Below are positions 1 through 64,000 of a stretch of 64,000 nt of DNA, in pieces. Positions within the stretch are counted from its first letter, which is position 1, and each line of letters begins with the position of its first letter. Source of the DNA: Streptomyces camelliae (GTDB taxonomy: Bacteria; Actinomycetota; Actinomycetes; Streptomycetales; Streptomycetaceae); contig NZ_CP115300.1 of the NCBI RefSeq assembly GCF_027625935.1, forward strand, positions 8,060,001 to 8,124,000. Reading direction: 5' to 3'. The position numbers and the translations under genes were made by a program. The notes beneath the pieces were generated by a model. The model made no database searches, was not told the DNA's origin, and saw only the letters and a list, made by a program, of their open reading frames with translations.

Positions 1-159
1 CCCTTGCGGGACCCGCTCGCCTACGGCCGCACGCCCGACCATCCCCTCCCGGCGCCCATCCTCGGCCACTCCGACTACCAGGCGGACCCTGTCTTCGCCC
101 GGGAACGCGCCCGCTTGCTGAGCCGACTGCGCCCAGAGGTGCCGGGACAGCGAAGTTGA
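1..159 (+). CDS. C-terminal fragment of an unknown protein
   Basis: The first reading frame is open from base 1 and stops at TGA 157-159, giving 52 residues beginning PLRDPLAYGRTPDHP and ending LRPEVPGQRS. The gene begins before the window. The composition (Arg, Pro, Asp, acidic/basic helix at the end) and codon usage look like real Streptomyces coding sequence, and a hairpin follows the stop at once. I do not recognise the family from this tail. It converges with the VOC gene on the other strand. Confidence 0.55.
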   Translation, partial: PLRDPLAYGRTPDHPLPAPILGHSDYQADPVFARERARLLSRLRPEVPGQRS

Positions 160-176
160 GCGCCCCGAAAGGGCGC
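160..176. terminator. Hairpin between convergent genes
   Basis: GCGCCC (160-165) pairs with GGGCGC (171-176) around a CGAAA loop, starting directly after the stop of the first gene and before the stop of the opposing VOC gene. Streptomyces terminators often lack a U tract. This motif, followed by GGGG, is a common end-of-gene hairpin in the genus. Confidence 0.55.
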
Positions 177-202
177 GGGGCCGTGCCTGATGCGCGGAGC
201 GC

Positions 203-550
203 TCACGTGTGCTCGACGTACTCCAGCACGGCCCCGCCCGGATGCCGTACCGTCGCGTTGCGGCCGGTCGGCACCTTGTTCGGGCCGTCGAGGATCTCGC
301 CGCCGTGCTCGGCGAGCAGCGAGCGCAGGCCGTCCAGGTCGTCCACGAGCACCGTGCTCTGCACACGGCGGAACGGGGCGAGGGCCTGCTCGGTGCCCGC
401 GACGAGCAGAAAACCGCCGATGCTCGCCACCTCCACCTCGCCGTGGAAGAACCGCGTGCGCACGTCCTGGCCCGTCAGCGCGCGCAGGGCGGGCAGCGCC
501 TCGTCCAGGTCGGCCACATAGAGCCGGGCGAGCGTCGCCAGCGCCTTCAT
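203..550 (-). CDS. VOC (glyoxalase/bleomycin resistance) family protein
   Basis: A 115-residue single VOC-domain protein starting MKALATLARLYVADLDEA. It shows the babbab half-module pattern of the family: a first strand with LARLYVADLD, a central strand-rich VEVASIGGFLLVAG, and a final strand AVLEYVEHT carrying the usual C-terminal Glu in the metal-site position. VOC proteins act as dioxygenases, lyases or antibiotic-binding proteins, so the substrate is not predictable. It lies 41 bp downstream of the beta-helix/AAA+ gene on the same strand and may be co-transcribed with it. The ATG at 550 is the only start that matches the domain length. Confidence 0.8.
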   Translation of the reverse strand: MKALATLARLYVADLDEALPALRALTGQDVRTRFFHGEVEVASIGGFLLVAGTEQALAPFRRVQSTVLVDDLDGLRSLLAEHGGEILDGPNKVPTGRNATVRHPGGAVLEYVEHT

Positions 551-591
551 ATCCGTGCCTCCAGAAGCTTGTCCGGTTCGGGCCTCGCCGC

Positions 592-3030
592 TCAGGGCAG
601 CTCCGGCAGGTCCTGCGCGTACAGCAGGGTCAGATCGTCGGTGCTCGGGTCCGCGAGCTGGGCGACCCGGCTCGCGTGCCGCTCCACCATCGCCTCGAAG
701 GTCTGCCGGGCCGTGCGGCCGTTGCCGAAGGCCGGGCCCTTCGGGATCGCCGTGAAGTACTTCAGCAGCGCCTCGGACGCGCCCTCCGCCAGCCGGTACT
801 CGTGCTCGTCGGCCTGCTGCTCCACGATCCGCAGCAGCTCGTCGGGGCCGTAGTCGCCGAAGGTGATGGTGCGCGAGAAGCGGGAGGCGACACCGGGGTT
901 GACGGACAGGAAGCGCTCCATCTCCGCCGTGTACCCGGCGACGATCACCACCACCGCGTCCCGGTGGTCCTCCATCAGCTTCACCAGGGTGTCGATGGCC
1001 TCCTTGCCGAAGTCCCGTCCGGCGTCCTCCGGGGACAGCGCGTACGCCTCGTCGATGAACAGCACCCCGCCGTGCGCCCGTTGGAAGGCCTCCTGGGTGC
1101 GGATGGCCGTGGAGCCGATGTGCTCGCCGACCAGGTCGACCCGGGAGACCTCGACCAGGTGGCCTTTCTCCAGTACCCCGAGCGAGGCGAGGATCTCGCC
1201 GTAGAGCCGGGCCACCGTCGTCTTGCCGGTGCCGGGGGAGCCGGTGAAGACCAGGTGCCGCTTGACCGAGGCTGCCTTCAGACCCGCCTGCTGCCGGCGC
1301 CGGCCCACCTCGATCATGTCGGTCAGCGCCCGCACCTCGCGCTTGACGCTCTCCAGGCCCACCAGCGCGTCCAGTTCCCCGAGCACGTCCTTCGACGTCC
1401 GCACCGGCTTCTCGGGCTCCGCGGCGGCGACCAGCGGCTCCTGCTCCGTGCTGCGCTGCCCGGGGATCGAGCCGAGCAGCCCGGGGGAGGGCGTCACCGT
1501 CTCCACTGCGGTCTCGCGTACTGCAGCCGGCCGCAGGCCTCCGCTCTCGTCGCTGGTGCAGTCCTCCACGACCGGGCCCGTACCGGAACCTGCGTCCGGG
1601 CCGTTGTCGGCGAACTCGTAACCGCCGCGCGCGCAACGCTCCGTACGGCACTTGCGCAGGGTCGCCCGGCAGCCGTCGATCACATGGAAGCCGTAGCCAC
1701 CGCTACCGCTCACCCGGCAGTTCAGGAAGCTGCCGCGGCCGCCCGCGGAGACGTAGAAGCCGGCCTCGGCAGGGGACTCGACCGTGCAGCGCTCGATGGT
1801 CGGGTCGGCGCCCTTGGTGACGATCACGCCGGTCTGGGTGCCGTCCAGGGTGCAGTTGTTCAGTGTGCCGCCGCTGCCGTGGTCGCGGAACCACGCGCCG
1901 GTCGCCGCCTCCCGGATCCGGCAGTCGTCGAGCTGCGCGGTCGCCCCGTCGCTCACCGACACCGCCGTGTTGCGCACCTGGGACAGATCGCTGTCCACGA
2001 CGTCCGCGCGCGAACCGCGGTCCAGCACGAACAACGCGTCCGGCACATCGTGCACCCGGCAGGAGTCGAGCACGGCGGTGGCGCCGTCGCTCACCCACAC
2101 CGCCGGATAGTCACCGGTGCTGTCGAAGATCTCGCACTGGTTGGCGTCCACGCGCGTGCCGGGGTCCCATACCGACAGGCCGTTGCGGCCGAACTGACGG
2201 ACCGTCGTGCGGGTCAGCGTCAGCACCGAGCGAGAGCGCAGGTCGACCGCGTTCTCCGGGATGTCGTGGATGTGGCAGTCGGCGAGCGTGAGCACCGCGT
2301 CCGTGTCCATCGTGACGCCGTCGGCGGTCGTGCGGTGCACATCGCAGTCGGTCAGATGGGCCGTCGCACGCTGGGTCACCTGCACACCGGAGCCGCGGAC
2401 CTCGTAGATCTCGCAACCGACCGCCTCCAGCGCGGAGTTCTCCCCGGTCGCGGTGAGCCCGGTACCGGAGGCGTGATGCACGCGGCAGCGCTCCAGCCGC
2501 GGATGGGCGCCGCCCTGGACGGCCACGCCCGCCTGTCCGGCCGCGACGACCTCGCATTCCTCGAACACCCCGCCGCCGCGGTCGAGCACGGCGATGCCGA
2601 TGCCCGCGGGATTGTCCACCGTGCAGCGGCGCACGGTCGGGCGGGCGCCGCCGCGCACCTCGATGCCGGCGGCGGACCGGGTGACGATCCGCAGATCCGT
2701 CAGCTCGGGCGTGCCCTCCTCGACCAGGAGCGCCGGGGCCGCCGCGTCCTGGCCCTCCACGTGCAGGTCCTGCACCACGGCCGAAGCCCGCACGGTCAGC
2801 GGCACCCCGTCCACCGGGGCGATGCGCACCGAGCCGGGGGAGCCGTTGGGGCCGCGGAGCGTCACCGCCCGCTGGACGACGAGGTTCTCCCGGTAGGTGC
2901 CCGGGGCGATGGTGAGGACGTCGCCGTCGGCGGCGGCCTCCAGGGCGGCGGCGAGCGAGGCGTACTCGCCTGTGCGGCGCCGCCACCGCGACGTACCGGT
3001 GTGCGTCACCTGGACCGTGCCCTGTGCCAT
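592..3030 (-). CDS. Right-handed beta-helix repeat protein fused to CbxX-type AAA+ ATPase
   Basis: Predicted 812 residues. The first ~530 residues are a pectate-lyase-like right-handed beta-helix made of about 20 short repeats of the type 'hxDCxVHxxxxxGVxVxxGA' (for example around VEECEVVAAGQ and LTDCDVHRTTADG). An acidic linker leads into an AAA+ module of the CbxX/CfqX (rubisco activase-like, also EccA-like) class: Walker A GSPGTGKT at 597-604 and Walker B VLFIDE at 656-661, followed by AYALSP. The family fold suggests a repeat scaffold that recognises an extended surface, driving an ATP-dependent remodeller; substrate unknown. No signal peptide, so cytoplasmic. The ATG at 3030 is preceded by GAGGTGGGGG; an in-frame ATG at 3177 adds an Arg-rich, unconserved-looking tail and was not used. 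Confidence 0.85.
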   Translation of the reverse strand: MAQGTVQVTHTGTSRWRRRTGEYASLAAALEAAADGDVLTIAPGTYRENLVVQRAVTLRGPNGSPGSVRIAPVDGVPLTVRASAVVQDLHVEGQDAAAPALLVEEGTPELTDLRIVTRSAAGIEVRGGARPTVRRCTVDNPAGIGIAVLDRGGGVFEECEVVAAGQAGVAVQGGAHPRLERCRVHHASGTGLTATGENSALEAVGCEIYEVRGSGVQVTQRATAHLTDCDVHRTTADGVTMDTDAVLTLADCHIHDIPENAVDLRSRSVLTLTRTTVRQFGRNGLSVWDPGTRVDANQCEIFDSTGDYPAVWVSDGATAVLDSCRVHDVPDALFVLDRGSRADVVDSDLSQVRNTAVSVSDGATAQLDDCRIREAATGAWFRDHGSGGTLNNCTLDGTQTGVIVTKGADPTIERCTVESPAEAGFYVSAGGRGSFLNCRVSGSGGYGFHVIDGCRATLRKCRTERCARGGYEFADNGPDAGSGTGPVVEDCTSDESGGLRPAAVRETAVETVTPSPGLLGSIPGQRSTEQEPLVAAAEPEKPVRTSKDVLGELDALVGLESVKREVRALTDMIEVGRRRQQAGLKAASVKRHLVFTGSPGTGKTTVARLYGEILASLGVLEKGHLVEVSRVDLVGEHIGSTAIRTQEAFQRAHGGVLFIDEAYALSPEDAGRDFGKEAIDTLVKLMEDHRDAVVVIVAGYTAEMERFLSVNPGVASRFSRTITFGDYGPDELLRIVEQQADEHEYRLAEGASEALLKYFTAIPKGPAFGNGRTARQTFEAMVERHASRVAQLADPSTDDLTLLYAQDLPELP

Positions 3031-3259
3031 GGCGTTGCTGTGCCCCCACCTCGTCGTGCTGATGGCTCGCTCCCGTGCGGGACCGTGCCACTGGTGCCGG
3101 GACCGCGACCGTGCTCGGCCCTGGGCCGGTGCGCGTCCGCGCTCGCGAAGACCTGCGCGCCCGTGCGGTTCGCTCATCCGCGGGTTGTCGCCGAAAGCGT
3201 TCCGGCCGGTCCACCGTAGCGTGTGCGTGCGGGGTGGGTTGACCAGAGCCGTCAGGCCG

Positions 3260-3865
3260 TCAGCTGCCGGTGCCCGCCTTGCCCCAGTCCGGACCCGCCC
3301 GGTCCCAGGCCTGGTCCCAGCGGGCGTACCGCCGCCGGACCATGCGCCACACGGTCAGCCGCCGGACGCCCTCGACCAGGCCGCCGATCAGCAGGGCCGT
3401 GCCGAACCCGGCCAGCACCGCGTGCGTCGTCGCGGTGGGGGAGTCCAGCGGGCGAGTCGTTATTCGGCCCTGCGGGTCCGTCCAGAGGCTGAAGTGGTCG
3501 CCTGTGTGCGGGGACTTGAGGTCCGCCAGCGCCGCACCGTGCTGCCGGGAGCCGTCCGGCGCGGTCCAGTCCGCGAGGACGCGGTGGCGGGGCTCGCGCA
3601 CCGTGGTGGCGTCGGGGTCGGTGTCCAGCGGAGCCTCGCCCAGATCACGCACCACCGTGGCCGCGACGAGATGGCGTGTGTGCTGCTGCTCGCGTACGGC
3701 CCGCTGCAGCGAGTCCTGTGCGACGGCGCCGACCAGACAGCCCGTCACGGGTGCGGCCACGGTGATCAGCACCAGTGCCACGAGCGCCACCCAGGCCTCG
3801 GCCAGATCGGTCGTCCGGCGCAGCGGATTGCGCCGCCAGCGCCACAGCCCCCTGATGGCACGCAT
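3260..3865 (-). CDS. Rv1733c-like two-TM membrane protein
   Basis: A 201-residue protein with basic N-terminus RAIRGLWRWRRNPLRRTTD, a first membrane helix at about 27-50 (ALVALVLITVAAPVTG), an extracytoplasmic middle of ~100 residues that includes the family pattern for 'TGDHFSLWTDPQGRIT', a second membrane helix at about 150-170, and a basic C-terminal tail RRRYARWDQAWDRAGPDWG. This is the arrangement of the actinobacterial Rv1733c family, whose function is unknown (Rv1733c itself is a dormancy-regulon antigen in Mycobacterium). A clear paralogue lies at 54011-54595. Single gene, no obvious operon partner. Confidence 0.8.
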   Translation of the reverse strand: MRAIRGLWRWRRNPLRRTTDLAEAWVALVALVLITVAAPVTGCLVGAVAQDSLQRAVREQQHTRHLVAATVVRDLGEAPLDTDPDATTVREPRHRVLADWTAPDGSRQHGAALADLKSPHTGDHFSLWTDPQGRITTRPLDSPTATTHAVLAGFGTALLIGGLVEGVRRLTVWRMVRRRYARWDQAWDRAGPDWGKAGTGS

Positions 3866-4047
3866 GTCCCACCCCCTTCCGCTCCGTCATAACTCCCGGC
3901 GCGGGCGATGCGTCCGTGCCCCGGAGCAAGAGAGAGCGACATCACGTCCGCCGCGGACGGTCACGCCCGTGGCCTCTCACGCAATTCTCATGAGCTCCCA
4001 ACGACCGGGCCCCGCCCCTGGTTCCCGTCCGCAGCCGTTCTCGACCG

Positions 4048-4872
4048 TCACTCCAGCACCCGGACCGGGTCCCCGACCCTGATGGTGCCGCGCGTGAGCG
4101 GCACCAGGTTCTGGCCGAAGACCAGCTTCGAGCCGACTCTGCGGTGCCGCGCGAGGGTGAGCAGCGGCTCACGGCCGCGCACGGCGGTGTCCTGGTCGGT
4201 TGTGGTGACGACACAGCGTCCGCTCGGCTTCGCGACGCGGAAGACCACCTCGCCGACGGAGAGCCGCGTCCAGTGGTCCTCGGCCCACGGCTCGGTGCCC
4301 GCGACGACGAGGTTGGGCCGGAAGCGGTTCATCGGCAGCGGGCCCTCGTGGGCGTGAGTGCCCTCTGCCATCAGGGAATTGAGGGCGGCCAGGGAGGCGG
4401 CCGTGGTGGCCAGCAGGGGGTAGCCGTCGGCGAAGCTCACCGTCTCGCCGGGCAGGGCGTACGCGGGGTCGACCGGGCGCCGGGTGGCCGGGTCGTCCAT
4501 GTGGACCAGGCGGACGTCCGCCTCCAGATAGGCGCTGCACCAGGCGTGCGCGGCCGCTGTGGCCGGGACCGCCTCCACCTTCGTGCCGAAGACACTGATC
4601 GGCACGGTCCGGGCCGGCTCGGGCACCGGCACGCTCAACGCCGCGCGACCGGGCGCGGACAGCCGCACTCCGCCGCCGGGCAGCAGCTCGGCGGCGGCCA
4701 GTGCGAGGCGTGGCTGCTCGCGCTGTGTGACGACCTTTCCCCCGTCGTCGATCAGTGTCCAGCGCCGGTCACCGGCCAGGCCCCAGGGCTCCACCACGGC
4801 TTCCAGGGCCGCGAATCCCCGGAACGCCTTGACCGGATGGACGTGGATCGACTGCACTTCGGCGTGTTCCAT
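4048..4872 (-). CDS. MOSC domain-containing protein
   Basis: A 274-residue protein with an N-terminal MOSC_N beta-barrel (VQSIHVHPVKAFRGF at 6-20, GDRRWTLIDDGGKVVTQRE) and a C-terminal MOSC domain containing NRFRPNLVV and the conserved cysteine in SGRCVVTTTDQDT. This is the layout of mARC/YcbX-type molybdenum-cofactor enzymes, in which that Cys ligates Mo and the protein reduces N-hydroxylated substrates with an electron-transfer partner. The C-terminal 2Fe-2S domain of YcbX is absent, so it would need an external donor, as mARC does. ATG at 4872. The neighbours do not suggest a substrate. Confidence 0.85.
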   Translation of the reverse strand: MEHAEVQSIHVHPVKAFRGFAALEAVVEPWGLAGDRRWTLIDDGGKVVTQREQPRLALAAAELLPGGGVRLSAPGRAALSVPVPEPARTVPISVFGTKVEAVPATAAAHAWCSAYLEADVRLVHMDDPATRRPVDPAYALPGETVSFADGYPLLATTAASLAALNSLMAEGTHAHEGPLPMNRFRPNLVVAGTEPWAEDHWTRLSVGEVVFRVAKPSGRCVVTTTDQDTAVRGREPLLTLARHRRVGSKLVFGQNLVPLTRGTIRVGDPVRVLE

Positions 4873-4914
4873 GGCGCCATCGTGCCAGGTGGCACCGACA
4901 GCGCGGGGCGCCGG

Positions 4915-5346
4915 TCAGTAGCCGCGGTACTGCTGGTTGTTGTACGGGTCCTGGTAGGGAGCCGGTGTGGGCCGCGGCGCGGCCGGGCGCATGGCCTCGT
5001 ACCCCGTGCCCATCGGGCGCTGCTGCTGCGGGGCCTGCGGGCCGGGATAACCGCGTGGGGCGCTCGCCTGCTGCGGGATGTACGCCGTGGGGGCCTGCTG
5101 CAGCGGTGCGGGCTGCGCCGTCTGCGGGTATCCGTAGGAGGGGACCTGCGGGGAGGGCGCCGCCGGGAGGGCGGGCAGGGCCGACGGCAGGGCCGGCAGG
5201 TTGCCGCCCGTGTCGTAGGCGGCGGGGACCCGGATCGGGGCGATCTGCGGGGTGCCTCGCTCGGCGACGAGCGAGTCGTAGATCGGGGTGTCCGGGAAGG
5301 AGGCGGAGTAGTAGCCGCCACCATAAGTGGAGCGGGGGGAGGTCAT
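4915..5346 (-). CDS. Small Pro/Gln/Tyr-rich protein (DUF6643-like)
   Basis: A 143-residue low-complexity protein beginning MTSPRSTYGGGYYSASF and containing the compact motif DTPIYDSLVAERGTPQIAPIR near the N-terminus, followed by a Pro, Gln, Ala-rich tail ending QDPYNNQQYRGY. The conserved N-terminal block with a disordered tail recalls a Streptomyces-specific family of unknown function. No membrane segment. The ATG at 5346 has no Shine-Dalgarno sequence but has TAACTT seven bases upstream, so it is probably translated from a leaderless mRNA; a longer start at 5451 is less likely for the same reason. Confidence 0.7.
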   Translation of the reverse strand: MTSPRSTYGGGYYSASFPDTPIYDSLVAERGTPQIAPIRVPAAYDTGGNLPALPSALPALPAAPSPQVPSYGYPQTAQPAPLQQAPTAYIPQQASAPRGYPGPQAPQQQRPMGTGYEAMRPAAPRPTPAPYQDPYNNQQYRGY

Positions 5347-5353
5347 GGCACAT

Positions 5354-5359
5354 AAGTTA
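5354..5359 (-). promoter_or_regulatory. Probable leaderless -10 box (TAACTT) for the Pro/Gln-rich protein
   Basis: On the minus strand TAACTT is followed by exactly seven bases and then the ATG at 5346. This spacing places the transcription start at the A of the start codon. No convincing -35 box is seen. Confidence 0.45.
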
Positions 5360-5631
5360 AGCCCACGATGTGCTCGTTGGGGAGACCGATAAGAGGGTTC
5401 TTTTCCGTGTCGGCAGTGGCCTGGGATACCCAATCCGAGCGAACTTGGCAAAATGGGGCGCCGGTCTACGTTTGAATCATGTAAAGGCCGACTTTCTGCG
5501 GGGTTACCGGCGGTCGACCGGCGATCTTCCGGTGCTGCTCAGGAGAGTTCGCGGGCCCGGAATACGTTGTGCGGGTAGGGATGGGTCCGAGTGCCGGGGG
5601 AGCCCGGGAGCCGACATCGATTGGGGCGGAC

Positions 5632-6915
5632 ATGTCAATGTCGAAGGGATCGAACGCGCCGGTGCCGGCCACGGCCCTGCGTGTCGAATTGGGCTGGCGC
5701 TCCGGTCCCGGTGTGCCCGACGCGGACGCCTCGGCGCTGCTGCTCGCCGCGGGAAAGGTCCGCTCCGACGGAGACTTCGTCTTCTACAACCAGCCCGCCC
5801 ACCCCTCCGGCGCGGTACGCCACGAGGGCAAGCGCACGGCCGGCGGACACGTCACCGACATCCTCTGCGTCGACCTCGCGCGCGTGGAGGGCGCGATCGA
5901 GCGCATCGTCCTCGCCGCCTCGGCCGACGGCGGGACGTTCGCGCAGGTCCCCGGCCTCTACATCGAGGTGACCGACGCCATGACCGGCTCCGTCGTCGTC
6001 CGATTCGACAGCCCCGGCGCGACCTCCGAGACGGCCTTCGTGCTCGGTGAGTTCTACCGCCGCCAGGGCGGCTGGAAGTTCCGCGCCGTCGCCCAGGGCT
6101 ACAGCAGCGGACTCGAAGGCCTGGCAACGGACTTCGGGATCACCGTCGACCAGCCCCAGCACGCCGCACCGACCGCCGCCCCGGCCCCAACGGCGCCCCC
6201 GGCAGCCATGCCGCCGGCGCCCGCCACGCCTCCGCCGCCACCTCCGGTCCCTCCGGCCGCCGCCCCGCGGATGCCCCCGGCCCAGCCGGTCCGCCTGTCC
6301 AAGGTCACCCTCACCAAGGCCGTACCCTCCGTCTCGCTGGCCAAGCAGGGCGGAACCTCCGGCGCCCTGCGCGTGAACCTCAACTGGCAGACGCGCAAAC
6401 GGCTTTCGGGCTGGGGCGGTCGCTGGGGAGGGCAGGGGGACCTCGACCTCGACCTGTGCGCGCTGTACGAACTCACCGACGGCCGCAAAGGTGTCGTCCA
6501 GGCCCTCGGGAACGCCTTCGGATCGCTGCACCGGCCGCCGTACATCCATCTCGACGGCGACGACCGCACCGGAGCCGTGGCCGCCGGCGAGAACCTCACT
6601 GTCAACCTCGACCACCGGCAGGACTTCCGGCGCATCCTCGTCTTCGTCACGATCTACGAAGGCGCCAGCTCGTTCGCCGACCTGCACGCCACCGTCACCC
6701 TCCAGCCGCAGCACGGCGCCCCGATCGACTTCTCGCTCGACGAGTGCACGGTCCCCTCGACGGTGTGCGCGCTCGCGCTGATCACGAACACCGGCGGCGA
6801 TCTCCTCGTGCAGCGCGAGGCGCGCTATCTGGTGCCGGAGCGCGGGGTGAGCCCGCAGCGGACCGTGGACCGCGCCTACGGCTGGGGCATGAACTGGACG
6901 CCCGGCCGCAAGTGA
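5632..6915 (+). CDS. TerD-family tellurium/stress resistance protein with two TerD domains
   Basis: A 427-residue protein. Residues ~15-180 form a first TerD domain ([14 protein letters not shown], the calcium-site strand, and [12 protein letters not shown]). A disordered Pro/Ala linker occupies ~190-235 (runs of PPPPPPVPP), followed by a second TerA-like domain at ~250-427 with [16 protein letters not shown], the classical acidic DLDL calcium motif. TerD-type proteins bind calcium and act with the Ter membrane complex in tellurite, phage and envelope-stress phenotypes. The start ATG at 5632 is preceded by GGGGCGGA; the ATG at 5569 would add 21 unlikely residues. No other ter genes are adjacent. 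It converges with the glycosyltransferase gene with only six bases between the stops. Confidence 0.85.
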
Positions 6916-6921
6916 GCGCGC

Positions 6922-8097
6922 TCAGCCCTCGTCGGGCACGGCACCGGGACGCGCGTACGTACGGCCCTTCCATGCGGCCCCGCGGCCCCGGTAGTGCTGT
7001 ACCGCCGAGTCGACCGTCATCAGCAGATAGAGGAACGCGGTGAACGGCAGCAGCGGGGCGAGCCACAGCGGCTGGCCGTAGTAGCGCAGCATCGGCACGT
7101 ACGTGCCCGCCATCACCGCCCACGCCACCGCGCCGAACACCGCCGTCGCCGCATCCCCGCCGGCCGCTCCCACGACCAGCGCGGCGGGCGGCACCAGATA
7201 CACCAGGGCGAGTCCGGCGACCGTGCCGAGGAGCAGCAGCGGGTTGTGCCGCAGCTGCGCGTAGGCGCTGCGCGAGACCATCCGCCACAGGTCGTGCAGC
7301 CGCGGATAGGGCCGCACGCTTTCCACCCGCTCGGCCAGCCCCAGCCACACCTGTCCGCCGGCGCCCTTCACCGCGCGCGCGAGCGCCACGTCGTCGATGA
7401 CGGCGTGCCGGATCGCGTCCGGGACGCGCGCCCGCTCGGCCATGTCCGCGCGCAGCAGGACACAGCCGCCCGCCGCCGCGGCCGTACGCGATCCCCTGCG
7501 GCCGATCCACCGGAAGGGATACAGCTGCGCGAAGAAGTAGACGAACGCCGGGACCACCAGCCGCTCCCACAGGCTCTCCACCCGCAGCCGCGCCATCTGC
7601 GACACGACGTCGAAGCCCCCGGCACCGGCCGCCGCGACCAGCTCGCGCAGGCTGTCCGGGGCGTGCGCGATGTCCGCGTCCGTCAGCAGCAGATACTCGG
7701 GATCACGCGCGCGTGCCAGACCGATACCGTGCCGCACCGCCCACAGCTTGCCCGTCCAGCCCGCCGGCGGCTCACCGGGCGAGCCCACGGTCAGCGGCAG
7801 ACCGCCGTGCCGCCGGGACAGCTCATGGGCGAGCTCACCGGTGCCGTCCGTGCTCCCGTCGTCCACCAGGAACACCTCCGCCCGCCCCGGATAGTCCTGC
7901 GCCAGCAGCGACGGCAGGCTCGCGGGCAGGACGGCCGCCTCGTCCCGGGCCGGTACGACGACACACACGGACGGCCACGCGTCCGGTTCCCGGCGCGGCG
8001 GCAGCCGGACGTCCGTGCGCCAGAAGAAGCCCTGGCACAGCAGCAGCCAGCACCAGGCGGCCAGCGAGACGACGGTGATCCACATCAGGGCGCTCAC
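6922..8097 (-). CDS. GT2-family glycosyltransferase, HpnB-like
   Basis: About 391 residues. N-terminal membrane helix (ITVVSLAAWCWLLLCQGFFW), then a GT-A domain with VVVPARDEA, the nucleotide-sugar motif DDGSTDGT, PPAGWTGKLWAVRHG, the LTDADIAH metal site and a downstream WIGRRGSR/IDDVALARAVK catalytic segment, and two to three C-terminal membrane helices ending near AVQHYRGRG. The order and the GWTGKLWA motif resemble the 'hopene-associated' HpnB glycosyltransferases, but no hopanoid genes are in the window, so the acceptor is uncertain. GTG at 8097 has GGTGGGG upstream; an ATG at 8085 is an alternative. Divergent from the racemase-like gene. Confidence 0.8.
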   Translation of the reverse strand: MSALMWITVVSLAAWCWLLLCQGFFWRTDVRLPPRREPDAWPSVCVVVPARDEAAVLPASLPSLLAQDYPGRAEVFLVDDGSTDGTGELAHELSRRHGGLPLTVGSPGEPPAGWTGKLWAVRHGIGLARARDPEYLLLTDADIAHAPDSLRELVAAAGAGGFDVVSQMARLRVESLWERLVVPAFVYFFAQLYPFRWIGRRGSRTAAAAGGCVLLRADMAERARVPDAIRHAVIDDVALARAVKGAGGQVWLGLAERVESVRPYPRLHDLWRMVSRSAYAQLRHNPLLLLGTVAGLALVYLVPPAALVVGAAGGDAATAVFGAVAWAVMAGTYVPMLRYYGQPLWLAPLLPFTAFLYLLMTVDSAVQHYRGRGAAWKGRTYARPGAVPDEG

Positions 8098-8142
8098 GGC
8101 CGCAGTCTGCCCCACCGGAGCGGTCCGTAAGGGCGCATCGTC

Positions 8143-8148
8143 TATCGT
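8143..8148 (+). promoter_or_regulatory. Leaderless -10 box TATCGT of the racemase-like gene
   Basis: TATCGT ends six bases before the GTG at 8155, and no ribosome binding site lies between them. This is the standard layout of a Streptomyces leaderless transcript. Confidence 0.55.
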
Positions 8149-8154
8149 GGCCGG

Positions 8155-8940
8155 GTGAAGATCGCGCTCATGGACTCCGGAATCGGCCTGCTCCCCGCCG
8201 CCGCCGCGGTACGCCGGCTGCGGCCCGACGCGGATCTCGTGCTCTCGTGGGATCCCGACGGGATGCCCTGGGGGCCGCGCACCCCGGAGGACATCACGCA
8301 GCGGGCGATCGCCGTGGCCGAGGCCGCCGCCGCCCACGCCCCCGAGGTTCTGATCGTCGCCTGCAACACCGCGTCCGTGCACTCCCTGCCCGCGATGCGG
8401 GCCCGCTTCGAACCGGACCTGCCGATCATCGGAACCGTTCCGGCGATCAAGCCGGCCGCGGCGGGTGGCGGCCACGTCGCCATCTGGGCGACCCCCGCCA
8501 CCACCGGGAGCGCCTACCAGCGGGGCCTGATCGAGGAGTTCGCCGCCGGTGTCGCCGTCACCGAGGTGGCCTGCCCCGGCCTCGCGGACGCGGTGCACCA
8601 CGCCGACGAGGCCGCCATCGAGGCCGCGATCGCCTCCGCCGCCGCCCGTACCCCCGAGGACGTGACCACCGTCGTCCTCGGCTGCACCAACTACGAGCTG
8701 GTCGCCGAGCGGATCCGCGCGGCCGTCCAGCGGCCGGACCGCCCGCCGCTCGTCCTGCACGGCACCGCCGGGGCGGTCGCCGCCCAGGCCCTGCGCCGGA
8801 TCGGGGTGGAGCCGGCTCCGGACGCCGTCGCCGACAGCACCCTCACGGTGCTGCTCAGCGGCCGCGAGGCCACGCTCCCGGACACCGCCCTGACCTACGA
8901 GGAAGGCCGTTTCCTGCGGACCGTCAGCCCCGTCCGCTGA
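8155..8940 (+). CDS. Aspartate/glutamate racemase family protein (MurI-like)
   Basis: A 261-residue protein with the two-domain racemase signature: MDSGIG at 6-11 (substrate-binding Asp/Ser), the first catalytic Cys70 in VACNTAS and the second Cys177 in LGCTNYE. This cofactor-independent enzyme class interconverts L- and D-glutamate (MurI) for peptidoglycan. The protein is slightly short and its middle diverges from canonical MurI, so it may be a secondary racemase rather than the essential one; I therefore give no gene symbol. Start GTG 8155 follows a leaderless -10 element. Confidence 0.85.
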   Translation: MKIALMDSGIGLLPAAAAVRRLRPDADLVLSWDPDGMPWGPRTPEDITQRAIAVAEAAAAHAPEVLIVACNTASVHSLPAMRARFEPDLPIIGTVPAIKPAAAGGGHVAIWATPATTGSAYQRGLIEEFAAGVAVTEVACPGLADAVHHADEAAIEAAIASAAARTPEDVTTVVLGCTNYELVAERIRAAVQRPDRPPLVLHGTAGAVAAQALRRIGVEPAPDAVADSTLTVLLSGREATLPDTALTYEEGRFLRTVSPVR

Positions 8941-9032
8941 CCGACGGGGCGACGGATTCGCGCACCGGCCCACCGTGCCCCACCGGGTCCAGCCACGCCC
9001 AGCCACACCGTCCCCGCACGGCGAATCCTGAG

Positions 9033-9038
9033 TAACCT
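9033..9038 (+). promoter_or_regulatory. Leaderless -10 box TAACCT
   Basis: TAACCT at 9033-9038 is followed by seven bases and the ATG at 9046. There is no Shine-Dalgarno sequence. Confidence 0.55.
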
Positions 9039-9045
9039 CATACGC

Positions 9046-9591
9046 ATGAGGGACCACCCCCACGCCGACGACACCGCTCACCCCGAGGTCTGGACCGGGC
9101 GCGCCACCAACCGGGTCCAGTGGCTGCTGGCGCTGGTCGGTGCGGCCTGCATGGCGCTCGGCATCGAGCTGGCCGTGGACTCGGCATGGACCTCCGGCGT
9201 CGCCCCGCTGGCGATGTCCGTCGTGGGCTGCATCGCGGCCGGTCTGCTGGTCCTCTTCGGCACCCTCGCCTTCGTGCACGTCGACCTCAAGCTCGACAAG
9301 GAGTCCCTGGAGGTGCGCTGCGGCCACATGGGGCTGCCGCGCCGCCGCATCCCCCTCTCCCATGTGGCGGGCGCCGACTTCACCGCCCTGGTCACCCCCC
9401 GGCACTGGGGCGGCTGGGGCTACCGCTGGCGGCCCGAGAAGGGCACCGCGGTCGTCGTACGCCGGGGTGAGGGCATCGTGCTGCGCCTGTGGGACGGCCA
9501 CACCTTCACGATCACCGTCGACAACGCCGAGTCGGCGGTACGGGTCATCAGGGCCCGGCTGCGGACCATCACACCGGGCCCGGCCGCCTGA
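9046..9591 (+). CDS. Two-TM membrane protein with PH-like domain
   Basis: A 181-residue protein with two membrane helices at about 28-48 (WLLALVGAACMALGIELAV) and 52-75, followed by a cytoplasmic beta-rich region (HVDLKLDKESLEVRCGHMGLPRR ... GTAVVVRRGEGIVLRLWDG ... FTITVDNAESAVRVIRA). The pattern VRCGxxG.PRRRIPL with a final helix matches bacterial PH-like (bPH) domain proteins of actinomycetes; biochemical role unknown. It stands alone, with a leaderless promoter. Confidence 0.75.
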   Translation: MRDHPHADDTAHPEVWTGRATNRVQWLLALVGAACMALGIELAVDSAWTSGVAPLAMSVVGCIAAGLLVLFGTLAFVHVDLKLDKESLEVRCGHMGLPRRRIPLSHVAGADFTALVTPRHWGGWGYRWRPEKGTAVVVRRGEGIVLRLWDGHTFTITVDNAESAVRVIRARLRTITPGPAA

Positions 9592-9820
9592 GCCGCGCAC
9601 ACCGGAGTGCGGGCCGGTGCCATCGCCCGCGTCGGCCACGCGCGCGTGGCATACGACATCTCTCGGAGACGGGCACGCGCGCGGAGGCCGTTGCTCTCTG
9701 ATGCGGCGGGCGTTTCTCTCTGACACGGGCACGCGCGCGTGGCGGGTGGCACCGCTCCGATCGTGCGGCCGCCCGGCACAGCGTGGCCGCCCGGCACAGC
9801 GCGGCCGCCGGTGACCGCGT
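9592..9820. repeat. Intergenic segment with CG-alternating palindromes and an 18-bp tandem repeat
   Basis: This 229-bp gap between convergent genes holds a perfect 16-bp palindrome GCCACGCGCGCGTGGC at 9635-9650, a second near copy around 9729-9742 and a third partial CACGCGCGCG copy. It also holds an 18-bp tandem unit GGCCGCCCGGCACAGCGT at 9767-9784, repeated at 9785-9802 with one change and partly at 9803-9809. The palindromes could act as bidirectional terminators. No gene is seen. Confidence 0.6.
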
Positions 9821-10789
9821 TCAGAGCCGGGGCTCCGCGCCGGCGCGGGCCCAGGGCCGTGCCGTGGCCCACCCGGCCAGCAGCCCGGCGCTCGCCGTCA
9901 CCGTCGTGAAGCTCAGCGCGTTGCCCAGCGAGGCGAGCGCGGCCAGCGCCGTCAGGGCGGCGCCCGCGGTGAGGGCGACGGGCGTCGGACGGGGCGTACG
10001 CCACAGCGCGTGCAGCACCCAGCAGAACGCGGCGCCGAGCAGCACCACCCCGACGAGGCCCTGCTCCGCCGCCAGTTGCAGCGGGGCCGAGTGCGGCTTG
10101 CCGTCGGAGGGCACGGTGTGCGCCGCCGGGCTCAGCTCGCCGAACCGGTCCGGGCCGACCCCGAGGCCCCTGTTCCGGCCCGCCATCCGCAGGGCGTCCT
10201 GCCACAGCCCCACCCGGTGCGCGCTGAGCCGTCCTTCGAGCACGTCCGAGAGCCCGTCGGGCAGCACACCGGCGGCGAGCGCCCACACTGTGCCCCCGAC
10301 CAGGGCCGCTGCCACGGCCAGCCCCAGCAGGGACGGGCCCCGGCGGGTCACCGAGCCCGCGGCCAGCGCGCACAGCAGTACGGCCGTGCTCGCCGCACAA
10401 CCGGCTACGGAGCCCAGCAGGGCCCCGGTCGGCACGATTCCCGCGGCCAGCGCCCACAGGCCCAGCCGCAGCGCCGGTACGGACGTGGCCCAGGCGGCGC
10501 AGCACGCGGCACCGGTGGCCAGCGCCAGCAGAGCGGCCGTGCCGCCGGCGTGCCCGAGTGGGGCTGCGTACCAGGCGCCCGGGGAGAGATCGGGCCGCGC
10601 CACGGCCACCGCGAGGGCGGCCAGCGCGCCGGCGCAGGGCGCGGCCACCGGCAGCAGCGCCCCGGAGACCCGGCCGACGGCATGACCGGCGGTCACGGCG
10701 AGCACCGCGAGCAGCATGCCCTCGGGCCGCCCGTCATGGGCCGCCGCGGTGAGCAGCGCCCATCCGGCACAGGCGCCCAGCAAGATCAT
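9821..10789 (-). CDS. O-antigen ligase-like polytopic membrane protein
   Basis: About 322 residues with roughly nine hydrophobic helices starting at the second residue (MILLGACAGWALLTAAAH). A loop region RLSAHRVGLWQDALRMAGRNRGLGVGPDRFGEL, read here in parts, carries the 'R..LW.dAl.m...p..GvGpg.F' pattern typical of the Wzy/WaaL O-antigen ligase superfamily, followed by HSAPLQLAAEQGLVGV. Such enzymes transfer or polymerise lipid-linked glycans on the outer face of the membrane; the substrate in Streptomyces is unknown. An in-frame ATG at 10852 gives 21 more residues and is a possible alternative start; the open frame beyond that looks non-coding. Confidence 0.75.
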   Translation of the reverse strand: MILLGACAGWALLTAAAHDGRPEGMLLAVLAVTAGHAVGRVSGALLPVAAPCAGALAALAVAVARPDLSPGAWYAAPLGHAGGTAALLALATGAACCAAWATSVPALRLGLWALAAGIVPTGALLGSVAGCAASTAVLLCALAAGSVTRRGPSLLGLAVAAALVGGTVWALAAGVLPDGLSDVLEGRLSAHRVGLWQDALRMAGRNRGLGVGPDRFGELSPAAHTVPSDGKPHSAPLQLAAEQGLVGVVLLGAAFCWVLHALWRTPRPTPVALTAGAALTALAALASLGNALSFTTVTASAGLLAGWATARPWARAGAEPRL

Positions 10790-10802
10790 GCCTGCCCCGT
10801 CA

Positions 10803-10812
10803 GAAACGTTTC
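10803..10812. promoter_or_regulatory. 10-bp palindrome GAAACGTTTC upstream of the O-antigen-ligase-like gene
   Basis: A perfect palindrome with the CG centre typical of LacI-family operators, 14 bp upstream of the minus-strand start at 10789. No regulator gene is adjacent, and if translation starts at 10852 the site is internal. Assignment as an operator is tentative. Confidence 0.25.
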
Positions 10813-11107
10813 CTCTGACGTCGGCCGCGTCCACACCTGCCGCAGGCCTCATCCCGGTCGAGCTCACTCGCCGCCCCTCGTCCCCGCTCACCCCTGTCGG
10901 GCCACGGCAGAGCACGGCGCCGGGGTCGGCCGCACTGCCGAGGCTGGGCACACCGTAGCGGCTGATGACCTGGTTGGGCACGAGATGCGGCGGATCGCCG
11001 TGATGAGAAGTGTGCGGGGGGAGCGTGACGAAAAGGGGGAGAAGCGTGGCGGGCCGGAGCCGGGGCCGGCCTGCGGACCGTGCTGTCGGTGGCCAGGTCA
11101 GCCGCCG

Positions 11108-11113
11108 TACACT
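11108..11113 (+). promoter_or_regulatory. Leaderless -10 box TACACT of lnt
   Basis: TACACT is followed by seven bases and GTG 11121. It supports the short N-terminus of Lnt over the upstream in-frame codon at 11010. Confidence 0.55.
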
Positions 11114-11120
11114 CACCCGG

Positions 11121-12731
11121 GTGACCGTCACCGCAACTTCCGTGGACCAGCCGGACCAGCTCCAGCCGCCCTCCGCCCCAGGCGTGCGCAGCGGCCGGCT
11201 GCTGCGTCTGGTCCCGGCCGTCGCCTCCGCGCTCTGCGGAGTGCTGCTCTACGTCAGCTTCCCGCCCCGCACCCTGTGGTGGCTGGCGCTGCCCGCTTTC
11301 GCCGGCTTCGGCTGGGTACTGCGCGGGCGCGGCTGGAAGGCGGCCCTCGGCCTCGGCTACCTCTTCGGCCTGGGCTTCCTGCTGCCGCTGCTGGTGTGGA
11401 CCGGCGTGGAGGTCGGTCCCGGTCCGTGGCTGGCCCTCGTCGCCATCGAGGCGGTCTTCGTCGCCCTGGTCGGCGTCGGCGTCGCCGCCGTCTCCAAGCT
11501 GCCCGCCTGGCCGGTGTGGGCCGCGGCCCTCTGGATCGCCGGCGAGGCGGTACGCGCGCGCGTGCCGTTCCGGGGCTTCCCCTGGGGCAAGATCGCCTTC
11601 GGCCAGGCGGACGGCGTCTTCCTGCCGCTCGCCGCGGTGGGCGGCACTCCGGTGCTGGGCTTCGCGGTGGTCCTGTGCGGCTTCGGGCTGTACGAGGCCG
11701 GGCGGCTCATCGCCGAGAACCGCCGGAACCGGGACGTGCGGCGGGGGGCCGCGGCCGCCGCGCTGCTGAGCGTGGCCGTCCCGGTGGCGGGCGCCGTCGC
11801 CGCCCGGCCGCTCGTGAGCGACAAGGCCGAGGACGGCACCCGGACCGTCGCCCTCATCCAGGGCAACGTGCCGCGCTCCGGGCTGGAGTTCAGCGCCCAG
11901 CGCCGGGCCGTGCTCGACTACCACGTGCGCGAGACGCTCAAGCTCGCCGCCGACATCAAGGCGGGCAAAGCCGCCAAGCCCGACTATGTGCTGTGGCCGG
12001 AGAACTCCTCCGACATCGACCCCTTCACCAACCCCGACGCGGCCGCCGTCATCGAAGGCGCCGCCAAGGCGGTCGGCGTGCCCATCTCGGTCGGCGGAGT
12101 CGTGGAGCGCGACGGAAAGCTGCTCAACGAGCAGATCCTCTGGGACCCCGAGAAGGGGCCGACGCAGACCTACGACAAGCGGCAGATCCAGCCGTTCGGC
12201 GAGTACCTGCCGTTGCGCGGGCTCGTCGGCGCGATCAACAAGAACTGGACCGGCATGGTCCGCCAGGACTTCAGCCGGGGCAGCAAGCCCGGCGTGTTCG
12301 ACATCGACGGCGCCAAGGTGGGCCTCGCCACCTGCTACGAGGCCGCCTTCGACTGGGCCGTACGGGACACGGTCACCCACGGCGCCGAGATGATCTCCGT
12401 GCCGAGCAACAACGCCACCTTCGACCGCAGCGAGATGACCTACCAGCAGCTCGCCATGTCCCGGATCCGCGCCGTCGAGCACAGCCGCACCGTCACCGTG
12501 CCGGTGACCAGCGGCGTCAGCGCGATCATCATGCCGGACGGCAGGATCACCCAGAAGACCGGCATGTTCGTGCCCGCCTACCTCGTGCAGAAGGTGCCGC
12601 TGCGCACGTCCAAGACCCCGGCGACCGAGCTGGGCATCCTCCCGGAGATCGCCCTGGTGCTGGTCGCCGCGGGCGGCATCGGCTGGGCCATCGGGTCCGG
12701 GCTGCGCGGCCGGCGCGCCGGTGGCGCATAG
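11121..12731 (+). CDS. lnt: Apolipoprotein N-acyltransferase
   Basis: A 536-residue enzyme that acylates the N-terminal Cys of mature lipoproteins using phospholipid. N-terminal half: about six membrane helices (LLRLVPAVASALCGVLLYV onward, including PFRGFPWGKIAFGQ). C-terminal half: an extracytoplasmic nitrilase domain with the catalytic triad Glu294 (WPENSSD), Lys353 (YDKRQIQPFGEYLP) and Cys405 (ATCYEAAF), then a final membrane helix. All three catalytic residues are intact. Length fits Lnt (about 510-540). Start GTG 11121 is chosen because a leaderless -10 element sits seven bases upstream. The downstream NUDIX gene has its own promoter, so lnt is probably monocistronic. Confidence 0.93.
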   Translation: MTVTATSVDQPDQLQPPSAPGVRSGRLLRLVPAVASALCGVLLYVSFPPRTLWWLALPAFAGFGWVLRGRGWKAALGLGYLFGLGFLLPLLVWTGVEVGPGPWLALVAIEAVFVALVGVGVAAVSKLPAWPVWAAALWIAGEAVRARVPFRGFPWGKIAFGQADGVFLPLAAVGGTPVLGFAVVLCGFGLYEAGRLIAENRRNRDVRRGAAAAALLSVAVPVAGAVAARPLVSDKAEDGTRTVALIQGNVPRSGLEFSAQRRAVLDYHVRETLKLAADIKAGKAAKPDYVLWPENSSDIDPFTNPDAAAVIEGAAKAVGVPISVGGVVERDGKLLNEQILWDPEKGPTQTYDKRQIQPFGEYLPLRGLVGAINKNWTGMVRQDFSRGSKPGVFDIDGAKVGLATCYEAAFDWAVRDTVTHGAEMISVPSNNATFDRSEMTYQQLAMSRIRAVEHSRTVTVPVTSGVSAIIMPDGRITQKTGMFVPAYLVQKVPLRTSKTPATELGILPEIALVLVAAGGIGWAIGSGLRGRRAGGA

Positions 12732-12785
12732 CCGTACGACCGGGTCCGGCCTGTGAACCGGCCGGAGAGCACGGGCCCGGCCGGT

Positions 12786-12791
12786 TAGGGT
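12786..12791 (+). promoter_or_regulatory. Leaderless -10 box TAGGGT of the NUDIX gene
   Basis: TAGGGT, then seven bases, then ATG 12799, with no ribosome binding site. Confidence 0.6.
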
Positions 12792-12798
12792 CGGGGCC

Positions 12799-13278
12799 AT
12801 GGCTACTCCTGACTTCATCCGCACGCTGCGTGCCTCCGCCGGACAGCAGTTGCTCTGGCTCCCCGGAATCACCGCGATCGTCTTCGACGACGAGGGCAGA
12901 GTGCTGCTGGGCCGGCGGGCCGACACCCGCAAGTGGTCGGTGATCGGCGGCATCCCGGAGCCGGGTGAACAGCCGGCGGCCTGCGCCGTGCGGGAGGTCT
13001 TCGAGGAGACGGCGGTGCGCTGCGAAGCCGAGCGGGTCGTCCTGGTGCAGGCGCTGGAACCGGTCACCTACCCCAACGGCGACACCTGCCAGTACATGGA
13101 CATCACCATCCGCTGCCGCGCGGTGGGCGGCGAGGCCCGGGTCAACGACGACGAGTCGCTGGAGGTGGCCTGGTTCGACGTGGACGCGCTGCCCGAACTG
13201 CATGAGTTCGGCCTGTTCCGGATCAAGCAGGCCATGTCGGATGCACCCACATGGTTTGACCCTATGGCTGGCGACTGA
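12799..13278 (+). CDS. NUDIX hydrolase
   Basis: A 159-residue protein with a complete Nudix box at 51-73: Gly51, Glu57, then REVFEET at 65-71, in which the canonical 'EExG' Gly is replaced by Ala72. These enzymes hydrolyse nucleoside diphosphates linked to another moiety, with Mg2+ held by the Glu cluster. The N-terminal helix preceding the domain (DFIRTLRASAGQQLLWLPG) is typical of Streptomyces NUDIX proteins of the ADP-ribose/nucleotide-sugar type; the substrate is not evident. A leaderless promoter precedes it and another follows for the SDR gene. Confidence 0.9.
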   Translation: MATPDFIRTLRASAGQQLLWLPGITAIVFDDEGRVLLGRRADTRKWSVIGGIPEPGEQPAACAVREVFEETAVRCEAERVVLVQALEPVTYPNGDTCQYMDITIRCRAVGGEARVNDDESLEVAWFDVDALPELHEFGLFRIKQAMSDAPTWFDPMAGD

Positions 13279-13320
13279 AGTATGGGTGATCACCATATGT
13301 GGGGAGAGAGGGGTTCCCCT

Positions 13321-13326
13321 TAGGGT
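13321..13326 (+). promoter_or_regulatory. Leaderless -10 box TAGGGT of the SDR gene
   Basis: TAGGGT, then six bases, then ATG 13333; identical hexamer to the one in front of the NUDIX gene 535 bp upstream. Confidence 0.6.
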
Positions 13327-13332
13327 CGGCAC

Positions 13333-14142
13333 ATGACCGCGTCCAGCCCGCCGCCCGGCTCGTGCCCCCCGCCCCTCGCCCTCGACCTCGGCGGCCGCAC
13401 GGCCCTCGTCACCGGTGCCGCCGGCGGCATCGGCCGCGCCTGCGCGCTGCGGCTCGCCGCCGCCGGGGCCGAGGTGCGGGCCGTCGACCGCGACGCGGCC
13501 GGCCTGGCCGAGCTGGCCGCGGAGGCGGACACCGGCCTCCTCGGCACCGTCGTACCGCAGGTCGTCGACCTCACCGACCTCGACGCCGCCGAACGGGCCG
13601 CCGTCGGCATCGATGTGCTGGTCAACAACGCGGGCCTGCAACTGGTGCGCCCCATCGAGGACTTCCCGCCCGACGTCTTCCACACGGTGCTCACCGTGAT
13701 GCTGGAGGCACCCTTCCGGCTCATCCGCGGGGCCCTGCCGCACATGTACGCCCAGGGCTGGGGCCGGATCGTCAATGTGTCCTCCGTCCATGGTCTGCGC
13801 GCCTCCGCTTTCAAGTCGGCCTATGTGGCCGCCAAACACGGTCTGGAGGGACTGTCCAAGACAGCCGCTCTGGAGGGAGCCGCCCACGGGGTGACCTCGA
13901 ACTGCGTGAACCCGGCCTACGTGCGCACGCCCTTGGTCGAGCGGCAGATCGCCGACCAGGCGCGGGCGCACGGCATCCGCGAGGAGCGCGTGCTGTCCGA
14001 GGTCCTGCTGAAGGACAGCGCCGTGCGACGGCTCATCGAACCGGAGGAGGTCGCCGAGGCCGTCGCCTACCTGTGCAGCCCCCAGGCGTCCTTCGTCACC
14101 GGCACCTCGCTCGTGCTCGACGGCGGGTGGACGGCCCACTGA
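13333..14142 (+). CDS. SDR dehydrogenase, 3-hydroxybutyrate dehydrogenase-like
   Basis: A 269-residue classical short-chain dehydrogenase: NAD(P)-binding TGAAGGIG at 27-34, NNAG at 98-101, catalytic Ser at ~150 (VNVSS), Tyr164 and Lys168 in YVAAK, and the C-terminal SFVTGTSLVLDGGW. The segment SSVHGLRASAFKSAYVAAKHG and the NPAYVRTPLVE motif resemble D-3-hydroxybutyrate dehydrogenases, which oxidise 3-hydroxybutyrate to acetoacetate with NAD+. It lies 121 bp upstream of a GAF/PucR-type regulator on the same strand, a pairing that suggests regulation of this step by that protein. Confidence 0.85.
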   Translation: MTASSPPPGSCPPPLALDLGGRTALVTGAAGGIGRACALRLAAAGAEVRAVDRDAAGLAELAAEADTGLLGTVVPQVVDLTDLDAAERAAVGIDVLVNNAGLQLVRPIEDFPPDVFHTVLTVMLEAPFRLIRGALPHMYAQGWGRIVNVSSVHGLRASAFKSAYVAAKHGLEGLSKTAALEGAAHGVTSNCVNPAYVRTPLVERQIADQARAHGIREERVLSEVLLKDSAVRRLIEPEEVAEAVAYLCSPQASFVTGTSLVLDGGWTAH

Positions 14143-14263
14143 GAGGCCCGAACGTCCGGCCCGGGAGCCCAAGCGCCCGGGGGCCAGGGGGCCGGGAGTC
14201 CGGGAGCCCTGGAGTTGTCCACAGGCCAGGCGGGCCGGGCCGTCGATGCGGAATCCTGTGACC

Positions 14264-16183
14264 ATGTCTCGCGATCACGTTCAGCCGGCACCCAGCCGCA
14301 GCCCGGAGGTCCCCTACCTGGAGCTGCTGGCCCGCGACGCCTCCGTGGAGGCGTACGAGCAGCCGGTGCTGCTCGCCCGCGCCGAGGGCCTGCCTGCCGA
14401 CCGGATCGCCGCGCTGGAACGGGCCCGCCCGCTGGCCCTGCGCGTCCGGGCCGAGCTGGAGGGACGCCGGCGGCGCGAGGCGGAGCTGTCCGCGCTCTTC
14501 GAGACCGCCCACGATCTCGCGGGCCTGCGCGATCTCGACGCCGTTCTGCAGGCCATCGTGCAGCGCGCCCGCTCGCTGCTCGGCACGGACGTCGCCTATC
14601 TCACCCTGAACGACCCCGCGCGCGGCGACACCTACATGCGGGTGACCGAGGGCTCCGTCTCCGCCCGCTTCCAGCAGCTGCGACTCGGCCTCGGGGAAGG
14701 GCTCGGTGGACTGGTCGCGCAGACCACACGGCCTTACGTCACCGACGACTACTTCCAGGACGCCCGCTTCCAGCACACCCTCACCATCGACGGCGGTGTC
14801 CGGGACGAGGGCCTGGTCGCCATCCTCGGCGTCCCCCTGATGCTCGGGCCGCACGTCATCGGGGTTCTGTTCGCCGCCGACCGCCGGGCCCGGGTCTTCG
14901 AGCGGGAGCAGATCGCGGTGCTCGGCTCCTTCGCCGCGCTCGCCGCCGCCGCGATCGACACCGCCAACCTGCTCACCGAGACCCGCGCGGCGCTGGCCGG
15001 GCTGGAGCGGGCCAACGAGATCATCCGGGACCGCAGCGCCGTCATCGAGCGCGCCTCCGAGGTGCACGACCGGCTCACCGAACTCGTCCTGCGCGGCGGC
15101 GGGGTGCACGACGTGGCCGCCGCCGTCTCCGAAGTCCTCGACGGGACCGTGGAGTTCACCGAGCCCGGCGCGGCACCGGCCGAGGCGCTTCAGGCCTCCC
15201 GCGCGGAGGGACACGCCGTACGGCACGCCGGGGACTGGATCGCCCCGGTGGCCGCCGGCGGCGAACTCCTCGGCGCGCTGGTCCTGCGTGGACACCCCGA
15301 CCTCGACCCGGTGGACCAGCGCACGCTGGAGCGGGCGGCGATGGTCACCTCGCTGCTCCTGCTGGCCCGCCGCTCCGCCGCGGAGGCCGAACAGCGCGTG
15401 CGCGGCGAGCTGCTGGACGACCTGCTGGACGCCCGGGACCGGGACCCGCGCCTGCTGCGCGACCGGGCCGCCCGGCTGCACGCCGACCTGGACGCGACCC
15501 ATGTCGTCCTCGCCGCCCGCCTCGACGGCCCCGCCGCCGACGCCGACGAGGAGGCCGCGGCCCGCCGTCGGCTGTGGTCGGCCGCCTCCCATCTCGCCGC
15601 CACCCGTCACGGTCTGGCCGCCGCGCGCGACGGCGGCACCGTCCTGCTGCTGCCGCTCGGCACCGGCGACAGCGCCACGGAAGTGGCCCGCCGCACCGCC
15701 CGCGACCTGGGCACGGCCGTCCGCCAACCCGTCACGGTCGGCGCCTCCGCCCCCGTCACCGGCCTGGCCGCCCGCCCCGAGACCGTGGCCGCCGCCTACG
15801 TCGAGGGCCGCCGCTGCCTGGAGGCCCTGCATCTGCTGGGCCGGGCCGGGGACGGCGCGGCCGCCGAGGACTTCGGCTTCCTCGGTCTGCTCCTCGCGGG
15901 CGACCGGGACATCGCCGGCTTCGTCGAGCGCACCGTGGGCCCGGTCGTTGCGTACGACGAACGGCGCGGCACGGACCTGCTGCGCACTCTGGACGCGTAC
16001 TTCGCCTGCGGGATGAGTCCGGCCCGCACCAAGGACGCCCTGCACGTCCACGTCAACACGGTCGCCCAGCGCCTGGAGCGGGTGGGCCGGCTGCTCGGCG
16101 CCGACTGGCAGACCCCCGCCCGCGCCCTGGAGATCCAACTGGCCCTGAGACTGCACCGGCTGGCGACCCCGGACAGAGGGTGA
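14264..16183 (+). CDS. GAF-domain PucR-type helix-turn-helix regulator
   Basis: About 639 residues. N-terminal coiled region with RRRREAELSALFETAHDL, a GAF sensor at roughly 85-230 (LDAVLQAIVQRARSLLGTDVAYLTL, then GLGGLVAQT), a helical linker with TETRAALAGLERANEII, a central GGDEF-like/PucR middle domain, and a C-terminal PucR (HTH_30) domain with LRTLDAYFACGMSPARTKDALHVH, given in part, and NTVAQRLERVGRLLG. Such proteins activate catabolic genes in response to a small molecule. It is probably linked to the upstream 3-hydroxybutyrate dehydrogenase gene. ATG 14264 is preferred; an in-frame ATG at 14246 is also possible. A strong hairpin lies 24 bp after the stop. Confidence 0.85.
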   Translation: MSRDHVQPAPSRSPEVPYLELLARDASVEAYEQPVLLARAEGLPADRIAALERARPLALRVRAELEGRRRREAELSALFETAHDLAGLRDLDAVLQAIVQRARSLLGTDVAYLTLNDPARGDTYMRVTEGSVSARFQQLRLGLGEGLGGLVAQTTRPYVTDDYFQDARFQHTLTIDGGVRDEGLVAILGVPLMLGPHVIGVLFAADRRARVFEREQIAVLGSFAALAAAAIDTANLLTETRAALAGLERANEIIRDRSAVIERASEVHDRLTELVLRGGGVHDVAAAVSEVLDGTVEFTEPGAAPAEALQASRAEGHAVRHAGDWIAPVAAGGELLGALVLRGHPDLDPVDQRTLERAAMVTSLLLLARRSAAEAEQRVRGELLDDLLDARDRDPRLLRDRAARLHADLDATHVVLAARLDGPAADADEEAAARRRLWSAASHLAATRHGLAAARDGGTVLLLPLGTGDSATEVARRTARDLGTAVRQPVTVGASAPVTGLAARPETVAAAYVEGRRCLEALHLLGRAGDGAAAEDFGFLGLLLAGDRDIAGFVERTVGPVVAYDERRGTDLLRTLDAYFACGMSPARTKDALHVHVNTVAQRLERVGRLLGADWQTPARALEIQLALRLHRLATPDRG

Positions 16184-16206
16184 CACCGGCACCGTACGCA
16201 TGTGGC

Positions 16207-16240
16207 GGGGCCCGGGAGTCGTATCCAGCTCCCGGGCCCC
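16207..16240. terminator. Strong 12-bp-stem terminator hairpin
   Basis: GGGGCCCGGGAG (16207-16218) pairs perfectly with CTCCCGGGCCCC (16229-16240) around a 10-nt loop. It follows the regulator gene and, read on the other strand, sits about 100 bp past the 3' end of the structured RNA, so it could end both transcripts. Confidence 0.75.
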
Positions 16241-16339
16241 TGGGGATGCCACCCAATTGCGCATGCCGGCGGCGTTTAAGAGGACGGATCAGTCATCATG
16301 CCGTCGTGTTCTTCCTTTGAACTACCGCACCGTGGAAGA

Positions 16340-16575
16340 GGTGCAGGCGAGAGTCGAACTCGCATCCGACGGCGTTCGTCCGGCCCCGGTCGATCCGGCG
16401 ATCGGCGGCGATGCTGAGACTGGAGCGAGAGTCTGAGATTGACCGCGGCTGCCTCTGCCATGTTGGGCTACCCCGGCCCGTTGCTCGTGCCGTGCCGGGG
16501 GAAGGACTCGAACCTTCACTGTCACCGCTTCTTCAGGCTGAACTTCAGTGTCAGCTTGCGCTCATCACGCGCACC
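16340..16575 (-). ncRNA. YrlA/Y-RNA-like structured RNA with a circularly permuted tRNA-like module
   Basis: On the minus strand I can fold a tRNA mimic in permuted order. T-arm: stem GAAGG/CCTTC (16501-16505 with 16513-16517) with loop TTCGAGT. Acceptor-like stem: 7 perfect pairs, 16471-16477 with 16494-16500, closed by a 16-nt loop instead of a free CCA end. D-arm: 3-bp stem 16451-16453 with 16466-16468 and a 12-nt loop containing the conserved GG (16458-16459). Anticodon-like stem: 16445-16449 with 16524-16528, followed by a kinked extension, 16413-16422 with 16546-16555 (9 of 10 pairs) and 16408-16412 with 16564-16568. The ends close through GGTGC/GCACC (16571-16575 with 16340-16344), next to a second T-arm-like hairpin (16347-16363). 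Closed acceptor stem and D/T-arm order match the tRNA-mimic domain described for bacterial YrlA Y RNAs. It lies 82 bp downstream of an unknown-function gene on the same strand. No tRNA of normal order fits here. Confidence 0.75.
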
Positions 16576-16606
16576 GGTCCTCAATCCGGCCCGCGCCTGT
16601 CGCGCA

Positions 16607-16628
16607 CCCCCGCGCTCGCACGCGGGGG
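16607..16628 (-). other. Perfect 8-bp hairpin between the DUF7873-like gene and the Y-like RNA
   Basis: CCCCCGCG (16607-16614) pairs with CGCGGGGG (16621-16628) around a 6-nt loop, 29 bp past the stop of the upstream gene and 32 bp before the predicted RNA. There is no U tract. It may be a terminator of the gene, or a processing/stability hairpin in a shared transcript. Confidence 0.5.
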
Positions 16629-16656
16629 CGATCGTGGATGCTACCCGTGGCCGGCG

Positions 16657-17388
16657 TCAGCCGAGCAGGTAGCCGAACACCGCGTCGCCGACCCGCTGGT
16701 CGGTGATTTCCGCGCCGTTGGCCTCCTCGCGGGCGAACTTCACTGCCTGCTGGAGCTTCTCGACCCGCTCCACCAGCTCGTTCACCCGCCGCGCCGGAAG
16801 CGCTCCGGAGAACTTCACGGTCGTCCAGTACCCGATGGGCACGTCCTCGTAGTACACCTCGACCTGTGCCGGGTGCTTCTCGGTCGCCTCCGCCTTGACA
16901 TGGTTGCGCGGGACCTTCTTGGTACGGATCGTGCGCACCGGGTCCGTCTTCCACCAGTCCGTGGACGGGTCGTGCGACCAGGACTCGGCGGCGTCGAGCG
17001 TGGGGAGCTTCCTGACGAACGTGTGCAGGTCGGTGAGCTGCTTCTCCAGGAAGAGCAGATAGCTGACCGGGACGTCGGTGAGGATCGTCCGGCCGTCGAC
17101 CGTGACGTCCGCGCGGGCCGTGCAGTTCGCCCAGTCCTTGGTGGCGGTCACGTCGAAGAGGCGGGTGAGCGAGGTGGACATCTCGCGCAGCACGTCCTCG
17201 GCCTGCACCTGCACCCGCGTGGACTCGGGCGGGAGCTGCTCGCCCTCCTCGTCCTTCGGCTGGTACGTGCGCGAGATACCGGCCAGCAGCGCCGGCTTCT
17301 GCACCTTGTGGTGCGCCGCGGTGATGTCCTGGAGCGACTTGCTCTTGACACCCTTCTCGACAGCGATGATCTGATTCAGCTTCGCCAT
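16657..17388 (-). CDS. Conserved actinobacterial protein of unknown function (DUF7873-like)
   Basis: A 243-residue soluble protein starting MAKLNQIIAVEKGVKSK. It is well-structured, mixed alpha/beta and rich in charged residues, with memorable blocks AHHKVQKPALLAGISRTY, LTRLFDVTATKDWAN, LLFLEKQLTDLHTFV, RTKKVPRNHV and a C-terminal helix VNELVERVEKLQQAVKFAREE. Proteins of this appearance occur in actinobacteria and actinophages; I know no function. GGGGGAG precedes ATG 17388. It lies 78 bp downstream of NAD kinase and 82 bp upstream of the Y-like RNA, all on the minus strand, so the three may form one transcription unit, and an RNA-related role is worth testing. Confidence 0.8.
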   Translation of the reverse strand: MAKLNQIIAVEKGVKSKSLQDITAAHHKVQKPALLAGISRTYQPKDEEGEQLPPESTRVQVQAEDVLREMSTSLTRLFDVTATKDWANCTARADVTVDGRTILTDVPVSYLLFLEKQLTDLHTFVRKLPTLDAAESWSHDPSTDWWKTDPVRTIRTKKVPRNHVKAEATEKHPAQVEVYYEDVPIGYWTTVKFSGALPARRVNELVERVEKLQQAVKFAREEANGAEITDQRVGDAVFGYLLG

Positions 17389-17466
17389 GTCGGCTCCCCC
17401 TTCGAACAGGCAGGAACGTATCTCACCTGCTCGAACACTCGCACCCGTTTTATCGCTGGCCCCGGA

Positions 17467-18534
17467 TCATGCCTGTCCGTCGGCCGGGACCGGGGGCAGC
17501 GCGAGGTGGGCCAGGTCGCCCGGCGGGGGAGTGGTGACCGGCCACAGCGGAGCGGCCTCTCCGTCGGCCAGCGCGGCGGGGGCGTCGGTGAGGTTCATGC
17601 GCTCGCGCAGCCGGCCGTAGAAGTCCGTCGGGCCCAGCCGCACGGCCTTCAGCGGGCGCGGCGCGGCGTACACACCGATCCAGTCGCCGGGGCTCAGCAC
17701 ACCGCGCAGCTGGCCGTCGATGCTGACGGCGGCCTGGCCCGACCGCTCCAGCACCCGCAGCGCGATGGGCTCGTCGGGGGCGGCCACGACCGAGCGGTTG
17801 AACACCATGTGCGGGGCGACCGGTGTGAAGACCAGCCCCTGCGTGCGCGGCGAGACGACCGGGCCGCCCGCGGCGAAGCTGTACGCGGTGGAGCCCGTGG
17901 GCGTGGCCACCAGCAGCGCGTCGGCGGAGTAGCAGGCCAGCAGCCGGCCCGCCAGATAGACGCCGACCGACACCTGCCGGTCCCGGGCCAGCTTCTCCAC
18001 GACGATGTCGTTCAGCGCGGTGACGTTCAGCGCGACACCCCAGTCACCGCCTGTTTCGCACTCGGTGCGCACCCGCGGCGGCGGCAGCATCGGCCCGCGC
18101 CCGTACCGCAGCAGCGCCTCCATCTGCGCCGGGACCTCCAGCCGGCACGACGCGCGCATGGTCAGCAGCATCCGGCGCTCCACGGTGATCCGCCCGTCCT
18201 GTACGGCGTCCAGGGCCGCGCGCACCTTCGGGACCGGGACCTCCGTCAGGAAGCCGACCCGGCCGAGGTCGACGCCGAGGACCAGGGCGTCGTGCTCGGC
18301 GGCCAGCCGCGCCCCGCGCAGGAACGTGCCGTCCCCGCCGAGCGTGACGATCAGATCAGGGTCGCCCGCGGCCTCGATCTCCTCCAGGGCACTGTGCCGC
18401 GCACCCTCCTGCCACACATCGATGTCGGCACACGTCACGCCCTGCTCGGCGCACCACGCGCGCACGGCCCCCGCCGCGGTCACGGCCTCGGCGCGTCCGC
18501 CGTGCACCACCAGGCCGACACGGTTCACCGTCAT
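17467..18534 (-). CDS. NAD kinase
   Basis: A 355-residue ATP-NAD kinase that phosphorylates NAD+ to NADP+. It carries the family's GGDGT motif at 66-70 (TLGGDGTFLRGARLA), the second signature GVDLGRVGFLTEV, NDIVVEKLARD, and the NAD-binding TPTGSTAYSFAAGGPVVSP. It is about 50 residues longer than the housekeeping actinobacterial NadK, with a long insertion around RYGRGPMLPPPRVRTECETG and a Pro-rich tail, so it may be a second isozyme. ATG 18534 follows GGAGGCGGGT at good spacing; the open frame upstream (to 18807) is Ala/Arg-rich and not used. First gene of the minus-strand series that leads to the Y-like RNA. Confidence 0.88.
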   Translation of the reverse strand: MTVNRVGLVVHGGRAEAVTAAGAVRAWCAEQGVTCADIDVWQEGARHSALEEIEAAGDPDLIVTLGGDGTFLRGARLAAEHDALVLGVDLGRVGFLTEVPVPKVRAALDAVQDGRITVERRMLLTMRASCRLEVPAQMEALLRYGRGPMLPPPRVRTECETGGDWGVALNVTALNDIVVEKLARDRQVSVGVYLAGRLLACYSADALLVATPTGSTAYSFAAGGPVVSPRTQGLVFTPVAPHMVFNRSVVAAPDEPIALRVLERSGQAAVSIDGQLRGVLSPGDWIGVYAAPRPLKAVRLGPTDFYGRLRERMNLTDAPAALADGEAAPLWPVTTPPPGDLAHLALPPVPADGQA

Positions 18535-18794
18535 ACCCGCCTCCGCCTCCCAACCGGCTGCTCCGAGCGCCATCCTCGCCGCGCACCCCTCCGCCGCGGC
18601 ACGCGCCACGCCGCCGGTTGCCGCGACCGGGTGGGCCGTAGCCGGCGGCCGGGCACAGCACCCCGGCCCCCCGCGGGCGCCGGCCAAGCACTGCGCCGGT
18701 CCGGACCGACGGGTGGCCGCGGCGACCCAGGAACCCACGTCGGCGCGGGCGGTCATGAAACCCCCGGCCCGCGTGGACGATCCGCGGGCGTCGA
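18535..18794. other. Divergent intergenic region, no gene seen
   Basis: Between the starts of NAD kinase and the permease (330 bp in all). The left 260 bp shows no conserved coding signal on either strand and no clear promoter for the NAD kinase gene; the right end carries the permease promoter listed separately. Confidence 0.5.
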
Positions 18795-18823
18795 TTGACG
18801 CCCCCACGGCACCGGCCTAGCGT
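18795..18823 (+). promoter_or_regulatory. HrdB-type promoter of the cytosine-permease-like gene
   Basis: TTGACG (18795-18800) and TAGCGT (18818-18823) are separated by exactly 17 bp, an almost ideal vegetative sigma-factor promoter for Streptomyces. The start would be near 18830, giving a ~35-nt leader to ATG 18865. Confidence 0.8.
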
Positions 18824-18864
18824 GATCGAGAAACTTCCGGACAGGCAGGGCAGGTGGTTCGGTC

Positions 18865-20370
18865 ATGACGCGTGCGCAGGACCCCGTCGGCGACAGATCC
18901 CCCGGCCGGCCGATCCAGGTGGAGGCACACGGCCTCGACGTGATCGGGGACGCGGAGCGCAAGGGCACCCCGCGCACGCTGTTCTGGCCCTGGTTCGGGG
19001 CCAACGTGTCCGTCCTCGGCCTGAGCTACGGCGCCTTCGCGTTCGGCTTCGGCATCTCCTTCTGGCAGGCCCTCGCCGCCGGCGTGCTGGGCATCGTCGT
19101 CTCGTTCCTGCTGTGCGGGTTCATCGCGGTCGCCGGAAAACGCGGCTCGGCACCGACGATGGTGCTCAGCCGCGCCGCGTACGGAGTGCGCGGCAACCGG
19201 CTGCCGTCCGTGATCTCCTGGGTGCTCACCGTCGGCTGGGAGACCGTGCTCACCGCGCTCGCCACCCTGGCCACCGCGACCGTCTTCGGCCGTCTCGGCT
19301 GGGGCGGCGGCACCGGGACCAAGGTGGTCGCCCTCGTCGTGGTCGCCGCGCTGACCGTCGTCGGCGGGGTCATGGGCTTCGACCTCATCATGCGGCTGCA
19401 GACCGCGATCACCCTGATCACGGGCGTCCTCACCGTCGTCTACATCGCCCTCGTCGCCGACCACATCCACTGGGCCGGCGTCAGCGCGATCCCGGCCGGT
19501 TCCCCGCAGGAGTTCATCGGCGCCCTGGTGTTCATGATGACCGGCTTCGGCCTCGGCTGGGTCAACGCCGCCGCCGACTACTCCCGCTATCTGCCCAGGA
19601 ACGCGTCCAGCAGGGGCGTGATCGGCTGGACCACCTTCGGCGCCTGCGCCGCCCCACTGCTCCTGCTGGTCTTCGGCCTGCTGCTGGCCGGTTCCTCGCA
19701 GGCGCTGAGCAAGGCCGTCGCCGCCGACCCGATCGGCGCGCTCACCACGATCCTGCCCACCTGGTTCCTGGTGCCGTTCGCCGTCGTCGCCGTCCTCGGC
19801 CTGGTCGGCGGCGCCGTCCTCGACATCTACTCCTCCGGCCTGGCCCTGCTCTCCGCAGGCCTGCCCGTGCCCCGCTATCTGGCCGCGCTCCTCGACGGCG
19901 CCCTGATGATCGCCGGCTCGGTGTACATCGTGTTCTTCGCCGGTGACTTCCTCGGCCAGTTCATGGGCTTCCTCACCACGCTCGGCGTACCCATCGCCGC
20001 CTGGTGCGGCATCATGCTCGCCGACCTGGCCCTGCGCCGCCGCGACTACGACGACGGCGACCTGTACCGCCCGCACGGCCGCTACGGCGACCTCCCCCTG
20101 ACACCCCTGCTGCTCACCCTCGCCGCCACCGCCGCCGGCTGGGGCCTGGTCACCAACACCGCCGCGAGCTGGCTCACCTGGCAGGGCTATCTGCTCGGGC
20201 CGCTCGGCCTCGGCGGCAGGACCGGCGCCTGGGCGTACGCCAACCTGGGTGTCCTGGCAGCCCTGGCCCTCGCCTTCCTCGGCACCCTGCTGCTCGGCCG
20301 GGGCCGGGTCCGCGCCCAGGAGGCCCAGGCGCCGAGCCAGGCACCGAACGAGGGAGCGGTCCGCGTATGA
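18865..20370 (+). CDS. NCS1-family cytosine/purine permease
   Basis: A 501-residue, 12-helix transporter of the nucleobase:cation symporter-1 family (CodB/PuuP type). N-terminal signature IEAHGLDVI-like segment and RTLFWPWFGANVSVLGLSYG, then GFGISFWQALAAG, RAAYGVRGNRLPS in the third helix region and FGLGWVNAAADYSRYLPR in the middle, all hallmarks of NCS1 proteins that import cytosine, purines, allantoin or related bases. The gene overlaps the following cysteine hydrolase by 4 bp (ATGA), implying a shared catabolic role, probably uptake of a nucleobase-like or ureide substrate whose amide product is hydrolysed by the partner. Confidence 0.88.
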   Translation: MTRAQDPVGDRSPGRPIQVEAHGLDVIGDAERKGTPRTLFWPWFGANVSVLGLSYGAFAFGFGISFWQALAAGVLGIVVSFLLCGFIAVAGKRGSAPTMVLSRAAYGVRGNRLPSVISWVLTVGWETVLTALATLATATVFGRLGWGGGTGTKVVALVVVAALTVVGGVMGFDLIMRLQTAITLITGVLTVVYIALVADHIHWAGVSAIPAGSPQEFIGALVFMMTGFGLGWVNAAADYSRYLPRNASSRGVIGWTTFGACAAPLLLLVFGLLLAGSSQALSKAVAADPIGALTTILPTWFLVPFAVVAVLGLVGGAVLDIYSSGLALLSAGLPVPRYLAALLDGALMIAGSVYIVFFAGDFLGQFMGFLTTLGVPIAAWCGIMLADLALRRRDYDDGDLYRPHGRYGDLPLTPLLLTLAATAAGWGLVTNTAASWLTWQGYLLGPLGLGGRTGAWAYANLGVLAALALAFLGTLLLGRGRVRAQEAQAPSQAPNEGAVRV

Positions 20371-20915
20371 CCGCCGGACACCTCGCCGTCATCGACATGC
20401 AGCGCGTCTTCGCCGACCCGGCGAGCCCGTGGGCCACCCCTCGGTTCGCCGACGCGGCCGCGGGCGTACGCACCCTCCTGCCGGCCTTCGCCGGGCGCGT
20501 GACCTTCACCCGCTTCCTGGCCCCCGAGCGGCCGACCGGGGCCTGGCGGGCGTACTACGACCGCTGGCCCTTCGCCCGCCGGCCCCCGGACGCCGAACTC
20601 TGGGACCTGGACGGCGAGTTCGCCTCCCAGTCGGACGTCCTGGACACCACCACCTTCGGCAAATGGACCCCGGAACTCGCCGCCCGCCTCGGCCCCGGCG
20701 GCCGCCTGGTCCTGGCCGGGGTCAGCACCGACTGCTGTGTGCTGTCCACCGCCCTGGCCGCCGCCGACGCCGGCACCGAGGTGCTCGTGGTCGCCGACGC
20801 CTGCGCGGGCGCGGACGACGACTCGCACCGCAAGGCCCTTCACTTGATGGACCTCTACCGGCCGCTGATCCGGGTCACCACCATCGCCGGCCTGCTCGCG
20901 GAGCCCGGCCCGTGA
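20367..20915 (+). CDS. Isochorismatase-like cysteine hydrolase
   Basis: A 182-residue isochorismatase-fold hydrolase with the complete catalytic triad Asp10 (AVIDMQRVF), Lys99 (TFGKW) and Cys124 (GVSTDCCVLST), including the cis-peptide region before it. The fold includes nicotinamidases, ureidoacrylate and N-carbamoylsarcosine amidohydrolases. Start ATG 20367 overlaps the permease stop, so the two are translationally coupled; together they suggest import and hydrolysis of an amide or ureide from a nucleobase pathway. It ends 31 bp before the stop of the opposing fucosidase gene. Confidence 0.87.
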   Translation: MTAGHLAVIDMQRVFADPASPWATPRFADAAAGVRTLLPAFAGRVTFTRFLAPERPTGAWRAYYDRWPFARRPPDAELWDLDGEFASQSDVLDTTTFGKWTPELAARLGPGGRLVLAGVSTDCCVLSTALAAADAGTEVLVVADACAGADDDSHRKALHLMDLYRPLIRVTTIAGLLAEPGP

Positions 20916-20945
20916 GCCGCTGACGCGGCCCGGCCGGCGGCCGCG

Positions 20946-22211
20946 TCAGGCCCGCCCCGTACCCCGGTACAGATCCAGCTCACCGTCGAGTTCCACGGCG
21001 AGTACGGTGGCGTACTCGTCCACGTCCCGCGCCGCCGGCGCGTCCAGCCAGGTCACGCCCGGTACGTCGGCCAGCCCGCCGGTGACCCGGTGGCCCAGCT
21101 CGGCACCCGTACCCAGCACGCTCACCCGCCGCACCCGGTTGCGCAGCCCGCGCACCGACACCGTCTCGCGCGGGGTGTCGAAGCAGACGAGATACAGCGT
21201 CCGGCGGTCGGCCGACAGCGTGCTCGGGCCGTAGTGGTGCCCGGGCGGCAGCCCCGCACCCGTGCCGTACACGGCCTCGGCGTGCCGGGCGATCCACGCC
21301 CCGAGCCCCGTCAGCCGTTCCGCCTGTTCCGCCGGGATCGTGCCGTCCTCGCGCGGGCCCACGTCGAGCAGCAGATTGCCGCCCGCGCCGATCGTCTCCG
21401 TGAAGTAGCGCACCAGTTGGCGCACGGACTTGTGGTTGTGGTCCTGGTGCTGGAAGCCCCAGGAGTCGTTGACCGTGAGGCACAACTCCCATGGTCCGTC
21501 GGGGGCCTGAAGCGGCACACCCTGCTCCGGGGTGGCGTAGTCGCCGTGGCTGAGCATCCGCGCGTTGAGGACCGTGTCCGGGTTCCCGGCCAGGATCAGC
21601 GCGGCCAGCGCGTCCAGCCCCCACTGCTCCTCGGTGCGCTCCCACTCGCCGTCGAACCACAGCAGATCCGGCCGGTACCGGTCGACCAGCTCCCCAACCT
21701 GGCCGTCCCGGTAGGCGAGGTAGCGCGTCCAGGCCGCCGGGTCCTCCTGACCGGGCTGGGCGTGGGAGAGGGGGTTCGCGGGCTCCTGGTCCGGTCCGGG
21801 GTGCCGGAGGCTCGCGTAGTCGGGGTGGTTCCAGTCCGAGTGGGAGTAGTACAGGCCCACCCTCAGTCCGCGCTCGCGCAGCGCGTCCGCGTACCCGGCG
21901 AGCAGATCGCGCCCCGCAGGGGTGTGGCGGACCACGTCCAGGCCGCCCTGCGCGCTGTCCCACAGGGCCACCCCGTCGTGATGGCGCGCGGTGAGCACGG
22001 CGTATCGGGCACCGGCGCGGGCGAACAGCTCCGCCCACGCGCGCGGGTCGTAACGGGACGCCGTGAAGCCGTCCAGCTGCTTCATGTACCGCTCGTGGGA
22101 GACCTGCCCGGTGTAGAACGACCAGGACTCCGGGACTCCGCCCACCGCGTAGACGCCCCAGTGGACGAAGATGCCCAATTTGGCCTCGCGGAACCAGGGT
22201 TGCATCGGCAT
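20946..22211 (-). CDS. GH29 alpha-L-fucosidase, cytoplasmic
   Basis: A 421-residue glycoside hydrolase. GH29 landmarks in order: WFREAKLGIFVHWGVYAVGG at 6-25, the RYAVLTARHHDGVALWDS block at 69-86, YYSHSDWNHPDY, and the catalytic nucleophile Asp187 in LLWFDGEW. A beta-sandwich follows. There is no signal peptide, so it should act inside the cell on imported fucosyl-oligosaccharides, hydrolysing terminal alpha-L-fucose with retention. No sugar transporter is adjacent. A TAGCGT box six bases before ATG 22211 points to a leaderless mRNA. Confidence 0.9.
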   Translation of the reverse strand: MPMQPWFREAKLGIFVHWGVYAVGGVPESWSFYTGQVSHERYMKQLDGFTASRYDPRAWAELFARAGARYAVLTARHHDGVALWDSAQGGLDVVRHTPAGRDLLAGYADALRERGLRVGLYYSHSDWNHPDYASLRHPGPDQEPANPLSHAQPGQEDPAAWTRYLAYRDGQVGELVDRYRPDLLWFDGEWERTEEQWGLDALAALILAGNPDTVLNARMLSHGDYATPEQGVPLQAPDGPWELCLTVNDSWGFQHQDHNHKSVRQLVRYFTETIGAGGNLLLDVGPREDGTIPAEQAERLTGLGAWIARHAEAVYGTGAGLPPGHHYGPSTLSADRRTLYLVCFDTPRETVSVRGLRNRVRRVSVLGTGAELGHRVTGGLADVPGVTWLDAPAARDVDEYATVLAVELDGELDLYRGTGRA

Positions 22212-22217
22212 ACGGAC

Positions 22218-22223
22218 ACGCTA
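22218..22223 (-). promoter_or_regulatory. Leaderless -10 box TAGCGT of the fucosidase gene
   Basis: On the minus strand TAGCGT is followed by six bases and the ATG at 22211, with no Shine-Dalgarno sequence. Confidence 0.55.
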
Positions 22224-22359
22224 GGCGGCATGCGCGCACGGTCACCAGACCTCCGTACGATCCTCACGCATGCCCGGGATCCCAGCGGGTACGCGAGCCG
22301 GGAGCGCCCGGGCACGGACCGGCCCGGGAGGCCGCACCGTAGCTACCTGGGGATCCGCC

Positions 22360-22761
22360 ATGGACACATCCGCCGCACACAACGACCCGGCGACGCCGGC
22401 CCGGAAGGCGCTGGACGCGCTGGTCGTGAACACCGAGGACCAGGCCGCGCTGGACACCCTCGCCCACAGTGACGTGCTCGTCCCGGTGCCGGACGACGAG
22501 GCCGACAGCGAGGGCACAGCCCCCGAGACCGTGGCCCTGCCGGTCCTCGAAGCACCCGGAGGCGACCCGGTCGTCCCCGTGTTCACCACGGAGGACGAAC
22601 TGGCCCGGCTGCTGCCGTTCGTCTCCCGCTACCGCCTGATACCACTCGGCGCACTGGCCGCCCAGTGGCCCGACGAGGACCTGTGCCTCGCCATCGACGG
22701 CAACTCCGCCCACGCTCTGACGCTGACGGCACAGGGGGTACGCACGCTCCTGGCTCGGTGA
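22360..22761 (+). CDS. SseB-family protein
   Basis: A 133-residue acidic protein with the SseB N-terminal-type domain: KALDALVVNTEDQAALDTLAHSDVLVPVPDD, read in parts, then PVVPVFTTEDELARLLPF and LCLAIDGNSAHALTLTAQGV. SseB domains occur in type III secretion regulators and, in actinomycetes, in many short cytoplasmic proteins without a known role. ATG 22360 has GGGGATCC upstream at usable spacing. A small hairpin GGGTGG/CCACCC (22821-22836) lies 60 bp after the stop. Confidence 0.75.
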   Translation: MDTSAAHNDPATPARKALDALVVNTEDQAALDTLAHSDVLVPVPDDEADSEGTAPETVALPVLEAPGGDPVVPVFTTEDELARLLPFVSRYRLIPLGALAAQWPDEDLCLAIDGNSAHALTLTAQGVRTLLAR

Positions 22762-22888
22762 TCGGCGCCTCGAAGGAACTCCCTCGGACGACCGAACGAC
22801 CGGAACTGCGCCCTGAACCAGGGTGGTCATCCACCCCTGCGCGGGAAGACCCCACCGGAGACACAACCGGACGCGCGCGAAGGAGCCG

Positions 22889-23785
22889 ATGGTCGTGAGG
22901 GTCGTCCTGCTGGGCACCGCCGCCGGCGGCGGCTTCCCGCAGTGGAACTGCGCCTGCGCACTGTGCACGGCCGCCCGGGCCGGCACGCTGCCCTCCCGCA
23001 CCCGGGAGTGCGCCGCCGTCACCGGCAACGGCCGCGACTGGTGGCTGCTGAACGCCTCGCCCGATCTGCGTGTCCAGCTCACCGCCACACTCGCGCTGCG
23101 CCCCGGCCCCGGCACCCGGGACACCCCGCTGCGCGGTGTCCTGCTCACCGACGCCGAGGCCGACCATGTCAGCGGCCTGGCCGAACTGCGCGGAGCGGCC
23201 GGCCTGAAGGTCTACGCGGCTCCGCCGGTCCGTGCCGTCCTCGCCCCCGTCCGCGCCGCACTGGACCGTCACGCCCCCTGGGAGTGGGCGGACAGCCTGG
23301 CCGACGGCGGTTTCGTGCTGGCCGGCGGGCTGGTGGTCACGGCCCACGCGGCGGGCGCGAAGATCCCGGCGTACGTACCGGCCCAGGTGCCCCAGCCGGC
23401 CGGCCCATGGGTCACGGCGTACCGCATCGAGGATCTCGCCAGCGGGGGAGTACTGCTGTACGCGCCCGGTGTGGACACCTGGAGCGCGGAGCTGGACGAG
23501 CTGTGCGCCGAGGCCGACTGTGTGCTGCTGGACGGCACCCGCTACACGGCGGACGAGACGGGTACGGTGCCGCGGTCCGGGGCCGGGCAGCCGGCCGGCG
23601 GACATCTGCCGGTGACGGGCCCGGACGGCACCCTCGCCGCCCTCGCCCGTCACCTCGGGGTGCGCCGGGTCTACACCCACCTCGACCACACCAACCCGTT
23701 GCTCGACCCCGCATCACCGGCACGCGCGCGTACCGCCGAGGAGGGGGTGGAGGTGCTGCCGGACGGAACCGAGCTGATGCTCTAG
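22889..23785 (+). CDS. PqqB-like metallo-beta-lactamase-fold protein (orphan)
   Basis: A 298-residue MBL-fold protein that opens with the PqqB signature VVLLGTAAGGGFPQWNC and contains LLNASPDLRVQL, TDAEADHVSGLAEL in the metal-site loop, and HLDHTNPLLDP near the end. PqqB hydroxylates a tyrosine in the PqqA-derived peptide during pyrroloquinoline quinone synthesis. No pqqA, C, D or E is present in the window, so this copy either serves a distant cluster or has another role. AAGGAG at ideal spacing fixes the start at ATG 22889. Its stop overlaps the stop of the convergent MarR gene by 4 bp. Confidence 0.85.
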   Translation: MVVRVVLLGTAAGGGFPQWNCACALCTAARAGTLPSRTRECAAVTGNGRDWWLLNASPDLRVQLTATLALRPGPGTRDTPLRGVLLTDAEADHVSGLAELRGAAGLKVYAAPPVRAVLAPVRAALDRHAPWEWADSLADGGFVLAGGLVVTAHAAGAKIPAYVPAQVPQPAGPWVTAYRIEDLASGGVLLYAPGVDTWSAELDELCAEADCVLLDGTRYTADETGTVPRSGAGQPAGGHLPVTGPDGTLAALARHLGVRRVYTHLDHTNPLLDPASPARARTAEEGVEVLPDGTELML

Positions 23786-24207
23786 GTCTCCCGCCGCGCC
23801 GCTCTCGCCTCACGTTCCTGCTCGGCCAGCATGCGCTCCAGCACCGCGCGCTGCAGCGGCCGTACCTCGGTGTGCAGCCGGCGGCCCTTGGGGGTGAGCG
23901 CCACCCACACCCCGCGCCGGTCCTCCGCGCACACCGAGCGCTCGACCAGTCCGTCCTTCTCCAGCCGGCCGATCAGCCGGGACAGCGCGCTCTGGCTGAG
24001 GTGGACCCGGCCGACCAGGTTCTGCACCCGGCACTGGTCGCCCTCGGCGGGCGACTCGGTCGCCAGGATGTCCAGCACCTCGAAGTCGCTGGCGCCCAGC
24101 CCGTGCGGATGCAGGGCCCGGTCGATCTCGCACATCGTGCGCGCGTGGACGGCGAGGATGTCCCGCCACCGTTCTTCGAGCCGGGCGTCGGCCGTCTTGA
24201 CTGCCAT
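23782..24207 (-). CDS. MarR-family transcriptional regulator
   Basis: A 141-residue winged-helix regulator: helix-turn-helix with VQNLVGRVHLSQSALSRLIGR (read in parts) and the wing EKDGLVERSVCAEDRRGVWV, flanked by dimerisation helices. MarR proteins repress neighbouring transport or detoxification genes and are released by small aromatic ligands. It is convergent with pqqB-like and faces away from the VOC gene, which is on the same strand 75 bp upstream. A leaderless TACGGT box precedes the ATG, and an inverted repeat GTTG-N6-CAAC (24238-24251) lies further upstream as a possible operator. Confidence 0.87.
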   Translation of the reverse strand: MAVKTADARLEERWRDILAVHARTMCEIDRALHPHGLGASDFEVLDILATESPAEGDQCRVQNLVGRVHLSQSALSRLIGRLEKDGLVERSVCAEDRRGVWVALTPKGRRLHTEVRPLQRAVLERMLAEQEREARAARRET

Positions 24208-24213
24208 ACCCGC

Positions 24214-24219
24214 ACCGTA
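24214..24219 (-). promoter_or_regulatory. Leaderless -10 box TACGGT of the MarR gene
   Basis: On the minus strand TACGGT ends six bases before the ATG at 24207. Confidence 0.5.
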
Positions 24220-24281
24220 GCACCGATCCGGCCAATCGTTGAGTGTGCAACTAGTGTGGGGTGCGGGCGGCCGGCCGGGGC

Positions 24282-24632
24282 TCAGGCGGCGGGGTCCTGG
24301 AGGAGACCGATCAGGTTGCCGTCGGGGTCCTTCACGGAGGCGATCAGCCGGCCGTTGCCGACGTCCCGCACGTCCTGGAGCACCTCGGCGCCCGCCTCCA
24401 CCAGAGCCGCGAGGCGCTCGCGCAGATCGGTGACGTGCCAGAACGGCACCGGCCCGGTCAGGCCCTGCGCATGCCCGTTCGGGTCGAGCCCGACGTCCTG
24501 CCCGGCGGCCTTGAAGCCGATGTAGTACGGCTCGTCGGCGTACGGCTCGACGCCCAGCAGGGCGGTGAACAGCGCCTTGGCGGCCTTCGGGTCCTTGACG
24601 GGGTAGATGATCGTCTGCACGCCCGCGGTCAT
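24282..24632 (-). CDS. VOC family protein
   Basis: A 116-residue VOC protein beginning MTAGVQTIIYPVKDPKAAKA, with a second half-module ending IASVKDPDGNLIGLLQDP, in which DPDGN is the classic VOC turn. Compared with metalloenzymes of the family it keeps a C-terminal strand with no obvious Glu ligand (GLLQD), so it may be a binding rather than catalytic protein. AAGGAG lies upstream of ATG 24632. It is upstream of, and co-oriented with, the MarR gene; the MarR gene has its own promoter. Confidence 0.8.
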   Translation of the reverse strand: MTAGVQTIIYPVKDPKAAKALFTALLGVEPYADEPYYIGFKAAGQDVGLDPNGHAQGLTGPVPFWHVTDLRERLAALVEAGAEVLQDVRDVGNGRLIASVKDPDGNLIGLLQDPAA

Positions 24633-24822
24633 GGCACTCACTCCTTCACGAAACAGGGTCCGGCGGCCCTGACCGCCGGTGCACTTCACGCTAGGGCGGC
24701 GGAGCCGGTGGCGGCTTCTCCGATCCTGACCGGTTGCGGCTGCCCCGCCGGCAGGGCCTCATCCCACGGATGCAGACCACTGAATCCCCAGGTCGATGCT
24801 GATGTCAGTGCCGTCTGCGACC

Positions 24823-25683
24823 ATGAACGGCATGGGGGAGTACGAGGTGCTGACGGCGGCGCGCGCGGGGGCGAGCGCCGCCGTGGTGGGGCTGACGGTG
24901 GCCCTGGTGCGCACCCGGCGCCGCTGGCAGGCGGCGGTCGGGGAGCGCGGCTGGCTGCTGGAGCGGGAGCGGGAGAGCGCCGCCGAGGCCGCCATCGCGG
25001 CTGAACGCGACCGGATCGCCCGGGAGCTGCACGACATCGTCAGTCATAACGTCAGCCTCATGGTCGTCCAGGCGAGCGCCGCGCGCGAGGTGCTGGGCAC
25101 CATGCCGGACGAGGCCGCGACCGCGCTCAGAGCCGTCGAGGACGCCGGCCGGGGCGCCATGACCGACCTCAGACACCTGCTGGGCCTGCTGGCACCGGCC
25201 CCGGACGGCACGGAAGCCGACACCGACGCCGGACCGGGCGCCTACCGGTCGAGCACCCCGCTCGCCCCGCAGCCCGGCCTCGACCGGCTCGGCTCCCTGG
25301 TGGACCGGATATCGTTCGCGGGACTCCCCGTCGAGGTCCGCGTCTCGGGCGAGCCGCGCCCGCTGCCCCAGGGCATCGACGTGACCGCTTACCGCATCAT
25401 CCAGGAGGCCCTGACCAATGCGCTCCGGCACGGCGACGGCGGCACGGCGGAGGTGAGCGTGCGCTATGCCGACCACGCCCTGCGCGTCGAGGTGCTCAAC
25501 TCCGGCCCCAGCGTGCTCACCGGTGACGCACCGGCCGCGCCGAGACCGCGCGGCGAGGGCACCGGCCGCGGCCTGCTCGGGCTGCGCGAACGGGTCGCCG
25601 TCTACGGCGGTGACTTCGACGCCCGGCGCCGGCTCGGCGGTGGCTACCGCGTCCGCGCCCGCATCCCGCTGGACCGCCCATGA
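24823..25683 (+). CDS. Sensor histidine kinase (NarL-type, HisKA_3)
   Basis: About 286 residues: one short N-terminal membrane helix (ARAGASAAVVGLTVALV), a coiled linker, a HisKA_3 dimerisation domain with phospho-acceptor His70 in ERDRIARELHDIVSHN, and a HATPase_c domain with IIQEALTNALRHG (N box) and GEGTGRGLLGLRERV (G box). The sensor region is very short, far smaller than the 4-6-helix sensors usual for this class, so it may sense within the membrane or through a partner. It overlaps the response regulator gene by 4 bp. ATG 24832 is an alternative start. Confidence 0.88.
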   Translation: MNGMGEYEVLTAARAGASAAVVGLTVALVRTRRRWQAAVGERGWLLERERESAAEAAIAAERDRIARELHDIVSHNVSLMVVQASAAREVLGTMPDEAATALRAVEDAGRGAMTDLRHLLGLLAPAPDGTEADTDAGPGAYRSSTPLAPQPGLDRLGSLVDRISFAGLPVEVRVSGEPRPLPQGIDVTAYRIIQEALTNALRHGDGGTAEVSVRYADHALRVEVLNSGPSVLTGDAPAAPRPRGEGTGRGLLGLRERVAVYGGDFDARRRLGGGYRVRARIPLDRP

Positions 25684-26375
25684 CGCCGGACACCCCCGAG
25701 TGGGCGCCCCGCGTCCTGATCGCCGACGACCAGACCCTGATCCGCACCGGCTTCCGGCTGATCCTCACCGCCCGGGGCATCGAGGTGGTGGGCGAGGCAG
25801 CCGACGGCGCCGAGGCGGTCGCCGCGGTGCGGGAACTGCGCCCGGACGTCGTGCTGATGGACATCCGCATGCCGGTCATGGACGGCCTGGCGGCCACCCG
25901 GCGCATCCTGGAGCGGGTCCCCGACTGCCGGGTACTCATGCTGACCACGTTCGACCTGGACCGCTACGTCTACGAGGCCCTGTCGATCGGCGCCAGCGGC
26001 TTCCTGCTCAAGGACGTCACCCCGGAGCACCTCGCTGCGGCCGTACGCCTGGTCGGCACCGGCGACGCCCTGCTGGCCCCGCAGATCACCCGGCGCCTGG
26101 TGGAGCGGTACGCGGCCGAGGCCCGGCACACGGCCGAGGCCCCGCCCGCCGACCTGGCCGCTCTCACCCCGCGCGAGCGCGAGGTGCTGACCCTGATGGG
26201 CCGAGGCCTGTCCAACACGGAACTGGCCACCGAACTGACCTTGAGCGAGGCCACGATCAAGTCCCACGTGGCCCGCATCTTCGCCAAGCTGGGCCTACGG
26301 GACCGCGCCCAGGCCGTCGTCCTCGCTTACGAGACAGGGCTGGTAGCGCCCCGAAGGAGCGCGGGGCCGTGTTGA
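25680..26375 (+). CDS. NarL/LuxR-family response regulator
   Basis: A 231-residue regulator with a receiver domain (ADDQTLIRTGFRLIL; phospho-acceptor Asp61 in VVLMDIRMP; Lys in LLKDVTPEHL) and a C-terminal LuxR helix-turn-helix at ~158-215 (LTPREREVLTLMGRGLSN, IKSHVARIFAKL). It is coupled to the kinase gene by an ATGA overlap and is the obvious cognate partner. No target operon is recognisable nearby; the downstream galactan locus is on the opposite strand with its own LacI regulator. Confidence 0.92.
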   Translation: MTPDTPEWAPRVLIADDQTLIRTGFRLILTARGIEVVGEAADGAEAVAAVRELRPDVVLMDIRMPVMDGLAATRRILERVPDCRVLMLTTFDLDRYVYEALSIGASGFLLKDVTPEHLAAAVRLVGTGDALLAPQITRRLVERYAAEARHTAEAPPADLAALTPREREVLTLMGRGLSNTELATELTLSEATIKSHVARIFAKLGLRDRAQAVVLAYETGLVAPRRSAGPC

Positions 26376-26395
26376 ATGTGCGGCTCCGCCGCGAT

Positions 26396-26437
26396 GGGGG
26401 TCCCCCCTGTTCGAGCGAAGCCGAGAACGTGGGGGAG
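26396..26437. repeat. Dispersed Streptomyces hairpin repeat, probable bidirectional terminator
   Basis: GGGGGTCCCCCC, then TGTTCGAGCGAAGCCGAGAAC and GTGGGGGAG. TCCCCC (26401-26406) pairs with GGGGGA (26431-26436), and GTTC with GAAC inside. I recognise this as a repeat scattered through many Streptomyces genomes between convergent genes. Here it lies between the response regulator and LacI genes. Confidence 0.7.
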
Positions 26438-26502
26438 CGACCAGCCACAACGACGCCGCAGACGCCTGACGGCCTTCCCGGCACCCCACTGGTCGCCATC
26501 GC

Positions 26503-27534
26503 TCAAGCGGACTCGCGCCGCACCAACTCCGTAGGAAGAATCACCGCCGCCGGATCCTCCCCGCCCATCTGCGCAAGCAGCACCCGCACCATCTCACTGC
26601 TGATCCGGTCCCACGGCTGCCGGATCGTGGTGAGCTCCGGCGTCGCGGCCGTCGCCGCCGGCGAGTCGTCGAAACCTCCGACAGCGATGTCATCCGGCAC
26701 CCCCTTGCCGGCCCGGTGCAGCGCCGCCAGCACGCCCTGCGCCATCAGGTCGGAGGCCACGAACACCGCGTCCATGTCCGGTGCCTGCGCCAGCAGCCGC
26801 TCCGCGCCCGCCTCACCGCTCGCCCGGCTGTAGTCACCGGAGACGATGAGCTGCTCGTCGACCCCGATGCCCGCCTCGGCGAGCACCTCCTTGTACCCGG
26901 CGAGCCGCTCCACACCACCGGGAGTGTCCAGCGGACCGGTGACCACACCGATCCGCCGCCGTCCCAGCGACAGCAGGTGCCGGACCATGTCCCGGGCGCC
27001 GTCCCGGTCGTCGGCGGCCACGTAACTCACCTTGGAGCCCAGGCCGATGGGCTTGCCGCAGGCGACGAGCGGCACGCCCGCCTCCCGCAGCTCCTCCGCG
27101 ACCGGGTCACCGGAGTGGCTGGAGACCAGCAGCACCCCGTCGACGTGCCCGGCGGTGATGTACCGCGTGATGCGCCGCCGCTCGTCCTCCGTGCCCGCCA
27201 GCATCAGCAGCAGCGGCACGTCGTGCGCGGCCAGCGCCTGGGTGCAACCGCGCAGCAGGACATTGAAGTTGGGGTCCTCGAAGAACCGCTCCTGCGGCTC
27301 GGTCAGCAGAAAGCCGACCGAGTCGGACCGCCCGGTGATCAGCGAACGGGCGTGCCGGTTCACGACGTACCCGGTCTTGCGTATGGCGGCATTGACCGCC
27401 TCCTGCGCGGCGGGACTGACGTAGTGCCCGCCGTTGAGCACGCGCGAGACGGTGCCGCGCGAGACGCCTGCCTCGCGCGCCACGTCGTGGATCGTCGGCG
27501 GTTTGCGCCGGCCCCCCGGATTGCCCATGGTCAT
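26503..27534 (-). CDS. LacI-family repressor of the galactan locus
   Basis: A 343-residue LacI/GalR regulator: DNA-binding domain at 12-60 (TIHDVAREAGVSRGTVSRVL, hinge helix after YVVNRHARSL) and a periplasmic-binding-like ligand domain (VGFLLTEPQERFFEDPNF, HVDGVLLVSSHSGD, GGFDDSPAA). Its ATG overlaps the stop of the upstream permease gene (ATGA), so it is the last gene of the ABC importer operon. By position it should bind the TGTGA-type operators at 30729-30886, with a galacto-oligosaccharide as inducer; this parallels GanR of Bacillus. Confidence 0.9.
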   Translation of the reverse strand: MTMGNPGGRRKPPTIHDVAREAGVSRGTVSRVLNGGHYVSPAAQEAVNAAIRKTGYVVNRHARSLITGRSDSVGFLLTEPQERFFEDPNFNVLLRGCTQALAAHDVPLLLMLAGTEDERRRITRYITAGHVDGVLLVSSHSGDPVAEELREAGVPLVACGKPIGLGSKVSYVAADDRDGARDMVRHLLSLGRRRIGVVTGPLDTPGGVERLAGYKEVLAEAGIGVDEQLIVSGDYSRASGEAGAERLLAQAPDMDAVFVASDLMAQGVLAALHRAGKGVPDDIAVGGFDDSPAATAATPELTTIRQPWDRISSEMVRVLLAQMGGEDPAAVILPTELVRRESA

Positions 27535-28436
27535 GACTTTACGGCCCCGGAGAGCAGGTCGAGGCTCCAGAACCGCTGAATGATCAGGAACAGCGCGATC
27601 AGCGGGAGGACCGCGAGGAACGCGCCCGTGATCACCAGCGTGTAGAGAGCCGGCGTGTTGGAGCCCTGTTCCAGCAGCGTGTACAGACCCAGCGTGAGCG
27701 GGAACTTGTTGTCGTCGCTGAGCATGATGTACGGCAGCAGGAAGTTGTTCCAGATCGCGACGAACTGGAACAGGAACACCGTGACCATGCCCGGGATCAT
27801 CATCGGCAGCGCGATGCGGGTGAAGATCCGCCACTCGCTCGCCCCGTCCATCCGGCCGGCCTCCACCACATCGGTGGGGACGGCGGCGGAGGCGTAGATC
27901 CGGGCGAGGTAGACGCCGTACGGGGAGAGGATCTGCGGCAGCAGCACGGACAGGTAGGAGTCCGTGAGGTTGGCCTTCGCCAGCAGCAGGTACTGCGGGA
28001 CGGCGAGGATCACCGGCGGCATCAGGACGCCCGCGAGCAGCACGTTGAAGATCGTCTCGCGGCCCTTGAATCGGTAGGTCGCGAGCGCGTAGCCGCTGAA
28101 CGCCGACACGGCCGTGGACAGCAGGGCGCCGACACCGGAGTACAGGGCGGAGTTGCCCATCCAGCTCCAGTAGATGCCGCCCCGGTAGGCGTTCAGGTCC
28201 TTGATGTTCTGCGTGAACCCGGTGCCGGGCAGGAAGGTGAAGGTGGAGAACAGCTCGTGCCCGGACTTGGTGGACGCGATCACCACCCAGGCGACCGGCA
28301 GCAGCGTGTAGATCGCGCCGAGCAGCAGGGTGATCGTCGGCACCAGCGCGATCCGGCGGCGCAGCGGCGGGCGCCGTGCCGTACCGGGTGTGGTGCCGGC
28401 CGCCGGGGCGGCCTTGTGGACGGCGAGGGTGCTCAT
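27531..28436 (-). CDS. Sugar ABC transporter permease (MalG type)
   Basis: A 301-residue inner-membrane permease with six helices and the EAA loop EAGRMDGASEWRIFTRIALP, the docking site for the ATPase. N-terminal helix LVPTITLLLGAIYTLLPVAWV follows a disordered basic segment. It pairs with the MalF-type permease encoded just upstream (ATGA overlap). No ATP-binding subunit gene is present, as is usual for Streptomyces oligosaccharide importers served by a shared MsiK-type ATPase. Predicted cargo is beta-1,4-galacto-oligosaccharides, from the neighbouring hydrolases. Confidence 0.9.
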   Translation of the reverse strand: MSTLAVHKAAPAAGTTPGTARRPPLRRRIALVPTITLLLGAIYTLLPVAWVVIASTKSGHELFSTFTFLPGTGFTQNIKDLNAYRGGIYWSWMGNSALYSGVGALLSTAVSAFSGYALATYRFKGRETIFNVLLAGVLMPPVILAVPQYLLLAKANLTDSYLSVLLPQILSPYGVYLARIYASAAVPTDVVEAGRMDGASEWRIFTRIALPMMIPGMVTVFLFQFVAIWNNFLLPYIMLSDDNKFPLTLGLYTLLEQGSNTPALYTLVITGAFLAVLPLIALFLIIQRFWSLDLLSGAVKS

Positions 28437-29356
28437 CGCGCCTCCTGCTTGTTGCGGCGGTTCGCGGCCCGCAGGAAACCGAACGACAGGACCAGCGTGA
28501 CCAGGGCGATCAGGACCGCCTCGGCGGCCGCCGAGTAGATGTCGTTCCGGTGGAAGGCGTCCTGGTACACCTTCATCAGCGGACTCCAGCTCGTGTCGAC
28601 GGAGTTGGTGAGCGGTTTGAGGGTGGTCGGCTCGTTGTACACCTGGAGTGTCGCGATGATCGAGAAGAAGAAGGTCAGCACCAGTGAGGGCGCCACCATC
28701 GGGATCTTGATCTTCAGGGCGATCTGCAGCGGCGTGGCGCCGTCCAGCCTTGCCGCCTCGTACACCTCGGCCGGTATGGACTTCAGCGAGGTGTAGATGA
28801 CGATCATGTTGAAGCCGGTGCCGCCCCAGACCGCGATGTTCGACAGGGCGAGATAGAGCGGACCGCCGTCCAGCAGGTTCGGCTGCGGCAGGTGGAGCTT
28901 GGCGAGGACGTAGTAGAAGGGGCTCACGTCCGGCAGGTACAGGAAGCCCCACAGCAGCGCCGCCACCACACCGGGGATGGCGTACGGCAGGAAGATCGCG
29001 AGCCGGGTGAACGGGGTGAACCGCACCTTGTCGGAGTCCAGCATCAGCGCGAACAGCAGGGCGAGGCCCAGCATCACCGGGACGACGATGCAGCCGTAGC
29101 CGAGCACCCGCAGCGCGCCGTGCAGCAGCTCGCTGTCCTTGAAGGCGCCGGTGTAGTTCTCGACGCCGGCCCAGACCTCCTTGCGGGCGTTCGCACCGAG
29201 CCCGAGCCCGGAGACGTGCACCTTGCGGAAGCTGAGGAAGACGGCGTAGCCGATGGGCAGCGCGAAGAAGAGGGCGAACAGAACGGTGGCGGGGAGAAGG
29301 AAGGCGTACGGGGCCCCCTTGACCCCGTACGACTTCCGGCTTGCGGGGCTTGTCAC
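28433..29356 (-). CDS. Sugar ABC transporter permease (MalF type)
   Basis: A 307-residue permease with six membrane helices (YAFLLPATVLFALFFALPIG first) and the EAA loop EAARLDGATPLQIALKIKIP. The GTG start at 29356 overlaps the binding-protein stop (GTGA) and its own stop overlaps the MalG-type gene (ATGA), so the three are tightly coupled. It lacks the extra N-terminal helices and large P2 loop of E. coli MalF, as is normal for CUT1 permeases in actinomycetes. Confidence 0.9.
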   Translation of the reverse strand: MTSPASRKSYGVKGAPYAFLLPATVLFALFFALPIGYAVFLSFRKVHVSGLGLGANARKEVWAGVENYTGAFKDSELLHGALRVLGYGCIVVPVMLGLALLFALMLDSDKVRFTPFTRLAIFLPYAIPGVVAALLWGFLYLPDVSPFYYVLAKLHLPQPNLLDGGPLYLALSNIAVWGGTGFNMIVIYTSLKSIPAEVYEAARLDGATPLQIALKIKIPMVAPSLVLTFFFSIIATLQVYNEPTTLKPLTNSVDTSWSPLMKVYQDAFHRNDIYSAAAEAVLIALVTLVLSFGFLRAANRRNKQEAR

Positions 29357-30669
29357 TGGGAGACCTCGAAGCCCTGCTTCTTCATGTCGGCGACCGTGGC
29401 GTCCTGCATCTGCTTCAGGGCGGCGGAGAAGTCCGACTTGTTCTTGGCGGCGGCACCGAACGCGTCGTTGAAGGTCGCGTACGCGACGTTCACGTTCGGG
29501 CCCCAGGCCGACGGCGCGGTGGTCTTGGCGATCTCGGCGGCCTTCGGGTAGAAGTCGGCCTGGTTGGAGAAGTAGTCCGGCGGGTTCGAGAACGCGCCGC
29601 TGAGCTGTGCGGACGTCGAGGCCGGGTAGATGCCGCTGTCCTTCGCCAGCGCGTCGAGGGCGTCGTGGTCGGTGTTCAGCCAGGCGGCGAACTTGGCGGC
29701 GGCGTCCTTGTGTGCGGAGTCGGTGGTCACGGCCGTCGAGGAGCCGCCCCAGCTGCCGGTCACGTCCTGGGTCGCCGACCACTGCGGCAGCGGGGCCATG
29801 GCCCACTTGCCCTTGGTGTCGGGCGCGGCCGTGGTCAGCGTGCCCGGCGCCCACACGGCGCTCACCCAGGCGATCTGCTTACCGGTGTCGAGAGCCTTGT
29901 TCCAGGACGGGGTGTACATCGGCTGGTTGTCGATGACGCCCTCCTTGACCAGCCCGCCCCAGAACTTGGCGACCTTCTGCGTGGCCGGGTCGTCGATCGC
30001 GACCTTCCACTTGCTGCCGGAGGTGGTCCACCACTTGGCGCCGGCCTGCTGGGCGAGGCCCGCGAAGAGACCGGAGTCGTTGGCGGAGAAGGTGGTCAGG
30101 GACTTGTCCGGGGCCTTCTGCTTCAGCTGGCGGGCGACCTGGGCGAACTGGTCCCACGTGGTCGGGACCGTCAGGCCGTACTGCTTGAACAGGTCCTCGC
30201 GGTAGTAGAACATCATCGGGCCGATGTCCTGCGGGATCGCGTAGACGGCGTCCGTGCCGAGCGTGGTCTGCTGCCAGACGCCGTCGGCGAACTTGCCCTT
30301 GACGTCGCCGACCTGCTTGGAGATGTCGGCCAGCGCGCCATTGCTGACCAGGGTCGGCAGTGCCTGGTACTCGGCCTGCACCAGGTCCGGGGCCTGCTTC
30401 GCCTTGTGCGCGGTGAGGATCTTGGTGACCAGAGTGTCGCCGCCGGCCTGCTTCTTCGCCGTGACGGTGATCTGGTCCTTCTTGCCCGGCCCCTTGTTCC
30501 ACAGGTCCACGACCTTGTCCATGCCGGGCGTCCAGGTCCAGTACGTCAGCGAGACCGGACCGGACTCGGACTTGCTGTCGTCCCCGGAGCCGCAGGCGGC
30601 GAGGGTGGTCGCGCCCAGCGCGACGGCGAGGGCGGTTGTCACGAGGCGACGGCGCTTCGTGTGCGGCAT
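29353..30669 (-). CDS. Extracellular sugar-binding lipoprotein (CUT1 family)
   Basis: A 438-residue substrate-binding protein. Signal peptide with basic start HTKRRR, hydrophobic core and lipobox LAAC (lipidated Cys26), then a Ser/Asp-rich spacer and the family 1 binding fold (VSLTYWTWTPGMDKVVDLWN, DLVQAEYQALPTL, MFYYREDLFKQYGL, WNKALDTGKQIAW). It delivers the sugar to the two permeases encoded directly downstream. GGGGAG precedes ATG 30669. Transcription is divergent from the beta-galactosidase gene and the promoter overlaps a LacI-type operator. Confidence 0.92.
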   Translation of the reverse strand: MPHTKRRRLVTTALAVALGATTLAACGSGDDSKSESGPVSLTYWTWTPGMDKVVDLWNKGPGKKDQITVTAKKQAGGDTLVTKILTAHKAKQAPDLVQAEYQALPTLVSNGALADISKQVGDVKGKFADGVWQQTTLGTDAVYAIPQDIGPMMFYYREDLFKQYGLTVPTTWDQFAQVARQLKQKAPDKSLTTFSANDSGLFAGLAQQAGAKWWTTSGSKWKVAIDDPATQKVAKFWGGLVKEGVIDNQPMYTPSWNKALDTGKQIAWVSAVWAPGTLTTAAPDTKGKWAMAPLPQWSATQDVTGSWGGSSTAVTTDSAHKDAAAKFAAWLNTDHDALDALAKDSGIYPASTSAQLSGAFSNPPDYFSNQADFYPKAAEIAKTTAPSAWGPNVNVAYATFNDAFGAAAKNKSDFSAALKQMQDATVADMKKQGFEVSQ

Positions 30670-30728
30670 GGTTTCTCCCCTGACCTGGGTCCCCGCCCGC
30701 TGCGGGGACCTGCCATGCAGATGTGCGT

Positions 30729-30742
30729 TGTGCACGTTCACA
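30729..30742. promoter_or_regulatory. LacI-type operator O1 (TGTGCACGTTCACA)
   Basis: Imperfect palindrome with TGTG/CACA ends and an ACGT centre, between the binding-protein start and its promoter. It shares the layout of the stronger site at 30784. Confidence 0.6.
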
Positions 30743-30783
30743 TGACCCGGGTGCTCGCCCGTCGCGAGCCCCTGCCATGCTTC

Positions 30784-30797
30784 TGTGAGCGTTCACA
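30784..30797. promoter_or_regulatory. LacI-type operator O2 (TGTGAGCGTTCACA)
   Basis: TGTGA/TCACA arms around GCGT. It overlaps the -10 region and predicted start of the minus-strand promoter, the classic position for repression. Confidence 0.75.
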
Positions 30798-30825
30798 GTA
30801 GAGAAACATCCCGGACACTTGTCAA
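30795..30825 (-). promoter_or_regulatory. Promoter of the sugar importer operon
   Basis: On the minus strand, a perfect TTGACA (30820-30825) and TACTGT (30795-30800) are 19 bp apart. The -10 box overlaps operator O2. Confidence 0.6.
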
Positions 30826-30872
30826 TGGTTGTTGCTGTGCGGTTATGTTGGGCTTGCACCGCTGCCGTTGTG

Positions 30873-30886
30873 TGTGCACGTTCCCA
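30873..30886. promoter_or_regulatory. LacI-type operator O3 (TGTGCACGTTCCCA)
   Basis: Same core as O1 with a degenerate right arm. It lies 27 bp before the beta-galactosidase start and could block that promoter or its early transcript. Confidence 0.5.
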
Positions 30887-30912
30887 AATGATCGATTAAG
30901 CGGGAGACATCC

Positions 30913-32934
30913 ATGCCGGACACCAGCCCCAGGGGCCTCACCAGGCTCGCCTTCGGTGGCGACTACAACCCCGAGCAGTGGCCGGAAAGCGTCTGGCAGG
31001 AGGACGTCCGGCTGATGCGGGAGGCCGGCGTCACGATGGTCAGCGTCGGGATCTTCTCCTGGGCCCTGCTGGAGCCGGCCCCGGGGGAGTACGACTTCGG
31101 CTGGCTGGACCGGATCATCGGCCTGCTGCACGACAACGGCATCCGCGTCGACCTCGGCACGCCCACCGTGGCCCCGCCCGCCTGGTTCTACCGGGCGCAC
31201 CCCGAGGCCCTGCCGGTGACCGCCGAGGGCATGCGCCACGAGTTCGGCTCGCGCGGCGCGATCTGCCACAGCAACGCCGACTACCGGGCCGCAGCCAAGG
31301 CGATCACCGTGAAGCTCGCCGAACGCTACGGCGACCACCCCGCCCTCGCCCTGTGGCACGTGCACAACGAGTACGGCGTCCCCGTCTCGGCCTGCTACTG
31401 CGACTCCTGCGCCGCCCACTTCCGCCGCTGGCTCGCGCGGACCTACGGCACGGTCGACGCGGTCAACGAGGCCTGGGGAACGGCATTCTGGGGCCAGCGC
31501 TACACGAGCTTCGAGCAGATCAACCCGCCCCGGGCCACCCCGACCGTCGGCAACCCTGGCCAGGCCCTGGACTACAAGCGGTTCGCCGACGCGACCATCC
31601 GCGAGAACTTCCGCGCCGAACGCGACATCCTGCACCGCCTCTCACCCGGCGTCCCGGTCACCACCAACTTCATGACCGCGCTCAGCCAGTGCGACTCGAT
31701 CGACTACTGGGCCTGGGGCCGCGAGGTCGACCTCGTCACCAACGACCACTACCTGATCACCGACGGCCGCCGCACCCACGTCAATCTCGCGATGGCCGCC
31801 GACATCACGCGTTCCGTCGCGGGCGGCTCGCCCTGGCTGCTGCTGGAGCACTCCACCTCGGGCATCAACTGGCAGCCCCGCAACCCCGCCAAGGCCCCCG
31901 GCCAGATGGCCCGCAACTCCCTCGCCCATGTGGCCCGCGGCTCCGAGGGCGCGATGTTCTTCCAGTGGCGCCAGTCCCGGCGCGGCGCCGAGAAGTTCCA
32001 CTCGGCGATGCTGCCGCACGGCGGCACCGACACCCGGGTGTGGCGCGAGGTCGTCGAACTCGGGGCGTCCATCGACTCGTTGCGCACCGTCCGCGGCACC
32101 CGCACCCAGGCCGACGCCGCCATGCTGTGGGACTGGCAGTCCTGGTGGGCGCAGAATCTCGCCTGGCGTCCCAGCGAGGACCACGACGCGCGCGAGCGCG
32201 CCGACTCCTTCTACGAGGCCCTCTACGACCGCCACCTCACGGTCGACTTCGCCCACCCGGAAGCCGACTTGTCGGCCTATCCCCTTGTCGTCGTACCGGC
32301 CCTGTACCTGATGACGGAGGCGGCCGGGAACAACGTCCGGGAGTACGTCGAGAACGGCGGCACGCTCGTGGTGTCGTACTTCTCCGGCATCGTCGACGAG
32401 CACGACGCCGTGCACGAGGGCGCCTACCCGGGCGCGCTGCGCGACGTCCTCGGCCTGACGGTGGAGGAGTTCTCGCCGCTGCTGAAGGACGAGCGGGTGC
32501 GGCTGAGCGGCCCCGACGGCTCCGAGCTGTCCGGGGACGTGTGGACGGAGTTCGTCGTGCCGCGCGGCGCCGAGACCGTGTGGACCTACGCCGACGGACT
32601 CACCGCGGGGCGCCCGGCCGTCACCCGGCACCGGCTCGGCAAGGGCACCGCCTGGTACGTCTCCACCCGCCTCGACGCCCAGGGCCTGGACGCACTTGTC
32701 GGCTGGGCGGCCGACGACGCCCGGCTCACCCCGCGCGCCGACCTGCCCCGGGACGTCGAAGTGGTGCGCCGCAGCGGCGAGTCCGGCACCTACCTCTTCG
32801 CGATCAACCACACCGCCGGCGACACCAAGGTGCCGCTGGACACGCCCGGCACCGAGCTGCTGACGGGCGAACGCGCCGCGGGCCGCCTCCCGGTCCCGGC
32901 GGGGGCCGTCCGGGTCGTACGACTCGACGGCTGA
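30913..32934 (+). CDS. GH42 beta-galactosidase, cytoplasmic
   Basis: A 673-residue retaining beta-galactosidase: N-terminal TIM barrel (GGDYNPEQWPESVWQEDV at 15-32), acid/base Glu153 in WHVHNEYG, nucleophile Glu312 in LLLEHSTSGINW, then trimerisation (CPLVVVPALYLM region) and C-terminal beta domains. Cys119, Cys161, Cys163 and Cys166 (CYCDSC) form the zinc site known in GH42. No signal peptide, so it hydrolyses imported galacto-oligosaccharides in the cytoplasm. GGGAGA lies upstream of ATG 30913. Divergent from the importer operon, with shared operators; followed by the secreted galactanase gene. Confidence 0.93.
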   Translation: MPDTSPRGLTRLAFGGDYNPEQWPESVWQEDVRLMREAGVTMVSVGIFSWALLEPAPGEYDFGWLDRIIGLLHDNGIRVDLGTPTVAPPAWFYRAHPEALPVTAEGMRHEFGSRGAICHSNADYRAAAKAITVKLAERYGDHPALALWHVHNEYGVPVSACYCDSCAAHFRRWLARTYGTVDAVNEAWGTAFWGQRYTSFEQINPPRATPTVGNPGQALDYKRFADATIRENFRAERDILHRLSPGVPVTTNFMTALSQCDSIDYWAWGREVDLVTNDHYLITDGRRTHVNLAMAADITRSVAGGSPWLLLEHSTSGINWQPRNPAKAPGQMARNSLAHVARGSEGAMFFQWRQSRRGAEKFHSAMLPHGGTDTRVWREVVELGASIDSLRTVRGTRTQADAAMLWDWQSWWAQNLAWRPSEDHDARERADSFYEALYDRHLTVDFAHPEADLSAYPLVVVPALYLMTEAAGNNVREYVENGGTLVVSYFSGIVDEHDAVHEGAYPGALRDVLGLTVEEFSPLLKDERVRLSGPDGSELSGDVWTEFVVPRGAETVWTYADGLTAGRPAVTRHRLGKGTAWYVSTRLDAQGLDALVGWAADDARLTPRADLPRDVEVVRRSGESGTYLFAINHTAGDTKVPLDTPGTELLTGERAAGRLPVPAGAVRVVRLDG

Positions 32935-32941
32935 GCAGGCT

Positions 32942-32983
32942 CCCCTCCGCCCGCGTGTGCCACGAGAGCCGTGGGCGGAGGGG
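32942..32983 (+). terminator. Strong hairpin between beta-galactosidase and galactanase genes
   Basis: CCCCTCCGCCC (32942-32952) pairs perfectly with GGGCGGAGGGG (32973-32983). It lies in the 108-bp gap between two genes of one pathway, so it probably attenuates rather than fully ends transcription, or protects the upstream mRNA. Confidence 0.65.
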
Positions 32984-33042
32984 TTCTCCTCCGGCCCCAC
33001 CGGAGGACCCCCTCCCCAGTTACGTCGAAGGGACGACGGACG

Positions 33043-34605
33043 ATGAAGTTCCATCCCAGACGCACCATCAGAGCCCTGCTGCTGCCGCTCACGGCCGGGC
33101 TCGCCCTCTCCTTCCTGCCCGCGCAGGCCGCGCACGCCGCGAGCACGCTGACCAACGGCGGCTTCGAGGCCGACGGCACCGGCACCGCCACCCCCTCCGG
33201 CTGGTCCGAGTACGGCGACACCGGCGCCTCGTACACCGAGTCCGGCGGCCACAGCGGCAGTTACCGCCTCACCCACTACTCGGCCTCCGCCTACAAGGTG
33301 GAGACGTACCAGTACCTGTCGGGCCTGACCAACGGCACCTACACGTTGACCGCCTGGGTCCGCTCCAGCGGCGGGCAGAACGCCGCGTACATAGCCCTCA
33401 AGAATTGCGGGAGTTCGGAGCAGCGCACCGATCTGCCCATCTCGTCCAGTGGATGGATCCGTATCGTCACGCCGATCAATGTGACGAACAATCAGTGCAC
33501 CATCAGCATCAACAGTGACGCGAACGCCGGCAACTGGATCAACGTCGACGATCTGACCTTCACGTCCGGCACCACCGGCACGTCCATCCACGGCGCCGAC
33601 ATCTCCTCCCTCGCCAAGAGCGAGGCCAAGGGCGGTGTCTACAAGACCAGTTCGGGCACCACCAGCGACGCGCTCGCCGTCCTGAAGTCGTACGGCATGA
33701 ACTACGCCCGCCTGAAGGTCTGGGTGAACCCGGCGGACGGCTTCAACGACAAGACGCACGTCCTCGCCATGGCCAAGCGCATCAAGGCGCAGGGCATGAA
33801 GCTCCTGGTCGACTTCCACTACTCGGACACCTGGGCCGACCCCGGCGCCCAGACCAAGCCGGCCGCATGGATGGGCCATACATACAGTCAACTCAAGACT
33901 GATGTGTACAACCACACGTACGACGTGTTGAACGCCTTGAAGGCTCAAGGCACCACCGCCGACATGGTCCAGATCGGCAATGAGATCAACGGCGGCATCC
34001 TGTGGTCCGAGGGATCCACGTCCAACTGGAGCCAGCTCGCCGGTCTGCTCAACTCGGGCTACGACGCCGCCAAGGCGGTCAGCTCCGCCACGGTCGTCGC
34101 GCTGCACCTGGCCAAGGGCGGGGACAAGGCTGGCACCGAGACGTTCTTCGACAACGCGGTCGCCAATGGCGTGAAGTTCGACGCGATCGGCCTGTCGTAC
34201 TACGGCTACTGGCACGGCCCGCTCTCCGACTTCCAGACCACCCTGGACGACGCTGCCTCCCGCTACGGCAAGCCCGTCTTCGTCGCCGAGACCGCCTACC
34301 CCTTCACGCTGGCCAACGACGACTCGCTGGAGAACCAGATCGACACCACCGCCAAGCTGGTCTCCGGCTACCCGGCGACGGTGGCCGGCCAGACCAAGTG
34401 GATGAACGACGTGGCGAGCATCGTGGAGGCCGTCCCGAACCACCGAGGCCTCGGTGTCTTCTACTGGGAGGCCACCTGGACCGCCGTCACCGGCAACGGC
34501 TGGGACCCGACCGACGCCACCTCGGGCAACGGCTGGGAGAACCAGGCCCTGTTCGGCTACGACGACAAGGCGCTGTCCTCCATGACGTGGTTCAGCCACC
34601 GCTGA
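33043..34605 (+). CDS. Secreted GH53 arabinogalactan endo-beta-1,4-galactanase with N-terminal CBM
   Basis: A 520-residue secreted enzyme: signal peptide with predicted cleavage after AHA (~32), a jelly-roll carbohydrate-binding module at ~34-176 (LTNGGFEADGTG ... WINVDDLTFTSG; CBM61-like by analogy), and a GH53 TIM barrel from ~182 (HGADISSLAKSEAKGG). Catalytic acid/base Glu314 in QIGNEINGG and nucleophile Glu416 in FVAETAYPF. It cuts beta-1,4-galactan side chains of pectin outside the cell, feeding the importer and the GH42 enzyme. Start ATG 33043 has GAAGGGA upstream. A terminator follows at once. Confidence 0.93.
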   Translation: MKFHPRRTIRALLLPLTAGLALSFLPAQAAHAASTLTNGGFEADGTGTATPSGWSEYGDTGASYTESGGHSGSYRLTHYSASAYKVETYQYLSGLTNGTYTLTAWVRSSGGQNAAYIALKNCGSSEQRTDLPISSSGWIRIVTPINVTNNQCTISINSDANAGNWINVDDLTFTSGTTGTSIHGADISSLAKSEAKGGVYKTSSGTTSDALAVLKSYGMNYARLKVWVNPADGFNDKTHVLAMAKRIKAQGMKLLVDFHYSDTWADPGAQTKPAAWMGHTYSQLKTDVYNHTYDVLNALKAQGTTADMVQIGNEINGGILWSEGSTSNWSQLAGLLNSGYDAAKAVSSATVVALHLAKGGDKAGTETFFDNAVANGVKFDAIGLSYYGYWHGPLSDFQTTLDDAASRYGKPVFVAETAYPFTLANDDSLENQIDTTAKLVSGYPATVAGQTKWMNDVASIVEAVPNHRGLGVFYWEATWTAVTGNGWDPTDATSGNGWENQALFGYDDKALSSMTWFSHR

Positions 34606-34616
34606 ACCACACCGCG

Positions 34617-34645
34617 GGGCCCGGCCGTAAGGGGCGGCCGGGCCC
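34617..34645 (+). terminator. 11-bp-stem terminator after the galactanase gene
   Basis: GGGCCCGGCCG (34617-34627) pairs perfectly with CGGCCGGGCCC (34635-34645), loop TAAGGGG, starting 12 bp after the stop codon. Confidence 0.8.
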
Positions 34646-34792
34646 TCTCCCTGTTCGGGGGCCGCGCCGGACGCTCCTCGGCCGCCCTGCGCCGCGTACC
34701 GGACAACGGCGGGCGAGTCCCGGACGCGGCGGCGTCGCCCGGGCCACAGTGGGAACACTGCGTACGAGGAGGCCGGGACGGAGGGTGGACGG

Positions 34793-35080
34793 ATGACGGG
34801 AACTCCCTCGGGCCGGATGCGGAAGACGATCCTGGAATGGCTCAAGGACCCGGCGGCCCACTTCCCGGCCCACGGCCCTGGTGACCTCGCCGAGACCGGT
34901 GTCACCGCGCGGGCCGTGGCCGCCAAGCTGGGCGTGCCCCACCGGACCGCCCGCGCCCACCTGGACTTCCTCACCCGCCTCGGCCTGCTGCGCACCCGCC
35001 GCGTGCGGTGCCGCGTCTGCTACCGGCGCGACGAGATCCGCATCGCCGAGGTGTCCCGGGTGTTCGAGAAGGGCTGGTGA
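34793..35080 (+). CDS. Small winged-helix DNA-binding protein
   Basis: A 95-residue protein consisting of a single winged helix-turn-helix: [15 protein letters not shown], recognition region [21 protein letters not shown], and a wing [22 protein letters not shown], with two cysteines in RCRVCYR. ArsR/DeoR-like by shape, but short and without a ligand domain. It lies 82 bp upstream of the crcB-DUF190-crcB genes on the same strand and may regulate them. The Cys pair could bind a metal, or may be structural. Confidence 0.75.
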
Positions 35081-35162
35081 ACACGGGGTTCGGCGGTGCG
35101 ACGGTACCCTGGTGCCCGGCCGTGATCACCCGTCGGGTCGGCCGAACAGGAGACGTACGAGC

Positions 35163-35624
35163 ATGACAGCCCCGGAAGCCGAGAGCATCCGAGTCCGTCC
35201 CGCGCCGCGGGGGCGGTCCGAGTGGCGCGCCCAGGCGCCCGTCGTCGCGGTGGTCGCGATCGGCGGCGCCCTCGGCGCGTGCGGCCGGTACGGGCTGAGC
35301 CTCGCCTGGCCCACGCCGCCGGGCTCCTTCCCCTGGGCGACCTTCTGGACCAACGTCATCGGCTGCGCGGTCATCGGCGTGTTCATGGTGCTCATCACCG
35401 ACGTGTGGGCCGCCCACCGCCTGATCCGCCCCTTCTTCGGCACCGGCGTCCTCGGCGGCTTCACCACCTTCTCCACCTACGCCGTCGACATCCGCAAGCT
35501 GGTCGACGGCGGCCGCCTGGGCATCGGGCTGGCCTATCTCGCCGCGACGCTGTGCGCGGCCCTCGCCGCGGTGTGGCTCGCCTCGGCCGCCGCCCGCCGG
35601 ATCATCGTAGGGAGGCAGCGATGA
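35163..35624 (+). CDS. crcB: Fluoride exporter subunit CrcB/Fluc (first copy)
   Basis: A 153-residue four-helix protein. After a ~25-residue basic N-terminal extension comes the Fluc core: [30 protein letters not shown] (the conserved Asn of the pore) and [15 protein letters not shown], the signature Phe/Thr/Ser track. Fluc channels are dual-topology dimers that expel fluoride; when two different genes are adjacent they usually form heterodimers with fixed opposite orientation. AGGAG precedes ATG 35163. Overlaps the DUF190 gene (ATGA). Confidence 0.92.
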
Positions 35625-36004
35625 CGTCCCTCACCGGCCGGGCCCTCCGGCTGACCGTCTACATCGGCGAGGACGACACCTGGCACCACAAGCCCCTCTA
35701 CTCCGAGATCGTGCACCGCGCGCACGCGGCCGGGCTCGCCGGGGCCAGCGTCTTCCGGGGCATCGAGGGCTTCGGCGCCTCCTCGCGCATCCACACCTCC
35801 CGCCTGCTGTCCCTGAGCGAGGACCTGCCCGTGGCCGTGGTCGTCGTGGACACCGAGGAACGGGTGCGGGCGTTCCTGCCGCAGCTCGACGAACTCGTCG
35901 ACGAGGGCCTCGTCACGCTGGAGGAGTGCGAGGTGGTCCGGTACGTGGGGCGCTCCGCAGATGATTCGGACACAGGGGAAGCGAAGGGTAAGAATTCATT
36001 GTGA
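35621..36004 (+). CDS. DUF190 family protein
   Basis: A 127-residue cytoplasmic protein with the DUF190 pattern: [42 protein letters not shown] and [27 protein letters not shown]. The ferredoxin-like fold resembles PII/CutA-type regulatory proteins and often occurs beside crcB. It is sandwiched between two crcB genes with 4-bp overlaps on both sides (ATGA and GTGA), a strong sign of a shared function, perhaps as a cytoplasmic regulator of the fluoride channel. Confidence 0.9.
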
Positions 36005-36375
36005 GCTGGCTCCTGGTGATCGCGGGGGCCATGGTCGGGGCACCCCTGCGCTATCTCACCGACCGTGCCGTGCAGGCCCGCCACGACTCGGTCTTCCCTT
36101 GGGGCACCTTCGTCGTCAACGTCGTCGGCAGTCTGGTCCTCGGACTGCTGACCGGCGCGGTCTCCGCCGGCTCCGCCGGGCCTCACCTGCAGCTTCTCCT
36201 GGGGACCGGGTTCTGCGGGGCGCTGACGACGTACTCGACGTTCTCCTACGAGACCCTGCGGCTGACCGAGGCCGGCTCGGGGCTCTACGCTGCCGTCAAC
36301 GTCGTCGGCAGCGTGGCGGCCGGGCTCGCGGCGGCGTTCGCCGGGTTCTCCCTCGCCGACGTGCTGTTTGCCTGA
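36001..36375 (+). CDS. crcB: Fluoride exporter subunit CrcB/Fluc (second copy)
   Basis: A 124-residue four-helix Fluc protein without the N-terminal extension of the first copy: [33 protein letters not shown] (pore Asn) and [23 protein letters not shown] (read in parts). GTG 36001 overlaps the DUF190 stop. The different charge of the loops compared with copy one (basic [12 protein letters not shown] near the start) fits opposite membrane orientations in a heterodimer. Confidence 0.92.
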
Positions 36376-36449
36376 CTCTTGCTCTACGGTCGGGCATAGT
36401 AAGACTGTCTACAGCACTGTCGACCAACTCTTACCCAGAACTGGATCCC

Positions 36450-37286
36450 ATGAGCGCCATCTCCGTCGGTCAAGCCGTCGTCCTCGGTGTCGTCGAGGGG
36501 GTGACCGAGTTCCTCCCGGTGTCCTCCACCGGTCACCTGAAGATCACCGAGGGGCTCATGAACATCCCGGTCGACGACAAGTCCGTCGTCGGCTTCTCCG
36601 CCGTCATCCAGGTCGGCGCCATCGCCGCCGTGCTCGTGTACTTCTTCAAGGACATCAAGCGGATCGTCTCCGCCTGGTTCCGCGGTCTGACCAACCGCGA
36701 GGAGCGCTACCACCACGACTACAAGTTCGCCTGGTGGGTGATCGCCGCCACCGTCCCGATCGTCCTGGTGGGTCTGGCCGCCAAGCCGCTGATCGACGGC
36801 GCGCTCGGCTCTCTCTGGGTGGTGGCCGGCTCACTGATCGTCGGCTCCGCCGTGATGTGGTGCGCGGACCAGATGGGCCGGCACAAGCGCGGCGAGGACG
36901 ACACCTCGTTCAAGGACGCGATGTGGGTCGGCTGCTCCCAGATCCTCGCCCTGCTCTTCCCCGGTTTCTCCCGCTCCGGCGCCACCATGTCCACCGCGCT
37001 CATCCTGGACCTGGACCGCGTCGCCGCCACCCGGCTGTCGTTCTTCCTCGGTATCCCGGCCCTCACCGGTGCCGGGATCTACGAGCTCAAGGACGCCCTC
37101 GGCGCGGGCGTGGGCGCGGCCCCGCTGGCCGTCGGCACCATCGTCTCCTTCGTGGTCGCCTACGCCTCCATCGCCTGGCTGCTGAAGTTCGTCGCCAAGC
37201 ACTCCTTCAACGCCTTCGTGATCTACCGGATCGTGATCGGCGTAGGCCTGCTCGGCCTGCTCGCCACGGGCGTGCTCGACGCCTGA
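36450..37286 (+). CDS. uppP: Undecaprenyl-diphosphatase (bacitracin resistance)
   Basis: A 278-residue polytopic enzyme that recycles undecaprenyl pyrophosphate to the monophosphate carrier for peptidoglycan and teichoic acid synthesis. It contains the BacA/UppP motif 1 EGVTEFLPVSSTGHL (catalytic Glu pair region and Ser) and motif 2 LFPGFSRSGATMSTAL. Length matches the family (~270-280). Start ATG 36450; the 75 bp upstream contain ACTGTC-type repeats but no clear promoter. A very stable hairpin follows the stop. Confidence 0.93.
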   Translation: MSAISVGQAVVLGVVEGVTEFLPVSSTGHLKITEGLMNIPVDDKSVVGFSAVIQVGAIAAVLVYFFKDIKRIVSAWFRGLTNREERYHHDYKFAWWVIAATVPIVLVGLAAKPLIDGALGSLWVVAGSLIVGSAVMWCADQMGRHKRGEDDTSFKDAMWVGCSQILALLFPGFSRSGATMSTALILDLDRVAATRLSFFLGIPALTGAGIYELKDALGAGVGAAPLAVGTIVSFVVAYASIAWLLKFVAKHSFNAFVIYRIVIGVGLLGLLATGVLDA

Positions 37287-37305
37287 CCGAACACCGCTGA
37301 TCACC

Positions 37306-37346
37306 CACGGGGTGCGGATGCCTGTTTTCAGGCGCCGCACCCCGTG
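37306..37346 (+). terminator. 12-bp-stem terminator after uppP
   Basis: CACGGGGTGCGG (37306-37317) pairs perfectly with CCGCACCCCGTG (37335-37346); an inner CCTG/CAGG stem and TTTT loop extend it. Confidence 0.85.
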
Positions 37347-37367
37347 AATGTTTCCTTACGCGATGCC

Positions 37368-37397
37368 TTGACAGCCCTGGCACGCAACCCGCAGGAT
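37368..37397 (+). promoter_or_regulatory. Leaderless promoter of the ans-type operon
   Basis: Perfect TTGACA (37368-37373), 18 bp, CAGGAT (37392-37397), then seven bases to GTG 37405. The transcript should begin at the start codon. Confidence 0.7.
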
Positions 37398-37404
37398 CGC
37401 TCCC

Positions 37405-38139
37405 GTGAACCTGTCAGACAGCCAGACAGGTGGTCCGGGCCCCCGGCGCGTGAGCGCCATGGAAGCGGTTCTCGGCCACCTCCGCGGCGCCATCGAACGC
37501 GGCGAGTACGCCATAGGCGACAAGCTCCCCTCCGAGGCCGAGCTGTGCCGCACCCTTGAGGTGTCCCGGCCCGTGCTGCGCGAGGCGCTGCGCGCGCTGC
37601 AGACGATGGGCCTCACGGTCTCCCGGACCGGCAAGGGCACCTTCGTCGTCGCGAACGCCGTCGAGGACCCCACGTTCGGCGACTACGCGGCCAGCGACCT
37701 GCTGGAGGTGCGCCGGCACATCGAGATCCCGGTCGCCGGGTACGCGGCCGCCCGCCGCACCCCGGAGAACCTGGACCACCTGGCCCACCTGCTCGACCGC
37801 ATGGAGCGGGAGACGGACACCACCGCGTGGGTCGCGATGGACACCCTCTTCCACCTCGCCGTGGCCGAGGCCGCCCAGAACCCGGTCTTCCGCCGGGTCA
37901 TCGAGGAGATCCGGGACGCACTGGCGCGTCAGTCGGCCTTCCTCAACGAACTGGGCGGCCGCCGCGAGCAGTCCAACCGGGAGCACCGGGCCATCGTCGA
38001 AGCGCTGATCGACGGTTCCGAACACGACGCGGTGGAGGCCATGAGCCACCACCTGGACCGCGTCGAGACGACCCTCACCGACATCGTGCGTCCCCAGCGG
38101 ACGGACGACCTCCCTACGGAAGGCGGACCCGAGGCGTGA
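37405..38139 (+). CDS. GntR/FadR-family regulator, AnsR-like
   Basis: A 244-residue regulator: winged helix at ~15-80 ([45 protein letters not shown]) and an FCD ligand domain ([43 protein letters not shown]) with the metal-binding His residues of the class. First gene of an asparagine/aspartate catabolic operon. In Rhizobium etli the equivalent ansR gene represses ansPAB until asparagine is present. An inverted repeat CCTGTC-N9-GACAGG lies within its first codons and is a likely autoregulatory operator. It overlaps the permease gene by 4 bp (GTGA). Confidence 0.88.
37410..37430. promoter_or_regulatory. Inverted repeat CCTGTC-N9-GACAGG, probable GntR operator
   Basis: Six-base arms, perfectly complementary, at +6 to +26 of the predicted leaderless transcript. 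This position would let the regulator block its own operon just past the start. Confidence 0.6.
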
Positions 38140-39575
38140 GCGAGCAGCACCTCAAAGACGAGACGCGCCCCTCGTCCGGCCATGTCGACGCCGGAGACGC
38201 CGGCTACAGCAAAGGCCTGAAGCACCGGCACGTCAACATGATCGCCATCGGCGGAGCCATCGGCACCGGCCTCTTCCTCGGCGCGGGCGGCCGGCTCGCC
38301 GACGCCGGGCCCTCCCTCTTCATCGCGTACGCCGTGTGCGGCGTCTTCGCCTTCCTGGTCGTGCGCGCCCTCGGCGAACTCGTCCTGTACCGCCCGTCCT
38401 CCGGCGCCTTCGTGTCGTACGCCAGGGAGTTCCTCGGCGAGAAGGGCGCGTACACCGCGGGCTGGATGTACTTCCTGAACTGGGCCACCACCGGTATCGC
38501 CGACATCACCGCGGTCGCCACCTACACCCACTACTGGGGCATGTTCTCGGACATCCCTCAATGGTTGATCGCATTGATCGCCCTGGCCGTCGTGTTGACC
38601 GTCAATCTGATCTCGGTCAAGATCTTCGGCGAACTGGAGTTCTGGTTCGCGATCGTCAAGGTCAGCGCGCTGGTCGTCTTCATGTGCATCGGCATCTTCC
38701 TGCTGGTCACCCAGCACCCGGTCGCGGGCCACCACCCCGGCCCGTCGCTGATCACCGACAACGGCGGTGTCTTCCCCAACGGCATGCTGCCCATGCTGCT
38801 GATCATCCAGGGCGTCGTCTTCGCCTACGCCTCCGTCGAGCTGGTCGGCGTGGCCGCCGGTGAGACCGAGAACCCCGAGAAGATCATGCCGAAGGCGATC
38901 AACTCGATCATGTGGCGCGTGGGCCTGTTCTACGTCGGCTCCGTCGTCCTGCTCTCGATGCTGCTGCCCTGGAACAAGTACAGCGCCGGCGAGAGTCCCT
39001 TCGTGACCGTCCTGTCGAACATCGGCGTCCCCGCGGCCGGCGGCGTGATGAACCTGGTCGTCCTCACCGCGGCCATGTCCTCGCTCAACTCCGGCCTGTA
39101 CTCCACCGGCCGCATCCTGCGCTCCATGGCCATGAGCGGCTCGGCCCCGAAGTTCACCGCGAAGATGAGCCGCAGTCAGGTCCCGTTCGGCGGAATCCTG
39201 CTCACCAGCGGTATCTGTGTTCTCGGCGTCGGCCTCAACTACGTCGTCCCCGCCGACGCGTTCGAGATCGTCCTCAACTTCGCGGCGATCGGCATCCTCG
39301 CGACCTGGGGCATGATCATGATCTGTCACGCGCTCTTCTGGCGGAAGACCCAGAAGGGCGAACTGACCCGGCCGTCCTACCGGCTGCCGGGTTCCCCCTG
39401 GACCGAGATCGTGACGCTGGCGTTCCTCGCCTCCGTCCTGGTCCTCATGTACGCCGACGGCGGCGCCGGACGCACCACCGTGCTGTGTCTGCCGCTGATC
39501 GTCGCAGCGCTGGTCGCGGGCTGGTACGCCATCCGCGGCCGCATAGCGCGCACGTCCACCGGCGCCGACGCGTGA
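38136..39575 (+). CDS. Amino acid permease (AnsP-like, APC family)
   Basis: A 479-residue, 12-helix amino acid/polyamine/organocation transporter: [20 protein letters not shown] in helix 1, [16 protein letters not shown] after helix 2, and [19 protein letters not shown] in the loop after helix 6, all typical of the AAT subfamily (AnsP, GabP, ProY). Its place between an AnsR-like regulator and an asparaginase gene indicates L-asparagine uptake with protons. GTG 38136 overlaps the regulator stop codon. Confidence 0.9.
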
Positions 39576-39604
39576 CCCGCGAACCGGCCCGACCCGACCC
39601 ATCG

Positions 39605-40633
39605 ATGCAGGCAGTGATGTACAGCAGTTCCCCCGCCGACGCACCCGTCGTCCGCGAACCCCTCCACACCCCCGTCGCCCACCTCGTCCGCGGCGGGGTC
39701 GTCGAGGGCATCCACTACGGCTCCGTCGTCGTCCTCGGCGCCGACGGCCGGGTGGAGTTCCAGCTCGGCGACATCGAGGCCGCCTTCTACCCGCGCTCGG
39801 CCCTCAAGCCCGTCCAGGCCGTGGCCATGCTGCGGGCAGGGCTGCCCCTCGACGGGGAGCTGCTCTCGCTGGCCGCCGCGAGCCACTCCGGCGAGGAGCG
39901 TCACCTCGCCGGCACCCGGCGCATCCTCGAACTCGCCGGGCTCACCGAGGACGACCTGCGCAACGTCCCCGACATGCCGTACGACCCGGCCGTCCGGGAC
40001 ACCTGGGTCCGCGAGGGCCGCACGCCCGACCGGCTCGCCCAGAACTGCTCCGGCAAGCACGCGGCCATGCTGTGGACCGCCAAGCTCAACGGCTGGTCCC
40101 TCACGGACTACCTCGACCCGGCGCACCCGCTCCAGCAGGCCATCCAGGAGATAGTCGAGGACCTCACCGGCCAGCACGTCGCCCGGGTCACCGTCGACGG
40201 CTGCGGCGCGCCCCTGTTCTCGATCTCCCTGCACGGCCTCGCCCGCGCCGTCGCCCGGATCGCCTCCGCCGCGCCCGGCACGCCCGAGGCCAAGGTCGCC
40301 GACGCCGTGCGCTCGCACGCCGAGATGGCCTCCGGCTCAGGGCGTGACGTCGCGGCGCTGATGCGGGCCGTGCCGGGGCTGCTCGCCAAGGACGGCTTCG
40401 AGGGCGTGCAGGTCGCCGCGCTGCCGGACGGCCGGGCCATCGCCGTGAAGATCGCTGACGGGGCGAACCGGGCGCGTGTGCCGGTCGCCGCGGCCGCGCT
40501 CGCGCGCGCGGGCGTGGCTCCCGAGTCGCTGACCGAGTTCGTGGGTGAGCCGCTGCTCGGGGGCGGGGAGCCGGTGGGGTCCGTGCGTGTAGTGCGTGCG
40601 CTGGATCCGGTTCCCTTCACTGCTTGCGCGTAG
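39605..40633 (+). CDS. L-asparaginase (Rhizobium etli AnsA-type, asparaginase_II family)
   Basis: About 342 residues. It belongs to the PF06089 asparaginase family, unrelated to the E. coli enzymes: HLVRGGVVEGIHYGSVVV, SALKPVQAVAML (Ser/Lys pair), the GxEERHL-type SHSGEERHLAGTRRIL, NCSGKHAAML and VDGCGAPLFSISL. It deamidates asparagine to aspartate, which the next gene converts to fumarate. ATG 39605 is used; GTG 39572, overlapping the permease stop in a GTGA junction like the one upstream, is a good alternative that adds 11 residues. Confidence 0.9.
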   Translation: MQAVMYSSSPADAPVVREPLHTPVAHLVRGGVVEGIHYGSVVVLGADGRVEFQLGDIEAAFYPRSALKPVQAVAMLRAGLPLDGELLSLAAASHSGEERHLAGTRRILELAGLTEDDLRNVPDMPYDPAVRDTWVREGRTPDRLAQNCSGKHAAMLWTAKLNGWSLTDYLDPAHPLQQAIQEIVEDLTGQHVARVTVDGCGAPLFSISLHGLARAVARIASAAPGTPEAKVADAVRSHAEMASGSGRDVAALMRAVPGLLAKDGFEGVQVAALPDGRAIAVKIADGANRARVPVAAAALARAGVAPESLTEFVGEPLLGGGEPVGSVRVVRALDPVPFTACA

Positions 40634-40684
40634 TTCGCCGAACACAGATCGCCCCTGTAGCCCAGAAAGAGGACCTGAACCCTC

Positions 40685-42094
40685 ATGACCGCCGCCACCC
40701 GCAGCGAGCACGATCTGCTCGGCGACCGTGACGTACCCGCCGACGCCTACTGGGGTGTGCACACCCTGCGTGCCACCGAGAACTTTCCCATCACCGGTAC
40801 GCCGATCTCCGCGTACCCGCATCTGATCGACGCCCTGGCCGCCGTCAAGGAGGCCGCCGCGCTCGCCAACGAGGAACTCGGGCTGCTGGCGCCCGAGAAG
40901 GCGCAGGCGATCGTCGCCGCCTGCCGGGAGATCCGGGCGGGCAAGCTGCACGACCAGTTCGTCGTCGACGTCATCCAGGGCGGTGCCGGCACGTCCACCA
41001 ACATGAACGCCAACGAGGTCGTGGCGAACCGGGCGCTGGAACTGCTCGGACACGCCAAGGGCGCGTACGCGTATCTGCACCCCAACGAGGACGTCAACCT
41101 GGGTCAGTCGACCAATGACGTCTACCCGACCGCCGTCAAGATAGCGACGGTCTTCGCGGTGCGTGGACTGCTCAAGGCGATGGCTGTACTGCAGGACTCG
41201 TTCGCCCGTAAGGCCGTCGAGTTCCGTGACGTGCTCAAGATGGGCCGTACACAGTTGCAGGACGCCGTGCCGATGACGCTCGGCCAGGAGTTCTCCGCCT
41301 ACGCCGTCATGATCGAGGAGGACCGCAGCCGTCTCGCCGAGGCCGTCGAGCTGATCCATGAGATCAACCTCGGTGCCACGGCGATCGGCACGGGCCTCAA
41401 CGCGCCCGCCGGCTACGCCGAGGCCGCCCGCCGCCACCTGGCCGCGATCACCGGGCTGCCGCTGGTCACCGCCGCCAACCTGGTGGAGGCCACCCAGGAC
41501 TGCGGTGCCTTCGTCCAGATGTCCGGCGTGCTCAAGCGGATCGCGGTCAAGCTCTCCAAGAGCTGCAACGACCTCAGGCTGCTGTCCTCCGGTCCGCGCG
41601 CGGGCCTCGGCGAGATCAACCTGCCGCCGGTGCAGGCCGGTTCGTCGATCATGCCGGGCAAGGTCAACCCGGTCATCCCCGAGGTCGTCAACCAGGTCGC
41701 CTTCGAGGTGATCGGCAACGACGTCGCCATCACCATGGCCGCCGAGGCCGGACAGCTCCAGCTCAACGCCTTCGAGCCGATCATCCTGCACTCCCTGTCG
41801 GAGTCGGTCACGCATCTGCAGAGCGCCTGCCTCACGCTGGCCGAGCGCTGCGTGAACGGCATCACCGCCAACACCGAGCGGCTGCGCGCGAGCGTCGAGA
41901 ACTCCATCGGCCTGGTCACCGCGCTCAACCCGCACATCGGCTACACCGCGGCGACCGACATCGCCAAGGAGGCCCTCGTCACGGGCCGCGGGGTGGCCGA
42001 ACTCGTGCTGGAGAAGGGCCTGCTGCCCGCCGAGCGGCTGGCCGAGCTGCTGCGTCCGGAGATCGTCGCGGGCAGTGCGGCACCGGTCGCCTGA
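40685..42094 (+). CDS. aspA: Aspartate ammonia-lyase
   Basis: A 469-residue enzyme of the fumarase/aspartase superfamily, which removes ammonia from aspartate to give fumarate. Landmarks: SEHDLLGDRDVPADAYWGVH, the substrate loop GGAGTSTNMNANEV, QSTNDVYPTA, and the flexible signature loop GSSIMPGKVNP, whose Ser is the catalytic base. TSTNMNANEV with the aspartase-specific 'LLGxxxVPxxxYYGxxT'-like N-terminus favours aspartase over fumarase. Fourth gene of the operon; 51 bp after the asparaginase stop, so a separate ribosome entry is used. Confidence 0.92.
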   Translation: MTAATRSEHDLLGDRDVPADAYWGVHTLRATENFPITGTPISAYPHLIDALAAVKEAAALANEELGLLAPEKAQAIVAACREIRAGKLHDQFVVDVIQGGAGTSTNMNANEVVANRALELLGHAKGAYAYLHPNEDVNLGQSTNDVYPTAVKIATVFAVRGLLKAMAVLQDSFARKAVEFRDVLKMGRTQLQDAVPMTLGQEFSAYAVMIEEDRSRLAEAVELIHEINLGATAIGTGLNAPAGYAEAARRHLAAITGLPLVTAANLVEATQDCGAFVQMSGVLKRIAVKLSKSCNDLRLLSSGPRAGLGEINLPPVQAGSSIMPGKVNPVIPEVVNQVAFEVIGNDVAITMAAEAGQLQLNAFEPIILHSLSESVTHLQSACLTLAERCVNGITANTERLRASVENSIGLVTALNPHIGYTAATDIAKEALVTGRGVAELVLEKGLLPAERLAELLRPEIVAGSAAPVA

Positions 42095-42143
42095 CCTGCG
42101 GTGACGCGGGCCCGATGACGCTCCGGGACCGGCGGGAGGCACA

Positions 42144-43082
42144 ATGGTGATCATGACAATGACGTCGTCCCACACCTTTCTGCCGGTCCTGGAGCGCATC
42201 GCCGAGGAGATAGGCCGCACCCCCGGCCGCGGCCGTCCCGCCGACTACATCCCGGCCCTCGCCGCCCGCGATCCGCGCAGCTTCGGCATGGCGGTCGCCG
42301 AGCTGGACGGCACCGTGTACGGGGTGGGGGAGTGGCGGGAGCCGTTCTCCGCGCAGTCCATCACCAAGGTCTTCACGCTCGCCCTGGACCTGGCCCGCGA
42401 GGGCGACGAACTCTGGGAGCACGTGGGCCGTGAACCCTCCGGCAACCCGTTCAACTCCCTGGTCCAGCTGGAGTACGAGAACGGCATCCCGCGGAATCCT
42501 TTCATCAACGCGGGCGCGCTCGTCGTCACCGACCGCCTCCACACCCGTACCGGCGACGCGGCCGGACATCTCCTGGACTTCCTGCGCGCCGAGAGCGGCA
42601 ACCCGGCGCTGGACTTCGACAAGGAAGTCGCCGCCTCCGAGACCGCCCACGGCGACCGCAACGCCGCCCTCGCCCACTTCATGGCGTCCTACGGCAACAT
42701 CGACAACGACGTACCGGTCCTGCTCGACCAGTACTTCCGGCAGTGCTCCGTCGCCGCCACCTGCGCCGACCTGGCCCTGGCCACCGGCTTCCTCGCCCGG
42801 CACGGCATCCGCGCCGACGGCGGGCGGCTGCTCACCCGCAGCCAGGCCAAGCAGGTCAACGCGGTGATGCTGACCTGCGGGACGTACGACGCGGCCGGAG
42901 ACTTCGCCTACCGCGTGGGCCTGCCCGGCAAGAGCGGCGTCGGCGGCGGCATCATCGCGGTCGTACCCGGCCGCTGCACGCTGTGCGTGTGGAGCCCCGG
43001 GCTGGACGAGCGGGGCAACTCGGTGGCGGGGGTGGCGGCCCTGGACCGTTTCACGACGCTCACCGGACTGTCGGTGTTCTGA
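42144..43082 (+). CDS. glsA: Glutaminase (GlsA-type, serine-dependent beta-lactamase fold)
   Basis: A 312-residue glutaminase converting glutamine to glutamate and ammonia. Catalytic Ser72 and Lys75 in FSAQSITKVF; NPFNSLVQLEYENGIPRNPF (read in parts) with the substrate-binding Asn, and the KSGVGGGIIA motif near the C-terminus. GGGAGG precedes ATG 42144. It follows aspA by 50 bp on the same strand and extends the locus to glutamine, so the five genes cover uptake and breakdown of both amide amino acids. Confidence 0.92.
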   Translation: MVIMTMTSSHTFLPVLERIAEEIGRTPGRGRPADYIPALAARDPRSFGMAVAELDGTVYGVGEWREPFSAQSITKVFTLALDLAREGDELWEHVGREPSGNPFNSLVQLEYENGIPRNPFINAGALVVTDRLHTRTGDAAGHLLDFLRAESGNPALDFDKEVAASETAHGDRNAALAHFMASYGNIDNDVPVLLDQYFRQCSVAATCADLALATGFLARHGIRADGGRLLTRSQAKQVNAVMLTCGTYDAAGDFAYRVGLPGKSGVGGGIIAVVPGRCTLCVWSPGLDERGNSVAGVAALDRFTTLTGLSVF

Positions 43083-43202
43083 CGGGTGCCCCGCGCGCCT
43101 TGGCCGGTTCCCACCCCCGCCGGTCACATCTCGGCCCCCGCCCGGTGGGCTCGCCGTATCCTTCCGGCCACCCGGCGTTGACACGCTGAAGCAGTGTTGG
43201 CC

Positions 43203-44606
43203 ATGGCATTCCCCGTCGATCTCCGCCGCTGCCGGCTGCTCGGGCTGGCCGGTACCGCCTTTCTCGCGCTGGGCGGTGAGACCGCCGGTGCGCTGCCGGT
43301 GCAGGACCTGCTGGCGCCCGCCTCGGCGCGGGCGGCGCTCGGGCTGGTCGGCGTGTACTTCGGTGTCGTCCTGCTGATAGCGGCCTGGGTGCTGCTCGGC
43401 CGGCTGGTGCGCGGACCGCGGCCACCGAGCCCGCGTGCCCTGCTGCTCGTGCTGGCCGCGTGGACGGCCCCGCTGCTGCTCGCCCCGCCGCTGTTCAGCC
43501 GGGACGTCTACAGCTATCTCGCGCAGGGCGCCATGGTCGACGCCCACATGGACGTCTACGCCCACGGTCCGGACCAGCTCGGTGGCCCGCTCGCCGACGA
43601 GGTCGCGCCGATGTGGCAGCACACCGGCGCCCCCTACGGCCCCGCCTTCCTCGGGCTGGCCTCCGCACTGTCCGGCCTGACCCGCGGCGAACTGCCCGCG
43701 GGCCTGCTCGGCATGCGCCTGGTCGCCCTGCTCGGTGTGGCCCTCATGGCGCTCGCGCTGCCCCGGCTCGCCCGGCACAGCGGCGCCGACCCGGCCGCGG
43801 CCCTGTGGCTCGGCGCCCTCAACCCGCTCGTCCTGCTGCACCTCGTGGCGGGCGCCCACAACGACGCCCTCATGCTCGGCCTGCTGGGGCTCGGCCTGGT
43901 CGCCGCGCGCTCCCCAAGGCCGGCCGCCGGGATCGGCGCGGCCGTCCTCGTCACGCTGGGTGCTCTGGTCAAGGCGCCGGCCGGGCTCGGACTCCTGGCG
44001 GTGCTCGCCCTTCAGGTCCGCTCCGGCCGCCGTCCGCTGCCCGCCCTCCTGACCACCGCGGCCGCCTCCGCCGCGACCACGGTCGCCGCCACCGCCGTAG
44101 CCGGTACGGGCTACGGCTGGATCGGCGCTCTGGCCACGCCGGTCTCCCCGCACAACTGGGCCCTGACCAGCCTGCTCGGCCGGGCCACCGGTGCCCTGCT
44201 GGACCACCTCGGCAGCGGCCTGGCCCCGCTCGCCGTTCCGGCCTGGCATCTGCTGGGCCTCGCAGTCACCGCCGTCCTCGTCGCGCTGATATGGCTCCGG
44301 CTGCGCCTCAGACCCGTGTACGCGCTCGGTCTGAGCCTGCTGACCGTCGCCGTGTTCGGCCCGGCGATCCGCCCCTGGTACGTGCTGTGGGGCCTGTTCC
44401 TCATCGCCGCCGCCGCGCCCGACACCTCGGTACGACACCGGGTCGCGGCCCTGGCCGGTGTCCTCGCCCTCGCCGTCCTGCCCAGCGGCGGTCCCGCCGA
44501 TCCCGGCCAGCTGGTGCTCGCCGTCTCCGGCGGGGTGCTCGGCGTGGTCGTCCTGTGGCAGGCCCACCTGGCGGCCCAGGCCCCGGCGCCGGGACGTACG
44601 GCGTGA
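43203..44606 (+). CDS. MptB-like polyprenol-phosphomannose-dependent mannosyltransferase (GT-C)
   Basis: About 467 residues and 12-13 hydrophobic helices. The extracytoplasmic loop after the second to third helix carries PPLFSRDVYSYLAQG, the acidic GT-C catalytic motif of the actinobacterial MptA/MptB family, and HTGAPYGPAFLGL; IRPWYVLWGLFLI lies near the end. These enzymes add alpha-1,6-mannose from polyprenyl-phosphomannose outside the membrane in lipomannan synthesis in mycobacteria. The glycan in Streptomyces is unknown. Overlaps the next GT gene (GTGA). GTG 43194 is an alternative start. Confidence 0.85.
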   Translation: MAFPVDLRRCRLLGLAGTAFLALGGETAGALPVQDLLAPASARAALGLVGVYFGVVLLIAAWVLLGRLVRGPRPPSPRALLLVLAAWTAPLLLAPPLFSRDVYSYLAQGAMVDAHMDVYAHGPDQLGGPLADEVAPMWQHTGAPYGPAFLGLASALSGLTRGELPAGLLGMRLVALLGVALMALALPRLARHSGADPAAALWLGALNPLVLLHLVAGAHNDALMLGLLGLGLVAARSPRPAAGIGAAVLVTLGALVKAPAGLGLLAVLALQVRSGRRPLPALLTTAAASAATTVAATAVAGTGYGWIGALATPVSPHNWALTSLLGRATGALLDHLGSGLAPLAVPAWHLLGLAVTAVLVALIWLRLRLRPVYALGLSLLTVAVFGPAIRPWYVLWGLFLIAAAAPDTSVRHRVAALAGVLALAVLPSGGPADPGQLVLAVSGGVLGVVVLWQAHLAAQAPAPGRTA

Positions 44607-45961
44607 GCGCGCTCGGAGTGACCGGGCCGCGCACGACCCGGGGCCGGCTGCTGCTGGTCCTGGTCCTCGCCGCCGCGGTCACCGTCTTCACCGCGACCGT
44701 GCCGCTGCTGCGCGACTTCTTCGACCTGCGTGTCTACTACGGGACCGTGCACACCTGGGTGCACCACGGGGGCCGCATCTACGACTACCACGTCCCCGGC
44801 ACCGCCTACGGCTTCACCTATCCGCCGTTCGCCGCCCTCGCCATGCTGCCGCTGGCCCTGCTCGGCCGGACCACCGCGATCGCGCTGTCGCTGCTGGTGA
44901 ACCTGGCCGCGCTCGCGATGGTCCTGTGGATCCTGGCCGGCTCCGGCCGCCGGCGGTACGGCTGGTACCGCTGGTCGCTCGCCCTGTGTGCGCTCGCGCT
45001 GTTCGAACCGCTGCGGGACACCTTCAGCTTCGGCCAGGTCAATCTGGTGCTCCTCGCCCTCGTCCTCGGTGACTGCCGGCTGCTGACGAGCGGCCGGGGG
45101 CGCTGGGCGGGCGCCGGGATCGGGCTCGCCGCCGCCGTGAAGCTGACGCCCGCCCTGTTCATCGGCCTGCTGCTGCTCGCCGGGCGCCGCCGGGCGGCCG
45201 GTGTCGCGACGGCCGTGGCCGTCGCGGCGAGCGCGCTCGCGGCCTGGGCGGACCCGAGCGCGTCCCGCTTCTACTGGACCGAGGCGCTGTGGGACACCAG
45301 CCGGGTCGGCCGCCTCGCCTACGTCTCGAACCAGTCGCTGCAGGGTGTGCTGGCCCGCCTCGGCGAGACCGGCCGCCCGCTGTGGGCCACGGCGGTCCTG
45401 CTGACCTTGTGCGTGTGGGCCTGGCGGGCCCGGCGGGCGGTGACGGCCGGGGACTGGACGGCGGCCTTCGCGCTCACCGGCGCGGCGGCCTGTCTGGTCA
45501 GCCCGATCACCTGGGTTCATCACCTGGTGTGGCTGCTGCCGTCGTTCGCGGTCCTGGTCCGCGCCGGGCACCCGCGCATCGCGGGGGGCCTGTACGCGGT
45601 GATGTGCACGAGCGTGGTGTGGCTCTGGTACGACGGCGCCTCGGGCGTCGGCGGGTTCCTCGGCGGCAACCTCTACACGTGGATCACCTTGGGCCTGCTT
45701 CTCGGCCTGCCGGTGGGTCAGTCGCGCGAGGCCTTGCCCCTGGCCCGCAGCACCAGCGCCACGGCCGCCCCGGCGCCGATCCCCGAGAGCCCCGCGACGA
45801 GCGCGGTACCGGACCAGCCCGATTCGTCGTCCGGGACCCGCGACGCGGCCGCGGCCACCGGTACCGCCGGTTTCGCCGGGCGGGGCTTGACGCGCAGCCC
45901 GTCCAGCGAGCCGACCGGATCGACCCGCCCGGCCGCGTCGAAGCCCCAGTCCAGCAGCTGA
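44603..45961 (+). CDS. GT87 polyprenol-dependent alpha-mannosyltransferase, with C-terminus read through an antisense gene
   Basis: A 452-residue frame from GTG 44603 (GTGA overlap with the MptB-like gene). Residues 1-~375 are a normal GT87 protein with about ten helices: LLRDFFDLRVYYGTVHTW with the catalytic Asp, YGFTYPPFAALAMLPLALL (part), GQVNLVLLALVLGD, KLTPALF and SPITWVHHLVWLLPS. The remaining ~80 residues, from about base 45718 on, are Ser/Pro/Ala-rich and exactly antisense to the C-terminus of the carboxypeptidase gene. The first stop is at 45959-45961, so the overlap is 244 bp. Either the long tail is real or the true stop was lost. Role: transfer of mannose from a lipid carrier, with the preceding gene. 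Confidence 0.8.
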   Translation: MSALGVTGPRTTRGRLLLVLVLAAAVTVFTATVPLLRDFFDLRVYYGTVHTWVHHGGRIYDYHVPGTAYGFTYPPFAALAMLPLALLGRTTAIALSLLVNLAALAMVLWILAGSGRRRYGWYRWSLALCALALFEPLRDTFSFGQVNLVLLALVLGDCRLLTSGRGRWAGAGIGLAAAVKLTPALFIGLLLLAGRRRAAGVATAVAVAASALAAWADPSASRFYWTEALWDTSRVGRLAYVSNQSLQGVLARLGETGRPLWATAVLLTLCVWAWRARRAVTAGDWTAAFALTGAAACLVSPITWVHHLVWLLPSFAVLVRAGHPRIAGGLYAVMCTSVVWLWYDGASGVGGFLGGNLYTWITLGLLLGLPVGQSREALPLARSTSATAAPAPIPESPATSAVPDQPDSSSGTRDAAAATGTAGFAGRGLTRSPSSEPTGSTRPAASKPQSSS

Positions 45962-46893
45962 CGGGCCTCGTTGTACACCGTGAACCCGCCGCCCGCCTGA
46001 GGGTTCATCACGGTCACCACGAGCGTGCGCCCGTGGCGGCGGGCCGCGGCCACCAGGGTGTTGCCCGCGTGGGACGTGTAGCCGTTCTTGATGCCGATCA
46101 GCCCCGGATACGGTGCGACGCCGTCCCGGCCGGTCAGGAGCCGATTGGTGTTCGAGATCCCGAACGCCCATCCGTCGGCGGGGAACGTGGCCTCGGCGGT
46201 GGAGCAGTAGCGGGCGAAGTCGGGGTTGCGCAGCCCCTCCCGGCCGAAGACCGCCAGGTCGTAGGCGGAGGACACCTGGCCGTCCGCGTCGTAGCCGTCG
46301 GGGGAGACGACATGGGTGTCCAGGGCGCCGAGCGAGCGGGCCTTGGCCTGCATCCGCGCGGCCGTGGCGTCCCATCCGCCGGCCATCGAGGCGAGCACGT
46401 GCACGGCGTCGTTGCCGGACCTGAGGAACACCCCGCGCCACAGATCGGCCACGTCGTAGGTGCGCCCCTCCTGAATGCCGACCAGGCTGCTGCCCGGGCC
46501 GATGTCCGCCAGCTCCGCGTCCCGCACGGTGTGCCGCATCCCGCCCGGCAGCTCGGGCAGCACGGTGAGGGCGAACAGCGTCTTCAGGGTGCTGGCCGGC
46601 GGCAGCCTGAGGTGGGCGTCGCTCGCGGCCAGCACGTCCCCGCTGCCGGCGTCGGCCACCACCCAGGACAGCGCCGACACCTCCGGCACCTCGGGCGCCC
46701 CCCGGTGCGGCCGGACCTGCGTACCTGAGCGGTACAGCTGGGACGGCCCGGGCATCACCGCCTGGGGGCCGGGCGGAGCGGGGTCCCCCGTGTGCTGCCC
46801 GGCGAAGACGGCGCCCGGCGCGAGCGCCAGCACCCCCGTCACGCACAGGGAACAGGCCGACAGGGCCGCCCGATGAGAAAGTCCGGTGATCAT
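45718..46893 (-). CDS. D-alanyl-D-alanine carboxypeptidase (PBP5/6, DacC-like)
   Basis: A 391-residue secreted and membrane-anchored penicillin-binding protein: signal peptide (ACSLCVTGVLALAPGAVFAG), active-site motifs Ser101-x-x-Lys104 in PPASTLKTL, SGN at 159-161 (RSGNDA) and the KTG-equivalent KNG at 269-271 (GIKNGYTSHAGN). A Pro-rich linker and C-terminal helix (TALVAGLSGIGAGAAVALVL) with basic tail anchor it. It trims the terminal D-Ala of peptidoglycan stem peptides. Start ATG 46893. The 3' end overlaps the convergent GT87 frame by 244 bp. Confidence 0.9.
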   Translation of the reverse strand: MITGLSHRAALSACSLCVTGVLALAPGAVFAGQHTGDPAPPGPQAVMPGPSQLYRSGTQVRPHRGAPEVPEVSALSWVVADAGSGDVLAASDAHLRLPPASTLKTLFALTVLPELPGGMRHTVRDAELADIGPGSSLVGIQEGRTYDVADLWRGVFLRSGNDAVHVLASMAGGWDATAARMQAKARSLGALDTHVVSPDGYDADGQVSSAYDLAVFGREGLRNPDFARYCSTAEATFPADGWAFGISNTNRLLTGRDGVAPYPGLIGIKNGYTSHAGNTLVAAARRHGRTLVVTVMNPQAGGGFTVYNEARQLLDWGFDAAGRVDPVGSLDGLRVKPRPAKPAVPVAAAASRVPDDESGWSGTALVAGLSGIGAGAAVALVLRARGKASRD

Positions 46894-47000
46894 GTGATCA
46901 ACGTACGAATACCTCTCTCGTTCTTCGCGCCCTCCGGGCCGTTCGGCCCACGCGAGCAACCCGGACGAGGCACCCCGGGCGAGGCGTGCCGGGGCGGTGG

Positions 47001-48149
47001 TCAGCCGGCCGGCAGTGTGGGCCGGATCTGCCGCAGGAACGCGGCGTTGCCGGGGGTGGCGCGCAGCCGCTCCAGCAGGGTCTCCAGTCCGGAGGGACCG
47101 CCCTCCCGGCCGCGCAGCACGCGGCGCAGCCCGTGCACGGCCGTCAACTCGGCCGGGGTGAGCAGGAGTTCCTCGCGACGGGTGCCGGTGGCGTCGATGT
47201 CCACGGCGGGGAAGAGGCGGCGGGCGGCCGCCTCCCGGTCGAGGCGCAGCTCCATGTTGCCGGTGCTCTTCAGCTCCTCGAAGTAGTACTGGTCGGCGCG
47301 GGAGCCCGTGTCCACCAGCACGGTGGCGAGGATGGTGAGCGAGCCGCCCTCCTCGGCCTGGCGGGCGGCGCCGAAGAACCGCTTCGGGCCGAGCAGCGCA
47401 CCGGCGTCGACACCGCCGCTCAGGGTGCGTCCGCCGGCGGCGGAGGCGTTGTTGTGGGCCCGGCACAGCCGGGTCAGCGAGTCCAGCAGGACGACGACGT
47501 CCTCGCCGGCCTCGACCAGGCGCTTGGCCCGCTCGACGACGAGTTCGGCGAGCGCGATGTGCTCCTTGGGCGTCCGGTCGAAGGTGGAGGCGTACACCTC
47601 GCCGCGCACCGAGCGGCGCATCTCGGTGACCTCCTCGGGCCGCTCGTCCAGCAGCAGGACCATCAGCCGGCACTCGGGGTGATTGCCGGCCACGGCCGCG
47701 GCGAGCTGCTGGAGCAGCACCGTCTTGCCGCTCTTCGGCGGGGCCACGATCAGGCCGCGCTGGCCCTTGCCGACCGGCGCGAGCAGATCGGTGACCCGGC
47801 CGGCCGGCCCGGAGGCGGGGTGTTCGAGGCGGAGGCGGTCGTGCGGGTGGAGCGGGGTGAGGTCGCCGAAGCGGCGCCGGCCGACCGGGCCCGCCGGATC
47901 GCGGCCCTCGATGCGCGTGATCTCGGTCAGTGCCCGCCGCTCGCCCCGGACGCCCTCGACGAGGTCGCCCTTGCGCAGCCCGTGGCGCCGGATCAGGGCC
48001 GTGGGGACCTGGGGGTCGGCCGGGGCGGACAGGAGGTTCGTGGCCCGCAGACATCCCTTCCCCTGCGCGTCGATGTCGAGGACACCGGTGACGAGCCGGG
48101 CAGCCGGGGCCTGTGGGACCACGGGAGGGTGGTCGAGTGTGGTGGTCAT
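47001..48149 (-). CDS. rho: Short Rho-type transcription termination factor (second copy)
   Basis: A 382-residue Rho. It has a reduced RNA-binding domain at ~20-85 (TGVLDIDAQGKGCLRATNLL), then the RecA-like ATPase: Walker A APPKSGKT at 136-143, LLDERPEEVTEMRRSV, Walker B VVVLLDSLTRLCRAHN, and the arginine-finger/Q-loop part (GALLGPKRFFGAARQAEEGG, RADQYYFEELKSTGNMELRL, in parts). The large Arg/Asp-rich N-terminal insertion of the main actinobacterial Rho (~650-700 residues) is missing, so this is an accessory copy with E. coli-like length. ATG 48149 with AAAGGA upstream; a 234-nt C-rich leader precedes it. Confidence 0.9.
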   Translation of the reverse strand: MTTTLDHPPVVPQAPAARLVTGVLDIDAQGKGCLRATNLLSAPADPQVPTALIRRHGLRKGDLVEGVRGERRALTEITRIEGRDPAGPVGRRRFGDLTPLHPHDRLRLEHPASGPAGRVTDLLAPVGKGQRGLIVAPPKSGKTVLLQQLAAAVAGNHPECRLMVLLLDERPEEVTEMRRSVRGEVYASTFDRTPKEHIALAELVVERAKRLVEAGEDVVVLLDSLTRLCRAHNNASAAGGRTLSGGVDAGALLGPKRFFGAARQAEEGGSLTILATVLVDTGSRADQYYFEELKSTGNMELRLDREAAARRLFPAVDIDATGTRREELLLTPAELTAVHGLRRVLRGREGGPSGLETLLERLRATPGNAAFLRQIRPTLPAG

Positions 48150-48389
48150 GGTGGGAGGTCCTTTCGCGGACGGGAGAAACAGCGTGGGAAGGGGGGAGAG
48201 GCCGCGAGCGGCAGGCGGACACATGCCTGCGGGCGGCGGGAACGACACCTCGGGGTACGGCGGAAACGACCTGGTCACGAGGTGTGCCGAGAAGAAGCCC
48301 GGGCCGGTCGAGAGTCCTGGCCGAAGGGCTGGTGGAGAGAAGAGCGACACCGGTGTCCGTACGACGGGACACACACATGCGCTGATCGC
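48150..48389 (-). promoter_or_regulatory. Long C-rich, G-poor leader of the second rho gene
   Basis: From the predicted start at ~48383 to the ATG at 48149 the transcript would carry ~234 nt of leader. On the RNA strand it is pyrimidine-rich, with stretches such as CTCTTCTCTCCACC and CCTCTCCCCCCTTCCC and few Gs: the composition of Rho loading (rut) sites. E. coli rho is autoregulated by Rho-dependent attenuation in its leader, so the same is plausible here. No conserved small ORF is convincing. Confidence 0.5.
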
Positions 48390-48417
48390 ACTATACCCGT
48401 ACGTCCGGTGACGTCAA
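48390..48417 (-). promoter_or_regulatory. Promoter of the second rho gene
   Basis: On the minus strand TTGACG (48412-48417), 16 bp, TATAGT (48390-48395): a near-consensus vegetative promoter. Confidence 0.75.
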
Positions 48418-48500
48418 CATGAGGGCGTCCACGTCTATTCCCGCCCTGCCCGACCGTCAGAAGAACCCCGTGGAACTTCCTCCCGCCCGGCCCCGTCCCC

Positions 48501-49176
48501 TCCGGCCCCCTTCGGCGGCTGCTCGTACGCCGTCAACGCGCGCCTGCGGGTGCAGGGCACCGTGGGCCCCGGTCGAACTGCCCGGCGGCATCGAGGGGAT
48601 GGCCGTACGCGGGCACGACGCGCTCAAGGAGTCCCTCCGGCATCCCGAAGTCGCCAAGGACACAAGGCACTTCACGCCTTGCGGGAGGGGCGGAACGCTC
48701 CCGGCCTGCCGCCGCCGACCTTCGCGACCGTACGGGGCATGGCCACCGCCGACGGCGACGACCACCGTCGGCTGCGGTCCCCCAGGCCGGCCGCGCCTTC
48801 ACCCCGCGCCGGGTGGCGTAACTACGGTCCCGATCGTGGAGTTGACCGGGCAGTCATCGAACTCATCGGGGTGGACGTCGTGTTCCGTGACCGGCTGCAT
48901 CACGTGAGCAATCAGGTCCTGGCCACCGGCATCACGCCGGCCCGGGCCGGTGCCGCCAGCCGTGAACTCGTCGCCGTGCTCGGTGAGATCGCCGCGGCGA
49001 AGGCCGCGCAACCGGCCAGGAGGCCGCGATCGCGCTGGAGCGGCTGTTCTCCCGGTTCCCCCGACCTCCAACTCGCCGCACGCGAAGCCGACTTGCCGCC
49101 GCACTCCGGCTTCGCCGGCAACAGCGTCCGCACGGACCCTGCCGTCCGCCTCCGGCGGTATGTCCCCAGACCGTAA
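48501..49176 (+). pseudogene. Decayed cytochrome P450
   Basis: Pieces of a Streptomyces P450 appear in order but in different frames. First come SYAVNARLRVQG and PVELPGGIEGMAVRGHDALK with HPEVAKDTRHFT. After a frame change follow FATVRGMATADGDDHRRLRS and, in another frame, QAGRAFTPRRVA. Next are DVVFRDRLHHVSNQVLATGI and AASRELVAVLGEIAAAKAAQP, then a jump straight to the C-terminal EAAIALERLFSRFP and DLPPHSGFAGNSVRT. The I helix, the ExxR motif and the heme-binding Cys loop are missing. With at least three frameshifts and one large internal deletion it cannot make an active enzyme. Confidence 0.82.
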
Positions 49177-49228
49177 CGATCCCGGACGTCAGGGGACTTG
49201 ACCGATAAGCGTGCACTATGTTCAGGAC

Positions 49229-50167
49229 ATGTCCACGCCATCGCAGCCGCCTCAGCCGGCCGATCAGCCGGCACCGCAGCCCGCGCAGCCGCCGCAGCCG
49301 GCCGTCCCGCCGCAGCCGACGGCCTATCCGTACCCGAGCCCGCAGTCCCCGCCGCCCGGGAACTTCTATGCGCAGCCCACCCTGGTCGGCCAGCCCGCTG
49401 CCCAGCCCCTGCCGGTGCCGCACGGACAGCAGGTGCAGCCGGGACAGTTCGGCGGGGCGGGGCAGCCCCAGCCGGGCAACCCCTATGCCCAGGCACCCCA
49501 GTACGGCCCCGGCGCGCCCGTTCCCCCAACAGGTGGCGGCGGGGCGGGCAAGGCGGTGCTGTGGGCGGTCGTCGGCGCGGTGGTCGCGTCCGCGGCCTGG
49601 GCGGGCGGTGTCTTCCTCATCGGCGGCAAGAGCGACAGCGCGGACCTGCGGGGCTACGCGGCGCCGGCCGACCTGTGCTCCCGCGCCGACTACTCCTCCT
49701 TCAAGAGCGAATACCCGCAGGACGACGCCACGCCCACCAAGAACACCCTCAAGAACCCGGCGCTGGACGAGAGTTACTGCAGTCTCGGTCTGAAGAAGAC
49801 CGGCTCCACCTACGCCGACGCCTACCTGACCATGCAGCTGGACCTGCACAGAAAGACTGATCCGGGGCCCGAGTTCACCGCCCTGTGGAAGAACTACGCC
49901 GACAGTCACAGCGGTTACGAGGTCTCCACGGTCAGCGGCATCGGCGACGAGGCCTACCTGGTCAGCCAGGACACCACCGGCGGCTCCGCCGGGAGCGGCT
50001 CCCGCTCTGCCACGCTCACCGTGCGCGACGGCTGGGTGACGTACGAGATGACCTACAACGCGTACCTCAGCTCGTACGACCAGGACAAGAACCCGCCTAG
50101 CCTCGGCAGTGTGACCGACTGGCTGAAGAAGGACGCCAAGGCGACCCTGGGGCAGCTGAAGGGCTGA
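49229..50167 (+). CDS. Pro/Gln-rich single-TM protein with extracytoplasmic domain
   Basis: A 312-residue protein: cytoplasmic disordered N-terminus of ~105 residues rich in Pro, Gln and Ala (repeated PQP/PPQP motifs), one membrane helix at ~110-132 (KAVLWAVVGAVVASAAWAGGVFLIGG) and a ~180-residue outer domain with two cysteines (PADLCSRADYSSF and DESYCSLGLKK) that probably form a disulphide, ending VTDWLKKDAKATLGQLKG. Such DUF3558-like or septum-type architectures are common in Streptomyces; the function is unknown. ATG 49229 is preceded by TATGTT six bases upstream (possible leaderless start); an in-frame GTG at 49211 is an alternative. Confidence 0.75.
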   Translation: MSTPSQPPQPADQPAPQPAQPPQPAVPPQPTAYPYPSPQSPPPGNFYAQPTLVGQPAAQPLPVPHGQQVQPGQFGGAGQPQPGNPYAQAPQYGPGAPVPPTGGGGAGKAVLWAVVGAVVASAAWAGGVFLIGGKSDSADLRGYAAPADLCSRADYSSFKSEYPQDDATPTKNTLKNPALDESYCSLGLKKTGSTYADAYLTMQLDLHRKTDPGPEFTALWKNYADSHSGYEVSTVSGIGDEAYLVSQDTTGGSAGSGSRSATLTVRDGWVTYEMTYNAYLSSYDQDKNPPSLGSVTDWLKKDAKATLGQLKG

Positions 50168-50171
50168 CGCG

Positions 50172-50570
50172 TCACGCCGATCGTGCCTCCGCCTCCTTCG
50201 CGATCTCGTCGAACCGCGCGCCCATGGCCTCGGCGAGGGCATGGGCGCCGGACAGGGGGCGGACCATGACCATGAAGTCGTCGATCAGGCCGTCCTCGTT
50301 CACGTGGATGAAGTCGCAGCCGGTCAGCTCGCGGTCGCCCACCCGGGCCGTGAAGACCAGCGCGTGGTCGGCGCCGTCCGGGGCCCCGATCTCCCGGACG
50401 TAGCGGAGGTCCTCGAAGACCTGGGAGACCGCGCGCAGGATCGCCGCGGTGATCGCCTTGCCCGGATACGGCTTGAAGACGACCGGGCTGGTGAAGACGA
50501 CGTCCTCGGCCAGCAGCGCCACGGCGGCGTCGATGTTCCCGGCCTCCACCGCCTCGCGGAACGCGCGCAT
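50172..50570 (-). CDS. SnoaL-like/NTF2-fold protein
   Basis: A 132-residue NTF2-like protein: MRAFREAVEAGNIDAAVALL, VVFTSPVVFKPYPGKAI, then strands LVFTARVGDRELTGCDFIHV and DGLIDDFMVMVRPL. This cone-shaped fold serves polyketide cyclases, isomerases and many binding proteins, so the substrate is open. ATG 50570 is preferred because GAGGTGA lies six bases upstream; longer in-frame starts up to 50591 lack this. Divergent from a PadR regulator, with a palindromic AT-rich operator between them. Confidence 0.82.
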   Translation of the reverse strand: MRAFREAVEAGNIDAAVALLAEDVVFTSPVVFKPYPGKAITAAILRAVSQVFEDLRYVREIGAPDGADHALVFTARVGDRELTGCDFIHVNEDGLIDDFMVMVRPLSGAHALAEAMGARFDEIAKEAEARSA

Positions 50571-50594
50571 CGGATCACCTCGCATACTCAATTA

Positions 50595-50624
50595 ATTGAT
50601 TAGGTGCGGATGAGATTAATCAAT
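50595..50624. promoter_or_regulatory. AT-rich inverted repeat, probable PadR operator
   Basis: ATTGATTA (50595-50602) and TAATCAAT (50617-50624) are perfect inverted repeats 14 bp apart. ATTAAT also occurs twice with 24-bp spacing (50591-50596 and 50615-50620). The arm next to the PadR gene ends seven bases before its TAACCT -10 box. Such an AT-rich block is rare in this genome. Confidence 0.75.
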
Positions 50625-50630
50625 GGCTGC

Positions 50631-50636
50631 TAACCT
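50631..50636 (+). promoter_or_regulatory. Leaderless -10 box TAACCT of the PadR gene
   Basis: TAACCT, then six bases, then ATG 50643; no ribosome binding site. Confidence 0.6.
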
Positions 50637-50642
50637 GTCCAC

Positions 50643-51206
50643 ATGTCGCTCAAGTACGCCGTCCTGGCCGCTCTGCTGGAGGGCGAGGCCTCGGGCTACG
50701 AGCTGTCGAAGGCGTTCGACGTCTCGCTCGCGAACTTCTGGCCCGCCACCCCGCAGCAGCTCTACCGGGAGCTGGAGCGCCTGGCGCAGGACGGGCTGGT
50801 CCAGGCCCGGACCGTGCAGCAGGAACGCCGGCCCAACAAGCGGATGTTCACGCTCACCGGGGCCGGCCGGGCCGAGCTGACCGCGTTCGCCGCCGAGCCG
50901 CCGAAACGGCCCACCGCCGTGCGCGACGAGTTCCTCATCAAGATCCAGGCGATGGACGGCGGCGATCCGGAGGTCACCCGCGCGCTGGTCGAGGAGCGGA
51001 TGGGCTGGGCGCGCGGCAAGCTCGACCGCTACCGGCGGGTCCGCGAGCGCCTCCTCGACGGGCGCAGCGAGGAGGAGTACCTCCGCACCGCCGAGCGCGT
51101 CGGCCCGTATCTCACCCTCATGGCCGGGATCGCCTTCGAGGAGGACAACCTGCGCTGGTGTGAGCGGGTCCTCGCCGTCCTCGCCCAGCGCGTGGCCCTG
51201 GGCTGA
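50643..51206 (+). CDS. PadR-family transcriptional regulator
   Basis: A 187-residue regulator with the N-terminal PadR winged helix (LKYAVLAALLEGEASGYELS, FWPATPQQLYRELERL, VQARTVQQERRPNKRMFTLT in parts) and a C-terminal helical dimerisation domain (DPEVTRALVEERMGWARGKLDRYRR, part). It probably represses itself and the divergent SnoaL-like gene through the inverted repeat between them. Four bases separate its stop from the methyltransferase start, so the two form an operon. Confidence 0.9.
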   Translation: MSLKYAVLAALLEGEASGYELSKAFDVSLANFWPATPQQLYRELERLAQDGLVQARTVQQERRPNKRMFTLTGAGRAELTAFAAEPPKRPTAVRDEFLIKIQAMDGGDPEVTRALVEERMGWARGKLDRYRRVRERLLDGRSEEEYLRTAERVGPYLTLMAGIAFEEDNLRWCERVLAVLAQRVALG

Positions 51207-51210
51207 GACG

Positions 51211-51966
51211 ATGTTCGGTCCCGAAGGTCCCCGACTGCGTGAACTCGCGGTCCAGGCGCTGTCGTCCGTCGAGCGCGGCTACGACCTGCTCGCCCCGAAG
51301 TTCGACCACACCCCGTTCCGGACCCCCGACGAGGTGCTGGAGTCCGTCGCCAGGGCGCTCGCCCCGCTCGGCCCGTTCGCGGACGGGCTCGACCTGTGCT
51401 GCGGCACGGGCGCGGGCGTGGAGGCGCTGACCGGGCTGTGCCGGCGGAGCGTCACCGGTGTCGACTTCAGCGCGGGCATGCTGGAGGTGGCCCGGCGGAG
51501 GGTGCGGCCGCCGGCCGGCGGGCCCGGGGTCGCCTGGGTGCGCGGCGACGCCCGCGCCCTGCCGTTCGTAGCCTCCTTCGAACTCGTCGTCTCCTTCGGG
51601 GCGTTCGGCCACTTCCTGCCTCGTGAGCTGCCGGGGCTGTTCGCGCAGGTCCACTCGGTCCTGCGGCCCGGCGGCCGGTTCGCCTTCCCGGTGCTCGCCC
51701 CGCCCCGCCCGACCCGGCCCGGCTACTGGCTGCTGCTCGGCTTCGACGCCGTGATGCGGGTGCGCAACGCCCTGTGGCGGCCGCCGTTCGTCATGTACTA
51801 CCGCACCTTTCGGCTCGGCGACGTGCTGCGGGAGCTGGGGCATGCGGGCTTCGAGGTCGAGCTGCACCCCCTGCCGGAGTTCGGGCGGCGGGACGACGGC
51901 AGCCCGCGCGCCCGGCTGGTGGTGGCCCGGCGAGGTCAGCCCGCGGCGGGCAGCGTGAACTCGTAG
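51211..51966 (+). CDS. SAM-dependent methyltransferase (class I)
   Basis: A 251-residue Rossmann-fold methyltransferase: motif I GLDLCCGTGAGVEAL, motif II VTGVDFSAGMLEVARRR, motif III/IV WVRGDARALPF and FELVVSFGAFGHF, then LRPGGRFAFPVL. A hydrophobic stretch around GYWLLLGFDAVMRV may contact a lipid or membrane. The acceptor is unknown. Co-transcribed with the PadR gene upstream. Its 3' end overlaps the convergent GntR gene by 31 bp. Confidence 0.87.
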   Translation: MFGPEGPRLRELAVQALSSVERGYDLLAPKFDHTPFRTPDEVLESVARALAPLGPFADGLDLCCGTGAGVEALTGLCRRSVTGVDFSAGMLEVARRRVRPPAGGPGVAWVRGDARALPFVASFELVVSFGAFGHFLPRELPGLFAQVHSVLRPGGRFAFPVLAPPRPTRPGYWLLLGFDAVMRVRNALWRPPFVMYYRTFRLGDVLRELGHAGFEVELHPLPEFGRRDDGSPRARLVVARRGQPAAGSVNS

Positions 51967-52712
51967 ACCAGCATGTCCTGTTCGTTCACCACCAGGTCGG
52001 TGATCTCCAGCGGCCGGGCGTACTGGTCGTGCACCCGCCGGGTCACCCGCACCGAGGAGGCGTCGCCGACCTGGCTGATGGCGTCCCGGTGGTGCAGGGC
52101 CAGACCGGCCTTGCGCATCCAGTCGTAGGCCCGCAGCAGCTGCGCGGGCGTGGCCCCGTCGGCCCGGTCCCGGTACCGGGCCAGCTCGGCGACCTCGGCC
52201 AGCGCCACCGCCGAGAACGACGTCACCGCCGTCCGCAGCGAGCGGCCGTCCGGCGTGGACGACCGGTAGCGGTGCACCAGTGTCGGCCGGTGCGGGGCCA
52301 TGCCCAGCGCCCGCGCGTGCTCCGGCGGCGGCGCCTCCCAGGTCACCGTGGCCCGGTCGACCGCACACGGGTCCGCCGAGCGGGCGCCCAGCGGGAACAC
52401 CGGCGTCGCCGGGGCCTTGACCGGCCGGCCGGGCAGCGTGGCGTGGCTGCCGCGCCGGTCGGTCGCGACCAGACCGCCGCGCCGCAGCACCTCCAGGGCC
52501 TGCCGGACGGTCTCCCGGCTGACCCCGTAGTGCGTGGCCAAGTGCCGTTCGCCCGGCAGCCGTTCGCCCGGGGGAATGGTGCCTGCGCGCAGTTCGTCGA
52601 GCAGCAGAGCCGCGATCCGCCCGTACAGGGGCCGGTCGTCGTGCGGTGCGGGTTCGTGGCTCTGCGCGGATTCGTGGCTCTGGTCGGGTTCGTGCGGGGT
52701 GGTGCGGGCCAT
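51936..52712 (-). CDS. GntR-family regulator with UTRA domain (HutC subfamily)
   Basis: A 258-residue protein. After a short His/Glu/Ser-rich start comes the winged helix (YGRIAALLLDELRAGTIPPG, YGVSRETVRQALEVLRRGGL, DRRGSHATL) and a UTRA ligand domain (HRYRSSTPDGRSLRTAVTSF, EITDLVVNEQDMLVYEF). HutC-type members sense amino acids, sugars or histidine derivatives; DasR is in this subfamily. CAGGAGGG precedes ATG 52712. A DasR-type operator lies 62 bp upstream. The CE7 esterase gene lies upstream on the same strand. Confidence 0.9.
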   Translation of the reverse strand: MARTTPHEPDQSHESAQSHEPAPHDDRPLYGRIAALLLDELRAGTIPPGERLPGERHLATHYGVSRETVRQALEVLRRGGLVATDRRGSHATLPGRPVKAPATPVFPLGARSADPCAVDRATVTWEAPPPEHARALGMAPHRPTLVHRYRSSTPDGRSLRTAVTSFSAVALAEVAELARYRDRADGATPAQLLRAYDWMRKAGLALHHRDAISQVGDASSVRVTRRVHDQYARPLEITDLVVNEQDMLVYEFTLPAAG

Positions 52713-52774
52713 GCCGCGCCCTCCTGTGGTGACAAGACGTAGCCGTGCGGGCTCATTGCGCGACCACAATTAGC

Positions 52775-52790
52775 ATTGGTCTAAACCACG
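52775..52790. promoter_or_regulatory. DasR-type (dre-like) operator ATTGGTCTAAACCACG
   Basis: It matches the DasR consensus ACTGGTCTAGACCACT at 13 of 16 positions, with the central TGGT-N4-ACCA palindrome intact. It lies upstream of the GntR-UTRA gene. Either this regulator uses a DasR-like site for autoregulation, or DasR itself controls it. Confidence 0.6.
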
Positions 52791-52855
52791 AGGGAAGAGT
52801 GGCCTGCCGGTTCGGCCGAAACCCGCCCCGCCGGCTCAGGAGCCCGCCCCGCCTC

Positions 52856-53824
52856 TCAGGCGTACGACCGCAGCCAGCGCACCTTCGCCGCCTCGTGGAA
52901 GGGGCCGCCGCCCTCGTGGTCGTTGAAGTCGTAGACCTCGATCGCCTTGTCCTCGTGCGCCCAGGCGTTGAAGGCCGCGAACACCGTCGACGGCGGACAG
53001 GTCTGGTCCTCCAGGGCGGCCGAGAACAGCGCCGGCGCCCGGCCCCGCGCCGCGAAGTGCACACCGTCGAAGTACGCCAGGGTGCGCCGCACCTCCGCCG
53101 AGCGGCCGCGGTGCGTCTTGAGGAACAGGCCCACCTCCCGGTACGGATGACGGTCCGTCAGGATCGTCGCGCGCGGGAAGTCGCACAGGAACGGCACGTC
53201 GGGCGCGATCGCGGCCAGGTCCGGGACCAGACCGCCGACGGCCAGGGCGATGCCGCCGCCCTGACTGGCGCCGAGCGCCACCGTGCGCGCCGCGTCGGTC
53301 AGCGGATGCGAACGGGCCGCCTCGACCGCGCGCACGGCGTCCGTGAACACCCGCCGGTAGTAGTAGTTCTCGGGCGCGTCGATGCCCCGCGTCATGAAGC
53401 CCGGGTACGCCGGAGCCGCGCCCACCGGGTCCGCCGTGCCGCCCCCCGCGCCCCAGGTGCTGCCCTGGCCGCGGGTGTCCATGGTGAAGTGCGCCCGGCC
53501 CGTCGAGGCCCACAGCAGGTTCTCGTGCGCCAGTCCGCGCCCGCCGCCGTACCCGATGAACTCCACGATCAGCGGCAGGGGTTCCGTCGCGCCGGCCGGC
53601 AGCCGCAGCCAGCCCTTGACGGGGTGACCGCCGAACCCGGCGAACGTCACGTCGTACACCTCGACCGTCGACAGCCCGGTGTCCACCGGCTCGAAACGGG
53701 CGTCCAGCTCGTGCTCGCGCGCCTCCTCCAGGGTCTTGCCCCAGAAGGCGTCGAAGTCCTCGGGCTCGGTGGACTCGCTGCGGTACGCGTGCAGTTCGGC
53801 GAGGGAAAGGTCGAACAGGGCCAT
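52856..53824 (-). CDS. CE7 acetyl xylan esterase / cephalosporin-C deacetylase family hydrolase
   Basis: A 322-residue alpha/beta hydrolase typical in length for CE7 (~320). Landmarks: FDLSLAELHAYRSESTEPED, oxyanion region EFIGYGGGRG, the CE7 motif DTRGQGSTWG, nucleophile Ser in ALGASQGGGIAL, and the catalytic His in NDHEGGG near the end. These cytoplasmic, hexameric enzymes remove acetyl groups from small xylo-oligosaccharides. No signal peptide. AAAGGCGG lies upstream of ATG 53824. A LacI-like site occurs 128 bp upstream. It sits upstream of the GntR-UTRA gene. Confidence 0.9.
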   Translation of the reverse strand: MALFDLSLAELHAYRSESTEPEDFDAFWGKTLEEAREHELDARFEPVDTGLSTVEVYDVTFAGFGGHPVKGWLRLPAGATEPLPLIVEFIGYGGGRGLAHENLLWASTGRAHFTMDTRGQGSTWGAGGGTADPVGAAPAYPGFMTRGIDAPENYYYRRVFTDAVRAVEAARSHPLTDAARTVALGASQGGGIALAVGGLVPDLAAIAPDVPFLCDFPRATILTDRHPYREVGLFLKTHRGRSAEVRRTLAYFDGVHFAARGRAPALFSAALEDQTCPPSTVFAAFNAWAHEDKAIEVYDFNDHEGGGPFHEAAKVRWLRSYA

Positions 53825-53949
53825 CAACAACCGCCTTTGTGAAGGGACAGTGCGTCAGCTCACCGTACGTGGATGATCGGAGGACTGACCAGGCCCGGGG
53901 ATGCGCCCGAAGGGTTTCTTGGTGGTCGACGTGCCAGGTCATACGGTGA

Positions 53950-53961
53950 GTAAGCGCTTGC
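53950..53961. promoter_or_regulatory. LacI-like operator candidate GTAAGCGCTTGC
   Basis: The AAGCGCTT core (53952-53959) is a perfect palindrome; 10 of 12 bases are symmetric overall. It lies in the region upstream of the CE7 esterase gene. CG-centred palindromes of this kind are bound by LacI regulators of sugar genes. Confidence 0.35.
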
Positions 53962-54010
53962 TGTCGAGGCGGCGGTGTGCGCCGGGCGGAACGTGGTGGT
54001 CGGGTGACCG

Positions 54011-54595
54011 TCAGGCCTGGTGCTGGGTCCACCTCGGCCCGGTCCGCGCCCACGCGCGCTCCCACTCCGCCATCCTGCGGCGCAGCGCGATCCGCCGCTC
54101 CACGGCGTACCCGAACAGCACGACAGCGGCCGTACCGCCCGCCGCGCACACGCCGACGGTCACCGCGTGCTGCCAGACGGCCGCGTCGCCCGGGGGCGGG
54201 GCGACCGCGCGGCCCCGCGCGTCGAACCACACGGAGACCGTGTCGCCGGTACGGGTCCCGGAGGGCACCCTGGCCCAGGTGGTACGGGTGCCCTTGCCGG
54301 GCTCGGTCCAGCGGACCTCGGCGCGATAGGGGCGCTGACGGTCGCCCTCCACCGCCGGCACCCGCCGGGGCGGGTCGCCGATCACCACGGCGCGCACCTG
54401 GTGGCGTTCGGCGCGGGCCGCCGCCGCGAGCGCCCGGGCCTGGTCATGCGCGTGCAGGCCCGCGGCCGCCCCGGCCAGCGGCGCCACCACGAACAGCAGG
54501 ACGGTGACCACCAGCACCGTCCACGCCTCCACGACGTCCGAGCGGCGCCGCAACGGATTGCGTTGCCAGCGCCAGCCACGCACCTGGGTCCGCAT
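54011..54595 (-). CDS. Rv1733c-like two-TM membrane protein (second copy)
   Basis: A 194-residue paralogue of the protein at 3260-3865: N-terminus TQVRGWRWQRNPLRRRSD, first helix TVLVVTVLLFVVAPLAGAA, outer region with GTRTGDTVSVWFDARGRAV, second helix AVTVGVCAAGGTAAVVLFG, and a tail ending AWARTGPRWTQHQA. The 'WRWxRNPLRR' start and 'W..A....GP.W' end are conserved between both copies. GGAGG precedes ATG 54595 at good spacing. Function unknown. Confidence 0.82.
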   Translation of the reverse strand: MRTQVRGWRWQRNPLRRRSDVVEAWTVLVVTVLLFVVAPLAGAAAGLHAHDQARALAAAARAERHQVRAVVIGDPPRRVPAVEGDRQRPYRAEVRWTEPGKGTRTTWARVPSGTRTGDTVSVWFDARGRAVAPPPGDAAVWQHAVTVGVCAAGGTAAVVLFGYAVERRIALRRRMAEWERAWARTGPRWTQHQA

Positions 54596-54887
54596 GTCCA
54601 CCTCCTTGCCCCGTCGGAGCCGGAGCGCCGGCGGACCGCTGCCGCGGGCCCACCGTCCCCCACCGCTCACGCACACGGGCGTCCACACCCGTCTCGTACC
54701 CCGTACGGTGCCCCTCGTTCACGCCGCGAACCGTGAGTTCAAGCCCGTTTGGAGCGCGGAACGAGCCACGCGCCCCACGGCCACGCGGCCGGCCTGCGGC
54801 GTGCGACCGGGGTGCTCGGGCGTCAGAGGACGGACGTGCCTGGCCACCGGGCTCGGACAGGGTTCCCCGGAAGAGCGGGCGGGAGGT

Positions 54888-55652
54888 TCAGCCGAAGCGT
54901 TCGATCCGGATCCGTTCCACCGGCTGGCCGGCGGCGACCAGGAGCCGGGAGGCGTGCTCGGCGAAGCCGTTGGACCCGCATACATAGGCCTCCCACCCAC
55001 CTGGAGGCTGCTCGGACAGGAGGGGTGCCACATGTGCGGCCGCCATACGCCCCACGGGCACCCCCTGTGGGGCGCTGCGTGTGAACACGGGCGCCGTCTC
55101 CGCGCCCAGCTCCGACGCGTAGAACAGCTCCTCGGGGCTGCGCGCGGACACCAGCAGACGCAGCGGCACGGTGAGGCCGCGCTGCCGGTGGTGCCGCACC
55201 ATCGACATCAGCGGTACGACCCCGGAACCGGCACCGAGCAGCAGCGCGGGCCGGTCGCCCTGCCAGGCGAAGAAGCCGCTCAGCGGTCCGCGCACCTCGA
55301 CCGTGTCCCCGGGCCGGGCCACGGTGTGGAACCAGCCGGAGACCTCACCGTCCGGCACATGGTCGAGAGTCAGTTCGATGTGCCCGGAGTCGTCGGGTGC
55401 CGACGCGATGGAGTAGTGGCGCTGCGCCGTGTAGCCGTCCGGCGCGGTCAGCCGCAGCAGCAGATGCTGTCCGGGCAGATGCCCCGCCCAGCCCGGCACG
55501 GCCAGCCGGAACGTGGCCGCGTGCGCTGTCTCGCGCCGGATCTCCGTGAGTGTGGCCGTCCGCCAGACCGCCGCGGCCTGGTCGCTCACCGCGATCCGCC
55601 CGGGCACCGCGAACCGGGTCACCGCCGGGTTCGTCGTCACCGTCTCAGTCAC
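54888..55652 (-). CDS. FAD/NAD(P)-binding ferredoxin-reductase-like protein
   Basis: A 254-residue flavin reductase of the ferredoxin-NADP reductase superfamily without an iron-sulfur domain: FAD motif RHYSIAS at 78-84, GWFHTVARPGD, NAD(P) motif LGAGSGVVPLMSM at 139-151 and the C-terminal CGSNGFAEH at 225-233. It overlaps the sulfite-oxidase-like gene by 8 bp and is co-transcribed with it, so it is the likely electron partner of that molybdoenzyme, by analogy to MsrPQ-type pairs, but soluble. Confidence 0.88.
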   Translation of the reverse strand: MTETVTTNPAVTRFAVPGRIAVSDQAAAVWRTATLTEIRRETAHAATFRLAVPGWAGHLPGQHLLLRLTAPDGYTAQRHYSIASAPDDSGHIELTLDHVPDGEVSGWFHTVARPGDTVEVRGPLSGFFAWQGDRPALLLGAGSGVVPLMSMVRHHRQRGLTVPLRLLVSARSPEELFYASELGAETAPVFTRSAPQGVPVGRMAAAHVAPLLSEQPPGGWEAYVCGSNGFAEHASRLLVAAGQPVERIRIERFG

Positions 55653-56250
55653 CGGAGTACCGCTGCTCCTCCCAGGGATTGCCGCGCTCGTGGTAGCCGT
55701 TGCGCTCCCAGAAGCCGGGCTCGTCGTGGTCGAGCAGGGTGAGGCCCGCGATCCACTTGGTGCTCTTCCAGAAGTACAGATGGGGCACGATCAGCCGCGC
55801 CGGGCCGCCGTGCTCGGACGGCAGCGGCTCGCCGTCGTACTCCCAGACGATCCAGGCCCGGCCGCCCGTGAGGTCGGCGAGCGGAAGATTCGCGGTGTAG
55901 CCCGTGTGGGAGCAGGCGACGGCATGTGTGGCGGACACCTGGGGCCGCACCCTGTGGAAGAACGCGTCCAGCGAGACACCGCCGAACCGCACGCCGAACT
56001 TCGACCAGCCGGTCACACAGTGGATGTCCCCGGCGTACGCCGACTCCGGCAGTGCGTGCGCCGCGTCCCAGTCCCAGGTGTGCGGCCGCTCGACCAGGCC
56101 GTCGATACGGAAGGACCAGTCGGCCGGGGCGAGGTCGGGGGTGACCTCGGCGGACAGGACGGGCCAGTCCTCGCCCGCGTCGTACTGGCCGGGAGGCAAC
56201 CCGGGGTTGTGTACGCGCGGGCGGCCCGTGAAGCCTCGCGTGACGTTCAT
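55645..56250 (-). CDS. Sulfite oxidase-like molybdopterin oxidoreductase (short form)
   Basis: A 201-residue protein containing only the molybdopterin-binding domain: LPPGQYDAGEDWPVL, WSFRIDGLVERPHTWDWD, the Mo-ligating Cys78 in DIHCVTGWSKFG, ACSHTGYTANLPLADL and LIVPHLYFWKSTKWI. It resembles the YuiH/MsrP-like group, lacks a twin-arginine signal and so is cytoplasmic. Substrate unknown; S- or N-oxides are typical. The partner reductase gene overlaps its stop. TACGGT six bases before ATG 56250 suggests a leaderless mRNA. Confidence 0.9.
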   Translation of the reverse strand: MNVTRGFTGRPRVHNPGLPPGQYDAGEDWPVLSAEVTPDLAPADWSFRIDGLVERPHTWDWDAAHALPESAYAGDIHCVTGWSKFGVRFGGVSLDAFFHRVRPQVSATHAVACSHTGYTANLPLADLTGGRAWIVWEYDGEPLPSEHGGPARLIVPHLYFWKSTKWIAGLTLLDHDEPGFWERNGYHERGNPWEEQRYSGD

Positions 56251-56256
56251 CCGTCA

Positions 56257-56262
56257 ACCGTA
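56257..56262 (-). promoter_or_regulatory. Leaderless -10 box TACGGT of the molybdoenzyme operon
   Basis: On the minus strand TACGGT ends six bases before ATG 56250, the same hexamer and spacing as for the MarR gene at 24207. Confidence 0.5.
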
Positions 56263-56440
56263 CGCTGTCACATCCCGTGCTCCGTCCCAGGCCACTGCCC
56301 GGATCTCCCAGGTCACCGCGGGATCGTTGCGTCCGTATGAACTCTTTCGGGCCCGGGGAATAGCTCTGCGGCGCTTCTCCTTTGCGCTCGATGCCGGCGC
56401 CGGTACACCGGTGACAGCGCGAGAGAAGCGAGGAAATTGC

Positions 56441-57364
56441 ATGCCCAAGGCATACGTCTACACGCGGCACGGCGGACCGGAGGCCGAGGCGCTGACCGAA
56501 CTGGACCGGCCGCACCCCGGCCCCGGCGAGATCCTGATCGCGGTCCGCGCGGCCGGGGTGAACCCCGTCGACTGGAAAATGCGCCAGGGCTTTCTCCGCC
56601 CCGGCGAACACGCCCGCGACTTCCCCACGGTCTTCGGCAGCGAGGCCGCCGGGGTCGTGGCGGAGACCGGCCCGGGTGTGACCGGGTTCGCGGTCGGCGA
56701 CGAGGTGTTCGGCAGCACGGTCCACGGCGGATACGCGGAGTACGCGCTGCTCTCCGCCGACGTGACCGTCCACAAGCCGGCCGCGCTGTCCTTCCGTGAC
56801 GCCGCCACCCTCCCGGTCGCCGCGGCCACCGCCTACGACGGCGTCCGCCAGCTCGGCCTGCCGGGCGGGACGACCCTGCTGGTGACGGGCGCGGGCGGCG
56901 GGGTCGGCAGCGCGGCCGTGCAGATCGCCCGCGCCTTCGGACTGCGGGTCGTGGGCGTGGCGAGCGAGGGCAAGAGGGACTTCGTGGAGTCGCTCGGCGC
57001 CGTCCACGTGGCCTCCGGTCCCGGCCTCGTCGAGCGGGTGCGGGCCGCCGCCCCCGACGGGATCGACGGGGTGTACGACCTGATCGGCGGCCCGGTGCTG
57101 GCAGAGGCAGCCGAGCTGCTGAAGGACCGCGGCAAGCTGATCACGGCCGGTTCCCCACTGGAGGCGGTCGCCGCGCTGGGCGGGGACCGGGTGCAGCGCG
57201 CCCGCACTGCCGCCGTTCTGGACGCGGTCGCCGACCTCGTCGTACGCGGCGACCTGAAGCCGCACGTCACCCGCACCTTCCCCCTGGAGCAGGCCGGCGA
57301 GGCGCTGCGCGCCGTGGAGGACGGGCACACCCGCGGCAAGATCGTCATCGAGGTGGCCGCGTGA
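56441..57364 (+). CDS. Zinc-independent quinone oxidoreductase (MDR family)
   Basis: A 307-residue medium-chain reductase: N-terminal GroES-like fold (AGVNPVDWKMRQGFLRPG, FGSEAAGVVAETGPGV, GDEVFGSTVHGGYAEYALL in parts) and Rossmann fold with TGAGGGVGSAAVQIAR. The Cys/His zinc ligands of alcohol dehydrogenases are absent, as in NADPH:quinone oxidoreductases (QOR). It reduces quinones or enones with NADPH, a detoxification role. The GNAT gene overlaps its stop (GTGA). AGGA lies upstream of ATG 56441. Confidence 0.88.
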   Translation: MPKAYVYTRHGGPEAEALTELDRPHPGPGEILIAVRAAGVNPVDWKMRQGFLRPGEHARDFPTVFGSEAAGVVAETGPGVTGFAVGDEVFGSTVHGGYAEYALLSADVTVHKPAALSFRDAATLPVAAATAYDGVRQLGLPGGTTLLVTGAGGGVGSAAVQIARAFGLRVVGVASEGKRDFVESLGAVHVASGPGLVERVRAAAPDGIDGVYDLIGGPVLAEAAELLKDRGKLITAGSPLEAVAALGGDRVQRARTAAVLDAVADLVVRGDLKPHVTRTFPLEQAGEALRAVEDGHTRGKIVIEVAA

Positions 57365-58314
57365 GCCACATACCCTTCCCGGGCGGCGACGCCCCGCAGC
57401 TCCTGACCGACCCGGCCGACCCCGCCAGGCAGGTCTTGGCCGACGCCGCCACCACTCCTCAGGCTCTGGCTGATCCGGCGGCCGCCACTCCCGCTGCCCG
57501 GCAGGGCCTGGCCGATTCCGCAGTCCCCGCCGCCCGGGAGGTCTTGGCCGATTCCGCCACCGTCGCCACCTCTGCGGCCCTGGCCGGTTCCGCTGCCGCC
57601 ACCTCCCACGTCCTCGACAACCCCGCCCTGGCCGCGCTGACCGGCCCGCATGCCCGCTTCGCAGAGCGGCGTGGGCGGGTGCTGCGGTACCCGGTGGACG
57701 TCTCCCCGTGGCTCGCCCTGCCCGACGAGCCGGACGCGCGGGACTGGGCGGACGCCGCCGCGCTGGCGGGTCCCGGTGCCGAGGTCCCGCTGCTGGGGTT
57801 CAGCGGTGAGGTGCCGGAGGACTGGGAGATCACCTTCCGGGTCGAGGGCGTTCAGCTCGTGGACGACGGCCTCGTCGCAGAGCCGGACGCGGAAGCGGTC
57901 CCGCTCGGCCCGGCCGACGTACCCGAGATGCTCGACCTCGTGGCCCGCACCCAGCCCGGACCGTTCCTGCCGCGGACCATCGAACTCGGCACCTACCTCG
58001 GCATCCGCCGCGACGGCGCGCTGATCGCGATGGCGGGGGAGCGGCTGCACCCGCCGGGCTGGACCGAGATCAGCGCGGTCTGCACCGATCCGGAACATCG
58101 CGGCGAAGGCCTCGCCACCCGGCTGATCCGCGCGGTGGCGCACGGCATCCGCGAGCGCGGCGAGACGCCGTTCCTGCACACGGGCGCCCAGAACACGAAC
58201 GCGATCCGGCTGTACGAGTCGCTGGGTTTCCGGCTGCGCCGCCGTACCGCGTTCGGCGCGGCCCGCGCCCCGGAGCACCTGGCCGGTGGCCGCGCGGCGG
58301 TACCGGTGGCGTAG
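57361..58314 (+). CDS. GNAT N-acetyltransferase with an N-terminal repeat expansion
   Basis: A 317-residue protein whose residues ~88-317 are a normal two-part GNAT (FR47-like) protein: VLDNPALAALTGPHARFAER, then AVPLGPADVPEMLDLVARTQ and the acetyl-CoA loop VCTDPEHRGEGLATRLI, and NTNAIRLYESLGF. In front lies an ~65-residue Ala-rich insertion made of degenerate ~12-residue units (RQVLADAATTP, QALADPAAATPA, RQGLADSAVPA, REVLADSATVATS, ALAGSAAATS) that look like duplications of the VLDNPA segment. Acetyl acceptor unknown. Translationally coupled to the quinone oxidoreductase gene. Confidence 0.85.
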   Translation: MSHIPFPGGDAPQLLTDPADPARQVLADAATTPQALADPAAATPAARQGLADSAVPAAREVLADSATVATSAALAGSAAATSHVLDNPALAALTGPHARFAERRGRVLRYPVDVSPWLALPDEPDARDWADAAALAGPGAEVPLLGFSGEVPEDWEITFRVEGVQLVDDGLVAEPDAEAVPLGPADVPEMLDLVARTQPGPFLPRTIELGTYLGIRRDGALIAMAGERLHPPGWTEISAVCTDPEHRGEGLATRLIRAVAHGIRERGETPFLHTGAQNTNAIRLYESLGFRLRRRTAFGAARAPEHLAGGRAAVPVA

Positions 58315-58383
58315 CCCGCACGCGTACGCGGGGGGCGCGTGCCCCGGTCGTACCGCTGCCGGAGCCGGGCCGCCCGGCGCCGG

Positions 58384-58824
58384 TCACTCGGACCCGGTAC
58401 CGCCAGGGCCCCCGTTGTACCGCTCCAGATAGGCCGCGAAGCGGATCAGGTCCTCCTCCGGCCAGCCGGCGAGCCGCTCGCGGAAGGCGGCCCGGCGGCT
58501 GCGGGTGACCCGGTCGAGGATCTCCTGGCCCGCCTCCGTCAGATGCAGCACCTGGACCCGGTGGTCCTCCGCGTCCAGCCGGCGCTCGATCAGCCCGGCC
58601 CGCTCCAGTGCCGCCACCTGGCGGCTCACCGTGGACTTGTCCAGGGCGTAGTGCGCCGCCAGGTCCGTCGCCCGGCAGCCGCCCTGCTCCTCCAGATGGC
58701 CGAGCAGGGTGTACGACACCAGCGAGAGCTCGGGGTGCATACGGCCCGCCGAGGCGCGGGCCCGGCGGGCGAAGATCGTCATCTCGCGCTGGATCGTCTC
58801 GACGGCCGACTCCGCTGCGCTCAC
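58384..58824 (-). CDS. MarR-family transcriptional regulator
   Basis: A 146-residue winged-helix regulator: LSLVSYTLLGHLEEQGGCRA, recognition helix ALDKSTVSRQVAALERAGLI and wing RRLDAEDHRVQVLHLTEAG. GTG 58824 is preceded by GAGGAGG. It is divergent from a membrane protein gene; a perfect 17-bp palindrome and a half-site in the 82-bp gap are the likely operator, so it should repress both genes until an inducer (possibly a substrate of the membrane protein) binds. Confidence 0.9.
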   Translation of the reverse strand: MSAAESAVETIQREMTIFARRARASAGRMHPELSLVSYTLLGHLEEQGGCRATDLAAHYALDKSTVSRQVAALERAGLIERRLDAEDHRVQVLHLTEAGQEILDRVTRSRRAAFRERLAGWPEEDLIRFAAYLERYNGGPGGTGSE

Positions 58825-58847
58825 GGGAATACCTCCTCAGGCGTTCT

Positions 58848-58864
58848 AGTTGTATAGTACAACT
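58848..58864. promoter_or_regulatory. MarR operator: perfect palindrome AGTTGTA-TAG-TACAACT
   Basis: Seven-base arms, perfectly inverted around TAG. A further direct AGTTGTA half-site lies at 58874-58880, 26 bp downstream. The site overlaps the TACTAT -10 box of a minus-strand promoter (TTATAC, 18 bp, TACTAT). Confidence 0.82.
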
Positions 58865-58906
58865 TGAGCTGAGAGTTGTATAAGCCAACCTTTGGAGGTC
58901 CGCGCG

Positions 58907-60007
58907 ATGAGGTCACCGGCACTGCGCCATGTGCTCACGCACCTGATCACCCCGCTGCTGATGTGCATAGGCATGGGGCTGGCGTACATGGGGGCCTTCG
59001 TCACCCCCGAGCCGCACCACCTGCCGGTCGCCGTCGTCGGCACCAGCCCGCAGGCGAAGGTGTTCGCCCAGACGGTCAAGGACACCGCAGGGGACAAGCT
59101 CGACGTCCGTACGGTCGCCACCCGTGCCGACGCCGTACATCTGCTGAAGTCCCGCGATGTGACCGGCGCCTATGTGCCGAGCGCACACAAGCCCGAGCTG
59201 CTCGTGGCCAGCGCCGCCTCCGACATGGGCGCGACGGCCGTCGAGAAGGTCTTCACTCCGGTCGCCGCGGAGCAGGGTGTGCCGCTGAAGGTCACCGACG
59301 TGGCCGCGCCGGTCGCCGACGACCCCACGGGCCAGGGTCTGTTCTTCCTGCTGATCGCGGTCAGCATCGGCTCCTACGCCTCGGTCGCCGCCCTTGGTGC
59401 CGCGGGTGCCGCGCTGCCGATGCGGGTACGGGCGCTGCTCGCGCTCGGTGTCTCCGCCGTGGTCGGCGGCATCGGCACGCTGCTCGCCGGGCCGGTGTTC
59501 CATCTCGCGCACCACGACCTCGCGAGCGTGTTCGGCATGGCGTGGCTGTACTCGGCGGGCATCCTCCTCATCGGCGTCGGCCTGCACACCTTCCTGAAGC
59601 GGTGGACCACGCTCACCATGATGGTGCTGTTCGTGATGCTGAACTTCACCAGTTCCGGCGGCCTGTTCCGCCCCGAGCTGCAGAACGGCTTCTTCGGCAC
59701 CCTGCACGCCTTCTGGAACGGCGCCGGCTTCGTCGAGGGCATCCGCAGCCTGCTGTACTTCGGCGACGACGGCCTCGCGCGCACTGTGTGGACCCTCGCG
59801 GCCTGGCTGCTGGCGGGCCTCGTGGTGACCGGGATCGCGGCCCTGTACGAGCGGCCCCGGCACGCCCGGCACGCGGCCGCCCACGGCGAGACGGCCACCG
59901 CAGGGCCGACCGCCGCTCCCGCCGTGCAGCGGACGGCGGCGGACCAGGCGGAGGCGGAGGCCGAGGAGGAGATCGAGGAAGAGGTCGAGGAGTCGGTCGG
60001 CGTCTGA
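58907..60007 (+). CDS. MarR-controlled polytopic membrane protein (ABC-2/YhgE-like permease fold)
   Basis: A 366-residue protein: N-terminal helix (HLITPLLMCIGMGLAYMGAFV), a ~130-residue extracytoplasmic domain (HHLPVAVVGTSPQAKVFAQT ... GAYVPSAHKPELLVASAAS), about five C-terminal helices (FFLLIAVSIGSYASVAALGA onward) and a very acidic tail (AEAEAEEEIEEEVEES). One early helix, a large outer domain and a C-terminal helix bundle is the topology of YhgE/Pip and ABC-2 type efflux permeases. Its MarR control suggests export of a toxic compound. GGAGG lies eight bases before ATG 58907. Confidence 0.8.
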   Translation: MRSPALRHVLTHLITPLLMCIGMGLAYMGAFVTPEPHHLPVAVVGTSPQAKVFAQTVKDTAGDKLDVRTVATRADAVHLLKSRDVTGAYVPSAHKPELLVASAASDMGATAVEKVFTPVAAEQGVPLKVTDVAAPVADDPTGQGLFFLLIAVSIGSYASVAALGAAGAALPMRVRALLALGVSAVVGGIGTLLAGPVFHLAHHDLASVFGMAWLYSAGILLIGVGLHTFLKRWTTLTMMVLFVMLNFTSSGGLFRPELQNGFFGTLHAFWNGAGFVEGIRSLLYFGDDGLARTVWTLAAWLLAGLVVTGIAALYERPRHARHAAAHGETATAGPTAAPAVQRTAADQAEAEAEEEIEEEVEESVGV

Positions 60008-60073
60008 TCCGGCACCGGCCACCGAGGACAGGGAGCGCACCGCCCGGCCCGGGGCGGTGCACCTGCCGGTGTG

Positions 60074-61315
60074 TCAGCCCGGCCCGGAACCGATCGTCAC
60101 CACCCGTGCCCACGCGGGTGGTTCGTCCGGTCGGTGGTCGGGATCGTTCTCGTCGTACGACCCGCCGGCCCGGGAGAAGAGGCCCACCACGGTCCGGCAG
60201 GCGGGCCGCGCCTCGGGCCACGGGGTCTGGCCGTCGGTCAGCACCACCACCACGTCGGGCCGGGTCCGCAGTGCCCGCGCGAACCCGGTGCGCAGGTCCG
60301 TCCCGCCACCGCCCGTCAGCTCGATGCCCTCCGCCCGGCACAGCGGCTGCACGGTCCGGGCCGCGGCGTCGCAGGACAGCACGGAGACCAGGTCCCGCCG
60401 CCCGCCCAGGGCCCGGCAGATGGCGGCCACCTCCAGCAGCGCACTGCCCAGTTCGGCGTCGCTGACCGAGCCCGAGGTGTCGACGACCACACAGACCCGC
60501 GGCGGACGGCGCCGCAGGCTCGGCAGCACCACCTTGGGCACTCCGGCCGAGCGCCGTGCCGGACGGCCCTGGTGATAGTCCTCGCCCGCACCCGGTGCAC
60601 AGACGGCCGAGCGCAGCGTCGAGCCCAGCAACTGCCGCCACGGCTGCGGCGGATGGAACACCTCTTCCGCCCAGCGCCGCCAGCTCTGCGGAGCGCTGCC
60701 CGGAGCGCCCCTGATGCCCTGGGCCACCCGGAAGCGCACCGCGTCCCGCTCCTGCTCGCTGAGTCCGTGTGCGCCGTCGGGGCCCAGCTCCCACGCCCGC
60801 TCCAGCCCGTCCGCGCCGCTGCCGCAGTCCAGCCACCCCAGCCGGTCCAGCGGCGGCCCGAGCCGGACGTGCCGGAGGTAGTCCTCCATCAACCAGCCTG
60901 CGGGCACCCCCAGTTTCTGCGGTGTCACCGCGTCCTCGGGGCACACCAGACCGTCGCCGTAGACGTCGTCGTTGATCTCGCAGTCCGCGGCGATGTTCAT
61001 CCGCAGCCGCTCCGCCGGGCCGGTCAGTCCGCGCTCGCGGGCGACCCGGTCGCCGCGCCCGTGGTGGTCGCGCAGCAGATGCGCCACCTCGTGCACCCAG
61101 ACCGCGGCCAGTTCCTCCAGCGCAGTGCGGTCCACGAACGCCGGGAAGACGTAGCACCGCCAGTACCGGTCGACCGCCATCGTCGGCACCTGCCGTGACT
61201 CCACCGGGCGCAGCGCGAACAACGCGGTCGCCAGGTACGGCCGGGCGCGGGCCGCGTGCAGCCGGGCCGCGAAGAGCTTGCCGAGGTCCAGCGCCCCGGG
61301 TGCCCGCGCCGTCAT
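60074..61315 (-). CDS. Putative metallopeptidase with C-terminal VWA domain (DUF2201-like)
   Basis: A 413-residue protein. The N-terminal part is a zincin-like metallopeptidase domain with the HExxH motif HEVAH at 75-79 followed by LLRDHHGRGDRVA and a helical domain (MNIAADCEINDDVYGDGL). The C-terminal part is a von Willebrand A-like domain with a complete MIDAS: DTSGSVS at 279-285, GGGGTDLRTG around Thr339 and the Asp361 region VLTDGQTPWP. VWA proteins of this class are partners of MoxR ATPases. It overlaps the MoxR gene by 4 bp (ATGA). Confidence 0.88.
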   Translation of the reverse strand: MTARAPGALDLGKLFAARLHAARARPYLATALFALRPVESRQVPTMAVDRYWRCYVFPAFVDRTALEELAAVWVHEVAHLLRDHHGRGDRVARERGLTGPAERLRMNIAADCEINDDVYGDGLVCPEDAVTPQKLGVPAGWLMEDYLRHVRLGPPLDRLGWLDCGSGADGLERAWELGPDGAHGLSEQERDAVRFRVAQGIRGAPGSAPQSWRRWAEEVFHPPQPWRQLLGSTLRSAVCAPGAGEDYHQGRPARRSAGVPKVVLPSLRRRPPRVCVVVDTSGSVSDAELGSALLEVAAICRALGGRRDLVSVLSCDAAARTVQPLCRAEGIELTGGGGTDLRTGFARALRTRPDVVVVLTDGQTPWPEARPACRTVVGLFSRAGGSYDENDPDHRPDEPPAWARVVTIGSGPG

Positions 61316-62544
61316 CGCCGGGCCCCGGCGGTCCGCACGGAGCGGCGGGCGGCCTCGTCGGCCCGCCGGGACAGGGACACCACCCCGGCCAGCCGCTCGA
61401 CCGCCGCCGGCACCTCCCAGTCCTCCCGGCGCAGCGAGGCCAGCGTGGTCGCCGGGACGACCACCACGTCCGGCGCGCCGGTCTCCATCGCCCGGACCAG
61501 CAACGCCCAGGCCGCGTCCCAGCGGGCCCGCTCCGGTCGCCCCCGCACCGCGGCCACCACCCCGTCCAGCGCGGCCTGGCGCAGATCCCCGCGCTCGGGC
61601 AGCACGGCACCGGCCGGGTCGGCCAGCAGCGACTCCGGGTCGGGCAGGTCCATCCGGTCCAGGCTCGCCAGCAGCTCCAGCCCCGGACCGTCGCCCACGG
61701 TGCCCCGGACCAGCAGCGACAGCACGTCCCGCGAGGATCCGGCGGCCGTGGCGAAGGCGATCAGCCGCAGGGTCGCCTCCCAGCTGCGCGGCGACGGCCA
61801 TGCCCCGCCCCGCCGGCTCTCCCCACTGGGCAGCCGGTGCACGAGCCCCGGCCGCGCCTGAAGGAAGGCGCACACCGCGCGCCGGGCGAAGTCCACCGCC
61901 TCGGGCAGCCGTTCGGCGTCGAGCCGGGGCAGGGCGGCCCGCGGCCAGGTCCCGCCGAGACCGCGTACGACGACGTCGTGGTCGTGGACCCACTGCAGAT
62001 GCACGAACCGGTTGGCGAGCGGCGGGCTCAGTTCCCAGCCGTCGGCGGCCGAGGAGCGCGGGTTGGCGGCGGCCACGATCCGCACCCCGGCCGGCAGCCG
62101 CAGCGCACCGATCCGCCGCTCCAGCACGAGCCGCAGCAGCGCCGCCTGCACGGCCGGGGGAGCGGTGGACAGCTCGTCCAGGAACAGCAGCCCCCGCCCG
62201 GCGCGCACCAGCCGCACCGCCCAGTCCGGCGGTGCCATCGGCACGCCCTGTACGGCGGGATCGTCGCCCACGACGGGCAGCCCCGAGAAGTCGGACGGCT
62301 CGTGCACGCTCGCGATCACGGTGGTCAGCGGCAGGTCCAGAGCGGCGGCGAGCTGGGTCAGCGCGGCCGTCTTGCCGATGCCGGGCTCACCCCACAGCAG
62401 GACCGGGAGGTCGGCGGCGACGGCCAGGGTCAGTGCCTCCAGCTGGATGTCGGCGCGCGGCTCGGTGGTGGAGTCGCGGAGCAGGGTCAACAGGGTCTCG
62501 GCTACGTCGAGTTGAGGGAGGACAGGCAGGGCGGAAGCAGTCAT
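61312..62544 (-). CDS. MoxR-type AAA+ ATPase
   Basis: A 410-residue AAA+ ATPase: Walker A GEPGIGKT at 52-59, Walker B GLLFLDELSTAP with Asp123/Glu124, sensor 1 RIVAAANPRSSAADG, and the MoxR-type second-domain helix set. MoxR proteins act as chaperones that assemble or activate partner complexes, usually VWA proteins encoded next door, as here. AGGTGA lies upstream of ATG 62544. Middle gene of a three-gene minus-strand unit: unknown protein, MoxR, metallopeptidase/VWA. Confidence 0.92.
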   Translation of the reverse strand: MTASALPVLPQLDVAETLLTLLRDSTTEPRADIQLEALTLAVAADLPVLLWGEPGIGKTAALTQLAAALDLPLTTVIASVHEPSDFSGLPVVGDDPAVQGVPMAPPDWAVRLVRAGRGLLFLDELSTAPPAVQAALLRLVLERRIGALRLPAGVRIVAAANPRSSAADGWELSPPLANRFVHLQWVHDHDVVVRGLGGTWPRAALPRLDAERLPEAVDFARRAVCAFLQARPGLVHRLPSGESRRGGAWPSPRSWEATLRLIAFATAAGSSRDVLSLLVRGTVGDGPGLELLASLDRMDLPDPESLLADPAGAVLPERGDLRQAALDGVVAAVRGRPERARWDAAWALLVRAMETGAPDVVVVPATTLASLRREDWEVPAAVERLAGVVSLSRRADEAARRSVRTAGARR

Positions 62545-62610
62545 GTGGCATCACCTGAAGTCGGGAGAAGGGAAGGGGTTGGCGCCAACGGGGCAAGAAA
62601 TAAAGGGCGT

Positions 62611-64000
62611 TCAGCGCAGACGGTTGGGCTGCCGGTGCCGGATCCGGTTGCGGTACGGGTCGGCCGGGGCGTGGGCGGGGCCGGTCAGGCCGGCCCGGTA
62701 GAGACCGTGGGCGATGCGCCGTTCGGCCGCGGCCGCCAGTACGTCCCGCAGCGGACCGTCGCGCAGCACCGCCTGAGGACCCAGCAGTGCTTCGACCACG
62801 GCCAGAGCCCCGGCGCTGTCGCCGTGGTCCAGCCGCTCGCGGACGCCGGTGAGGCAGTCCGGACGCCGGTGCGCCTCGTCGATGACCCGCAGGCAGGGCA
62901 GCGCAGGACCGCCGAGCGAGGCCAGCAGCTCCTCGCGCCGGATCTCGTCCGGGGCGTGGTCCAGCGGGACCAGGACACCGTCGACCAGACCGATCCGGTG
63001 CCGCTCGCCCCGGCACGCCACGACATGGGCCCCGGCCACCGGATCGGCGTCGGGCGGCGGCCCCTGCGGCCGGTGGCCGGGGGCCAGCGCGGCGGCCACC
63101 AGGGGATGCAGCCGGTCCGGGCCGAGCAGCCCGGCCCGCAGCAACTCCAGATCGGGTGCCACCCAGGTCGCCGCGTCGGGCAGCACCGGCACGGCGCGCA
63201 GGCCGCCCGGCACGCGCTGGGCGACGATCCGCGGACAGAGCGCACCGCCGCCGTCCGTGACGAGGTGCGGGTGGTCACGGGGCCGTGGCCCGGACAGGCC
63301 GGGGAGCTCGTCGGCCGGGCCGACTGCGTGCCGGTGTCCGGTCGGCTCCGGGGTGTCGTCCGCGTCCACCGCCAGGATCAGCCGGTGCCGGCTGCCGAGC
63401 CGTACGGCGAAGACGCCGGCGGACCGTCCCTCGGCGCCCAGCAGGACACGCGCCTCGGCCGCCCACCGGCCCACGGCACAGCCCTGCTCCGGCGGCGCGA
63501 GCCCCAGCGGGTCGGCGTCCGGCGGCGCGGGCCCGCCGGCGCCCGAGCGGTCGCGCAGCTCGGCGGCCCTGCGGGCGTCCCACAGGTGCCGGTGCAGATC
63601 GAGCCGGTAGCGCCGGTTCGGGCGGGGATGCGGATGGCCGCCGCTGTGCGCACGGGCCGGATCCCACAGGGCGAGGCTGATCCGCTGGCCGGCATCGGCC
63701 CAGGCCGGCGGGGTACGGGCCACGAGATGCAGCGGACCGGCCCGGCCGGAGGTGCCGTACCGGGCCAGGGTGAGGGTCAGCCCCGGGCGCAGCAGCCCGT
63801 CGGGCGCGATCCTCGGCATGTGCCAGCGCAGCAGGTCGGGGGCGAGATGGCGGAGATCGGTGCGGAGCAGGGCCGCCAGTTCCCGGCCGTGGGCGCGGGC
63901 GACGGAACGCAGATCGAGGTCGACGTCGATCCGGGCGGCGGCGCAGGCCCCCGCCCAGTCCCCGACGGCACGGCGGCCGGCGGCCAGCTCGATCATGGAC
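62611..64000 (-). CDS. Large protein of unknown function in the MoxR/VWA module (5' end outside window)
   Basis: At least 461 residues remain, from near base 63996 to the stop at 62611; the sequence is open to the window edge and the first in-window Met (MIELAAGRRAVGDWAG) looks internal. It is Arg/His/Pro/Asp-rich, with blocks ARIDVDLDLRSVARAHG, LAPDLLRWHMPRIAPDGLL, LTLARYGTSGRAGPLHLVA, RYRLDLHRHLWDARRAAELR and GQAVLRDGPLRD-like C-terminal helices. No membrane segment or known catalytic motif. It precedes MoxR by 66 bp and is probably its substrate or partner. I do not recognise a family. Confidence 0.75.
   Translation of the reverse strand, partial: SMIELAAGRRAVGDWAGACAAARIDVDLDLRSVARAHGRELAALLRTDLRHLAPDLLRWHMPRIAPDGLLRPGLTLTLARYGTSGRAGPLHLVARTPPAWADAGQRISLALWDPARAHSGGHPHPRPNRRYRLDLHRHLWDARRAAELRDRSGAGGPAPPDADPLGLAPPEQGCAVGRWAAEARVLLGAEGRSAGVFAVRLGSRHRLILAVDADDTPEPTGHRHAVGPADELPGLSGPRPRDHPHLVTDGGGALCPRIVAQRVPGGLRAVPVLPDAATWVAPDLELLRAGLLGPDRLHPLVAAALAPGHRPQGPPPDADPVAGAHVVACRGERHRIGLVDGVLVPLDHAPDEIRREELLASLGGPALPCLRVIDEAHRRPDCLTGVRERLDHGDSAGALAVVEALLGPQAVLRDGPLRDVLAAAAERRIAHGLYRAGLTGPAHAPADPYRNRIRHRQPNRLR

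Follow-up and report, generated by a model that had tools for sequence, protein, structure and literature searches.

What kind of RNA lies beside a DUF7873 gene in Streptomyces camelliae, and does it belong with the Ro60-linked Y RNAs that its shape recalls? For this locus, in the 64,000-nucleotide stretch of DNA analysed here (the window), the initial annotation had proposed a Streptomyces Y RNA of ~240 nt, built on a YrlA-like, circularly permuted tRNA mimic, with no Ro gene adjacent. All the helices claimed on the minus strand in 16575-16340 (T, acceptor, D and anticodon-like stems, and an outer extension) are present, and the neighbours of the RNA are indeed DUF7873, an NAD kinase and a PucR-type regulator, Ro being absent beside it. 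The observation is right though incomplete: there are two tandem modules in one longer RNA, since the conserved element extends over ~426 nt (16632-16207) and module B runs past the end coordinate first given (Table 1). The sequence suggests that both modules would be transcribed as parts of a single RNA.

Table 1. Features of the RNA element and the adjacent gene, in positions of the window.
Feature	Position	Strand	Pairing and evidence
DUF7873 (PF25283) gene, 243 aa, upstream of the RNA	16657..17388	minus	Pfam, 409 bits
Whole RNA element, ~426 nt	16632-16207	minus	5' hairpin to terminator-like hairpin; ends inferred; conserved in 30 relatives
G+C-rich 5' hairpin, shortly past the DUF7873 stop codon	16607..16628	minus	conservation and unconstrained fold
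tRNA-like module A	16517-16451	minus	circularly permuted; scanner and covariation
Module A T-arm	16517-16501	minus	5/5 pairs, loop TTCGAGT
Module A acceptor 3' strand	16500-16494	minus	7/7 with 5' strand 16477-16471
Module A acceptor loop	16493-16478	minus	16 nt, between 3' and 5' acceptor strands
Module A acceptor 5' strand	16477-16471	minus	7/7 pairs
Module A D-arm	16468-16451	minus	3/3 pairs, GG in loop
Module A anticodon-like stem	16528-16524 with 16449-16445 (span 16445..16528)	minus	5/5, one G-U
Arm A outer helix	16555-16543 with 16425-16413 (span 16413..16555)	minus	unconstrained fold; extends the anticodon-like stem
Linker motif CUCAGAYUCUCGCUCCAG-UCUCAGC, 3' of module A	16413..16437	minus	conserved; strict pattern in 112/200 DUF7873 loci
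Small hairpin-like conserved stretch CCGGAUCGACCGG between modules	16386..16400	minus	conservation in relatives
tRNA-like module B	16363-16308	minus	circularly permuted; scanner and covariation
Module B T-arm	16363-16347	minus	
Module B acceptor 3' strand	16346-16340	minus	
Module B acceptor loop, 8 nt	16339-16332	minus	
Module B acceptor 5' strand	16331-16325	minus	
Module B D-arm	16322-16308	minus	
Module B anticodon-like stem	16373-16367 with 16306-16300 (span 16300..16373)	minus	7/7 pairs
Arm B outer helix	16381-16377 with 16286-16282 (span 16282..16381)	minus	weaker support
Conserved 3' motif CUUAAACGCC	16271..16280	minus	CTTAAACG in 87/200 DUF7873 loci, 0/18 Ro loci
Strong terminator-like hairpin at the 3' end, without U-run in the S. 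camelliae copy	16207..16240	minus	fold and conservation

Only modules A and B reach the scanner score in the whole window on either strand, and shuffling the 600-nt locus 3,000 times with its dinucleotides preserved never yielded a module at that score. The unconstrained ViennaRNA fold of the 426 nt consists of the 5' hairpin, two long arms and the terminator-like hairpin, the arm tips being the T and acceptor stems of the two modules; the D-arm of B folds as annotated and that of A in a different register. Across 30 Streptomycetaceae DUF7873 loci the elements keep one order, namely hairpin, arm A, the linker CUCAGAYUCUCGCUCCAG, module B, CUUAAACG and the terminator-like hairpin. The modularity of the RNA is evident from three loci (L013, L021 and L029), where the tRNA-like part of A gives way to a short hairpin-like stretch and the core around it persists.

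Covariation across relatives, whose absence had been named as the finding that would count against the structure, was examined in MAFFT alignments of modules picked for diversity (46 of B, 44 of A), and it is present. The proportion of paired cells was 83.0% for module B (59.3% in the control) and 89.8% for module A (67.8% in the control), values that are inflated for the T, acceptor and D stems because the scanner that found the modules demanded those pairs. Changes on both sides were seen in 26 of 28 pairs of B and in 18 of 20 pairs of A. The covariation score reached 0.626 for B, against a shuffled mean of 0.209 and with none of 500 shuffles attaining it, and 0.564 for A, against a shuffled mean of 0.163; controls with slid partners gave 0.195 at most for the two modules. 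As the scanner had demanded paired stems, the test was repeated with modules taken from sequence anchors alone. Their acceptor stems were paired at 97.0% in 66 A modules and at 96.2% in 83 B modules, compared with 63.4% and 58.1% for shuffled partners, and this anchored test together with the shuffles is fairer evidence than the pair percentages of the alignments. On these comparisons the T, acceptor and D stems covary strongly.

The anticodon-like stem was not used by the scanner, and the best register was allowed for real and shuffled partners alike; under these terms it is perfect (5/5) in 76 of 119 distinct A modules (shuffled mean 22, maximum 32) and perfect in 101 of 143 B modules, against ~24 for shuffled partners. 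On fixed alignment columns 58% (A) and 67% (B) of its cells are paired. Support for the outer helix of B is weaker, with 51.8% of cells paired in the B alignment and double changes in all 5 pairs.

At the Rfam gathering threshold neither the window nor any of 10 related loci gave a match, and ARAGORN called neither a tRNA nor a tmRNA in the window. With a relaxed threshold the top two matches in the window are both YrlA, full-length and one per module (31.0 bits, E 8.2e-5; 25.0 bits, E 0.0044); both scores lie below the cut-off of 69 for that family. This failure at the RF02553 cut-off is not decisive, because the Ro-linked Y RNAs of the same genome also fall below it (31.1 and 24.2 bits) and score no better than the window modules. 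Together with the covariation, the resemblance bears out a YrlA-like, circularly permuted tRNA mimic within a structured RNA.

Such matches may also arise from decayed tandem tRNA genes whose halves merely look permuted. The best Rfam YrlA score in the genome, 40.9 bits, belongs to two tandem tRNA-Asn genes (L040:5318-5470, C1:6279317-6279469), which means that neighbouring tRNA genes are able to imitate permuted Y RNAs. For the window RNA this explanation is ruled out by the covariation of the acceptor strands within the permuted unit; moreover, ARAGORN's lack of tRNA calls in the window and the retention of module order across phyla speak against it.

A covariance model of module B and its flanks (R1) was applied to 150 Streptomycetaceae genomes. 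The 93 full-length matches of at least 60.8 bits, spread over 92 genomes, are all located downstream of DUF7873 on the same strand, the cut having been chosen after inspection of the list, where two partial Ro-linked matches stand just under it (60.7 and 60.6 bits). Viewed from the gene, 93 of 94 DUF7873 places have a strong R1 match, the exception being a divergent second copy in one genome (G130). At E 0.01, 149 of the 150 genomes have weaker R1 matches, among them Ro-linked RNAs and the artefact from the tandem tRNA-Asn genes.

A set of 75 DUF7873 loci, in which the near-duplicate viral loci L065, L069, L076, L078, L080 and L088 are counted, contains at least one module in 70 cases and two in 48 (fewer than two in 27). 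A further 131 loci, from which those with identical starts or less than 400 nt of downstream sequence were excluded, have at least one module in 118 cases and two in 85 (fewer than two in 46), whereas shuffled loci gave one module in 2 of 1,500 and two in none of 1,500. Within the 131, at least one module and two modules were found respectively in 23 and 19 of 27 chromosomal loci outside Streptomycetaceae, in 49 and 42 of 49 other chromosomal loci, and in 46 and 24 of 55 viral loci. One or two modules lie 3' of DUF7873 in other actinobacteria, cyanobacteria, acidobacteria, Chloroflexi, myxococci and many phages; loci of Planomonospora, Catenulispora, Calothrix and Ktedonobacterales have two each, and one acidobacterial and two myxococcal MAGs have one each at the scanner score. 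At least 552 genome stretches encode DUF7873, and its pairing with the RNA is near-obligate.

Among the 27 loci outside Streptomycetaceae, two from Herpetosiphon, one from Kofleriaceae and one from Deinococcales show no module at the scanner score, the last of these having an 80-bit R1 match. Neither a scanner match nor an R1 match at E 1 or better was found in the Herpetosiphon loci L146 and L163, in the viral contig L068 or in L089, where the DUF7873 match is partial; L239 has weak R1 matches alone. In L169, L064 and L074 the scanner missed module B or everything, and the model R1 recovered these loci, while a Microcoleus phage (L107) has a doubtful scanner module, yet a 41.9-bit R1 match.

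The strict linker pattern, present in the majority of DUF7873 loci (Table 1), occurs in 0 of 18 Ro loci; the six viral near-duplicates listed above are excluded from the 200 loci behind the motif and acceptor-loop counts and from the module list. DUF7873 is the sole gene family common to 30 compared loci, and as any other neighbour is shared by at most 5 of the 30, no pathway is hinted at by the gene context.

Another reading of so close an association is that the element belongs to the DUF7873 mRNA as a 3' UTR or processing structure, serving its stability or autoregulation by DUF7873, with the tRNA folds acting merely as RNase sites or as protection of the 3' end. The RNA does lie 3' of the gene on the same strand, and across the 150 genomes a median gap of 220 nt separates the module B match from the end of the DUF7873 match. 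However, in Keelan one tRNA gene and a small annotated gene intervene between DUF7873 and the modules, in PA-SR01 the modules start ~600 nt from DUF7873, and the best R1 match of L074 is on the opposite strand; the RNA is moreover large, with conserved motifs also outside the modules. We regard the 3' UTR reading as improbable. The arrangement in L074 is unusual in itself, its best match (L074:9942-10068, minus strand, 102 bits) being opposite in strand to the DUF7873 gene.

The protein is a clear member of its family, matching the Pfam model at 409 bits over 242 of 244 positions (gathering score 27). Its AlphaFold model (mean pLDDT 90.7, pTM 0.75) combines long helices with long beta strands. 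No solved relative was found by sequence search, Foldseek and VIA-align returned no convincing relative for the model, the domain and family libraries name no function, and our literature search found no paper on the family. RNA binding thus draws no support from the protein side, where there is neither a solved relative nor a convincing fold match. The divergent second copy in G130 (C2:60196-60924) scores 195 bits and is perhaps phage-derived.

Is the RNA nevertheless a Ro60-bound Y RNA of the YrlA class that has drifted from its Ro gene, with DUF7873 serving the Ro RNP as an accessory? So far, tRNA mimicry of the YrlA type has been linked to Ro60 (PMC7790460). A TROVE/Ro gene elsewhere in the genome, which the initial annotation had suggested looking for, is found at C1:6982644-6984221, ~1.1 Mb from the window RNA, and tRNA-like Y RNAs of its own sit just upstream of it. 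This stretch (L041:3180-3645, C1:6982179-6982644) holds two tRNA-like Y RNAs, the first of which ARAGORN mistakes for tRNA-Met, and between the two there is perhaps a third of non-tRNA type. The identification as the Streptomyces Y RNA is not supported, given that the Ro gene has its own Y RNAs and the window RNA tracks DUF7873.

Motifs picked by eye from the Ro loci, UACUUC before and AUCUCUGGACA-like after the tRNA-like part, occur in 16 and 14 of the 18 Ro loci and are putative Ro-binding sites; they are rare in DUF7873 loci (4/200 and 15/200). Conversely, the linker and CUUAAACG core motifs of the DUF7873 RNAs are found in none of the 18 Ro loci. R1 aligns over its full length on its strong DUF7873-linked matches and mostly over the tRNA-like part alone near Ro genes.

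By family and protein search, 64 of the 150 genomes have both DUF7873 and Ro, 28 DUF7873 alone, 27 Ro alone and 31 neither, so that Ro is undetected in 28 of 92 DUF7873 genomes and DUF7873 absent from 27 of 91 Ro genomes. Co-occurrence is somewhat above chance (odds ratio 2.6, P 0.006, the genomes not being independent), and this, like the full-length YrlA matches of both modules at scores that the Ro-linked RNAs of the genome do not better, favours a Ro connection, as do a TROVE gene ~5 kb from the DUF7873 locus in Rhizobium phage TM21B and a Ro gene ~2 kb away in G037. The Pfam model, the sole means of detection here, finds TROVE in 5 of 34 DUF7873-bearing viral records; Mimi, Phendrix, NiceHouse, Ziko and Pam2 gave no match. 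The Y RNAs of the Ro gene itself, the rarity of Ro-type flanks and the partial co-occurrence together indicate that the window RNA is YrlA-like in shape and lacks the Ro-linked features of that family. It is independent of Ro and is most likely not a Ro60-linked Y RNA; a divergent Ro60-bound form has little probability. In TM21B, extra matches to the tRNA-like model (L096:10744-10982) just before the TROVE gene (11667) are probably Ro-linked Y RNAs, and this phage may carry both the Ro/Y RNA and the DUF7873/RNA systems.

The DUF7873 pair also occurs in phages. The gene is present in 73 of 50,697 phage records and in 206 IMG/VR stretches, and at least one credible module was found in 11 of 12 phage records examined. 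In Mimi, Phendrix, NiceHouse and TM21B, DUF7873 lies amid tRNA genes, and the unannotated gap after it contains two modules in the first three and one in TM21B. ARAGORN calls three or more tRNAs in 31 of 70 viral loci of at least 9 kb and in 0 of 74 chromosomal loci, though a module can be mistaken for a tRNA in this count. In Klebsiella phage FBKp24 the annotation places a tRNA-Sup-TTA (L105:7018-7097) over the start of module B, which may be a miscall.

The acceptor loops raise a further possibility. NCCA directly 3' of the acceptor 3' strand was found in 99 of 324 modules (55 of 144 A and 44 of 180 B), in a set where the A and B labels come from the D-arm pattern and a few long-loop modules may be spurious; elsewhere in the loops CCA occurs 46 times at 2,552 other positions. 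Counting distinct loops, NCCA is carried by 28 of 142 from chromosomes and by 51 of 119 from viruses; in actinophage Phendrix the loops of both modules have it. U stands immediately before the acceptor 5' strand in 180 of 324 modules, and that strand begins with G in 279 of 324, whereas none of 17 Ro-linked modules of the same bacterial family has NCCA and 12 of the 17 have G at -1. The earlier statement that there is no free CCA holds for the S. camelliae copy, both of whose modules lack NCCA, whereas part of the relatives' modules encode it. NCCA together with U(-1)/G(+1) typifies RNase P substrates, and since some loops carry them, processing by RNase P into a multi-piece RNA is possible.

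Under such a scheme RNase P and 3' enzymes would cut the acceptor loops, so that the RNA would consist of several pieces and bear one or two genuine tRNA-like acceptor ends in the manner of two-piece tmRNA, and the RNP would use CCA-ended, perhaps aminoacylatable arms. A precedent exists in permuted tmRNA genes, whose transcripts are processed into two RNAs (PMC10085705). We nevertheless consider loop cutting unlikely: the majority of modules, including both in the window, lack NCCA, many loops are just 4-8 nt long, and no tmRNA match exists in the window. Acceptor sequences also vary freely, and hence no shared charging identity is visible.

We favour, as the probable explanation, a two-component RNA-protein system composed of a two-headed tRNA-mimic RNA and DUF7873. 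The recurrence of the gene-RNA pair in other bacteria and phages points to an undescribed RNA-protein system, not a stray Y RNA. The RNA would form two long arms, each tipped with a permuted tRNA mimic, with the conserved core between and after them; DUF7873, which probably binds the RNA, would most likely sit on this core to give an RNP. The two mimics would present tRNA-shaped surfaces to modification enzymes, nucleases or maturation enzymes, and it is reasonably likely that they engage factors acting on tRNA, for which the RNP could be a bait, a tether or a decoy. A decoy or anti-nuclease role in particular is conceivable and on the unlikely side. In tRNA-rich phages the likeliest benefit would be the shielding of translation from host tRNA-cutting defences.

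The tRNA-like domain of YrlA has been suggested to compete for an anticodon nuclease (PMC7790460), and jumbo phages are described as countering such attacks with the tRNAs and repair enzymes that they carry (PMC7824862); the placement of the DUF7873 RNA within phage tRNA arrays would fit this competition idea. It is quite possible, if short of probable, that DUF7873 and a bivalent tRNA-mimic RNA form an RNP class not described before and common to phages and bacteria, which captures or neutralises tRNA-directed enzymes such as anticodon nucleases under phage attack or stress, with tRNA-like acceptor maturation in part of the family. The RNA partner offers a handle for finding the function of DUF7873.

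Several known RNAs resemble the element in part. Our literature search found no earlier description of a two-module RNA, the core Y RNA papers, which may mention it, being outside its scope. In tmRNA the D-stem and anticodon-like stem are absent or degenerate. The DUF7873 RNA is like two-piece (permuted) tmRNA in having the acceptor and T-arm first, the D side after and a loop that is possibly cut, but differs in its intact D-stem and anticodon-like stem, its two modules and its lack of a shared acceptor identity; no tmRNA was matched in the window by Rfam covariance models or ARAGORN. GOLLD and ROOL are located near phage tRNA genes, and the DUF7873 RNA similarly is a large structured RNA of tRNA-rich phages, although it has tRNA-like modules and an adjacent protein gene and gives no Rfam match at the gathering threshold in the window and 10 loci. 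Permuted tRNA genes (a class treated in PMC10085705) also place the 3' half before the 5' half with a short linker, whereas the modules here have no anticodon loop of their own, the anticodon-like stem running into the larger RNA. YrlA (RF02553), the partner of Ro60/Rsr, shares the permuted order of T-arm, loop-closed acceptor stem, D-arm and anticodon-like stem. Unlike YrlA, the DUF7873 RNA joins two modules in one RNA with other conserved motifs and often NCCA in the loop, and is encoded with DUF7873 in genomes and phages without detectable Ro. A YrlA-like device thus appears up to twice per RNA, with a non-Ro partner of no recognised fold, in several phyla and many phages.
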